DNA of 11,686 bases. It comes from Pseudomonadota bacterium (GTDB lineage: Bacteria > Pseudomonadota > Gammaproteobacteria > Acidiferrobacterales > Acidiferrobacteraceae). The translations under genes and the position numbers were made by a program. The notes beneath the pieces are model-generated. The model ran no database searches. It was not told the origin of the DNA and saw nothing but the letters and a program-made list of their open reading frames with translations. Positions 1-11,686 of the stretch are shown here, piece after piece (the first letter of the stretch is position 1; every line of letters begins with the position of its first letter). The stretch lies in the NCBI GenBank assembly GCA_021797365.1, contig JAJZZU010000049.1, positions 1-11,686 on the forward strand, written 5' to 3'.

Positions 1-861
1 CTCGGCACGCCGTATGCCCTCGCGTTCCACCGGGTCGTCGGTGGCGCGCAGCCCGGCGCTATCGGTCAATTCCAAGGCAAGCCCCTCGATCACGACGCGT
101 TCACGGACCAGGTCGCGAGTGGTCCCCGGGTAGGGGCTCACGATCGCCGCCTCGTGACCGGCCAAGGCATTGAGCAGCGTCGATTTCCCGGCGTTGGGAG
201 GGCCTGCAATCGCGACCCGCACCCCCTCCCGGAGGACGCGACCTTCACGCCCACGGCGCGCGGCCTCGGCGATGTCCGTTGAGAGCGTGGTGAGGGCCTC
301 GGCGAGTGCGGCATCCTCGGCGATGTCAAGGGCCTCGTCGGGAAAATCGAGGGCCGCCTCCACATGGCAACGTAGATCGGCGAGCCGCCCATCCAGGGCC
401 CGCACCATCGCGGAAAAGGCCCCCTGCAGGGTGTTGGCGGCGGCACGTGCCGCGCCCTCGTGGGCGCTCTCTATGAGATCGGCAACCGCCTCGGCCTGCA
501 CGAGGTCGATTTTGCCGTTGAGAAACGCGCGCTCGGTAAATTCCCCGGGGCGCGCACAGCGCGCCCCTTGCATAACGAGTGCCTGGATGAGGCGATCCAG
601 GACCACCGGGCTACCGTGGCCATGAAGCTCTAGGACATCCTCGCCGGTGAACGACGCCGGGGCCGGGAAGAACACCGCCACGCCTTGGTCGAGCACCCTC
701 CCCTGTTCGTCGCGAAACAGCGATAGTGTAGCGACGCGGGCGGGCGGGACGCCCTCGAGGACCGCCTGGGCGAGTTGCGGGGCGAGCGGGCCCGAGATCC
801 GCACGATGCCGATACCGCCCATGCCGGGGGGTGTGGCGATCGCGCAGATCGTGTCGATCAA
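1..861 (-). CDS. mnmE: tRNA uridine-5-carboxymethylaminomethyl(34) GTPase MnmE, C-terminal part beyond the window
   Basis: With MnmG (not in the window), MnmE modifies U34 of tRNAs ending in A or G codons; it is a K+-dependent GTPase with a formyl-tetrahydrofolate-binding N-terminal domain. Reading the minus strand from 861 gives an N-terminus with DTICAIATPPGMGGIGIVRI, the family opening, then SFTGEDVLELHGHGS around residues 70-85 and NGKIDLVQAEAVAD near 110-125, both MnmE signatures. The G domain follows, with P-loop GPPNAGKSTLL (about residues 218-228), GTTRD (switch I) and DSAGLR (G3; usually DTAGLR). The frame runs off the left edge at about residue 287 of roughly 450, so the rest of the G domain and the C-terminal Cys-containing tail are not visible. 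No ATG or GTG lies between the upstream in-frame stop (895-897) and the conserved N-terminus, so TTG at 861 is the start, with GAAGGG just upstream. It is the last gene of the rpmH operon in this window, 10 nt after yidC. Confidence 0.95.
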   Translation of the reverse strand, partial: MIDTICAIATPPGMGGIGIVRISGPLAPQLAQAVLEGVPPARVATLSLFRDEQGRVLDQGVAVFFPAPASFTGEDVLELHGHGSPVVLDRLIQALVMQGARCARPGEFTERAFLNGKIDLVQAEAVADLIESAHEGAARAAANTLQGAFSAMVRALDGRLADLRCHVEAALDFPDEALDIAEDAALAEALTTLSTDIAEAARRGREGRVLREGVRVAIAGPPNAGKSTLLNALAGHEAAIVSPYPGTTRDLVRERVVIEGLALELTDSAGLRATDDPVEREGIRRAE

Positions 862-871
862 CCGGCGCCCT

Positions 872-2500
872 TCAGGCCTTGTCCACGCGGCGCATCACCC
901 ATTGCTGCTGGAGGATGGACAGGACGTTGTTCGTGACCCAATACAACACCAGACCCGCCGGGAAGAACAGGAAGAATGCCGTAAAGATCACCGGCATCAC
1001 CATCATGACCTTGCGCTGTGTGGGATCCATCATGGCCGGGTTCAGCATCTGCTGAACGAGCATGGAGATACCCATGAGGATGGGCAGCACGAAGTACGGA
1101 TCGGGCGCCGCGAGGTTGTGAATCCAAAGTACGAAGGGGGCGTCACGTAGCGCCACGCTGTCCAGCAAGACCCAATAAAGGGCGATGAATACCGGGATCT
1201 GGACGATCATCGGCAGACAGCCGCCCAGCGGATTCATTTTCTCGGTCTTGTAGAGTTCCATCATGGCCTGCTGGAGGGCGGTCTTGTCGGAACCGTGACG
1301 CTCCTTCAAGGCGGCCATGCGCGGTTGGAGCTTGCGCATCTTGGCCATCGACTTGAAACTTGCCGCCGACAGCGGAAAGAAGATCACCTTGATGAGGACC
1401 GTGAGCAGGATGATGGATACACCCCAGTTGCCAACCACGCGCTCGATGTGGGCCAACACCCAGTAGAGGGGCTGGGCGAGTACGGTAAGCCAGCCGTAAT
1501 CGACGGTGAGATTGAGACCAGGGGCCACTTTACTGAGGACCGAGGGCTTTTTGGGGCCTAGAAAGAGCCGAGTCGTAAGAACCGCGGTGTGGCCTGGGGC
1601 CACCACCACCGGCTGCGCGGTCTTGTAGCCGATGATGTAACGCGGGCCCGCGAGCACCGAGCTGTAAAAGATAGCCGGCTGCGCGGCCTCCGGGATCGCC
1701 GCCCCCAGGAAGTAATGTTGCGAAACCGCCACCCATCCGCCGGTCGCGGCGACATGCAATGGGTGTTTGACCATATGCGGGAACGGCAGCTTATGATACT
1801 TGCGGGCGGGGCTATAGAACGCCGCGCCGACATAGATGGGGGCGGAATGCAGGAAGTGCGTCGCGGGCGCGGGACTGTGCACGAACTGGTTGTAGAGGTA
1901 CACCTTTACCGGTTTTTGGCCGGTATTGGAAACGGCGTAGCGTACCGGCACGGTGTAGCTCGAAGGCGTGAAGGTATAAGTCTTCACGACACGCACCGCG
2001 CCCTTGTGCCAACGGAATCGTATCTGCACAGGCTTGGTGTCGGCGGTGAGGCGCGAACCGGGATGGCTGGTCCCGTAGAAAGTGGTGTGGTTCGGTAACG
2101 GGACCCGACCAAGGAGGCCGTTTTCATTCACGAATACCCGGTGTCCGCTGGGCTTTAGTAAGGCATACGGGCGATGCGCGTGGCTTTTGTCAGCAAAATA
2201 CCCATGCAAGACAAGACGCGTGATGTCGGCGCCCTGGGTGTCGAGGGTGGCGGTCAGGACCCGGGTCTTCACCACCAGCGAGGCGGCGTGGGACGTCACG
2301 GGGGCGGCAGCGTGGGTAGGCGCGGGGGGCGCTGTGGTGGTGGGCGCGGCCGGTGGGGCGGCCTGCCCAGGGGCCACGGGTAAGGCGCTCGTGGTAGCTA
2401 CCGGATGGCTCACGGGGACATGCCAATGTTGCCAGTCCGTCCATAGGAAAAACAGGATGACGGCAAGCAGGATATAAAGTACCGGGCGATAACTATTCAT
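872..2500 (-). CDS. yidC: Membrane protein insertase YidC/Oxa1
   Basis: YidC inserts and folds inner-membrane proteins, alone or with SecYEG. From ATG 2500 the product is 542 aa. TM1 is residues 6-20, followed by an Ala/Pro/Thr-rich linker (about 34-70), the large periplasmic P1 domain (about 71-335), then the conserved insertase core with TM2 about 361-377, TM3 429-446, TM4 471-486 and TM5 499-520. Core signatures are NPLGGCLPMIVQIPVF, FVLPILMG and FFPAGLVLYWVTNN. Lys371 in TM2 sits where E. coli has the functional Arg366, so the positive charge in the hydrophilic groove is kept. The frame could start at TTG 2518 (six more residues), but family N-termini favour the ATG; neither has a well-spaced Shine-Dalgarno. 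The P1 domain is strikingly basic, with about 28 Lys/Arg and 17 His against 7 Asp/Glu between residues 71 and 340. It follows yidD and precedes mnmE. Confidence 0.96.
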   Translation of the reverse strand: MNSYRPVLYILLAVILFFLWTDWQHWHVPVSHPVATTSALPVAPGQAAPPAAPTTTAPPAPTHAAAPVTSHAASLVVKTRVLTATLDTQGADITRLVLHGYFADKSHAHRPYALLKPSGHRVFVNENGLLGRVPLPNHTTFYGTSHPGSRLTADTKPVQIRFRWHKGAVRVVKTYTFTPSSYTVPVRYAVSNTGQKPVKVYLYNQFVHSPAPATHFLHSAPIYVGAAFYSPARKYHKLPFPHMVKHPLHVAATGGWVAVSQHYFLGAAIPEAAQPAIFYSSVLAGPRYIIGYKTAQPVVVAPGHTAVLTTRLFLGPKKPSVLSKVAPGLNLTVDYGWLTVLAQPLYWVLAHIERVVGNWGVSIILLTVLIKVIFFPLSAASFKSMAKMRKLQPRMAALKERHGSDKTALQQAMMELYKTEKMNPLGGCLPMIVQIPVFIALYWVLLDSVALRDAPFVLWIHNLAAPDPYFVLPILMGISMLVQQMLNPAMMDPTQRKVMMVMPVIFTAFFLFFPAGLVLYWVTNNVLSILQQQWVMRRVDKA

Positions 2501-2520
2501 GATCGGGGTTTCGAACAACC

Positions 2521-2733
2521 TCAGCGAGGAACGGGGTCATGCCCGCCGGCGTGCCATGGGTGGCAACGGGCGATGCGTTTCACGGCGAACCAGAGGCCGC
2601 GTAGCGGCCCGTGGCGATCTATGGCCTCGATGGCATAGGCGGAACAAGTCGGGTGGTAACGACAATGCGAGCCGAGCCATGGGCTTATGAAGTACTGATA
2701 GCCGCGAATCACTTGTATCAGGGCTTTGCGCAT
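2521..2733 (-). CDS. yidD: Membrane protein insertion efficiency factor YidD
   Basis: A 70-aa protein of the YidD family (formerly the 'haemolytic factor' DUF37 family), thought to assist YidC-dependent insertion at the inner face of the membrane. Family signatures are complete: an N-terminal amphipathic segment with GYQYFISPWLG, then CRYHPTCSAYAIEAI with Cys24 and Cys30, then RIARCHPWHAGGHDPVP with Cys57. The start at ATG 2733 lies inside the end of rnpA (16-nt overlap with its stop at 2718), which implies translational coupling. The stop is 20 nt before the yidC ATG. Length and order (rnpA-yidD-yidC) are normal for the family. Confidence 0.95.
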   Translation of the reverse strand: MRKALIQVIRGYQYFISPWLGSHCRYHPTCSAYAIEAIDRHGPLRGLWFAVKRIARCHPWHAGGHDPVPR

Positions 2734-3083
2734 AAACGACAGATCTTGTGCGACAGAGACCCTAGGGCCTCGGTAAAGGCCTTAGGGTCCGCGCGGACCG
2801 CATCGGGATAGGCGACGACCACGAAATCGAGGGGGCGCAGACGGGCCTGTTCACGACGGAAATATTCCCGGATCCGTCGTTTTATCTTATTCCTTATGAC
2901 GGCCTTGCGCGATACCTTGCGGGATACGGCGAGGCCCAGGCGGGGATGCTCAAGGTCGCTTGCCAGGGCCATGATCCCCATAAAGGGGTGACGGACCTTC
3001 TTGCCGGTCTTGAATATCTCCTGATAACGCTCGGGATCCGTCAGGCGCACATGCCGCGGGAAGCCTTGAGTGCCCCGAGCCAC
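2718..3083 (-). CDS. rnpA: Ribonuclease P protein component
   Basis: The protein subunit of RNase P, which binds the RNA subunit and pre-tRNA 5' leaders during tRNA 5' maturation. The 121-aa product opens MARGTQGFPRHVRL, aligning with the E. coli opening FPRELRL. It carries the RNR motif as RNKIKRRIRE (residues 64-73), followed by DFVVVAYPDA. HPRLGLAVSRKVSRKAVIRN is the conserved RNA-binding strand and helix. The start is GTG at 3083, 6 nt after the rpmH stop, with no strong Shine-Dalgarno, so expression probably depends on coupling to rpmH. The end overlaps yidD by 16 nt. RNase P RNA is not encoded in the window. Confidence 0.95.
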   Translation of the reverse strand: MARGTQGFPRHVRLTDPERYQEIFKTGKKVRHPFMGIMALASDLEHPRLGLAVSRKVSRKAVIRNKIKRRIREYFRREQARLRPLDFVVVAYPDAVRADPKAFTEALGSLSHKICRLCAKP

Positions 3084-3089
3084 CGCACG

Positions 3090-3224
3090 TCAGGCGCTGA
3101 GACGCGCGCGGCCCTTGGCGCGCCGCGCGTTGAGGACCGCGCGCCCCCCGGGCGTGCTCATGCGCGCGCGGAAGCCATGGGTGCGTTTACGCTTCAAGAC
3201 GCTGGGCTGGAATGTTCTTTTCAT
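3090..3224 (-). CDS. rpmH: 50S ribosomal protein L34
   Basis: Ribosomal protein L34, 44 aa, decoded by hand on the minus strand from ATG 3224 to TGA 3092-3090. It begins [20 protein letters not shown] and continues [20 protein letters not shown], ending RLSA. This is the near-invariant L34 sequence at exactly the usual length. A Shine-Dalgarno AAGGG (3231-3235, minus strand) lies 6 nt upstream of the ATG, and a promoter with a perfect -35 lies further up. It is the first gene of the leftward operon and sits divergently from dnaA, the classic arrangement at bacterial origins. It is shorter than the length cut-offs many gene finders use. Confidence 0.97.
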
Positions 3225-3262
3225 GGCAAACCCTTAAGGTCAATGAGTCTCAAAAGGCCGGA

Positions 3263-3291
3263 ACACTACGAGGTCCGCGGGCATTTGTCAA
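3263..3291 (-). promoter_or_regulatory. Probable promoter of the rpmH-rnpA-yidD-yidC-mnmE operon
   Basis: On the minus strand TTGACA (3291-3286) is a perfect sigma-70 -35 hexamer. After a 17-nt spacer comes TAGTGT (3268-3263), a 3/6 match to TATAAT. Transcription would start near 3257, about 33 nt before the rpmH ATG. The perfect -35 and ideal spacing fit a strongly expressed ribosomal protein gene. Assigned from sequence only. Confidence 0.6.
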
Positions 3292-3325
3292 CGGCACGCC
3301 CGGTGAGGAATAAGGTTTTGCGATC

Positions 3326-3354
3326 TTGTGGATAACTGGGGCCCGCCCTAGACT
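3326..3354 (+). promoter_or_regulatory. Probable dnaA promoter
   Basis: TTGTGG (3326-3331, 3/6 to TTGACA), a 17-nt spacer and TAGACT (3349-3354, 4/6 to TATAAT) form the best sigma-70-like promoter upstream of dnaA. It would give a leader of about 30 nt. The -35 overlaps a perfect DnaA box, which is why this candidate is preferred: it would explain repression by DnaA itself. Hexamer matches are modest. Confidence 0.4.
3327..3335 (-). promoter_or_regulatory. DnaA box upstream of dnaA (likely autoregulatory)
   Basis: The plus strand reads TGTGGATAA, i.e. TTATCCACA on the minus strand, a 9/9 match to the high-affinity DnaA box. It is the only good box in the rpmH-dnaA gap and overlaps the -35 of the proposed dnaA promoter. 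A single box is more consistent with transcriptional autoregulation than with an origin. Confidence 0.75.
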
Positions 3355-3391
3355 ATCGGCCCTGCCCCCTCCTAAATCAGGTTGAGATACC

Positions 3392-4720
3392 GTGAGTCAG
3401 CCGACCGTCTGGAAAAAATGTTTGGACCGGCTCGAAGAGGAGCTGTCCGCGCAACAATTCAATACGTGGATCCGGCCGCTGCAGGCCGAGTGGGAGAAAA
3501 ATTGTTTACGTCTGCTGGCCCCGAACCGGTTTGTGACGGAGTGGGTGAAGGATCGTTTTGCTGAACGGATCGCCGAACTGGCGGCGCAGTATCAGGGTGG
3601 CGCGGGGGCTGTGAGCGTGATCGTGCAAGTCGGGAGCACGTCGACAAAAGGCCCGGTGCCGCCGAAGGCGGTCAGCACCACGCGTCGCGAGACCCCGCAC
3701 AGTTCGCGCCTCAATCCGGATTTTACTTTTGAGACCCACATCGAGGGAAAGTCGAACCAACTGGCACGGGCGGCCGCCCGGCAGGTGGGTGAAAATCCTG
3801 GCGGCGCCTATAACCCGCTTTTTATATACGGGGGTGTCGGGTTAGGAAAGACTCACTTAATGCAAGCGGCCGGGAATCTCCTGACGGCCCATAAACGCGA
3901 GGCCCGGGTGTCTTACGTGCATTCCGAGCGATTCGTGGCGGATATGGTGAAGGCCTTGCAGCATAATGCCATCAACGAGTTCAAGAAACATTACCGTTCG
4001 CTTGATGCCTTATTGATCGATGATATCCAGTTCTTTGCCGGCAAGGAGCGCTCCCAGGAGGAATTCTTTCATACATTCAATGCCTTGCTCGAGGGTCAAA
4101 GGCAGGTCATCATCACCGCCGATCGCTTCCCGAAGGAGTTCGTGGGTGTCGAGGAGCGGCTGGTGTCACGGTTCGGTTCGGGGCTTACAGTCTCGATAGA
4201 ACCGCCGGAACTGGAGACGCGCGTCGCTATCCTGATCAAGAAGGCACAGCAGGAAGGCATACCCTTACGCGACGAGGTGGCGTTCTTTATCGCCAAGCGC
4301 GTACGCTCCAATGTGCGCGAACTCGAAGGGGCGCTGCGACGTGTCATGGCGAGCGCTAATTTCACCGGCCGCCCAATCGATCTTACACTAGCCGCCGAGA
4401 GCCTGAAGGACCTCCTCGCCTTCCAGGAACGCCTGGTCACCATCGCCAATATTCAAAAGATGGTCGCCGAGTACTTTAAGATCCGGGTATCGGATCTGAG
4501 CGCCAAGAGCCGCTCGCGGCAGGTGACGCGGCCCCGGCAGATCGCCATGGCGCTCGCCAAGGAACTGACCCACCACAGCCTCCCCGAGATCGGCAAGGAA
4601 TTCGGGGGTCGTGATCATTCCACCGTGATACACGCTTGCCGGAAAGTGAGCGAGCTTATAGAGGAGGATCCGCGGATCAAGGAGGATTACGCGAACCTGA
4701 CGCGGATATTAACGACATAA
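3392..4720 (+). CDS. dnaA: Chromosomal replication initiator protein DnaA
   Basis: DnaA binds DnaA boxes, forms an ATP-dependent filament, melts oriC and loads DnaB helicase. The 442-aa product has domain I (about 1-80, with [11 protein letters not shown] and [10 protein letters not shown]), a short linker domain II (about 80-105), the AAA+ domain III (about 110-330) and DNA-binding domain IV (about 345-442). Visible motifs are Walker [10 protein letters not shown] (147-155), Walker [10 protein letters not shown] (207-215), sensor 1 ITADRFP (241-247), the arginine-finger region [10 protein letters not shown] (258-267) and the helix-turn-helix signature [14 protein letters not shown] (405-418). 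Two variations are visible: FGSGL where most relatives have FGWGL, and a linker shorter than in E. coli (467 aa in total). The start is GTG at 3392, as in E. coli; GTC TGG soon after matches the conserved N-terminal Trp region. It lies immediately left of the predicted oriC. Confidence 0.98.
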
Positions 4721-4722
4721 GC

Positions 4723-4731
4723 TGTGCATGA
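4723..4731 (-). promoter_or_regulatory. DnaA box (weak), oriC
   Basis: TGTGCATGA on the plus strand is TCATGCACA on the minus strand, one mismatch to TTATNCACA. It begins 3 nt after the dnaA stop and faces opposite to the other boxes. Confidence 0.45.
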
Positions 4732-4768
4732 AAAAGGAAAAAGTGGGCTTTTGCGGGAATGCGGGATT

Positions 4769-4777
4769 TTATGCACA
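4769..4777 (+). promoter_or_regulatory. DnaA box, oriC
   Basis: TTATGCACA, a full match to the TTATNCACA consensus; first of three head-to-tail boxes at roughly 10-12 bp spacing. Confidence 0.75.
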
Positions 4778-4778
4778 T

Positions 4779-4787
4779 CTGTCCACA
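4779..4787 (+). promoter_or_regulatory. DnaA box (degenerate), oriC
   Basis: CTGTCCACA, two mismatches to TTATCCACA. Supported mainly by its phasing, 10 bp after one box and 12 bp before the next. It could act as a low-affinity site filled co-operatively. Confidence 0.4.
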
Positions 4788-4790
4788 AGC

Positions 4791-4799
4791 TTACCCACA
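4791..4799 (+). promoter_or_regulatory. DnaA box, oriC
   Basis: TTACCCACA, one mismatch to TTATCCACA; last of the tandem trio of plus-strand boxes. Confidence 0.6.
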
Positions 4800-4867
4800 G
4801 TCGGGGACGGTAGTTATACCGGGGTTATGGGTCGCTGATCGCAAGCGGATACCGCCTGGAGAGAGGG

Positions 4868-4876
4868 TTATCCACA
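4868..4876 (+). promoter_or_regulatory. DnaA box (perfect), next to the unwinding element
   Basis: TTATCCACA, 9/9 to the high-affinity box. It is the box nearest to the AT-rich segment and is separated from the TAA-triplet run by the 14-nt GC-rich spacer GAAAGGGTGAGGCG. By comparison with basal unwinding systems in other bacteria, it would anchor the DnaA filament that enters the DNA unwinding element. It could also overlap the -35 of a weak dnaN promoter (TTATCC, 18 nt, AATAAT at 4892-4897). Confidence 0.8.
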
Positions 4877-4890
4877 GAAAGGGTGAGGCG

Positions 4891-4930
4891 TAATAATAAA
4901 AACCACAAAAGAGAGATATATAAATCATTT
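4891..4930 (+). other. Predicted DNA unwinding element with DnaA-trio-like triplets
   Basis: TAATAATAAAAA (4891-4902) reads as four consecutive triplets fitting 5'-(T/A)A(G/A)-3', the DnaA-trio pattern for single-strand binding by the DnaA filament. It is followed by AT-rich DNA with GATATATAAATCATTT (4915-4930). Everything from 4891 to 4930 is far more AT-rich than the surrounding sequence. Placement directly after a perfect DnaA box and GC-rich spacer matches the box, GC cluster, trio order. Inference from sequence layout. Confidence 0.55.
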
Positions 4931-4960
4931 GTGACAAACGAAGAGGATAACGGCACCCAT

Positions 4961-6064
4961 ATGCGGATCAACGTGGCACGTGACGACCTTTTAAAGGCCT
5001 TGAGTGTGGTAGGTAGTGTGGTGGAACGGCGGCAGACGAAGCCGATTTTGACGCACGTGCTGGTGACGGCGGGCGACGGGGAGATCGTGCTCACCGGGAC
5101 CGACCTGGAACTCGAAGTGGTGGCGCGTTGCCCGGCGGAGGTTCAGGAACCAGGGAAAGTGACGGTACCAGGAAGGAAGTTTCTCGATATCGTGCGGACC
5201 TTGCCGGGCGAAAGCCTGCTGCGGTGTCAGATAGAGGGGGGGCGTTTCCGGGTGGCGATGGGCAAAAGCCGCTTTCAATTGGCGACGTTACCGGTTGAGG
5301 ATTTTCCGAATCTCATGGATATTCAGTGGGATACGACGTTATCGGTGCCACGGGCCGACCTTCGGCGGGCGATTGAGAAGACGCAGTTTTGCATGGCGCA
5401 GCAAGATGTGCGGTATTACCTGAACGGGGTGATGCTGGAAATGAGTGGCCAGGCATTGAGGGCGGTGGCCGCCGACGGGCACCGCCTGGCGCTGTGCGCG
5501 GTGGAGATGGGTAGCGGGGTTTCGGGGGAACGGCAGGTGATCGTACCGCGCAAGGCGGTGGCGGAGATGGCCCGCTTTCTGGGGGATGGAGGCGTGCCGA
5601 TCGAGCTCGGGCTGTCGGCGAATCATATTCGGGTGACGCAGGATAATTGGGTGTTCGTATCGAAGCTGGTGGATGGCCGGTTCCCGGACTATCACCGAGT
5701 CATTCCGCAGACCGTGAAGCATGAGGTGGTGTTGCCGCGCGCGGCGATATTGGAGATGTTGGGCCGTGTCGGGGTGGTATCGACGGAGAAGTTTCGGGGT
5801 ATTCGCCTCAGGTTCCAGGGAAACATACTGGCGGCAAGCGCTACGAATACGGATCGCGACGAGGCGTGGGAAGAGTTGGAGTTGACGGGGCCGGTGCCGG
5901 AGTTGGAGATCGGTTTCAATGTGACATATCTGGTGGAGGCTATCGGGGCGCTCGAGGAGGAGGAGTTCCTGTTCGGGTGGAACGATAGTAATGGAGGGGT
6001 GAGGCTTAAAGCGGAAAAGAGTGGGGACGATCAGGTCTACGTGGTGATGCCGGTGCGGCTCTAG
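4961..6064 (+). CDS. dnaN: DNA polymerase III subunit beta (sliding clamp)
   Basis: The beta clamp dimerises around DNA and tethers Pol III and other partners. From ATG 4961 the product is 367 aa, close to the 366 of E. coli. It shows LTGTDLELEVVARC, the clamp-family strand near residue 45, and QDVRYYLNGVMLE, ADGHRLALC, SKLVDGRFPDYHRVIP, EKFRGIRL and the C-terminal VVMPVRL, which forms part of the partner-binding pocket. The open frame extends upstream to 4883 and includes a GTG at 4931, but homologous clamps begin at MRINVARDDLLKAL, and the upstream part reads through the AT-rich origin element. The best Shine-Dalgarno, GAGG at 4943-4946, is 14 nt from the ATG, further than usual. It is 33 nt upstream of recF, likely co-transcribed. 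G-ending codons are far commoner here than in gyrB. Confidence 0.98.
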   Translation: MRINVARDDLLKALSVVGSVVERRQTKPILTHVLVTAGDGEIVLTGTDLELEVVARCPAEVQEPGKVTVPGRKFLDIVRTLPGESLLRCQIEGGRFRVAMGKSRFQLATLPVEDFPNLMDIQWDTTLSVPRADLRRAIEKTQFCMAQQDVRYYLNGVMLEMSGQALRAVAADGHRLALCAVEMGSGVSGERQVIVPRKAVAEMARFLGDGGVPIELGLSANHIRVTQDNWVFVSKLVDGRFPDYHRVIPQTVKHEVVLPRAAILEMLGRVGVVSTEKFRGIRLRFQGNILAASATNTDRDEAWEELELTGPVPELEIGFNVTYLVEAIGALEEEEFLFGWNDSNGGVRLKAEKSGDDQVYVVMPVRL

Positions 6065-6097
6065 GCGGCGAAGAGGCGTCTCGGGTGGGGCGGTGTT

Positions 6098-7147
6098 ATG
6101 GCCATAAAGCACTTGGAGGTGGAAGGCGTACGGTGTCTCGCGACAACCTCGTGGAACCTGGATCCAGGCGTTAATGTTGTGATCGGGGAAAACGGCGCGG
6201 GCAAGACGAGTCTCCTTGAAGCGATCAGTCTGGTGTGCACGGGCAAGGCCTTGCGGCCTGGTAGTAGCCGAGGGGCGATCACACAGGGGCAGAACCGATT
6301 ACGGGTAGGGGCGACCTTCGGTGAGGGGCTGGAGGCTGGGGATTTGGTCTATGAAAGGACGCGTTCGCAGCGTGTCTGGAAGTTGAACGATGGGATGTTG
6401 CGGTCGGCGGCGCTCGCCTATGAGCTGGTGCCGGTGATGGTGTTTAACCCCGAGGCACATTACGCGGTCTTGCAGGATGCAAACGCCCGCCGGGCCGGCA
6501 TGTACTGGGGAATGTTCCACGTGGAACCTTTATTTCTGGAGACGTGGAGGCGCTACCAGCGCCTGCTGCGCCAACGGAACGCCGCATTGCGCCTGCACGA
6601 CTCAACCTATCGATTATTCGAGCCGGGGCTCATTCAGACAGGTCTGGTATTGGCGCAATTCTGGCGGAGGACGGTAGAGGCCATCGGCGCGCCATTCGCG
6701 TCATTGACCGAGCGCCTGGGCCTGGGGATGCCCGCAGAAACGCGGTGGCGCCCGGGATGGGATGGGGAATCCTTGGCTGAGGCCCTGGAGCAGAGTCGAT
6801 CCGGTGATGAACGGCTGGGATATACGCAGGTCGGGCCGCACCGTGCGGATATCGTGTTCGAGGTGAAGCAGCGCGCGATTCAAGAAGTGGCGTCTCACGG
6901 TCAACAAAAGATAGTGGTCAGTGCCTGGCGGTTGGCGGTCGTGCAACTGGTTGCGGAAAAAGGCCGCAGGGCGCTCGTGTTACTCGATGATCTCGCAGCG
7001 GAGCTGGATCGACGGCGGCGGGCGGCATTTTATGAAACACTCATTACGCTGAACCTTCAAGCGGTGGTCACCGCCATGGAGCCCGAACCCCTTCCCTCCC
7101 CTATTCCCATGTTCCACGTGGAACATGGTCATCTGCGCGGACCTTGA
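6098..7147 (+). CDS. recF: DNA replication/repair protein RecF, carrying two parS sites in its coding sequence
   Basis: RecF is an SMC-like ABC ATPase that, with RecO and RecR, loads RecA at gaps. The 349-aa product (E. coli 357) shows Walker A GENGAGKTS (30-38, Lys36), RLLRQRNAALR (155-165), GYTQVGPHRADI (241-252), signature SHGQQK (266-271; SRGQLK in E. coli) and Walker B with D-loop ALVLLDDLAAELD (292-304). The usual FRN near residue 12 is replaced by VRC, and the sequence is more divergent than DnaA or GyrB, but all ATPase motifs are intact, so it should be active. Codons 139-143 and 338-342 both encode MFHVE, and both lie within 16-bp parS palindromes. The corresponding E. coli segments are CFHNE and MFTVE. 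It starts at ATG 6098, 33 nt after dnaN; gyrB follows 45 nt downstream. Confidence 0.95.
   Translation: MAIKHLEVEGVRCLATTSWNLDPGVNVVIGENGAGKTSLLEAISLVCTGKALRPGSSRGAITQGQNRLRVGATFGEGLEAGDLVYERTRSQRVWKLNDGMLRSAALAYELVPVMVFNPEAHYAVLQDANARRAGMYWGMFHVEPLFLETWRRYQRLLRQRNAALRLHDSTYRLFEPGLIQTGLVLAQFWRRTVEAIGAPFASLTERLGLGMPAETRWRPGWDGESLAEALEQSRSGDERLGYTQVGPHRADIVFEVKQRAIQEVASHGQQKIVVSAWRLAVVQLVAEKGRRALVLLDDLAAELDRRRRAAFYETLITLNLQAVVTAMEPEPLPSPIPMFHVEHGHLRGP
6513..6528. other. parS centromere site 1 (ParB-binding), inside recF
   Basis: TGTTCCACGTGGAACC matches the bacterial parS palindrome TGTTCCACGTGGAACA at 15 of 16 bases; the last base is C. ParB (Spo0J) loads at such sites and spreads, acting with ParA to segregate origins. 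The site is about 1.6 kb right of the predicted oriC. It lies in frame over recF codons 139-143 (Met-Phe-His-Val-Glu), with silent codon choices (TTC, CAC, GTG, GAA) that complete the palindrome. Confidence 0.85.
7110..7125. other. parS centromere site 2 (perfect), inside the 3' end of recF
   Basis: TGTTCCACGTGGAACA is a 16/16 match to the parS consensus, and the symmetry extends to a 22-bp perfect palindrome at 7107-7128. It lies over recF codons 338-342 (again Met-Phe-His-Val-Glu), 20 nt before the recF stop, and 582 bp from the first site measured between palindrome centres. There is no T-run after it, so a transcription terminator is unlikely. Confidence 0.9.
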
Positions 7148-9610
<2,463 letters not shown>

Positions 9611-9618
9611 AGACCTCT

Positions 9619-9855
9619 ATGGACGACGCCTATCGACCCATCCCTTGTGCGGTTCAGGATCGTTATGAGCGCGCTATTATCACTGGGCAACCGCTCTCCC
9701 TGGACTGGCCCAGCGGCGATCTGCGATTGAACGACCGTGTGCGCATCCTCGATCTCGAGACCGCCCAGGGGGCCGAGTATGTGCGCTTCGCAGACCGCCA
9801 CGGCCGCATCCACCGCGTGCGCCTGGACCACGTGCGTCTCCACGACGACCCCTGA
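9619..9855 (+). CDS. rof: Rof-like Rho-binding antiterminator family protein
   Basis: A 78-aa protein that resembles Rof (YaeO), which in E. coli binds Rho and inhibits termination. Family features seen here are the opening YRPIPC (residues 5-10; E. coli TYQPINC), a short helix after it, a central small beta-barrel-like region with DRVRILDLE, then GAEYV and a basic RVRLDHVRL end that aligns with the E. coli RLDKI segment. It starts at ATG 9619, 8 nt after the gyrB stop, with only a weak GAGA upstream, so it is probably translated from the gyrB message. The stop is 40 nt from the end of convergent trmB. The assignment rests on a short motif match; an unrelated small RNA-binding protein of similar fold is the main alternative. 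Confidence 0.7.
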   Translation: MDDAYRPIPCAVQDRYERAIITGQPLSLDWPSGDLRLNDRVRILDLETAQGAEYVRFADRHGRIHRVRLDHVRLHDDP

Positions 9856-9858
9856 TAC

Positions 9859-9880
9859 CGGTCGCCGCGCGCCCTGACCG
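9859..9880. terminator. Possible bidirectional terminator between rof and trmB
   Basis: The 40-nt convergent gap contains CGGTC (9859-9863) and GACCG (9876-9880), which can pair around a 12-nt GC-rich loop. The stem is short and there is no T-run on either strand, so intrinsic termination is doubtful. Its position between convergent genes is the main argument for it. Confidence 0.2.
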
Positions 9881-9895
9881 ATCGCGGCCCAACCG

Positions 9896-10554
9896 TCAGC
9901 GGGTATCCGCTGCCCTGTGAAATCGCAGGTCGCAGGCCGCCTGGCCCAGCCCGAGGCCGCGCCGCTCGAAGCGTGTCCAGGGGCGCTCTTCCCTCCCGCA
10001 TCCACTTAAGACCAAGGCCGGGACCGATGCCGCCGCCTCAAGCACGGCGTCCGCATAAGGCGCCCAGTCCGTGGCGATATGCAAGACCCCCCCGAAGCGG
10101 AGGATGCGTGCCGCCTCCCGGAGAAACGGGCCCTGCACGAGCCGTCTCTTATGGTGGCGGGTCTTGGGCCAGGGGTCGGGAAAAAATACCTGTATGGCCG
10201 CGATCCGCTGATCGGGGATATGGCGAAACACGTCATGCACATCGGCCTCGATCACGCGCACGTTTGTAAGCCCCGCCTGCTCGATACCGCGCAACGCCTT
10301 CACGAGACCCGCGCGATAGACCTCGACCCCGACATAGTCGCGCGCCAAATCCGCCGCCGCTAAAGTCAGTAACGACTCACCATCTCCAAACCCTATATCT
10401 AATACGACCTCCCGACACCCTTCGCCCAGTCTGTGCCACTCATGGTCGGCGACCGCAAACCGCCCCCAGAGGCGCTCGCGCGCGGCCCTGGCAGCATTGC
10501 CCAGAGGCCGCTCACGGCGCGCGTAGCTACGGATCTCGCGAGGATGAAGTCCGC

Positions 10555-10558
<4 letters not shown>
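9896..10558 (-). CDS. trmB: tRNA (guanine-N7-)-methyltransferase
   Basis: TrmB uses S-adenosylmethionine to methylate G46 in the variable loop of many tRNAs. The 220-aa product has the N-terminal [11 protein letters not shown], the SAM-binding motif I DIGFGDG (54-60), acidic YVGVEV (75-80), EADVHDV, the family hallmark [16 protein letters not shown] (125-140), TDW (163-165) and the C-terminal [11 protein letters not shown] (195-205), which aligns with the tRNA-binding T-x-F-E-x-R-G motif. The start is GTG 10558, overlapping the thiG stop by 3 nt (GTGA), a sign of translational coupling; the family N-terminus allows no later start. It is the last gene of thiS-thiG-trmB, an order also known in pseudomonads. 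Confidence 0.96.
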
Positions 10559-11343
<785 letters not shown>

Positions 11344-11345
11344 CC

Positions 11346-11546
11346 CTAACCACCCCCAATCGCCTGAACAATCTCGATCCGATCACCGTCCCGCAGAACA
11401 CGGTCGCCATGCTGGGCGCGCGGGACGATCTCGTGGTTGATCTCGACCGCGACGCGCTTGCCCACAAGCCCCATCTCGAGCAACAGGGCCATGAGGGCCA
11501 CGGGCTCGGGGAGCGTACGAGACGCTCCGTTCACATAAATCTGCAT
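11346..11546 (-). CDS. thiS: Sulfur carrier protein ThiS
   Basis: A small ubiquitin-like protein whose C-terminal glycine is adenylated and thiocarboxylated to carry sulfur to ThiG. From ATG 11546 the product is 66 aa, the E. coli length. It opens [20 protein letters not shown], has [12 protein letters not shown] in the middle (E. coli LAINQQIVPR) and ends [14 protein letters not shown], with the required Gly-Gly tail. The frame could instead begin at GTG 11558 (four more residues), which has AGGG 4 nt upstream; the ATG matches the family start but its nearest Shine-Dalgarno is 16 nt away, so the choice is open. It is the first gene of thiS-thiG-trmB. The activating enzyme ThiF and the glycine oxidase or ThiH partner are not in the window. 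Confidence 0.93.
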
Positions 11547-11558
11547 AGACAATGGCAC

Positions 11559-11608
11559 GCATCCCTAAAAAGCGATATATTGTATTGCCTCAAAGGCCGT
11601 CCGGCTAT
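11559..11608. promoter_or_regulatory. Divergent leader region between thiS and tRNA-Gly
   Basis: The 50-60 nt between the thiS start and the tRNA hold an AT-rich core (11574-11587, GATATATTGTATTG) that could supply -10 elements in both directions: TATATC on the minus strand for thiS, TATATT at 11576-11581 on the plus strand for the tRNA. Neither has a good -35. The gap is too short for a thiamine pyrophosphate riboswitch. Confidence 0.25.
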
Positions 11609-11682
11609 GCGGGTGTAGTTCAATGGTAGAACTTCAGCTTCCCAAGCTGATAGCGAGGGTTCGATTCCCTTCACCCGCTCCA
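11609..11682 (+). tRNA. tRNA-Gly (anticodon CCC)
   Basis: A complete 74-nt cloverleaf. The acceptor stem is GCGGGTG/CACCCGC with discriminator T and an encoded CCA. The D arm is GTTC/GAAC, and the anticodon stem TCAGC/GCTGA encloses loop TTCCCAA, giving anticodon CCC (reads GGG). The variable loop is 4 nt. The T stem GAGGG/CCCTT (one G-T pair) encloses loop TTCGATT. It lies divergently from thiS. Confidence 0.95.
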
Positions 11683-11686
11683 CCGC

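Follow-up and report, generated by a model that had tools for sequence, protein, structure and literature searches.

Two 16-bp palindromes are present within the recF gene of the DNA analysed in this work, a stretch of 11,686 nucleotides which we will refer to as the window. It is highly probable that both of them are chromosomal parS sites, forming a ParB-loading pair that has been kept in the dnaN–gyrB interval and that fixes the recF codons beneath it together with the peptide FHV(E/K). The identification of the palindromes as parS is in itself very likely right. The features of the window upon which this account is based are as follows (position; strand; identity):

3392..4720; + strand; dnaA (TIGR00362, 590.5 bits)
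4721..4960; no strand; dnaA–dnaN gap, candidate oriC, with DnaA-box-like 9-mers at 4769 and 4868
4961..6064; + strand; dnaN, left neighbour of recF (TIGR00663, 303.2 bits)
6098..7147; + strand; recF, host of both sites (TIGR00611, 273.7 bits, cut-off 172)
6513..6528; no strand; site A, very likely parS, TGTTCCACGTGGAACC, over recF codons 139-144 (MFHVEP)
7110..7125; no strand; site B, very likely parS, TGTTCCACGTGGAACA, a perfect palindrome over recF codons 338-343 (MFHVEH)
7193..9610; + strand; gyrB, right neighbour of recF (TIGR01059, 982.9 bits)

The sites in the window and in its closest relatives

The genes dnaA, dnaN, recF and gyrB lie in line in the window, which is an origin region. 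The 9-mers in the dnaA–dnaN gap were marked with what we take to be the DnaA-box motif, and a third one is found at 3327, upstream of dnaA; this gap is presumably oriC, and sites A and B are located 1.55 and 2.15 kb beyond it, respectively. An ordinary tRNA gene at the end of the window (11609-11679) was the sole Rfam match. Both sites fall in a single recF frame with a spacing of 597 bp, and the codons at both of them are (A)TG TTC CAC GTG GAA, so that the statement of the initial annotation that MFHVE is encoded in the same frame at both places is borne out. The positions that it gave for the two palindromes also stand, but the value of 15/16 reported for site A is the match of this site to the consensus, its symmetry being 7 of 8 base pairs. 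When TGTTTCACGTGAAACA was sought in the window with up to three mismatches allowed, sites A and B were the only two matches (shuffle mean 0.03, n = 200), and one of them differs from the consensus TGTTYCACGTGRAACA by 0 mismatches and the other by 1.

A parS pair in recF is already known from Pseudomonas aeruginosa, and the window joins that arrangement. In the available part of PMC4368675 (Table 1), P. aeruginosa parS1 is TGTTCCACGTGGAACC and parS2 is TGTTCCACGTGGAACA, i.e. the same 16-mers as in the window, and the parts available of PMC3909081 and PMC5521831 place both of them in recF, likewise near oriC. The silent mutations made in these sites, at positions 2, 5, 8, 11, and 14 of parS1 and 5, 8, 11, and 14 of parS2, left the coding sequence unaltered (PMC4368675, same part); only in the frame used in the window do all of these fall on the third base of a codon, and the P. 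aeruginosa sites therefore probably share it, the unchanged position 2 of parS2 being consistent with an ATG. The same source describes ten putative parS sites, with parS3 and parS4 further on, any one of parS1-4 being enough for segregation, in contrast to the two sites at no more than one mismatch in the genome nearest to the window. Further, ParB binding is proven in P. aeruginosa, whereas in the organism of the window it is predicted from sequence.

The genome closest to the window (G001) shares with it 86% of the sampled 31-letter words, and its RecF (L011) is 98% identical to that of the window. Within its 3,398,398 bp, TGTTYCACGTGRAACA occurs twice at no more than one mismatch, both times at these recF positions, and at one further place with two mismatches. 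The description of the sites as parS-like, rare, and origin-proximal is thus supported, with two of them in 3.4 Mb, both in recF near dnaA–dnaN, and the motif is not scattered over this genome. The initial annotation had also named a lack of ParA/ParB as evidence against its proposal; parB and parA are present in G001, about 20 kb away across the origin, and a ParB match was found in all 18 genomes of the family. The G001 ParB passes the ParB model TIGR00180 (188.1 bits, cut-off 58.45) and agrees with Caulobacter ParB at the contact residues G170, S172, R173, N178, G201, and R204, with R in place of K171 (the Caulobacter numbering assumes a shift of 10 relative to the PDB chain). Besides the main parB, three equal weak ParB-like matches (G001:C1:410992-411444, 2086900-2087352, and 2729409-2729861; 36.4 bits, below cut-off) were observed, which are possibly mobile-element copies. 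Within the family, TGTTCCACGTGGAACA is found at no more than two mismatches in 17/18 genomes, a site pair spaced by 597-603 bp in 16/18, and both sites within recF at no more than one mismatch in all 10 loci that were fetched. A third site, separate from the pair and matching with 0 or 1 mismatch, is present at G003:C52:1032, G014:C2:96745, and G011:C12:24.

The initial annotation also raised the question of whether ParB spreading affects the transcription of recF and gyrB. According to the available part of PMC5521831, excess ParB lowers the expression of the genes around parS1-4 in P. aeruginosa, but no effect is seen at the native level, genes adjoining the intragenic parS1 and parS2 being unchanged in cells lacking ParB or the sites. 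In Caulobacter, a hot spot for inserted parS has been described around recF and gyrB, with gyrB transcription unchanged (PMC5815017, part available).

Occurrence in Gammaproteobacteria and in genomes lacking ParB or recF

To the window were aligned 170 RecF genes (171 rows in all) drawn from 274 sampled genomes of one class, which is taken to be Gammaproteobacteria because the recF region of one member (G369) is 87.7% identical to that of E. coli. The 170 loci are a non-random set, to which one search contributed its 30 best matches and another 74 from its listing, and a second search 66 of its 72 matches over cut-off. Most of the sampled RecF sequences are about 30–40% identical to that of the window, and GC3 spans 0.15 to 0.89. 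Site A differs from TGTTYCACGTGRAACA by 0 mismatches in 68 rows, by one in 69, by two in 7, and by at least four in 27; for site B the corresponding numbers are 98, 35, and 8, with at least five mismatches in 26 rows and an unaligned residue in 4. Both sites are present at no more than one mismatch in 119/171 RecF genes and at least one of them in 151/171. Neither is found at up to two mismatches in 14/171, mostly in genomes that do have ParB, and the location in recF can therefore be given up. Five other sites at no more than two mismatches were seen within the same RecF genes. Genome-wide, 235/274 genomes carry a site at no more than one mismatch, two being the commonest number, and a ParB match is present in 262/274 (over cut-off in 260). 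Two genomes, G135 and G289, are rich in such parS-like sites (12 and 9, respectively). In the family f190 (L188, L189, L190, and L344), site A is lost and ParB is present; the core of site B shows a common change to CATGTG, giving TGTTTCATGTGGAACA or TGTTCCATGTGGAACA. These results are best read as showing that the two-site element has stayed in the dnaN–gyrB interval, inside recF in most of the sampled lineages.

The absence of ParB provides one natural test of this reading. In the order to which G269 belongs, site A is present at no more than one mismatch in 0/20 genomes without chromosomal ParB and in 16/38 with it, and site B in 2/20 and 30/38, respectively (nominal Fisher values of 4e-4 and 6e-7, which ignore kinship). 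The genomes compared were drawn from 99, comprising all RecF-bearing ones without chromosomal ParB and at least one, picked by hand, for each ParB-bearing family. Of the 20 classed as without ParB, 15 had no match, three had a match below cut-off, and two (G369 and G386) had matches over cut-off, which were taken as plasmid or phage copies because Enterobacteriaceae are described as lacking par genes (PMC3909081, part available); G386, and also G307, were so classed by sharing a family code with G369. With G369 and G386 regrouped, the numbers become 0/18 against 16/40 for site A and 1/18 against 31/40 for site B. The genomes G149 and G191, which belong to other orders, and G157 stand outside this comparison; neither G149 nor G191 has a ParB match, yet site B is intact in G149, and G191 shows three and two mismatches at the sites. 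At these positions E. coli has GCTTTCACAACGAACC (CFHNEP) at site A and TGTTTACCGTGGAAAA (MFTVEK) at site B, and the peptides CFHNE and MFTVE had been given correctly for its RecF.

A second natural test is provided by the roughly 50 genomes of the class in which RecF was not detected, of which 23 carry a site at no more than one mismatch and 27 carry none; some of the latter are drafts whose relatives have both sites, and sequence is possibly missing from them. All of the site-bearing genomes other than G135, i.e. 22 of 23, were examined, the absence of RecF in 16 of these 22 being based upon a single RecF search. In 17 of the 22, from 11 families, a site is located in the dnaN–gyrB gap; 10 of these have two sites, which are 26-106 bp apart in nine cases and 722 bp apart in one, and seven have one. 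In G031 a site is present 90 bp upstream of gyrB, dnaN being undetected; the two sites of G100 lie near a contig start, outside the gap comparison; and in G241, G125, and G019 no site was seen between dnaN and gyrB. The sites of these RecF-less genomes were either retained after the loss of recF or have arisen anew.

Sites were found in 33 of 37 genomes from other proteobacterial classes, and these share with the window the same 16-bp consensus and often a number of two or more. They differ from it in their location, as none of the 32 genomes with listed sites has a site in recF; coordinates were compared by eye, with G436 unlisted and G391 listed in part. In G417, G423, G468, G391, and G442, perfect TGTTTCACGTGAAACA pairs are found about 1.9–2.4 kb apart, outside recF. 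In the parts of the literature that were searched, native parS is placed in recF only for P. aeruginosa. No account was found there of the class-wide breadth, the direction of the constraint, or the persistence without recF; earlier notice is possible (parS survey of Livny et al., 2007).

Constraint on codons and peptides at the sites

The rows for the codon analysis were chosen by their peptide; those in which a site is called lost or kept were chosen by a limit of two mismatches, and base counts for the latter are thus partly circular. The 14-bp core GTTYCACGTGRAAC is intact in 137 of the 140 genes with FHV[E/K] at site A and in 132 of 136 at site B, where the genes' own codon usage predicts 4.65 and 5.93 cores, respectively, and the maxima of 2000 simulations were 13 and 15. 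Among the genes whose GC3 is less than 0.35, the core is intact in 31/33 (A) and 23/24 (B). A wider count, in which alone 60 named loci were included as these were found by patterns holding the peptides of both sites (GMYWGMFH and MFHVEHGH) and are thus biased, gave 215/220 and 229/240. Relatives that keep the peptide and break the palindrome, which the initial annotation had put forward as contrary evidence, are accordingly rare (3/140 at A and 4/136 at B).

The conservation of synonymous codons, a check which it had also proposed, revealed a strong constraint. Of the 73 RecF columns in which one residue occupies at least 70% of the rows, 66 are outside the sites; the five largest modal-codon excesses of all 73 belong to V142, V341, H340, H141, and E143 (0.41-0.57), while the largest among the 66 is 0.22. 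The F columns, where both codons are allowed by the site, show no outstanding excess. In the FHV[E/K] rows, the third base of codon 1 is G in 140/140 (A) and 135/136 (B), as against expected numbers of 62.6 and 85.8. A tree from which the site columns had been left out requires, for A and B respectively, a minimum of 49 and 68 changes of the codon-1 residue, of 19 and 23 changes of the E/K residue, and of 19 and 18 changes in the presence of the site. Positions 5 and 12 covary strongly in plain tables, C going with G and T with A, which gives E or K (Fisher 3.6e-8 for A and 0.002 for B), but the association was not significant when pairs independent of one another on a tree were compared (median p of 0.25 and 1), and it was therefore dropped as proof.

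The rows that have lost a site indicate what RecF retains by itself. At site A (27 rows) F is kept in 25 and is followed by Y in 14 or H in 10, with V kept in one; at site B (26 rows) F is found in 16, and the fourth residue is L, I, or V in 24. Two RecF sequences from other classes read LFSHQR/RFRVQE and IFSRRR/TFMVHA at the A/B positions. From this decay of the peptide and from these other-class sequences, F, as well as a hydrophobic residue at B, may be regarded as RecF's own, with H, V, and E/K following the DNA. The earlier suggestion that RecF naturally tends towards FHxE or FxVE is thus unsupported in the form in which it was made. As judged from the sequences, the best reading is that the function of the DNA takes precedence over codon choice and determines the peptide.

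Alternative explanations and significance

Based upon what is known of the ParABS system, ParB would load on both sites soon after the origin has been copied and slide outwards from them, and ParA would move the loaded ParB, bringing about segregation. Selection acting on the DNA would fix the codons TTY-CAC-GTG-RAA, at which the constraint is observed, and these in turn would yield FHV(E/K) at two places in RecF, superimposed on this protein's own, weaker preference for F and, at B, for a hydrophobic residue.

The order of cause could also be the reverse, RecF requiring FHVE and the palindrome arising secondarily from conserved residues written in preferred codons. The retention of F at A and of a hydrophobic fourth residue at B in most of the site-less rows means that part of the peptide does belong to RecF. 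However, preferred codons predict only a few of the cores, which are intact in AT-rich genes as well; FHV[E/K] with free synonymous codons is rare (7/276); V and E/K at A are lost along with the site; neither of the two RecF proteins of other classes has the peptide; and sites are present in the dnaN–gyrB gap where recF is undetected. A protein-first origin is highly improbable in view of these results, and it was rejected by the codon test, the column control, and the genomes without recF.

It is very unlikely that a different DNA-binding protein recognizes the palindromes and that these merely resemble parS. Noc, a ParB paralogue from the same family, binds a related short palindrome (PMC7383237, in the part available), and the Noc model TIGR04285 gives the G001 ParB a score of 213.9 bits, but this is below its cut-off of 315, in contrast to the TIGR00180 result. 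The Q173 and R201 of Noc were sought in the G001 ParB and are absent, the parS-type R173 and G201 being found instead (PMC7383237, same part); further, the same sequences have been proven to be ParB sites in P. aeruginosa (PMC4368675, as available), and relatives that lack chromosomal ParB have degraded versions of them. A third explanation is that two palindromes were inherited by chance or ancestry, without selection, in a slowly changing gene. The sampled genes are indeed related and their rows are not independent, but the expected number of matches in the window at up to three mismatches is only 0.03, most RecF sequences have diverged to 30–40% identity over a wide range of GC3, and the third base of codon 1 stays G while its residue changes repeatedly. 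The modal-codon excess at the site columns is also the opposite of equal silent divergence, and this explanation is exceedingly improbable.

In the class-wide form of the parS reading, which we consider probable, the Gammaproteobacteria centromere is an ancestral two-site element fixed between dnaN and gyrB, in most cases inside recF, where it dictates two peptides of this DNA-repair protein; it can persist as an intergenic pair where recF is missing, and where ParB is missing sites and peptides alike decay, leaving relics such as the MFTVEK of E. coli. If this is true, it would be a clean case in which a DNA-binding site has governed, through deep time, which amino acids a conserved protein carries, and natural tests of it are available in two directions, viz. 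the absence of ParB and the absence of recF. The conserved FHV(E/K) of RecF would then not be read as a reflection of RecF function, and the likely centromere could be placed in uncultured Gammaproteobacteria. It would also pose a testable question, namely what keeps the loading element in the dnaN–gyrB interval.
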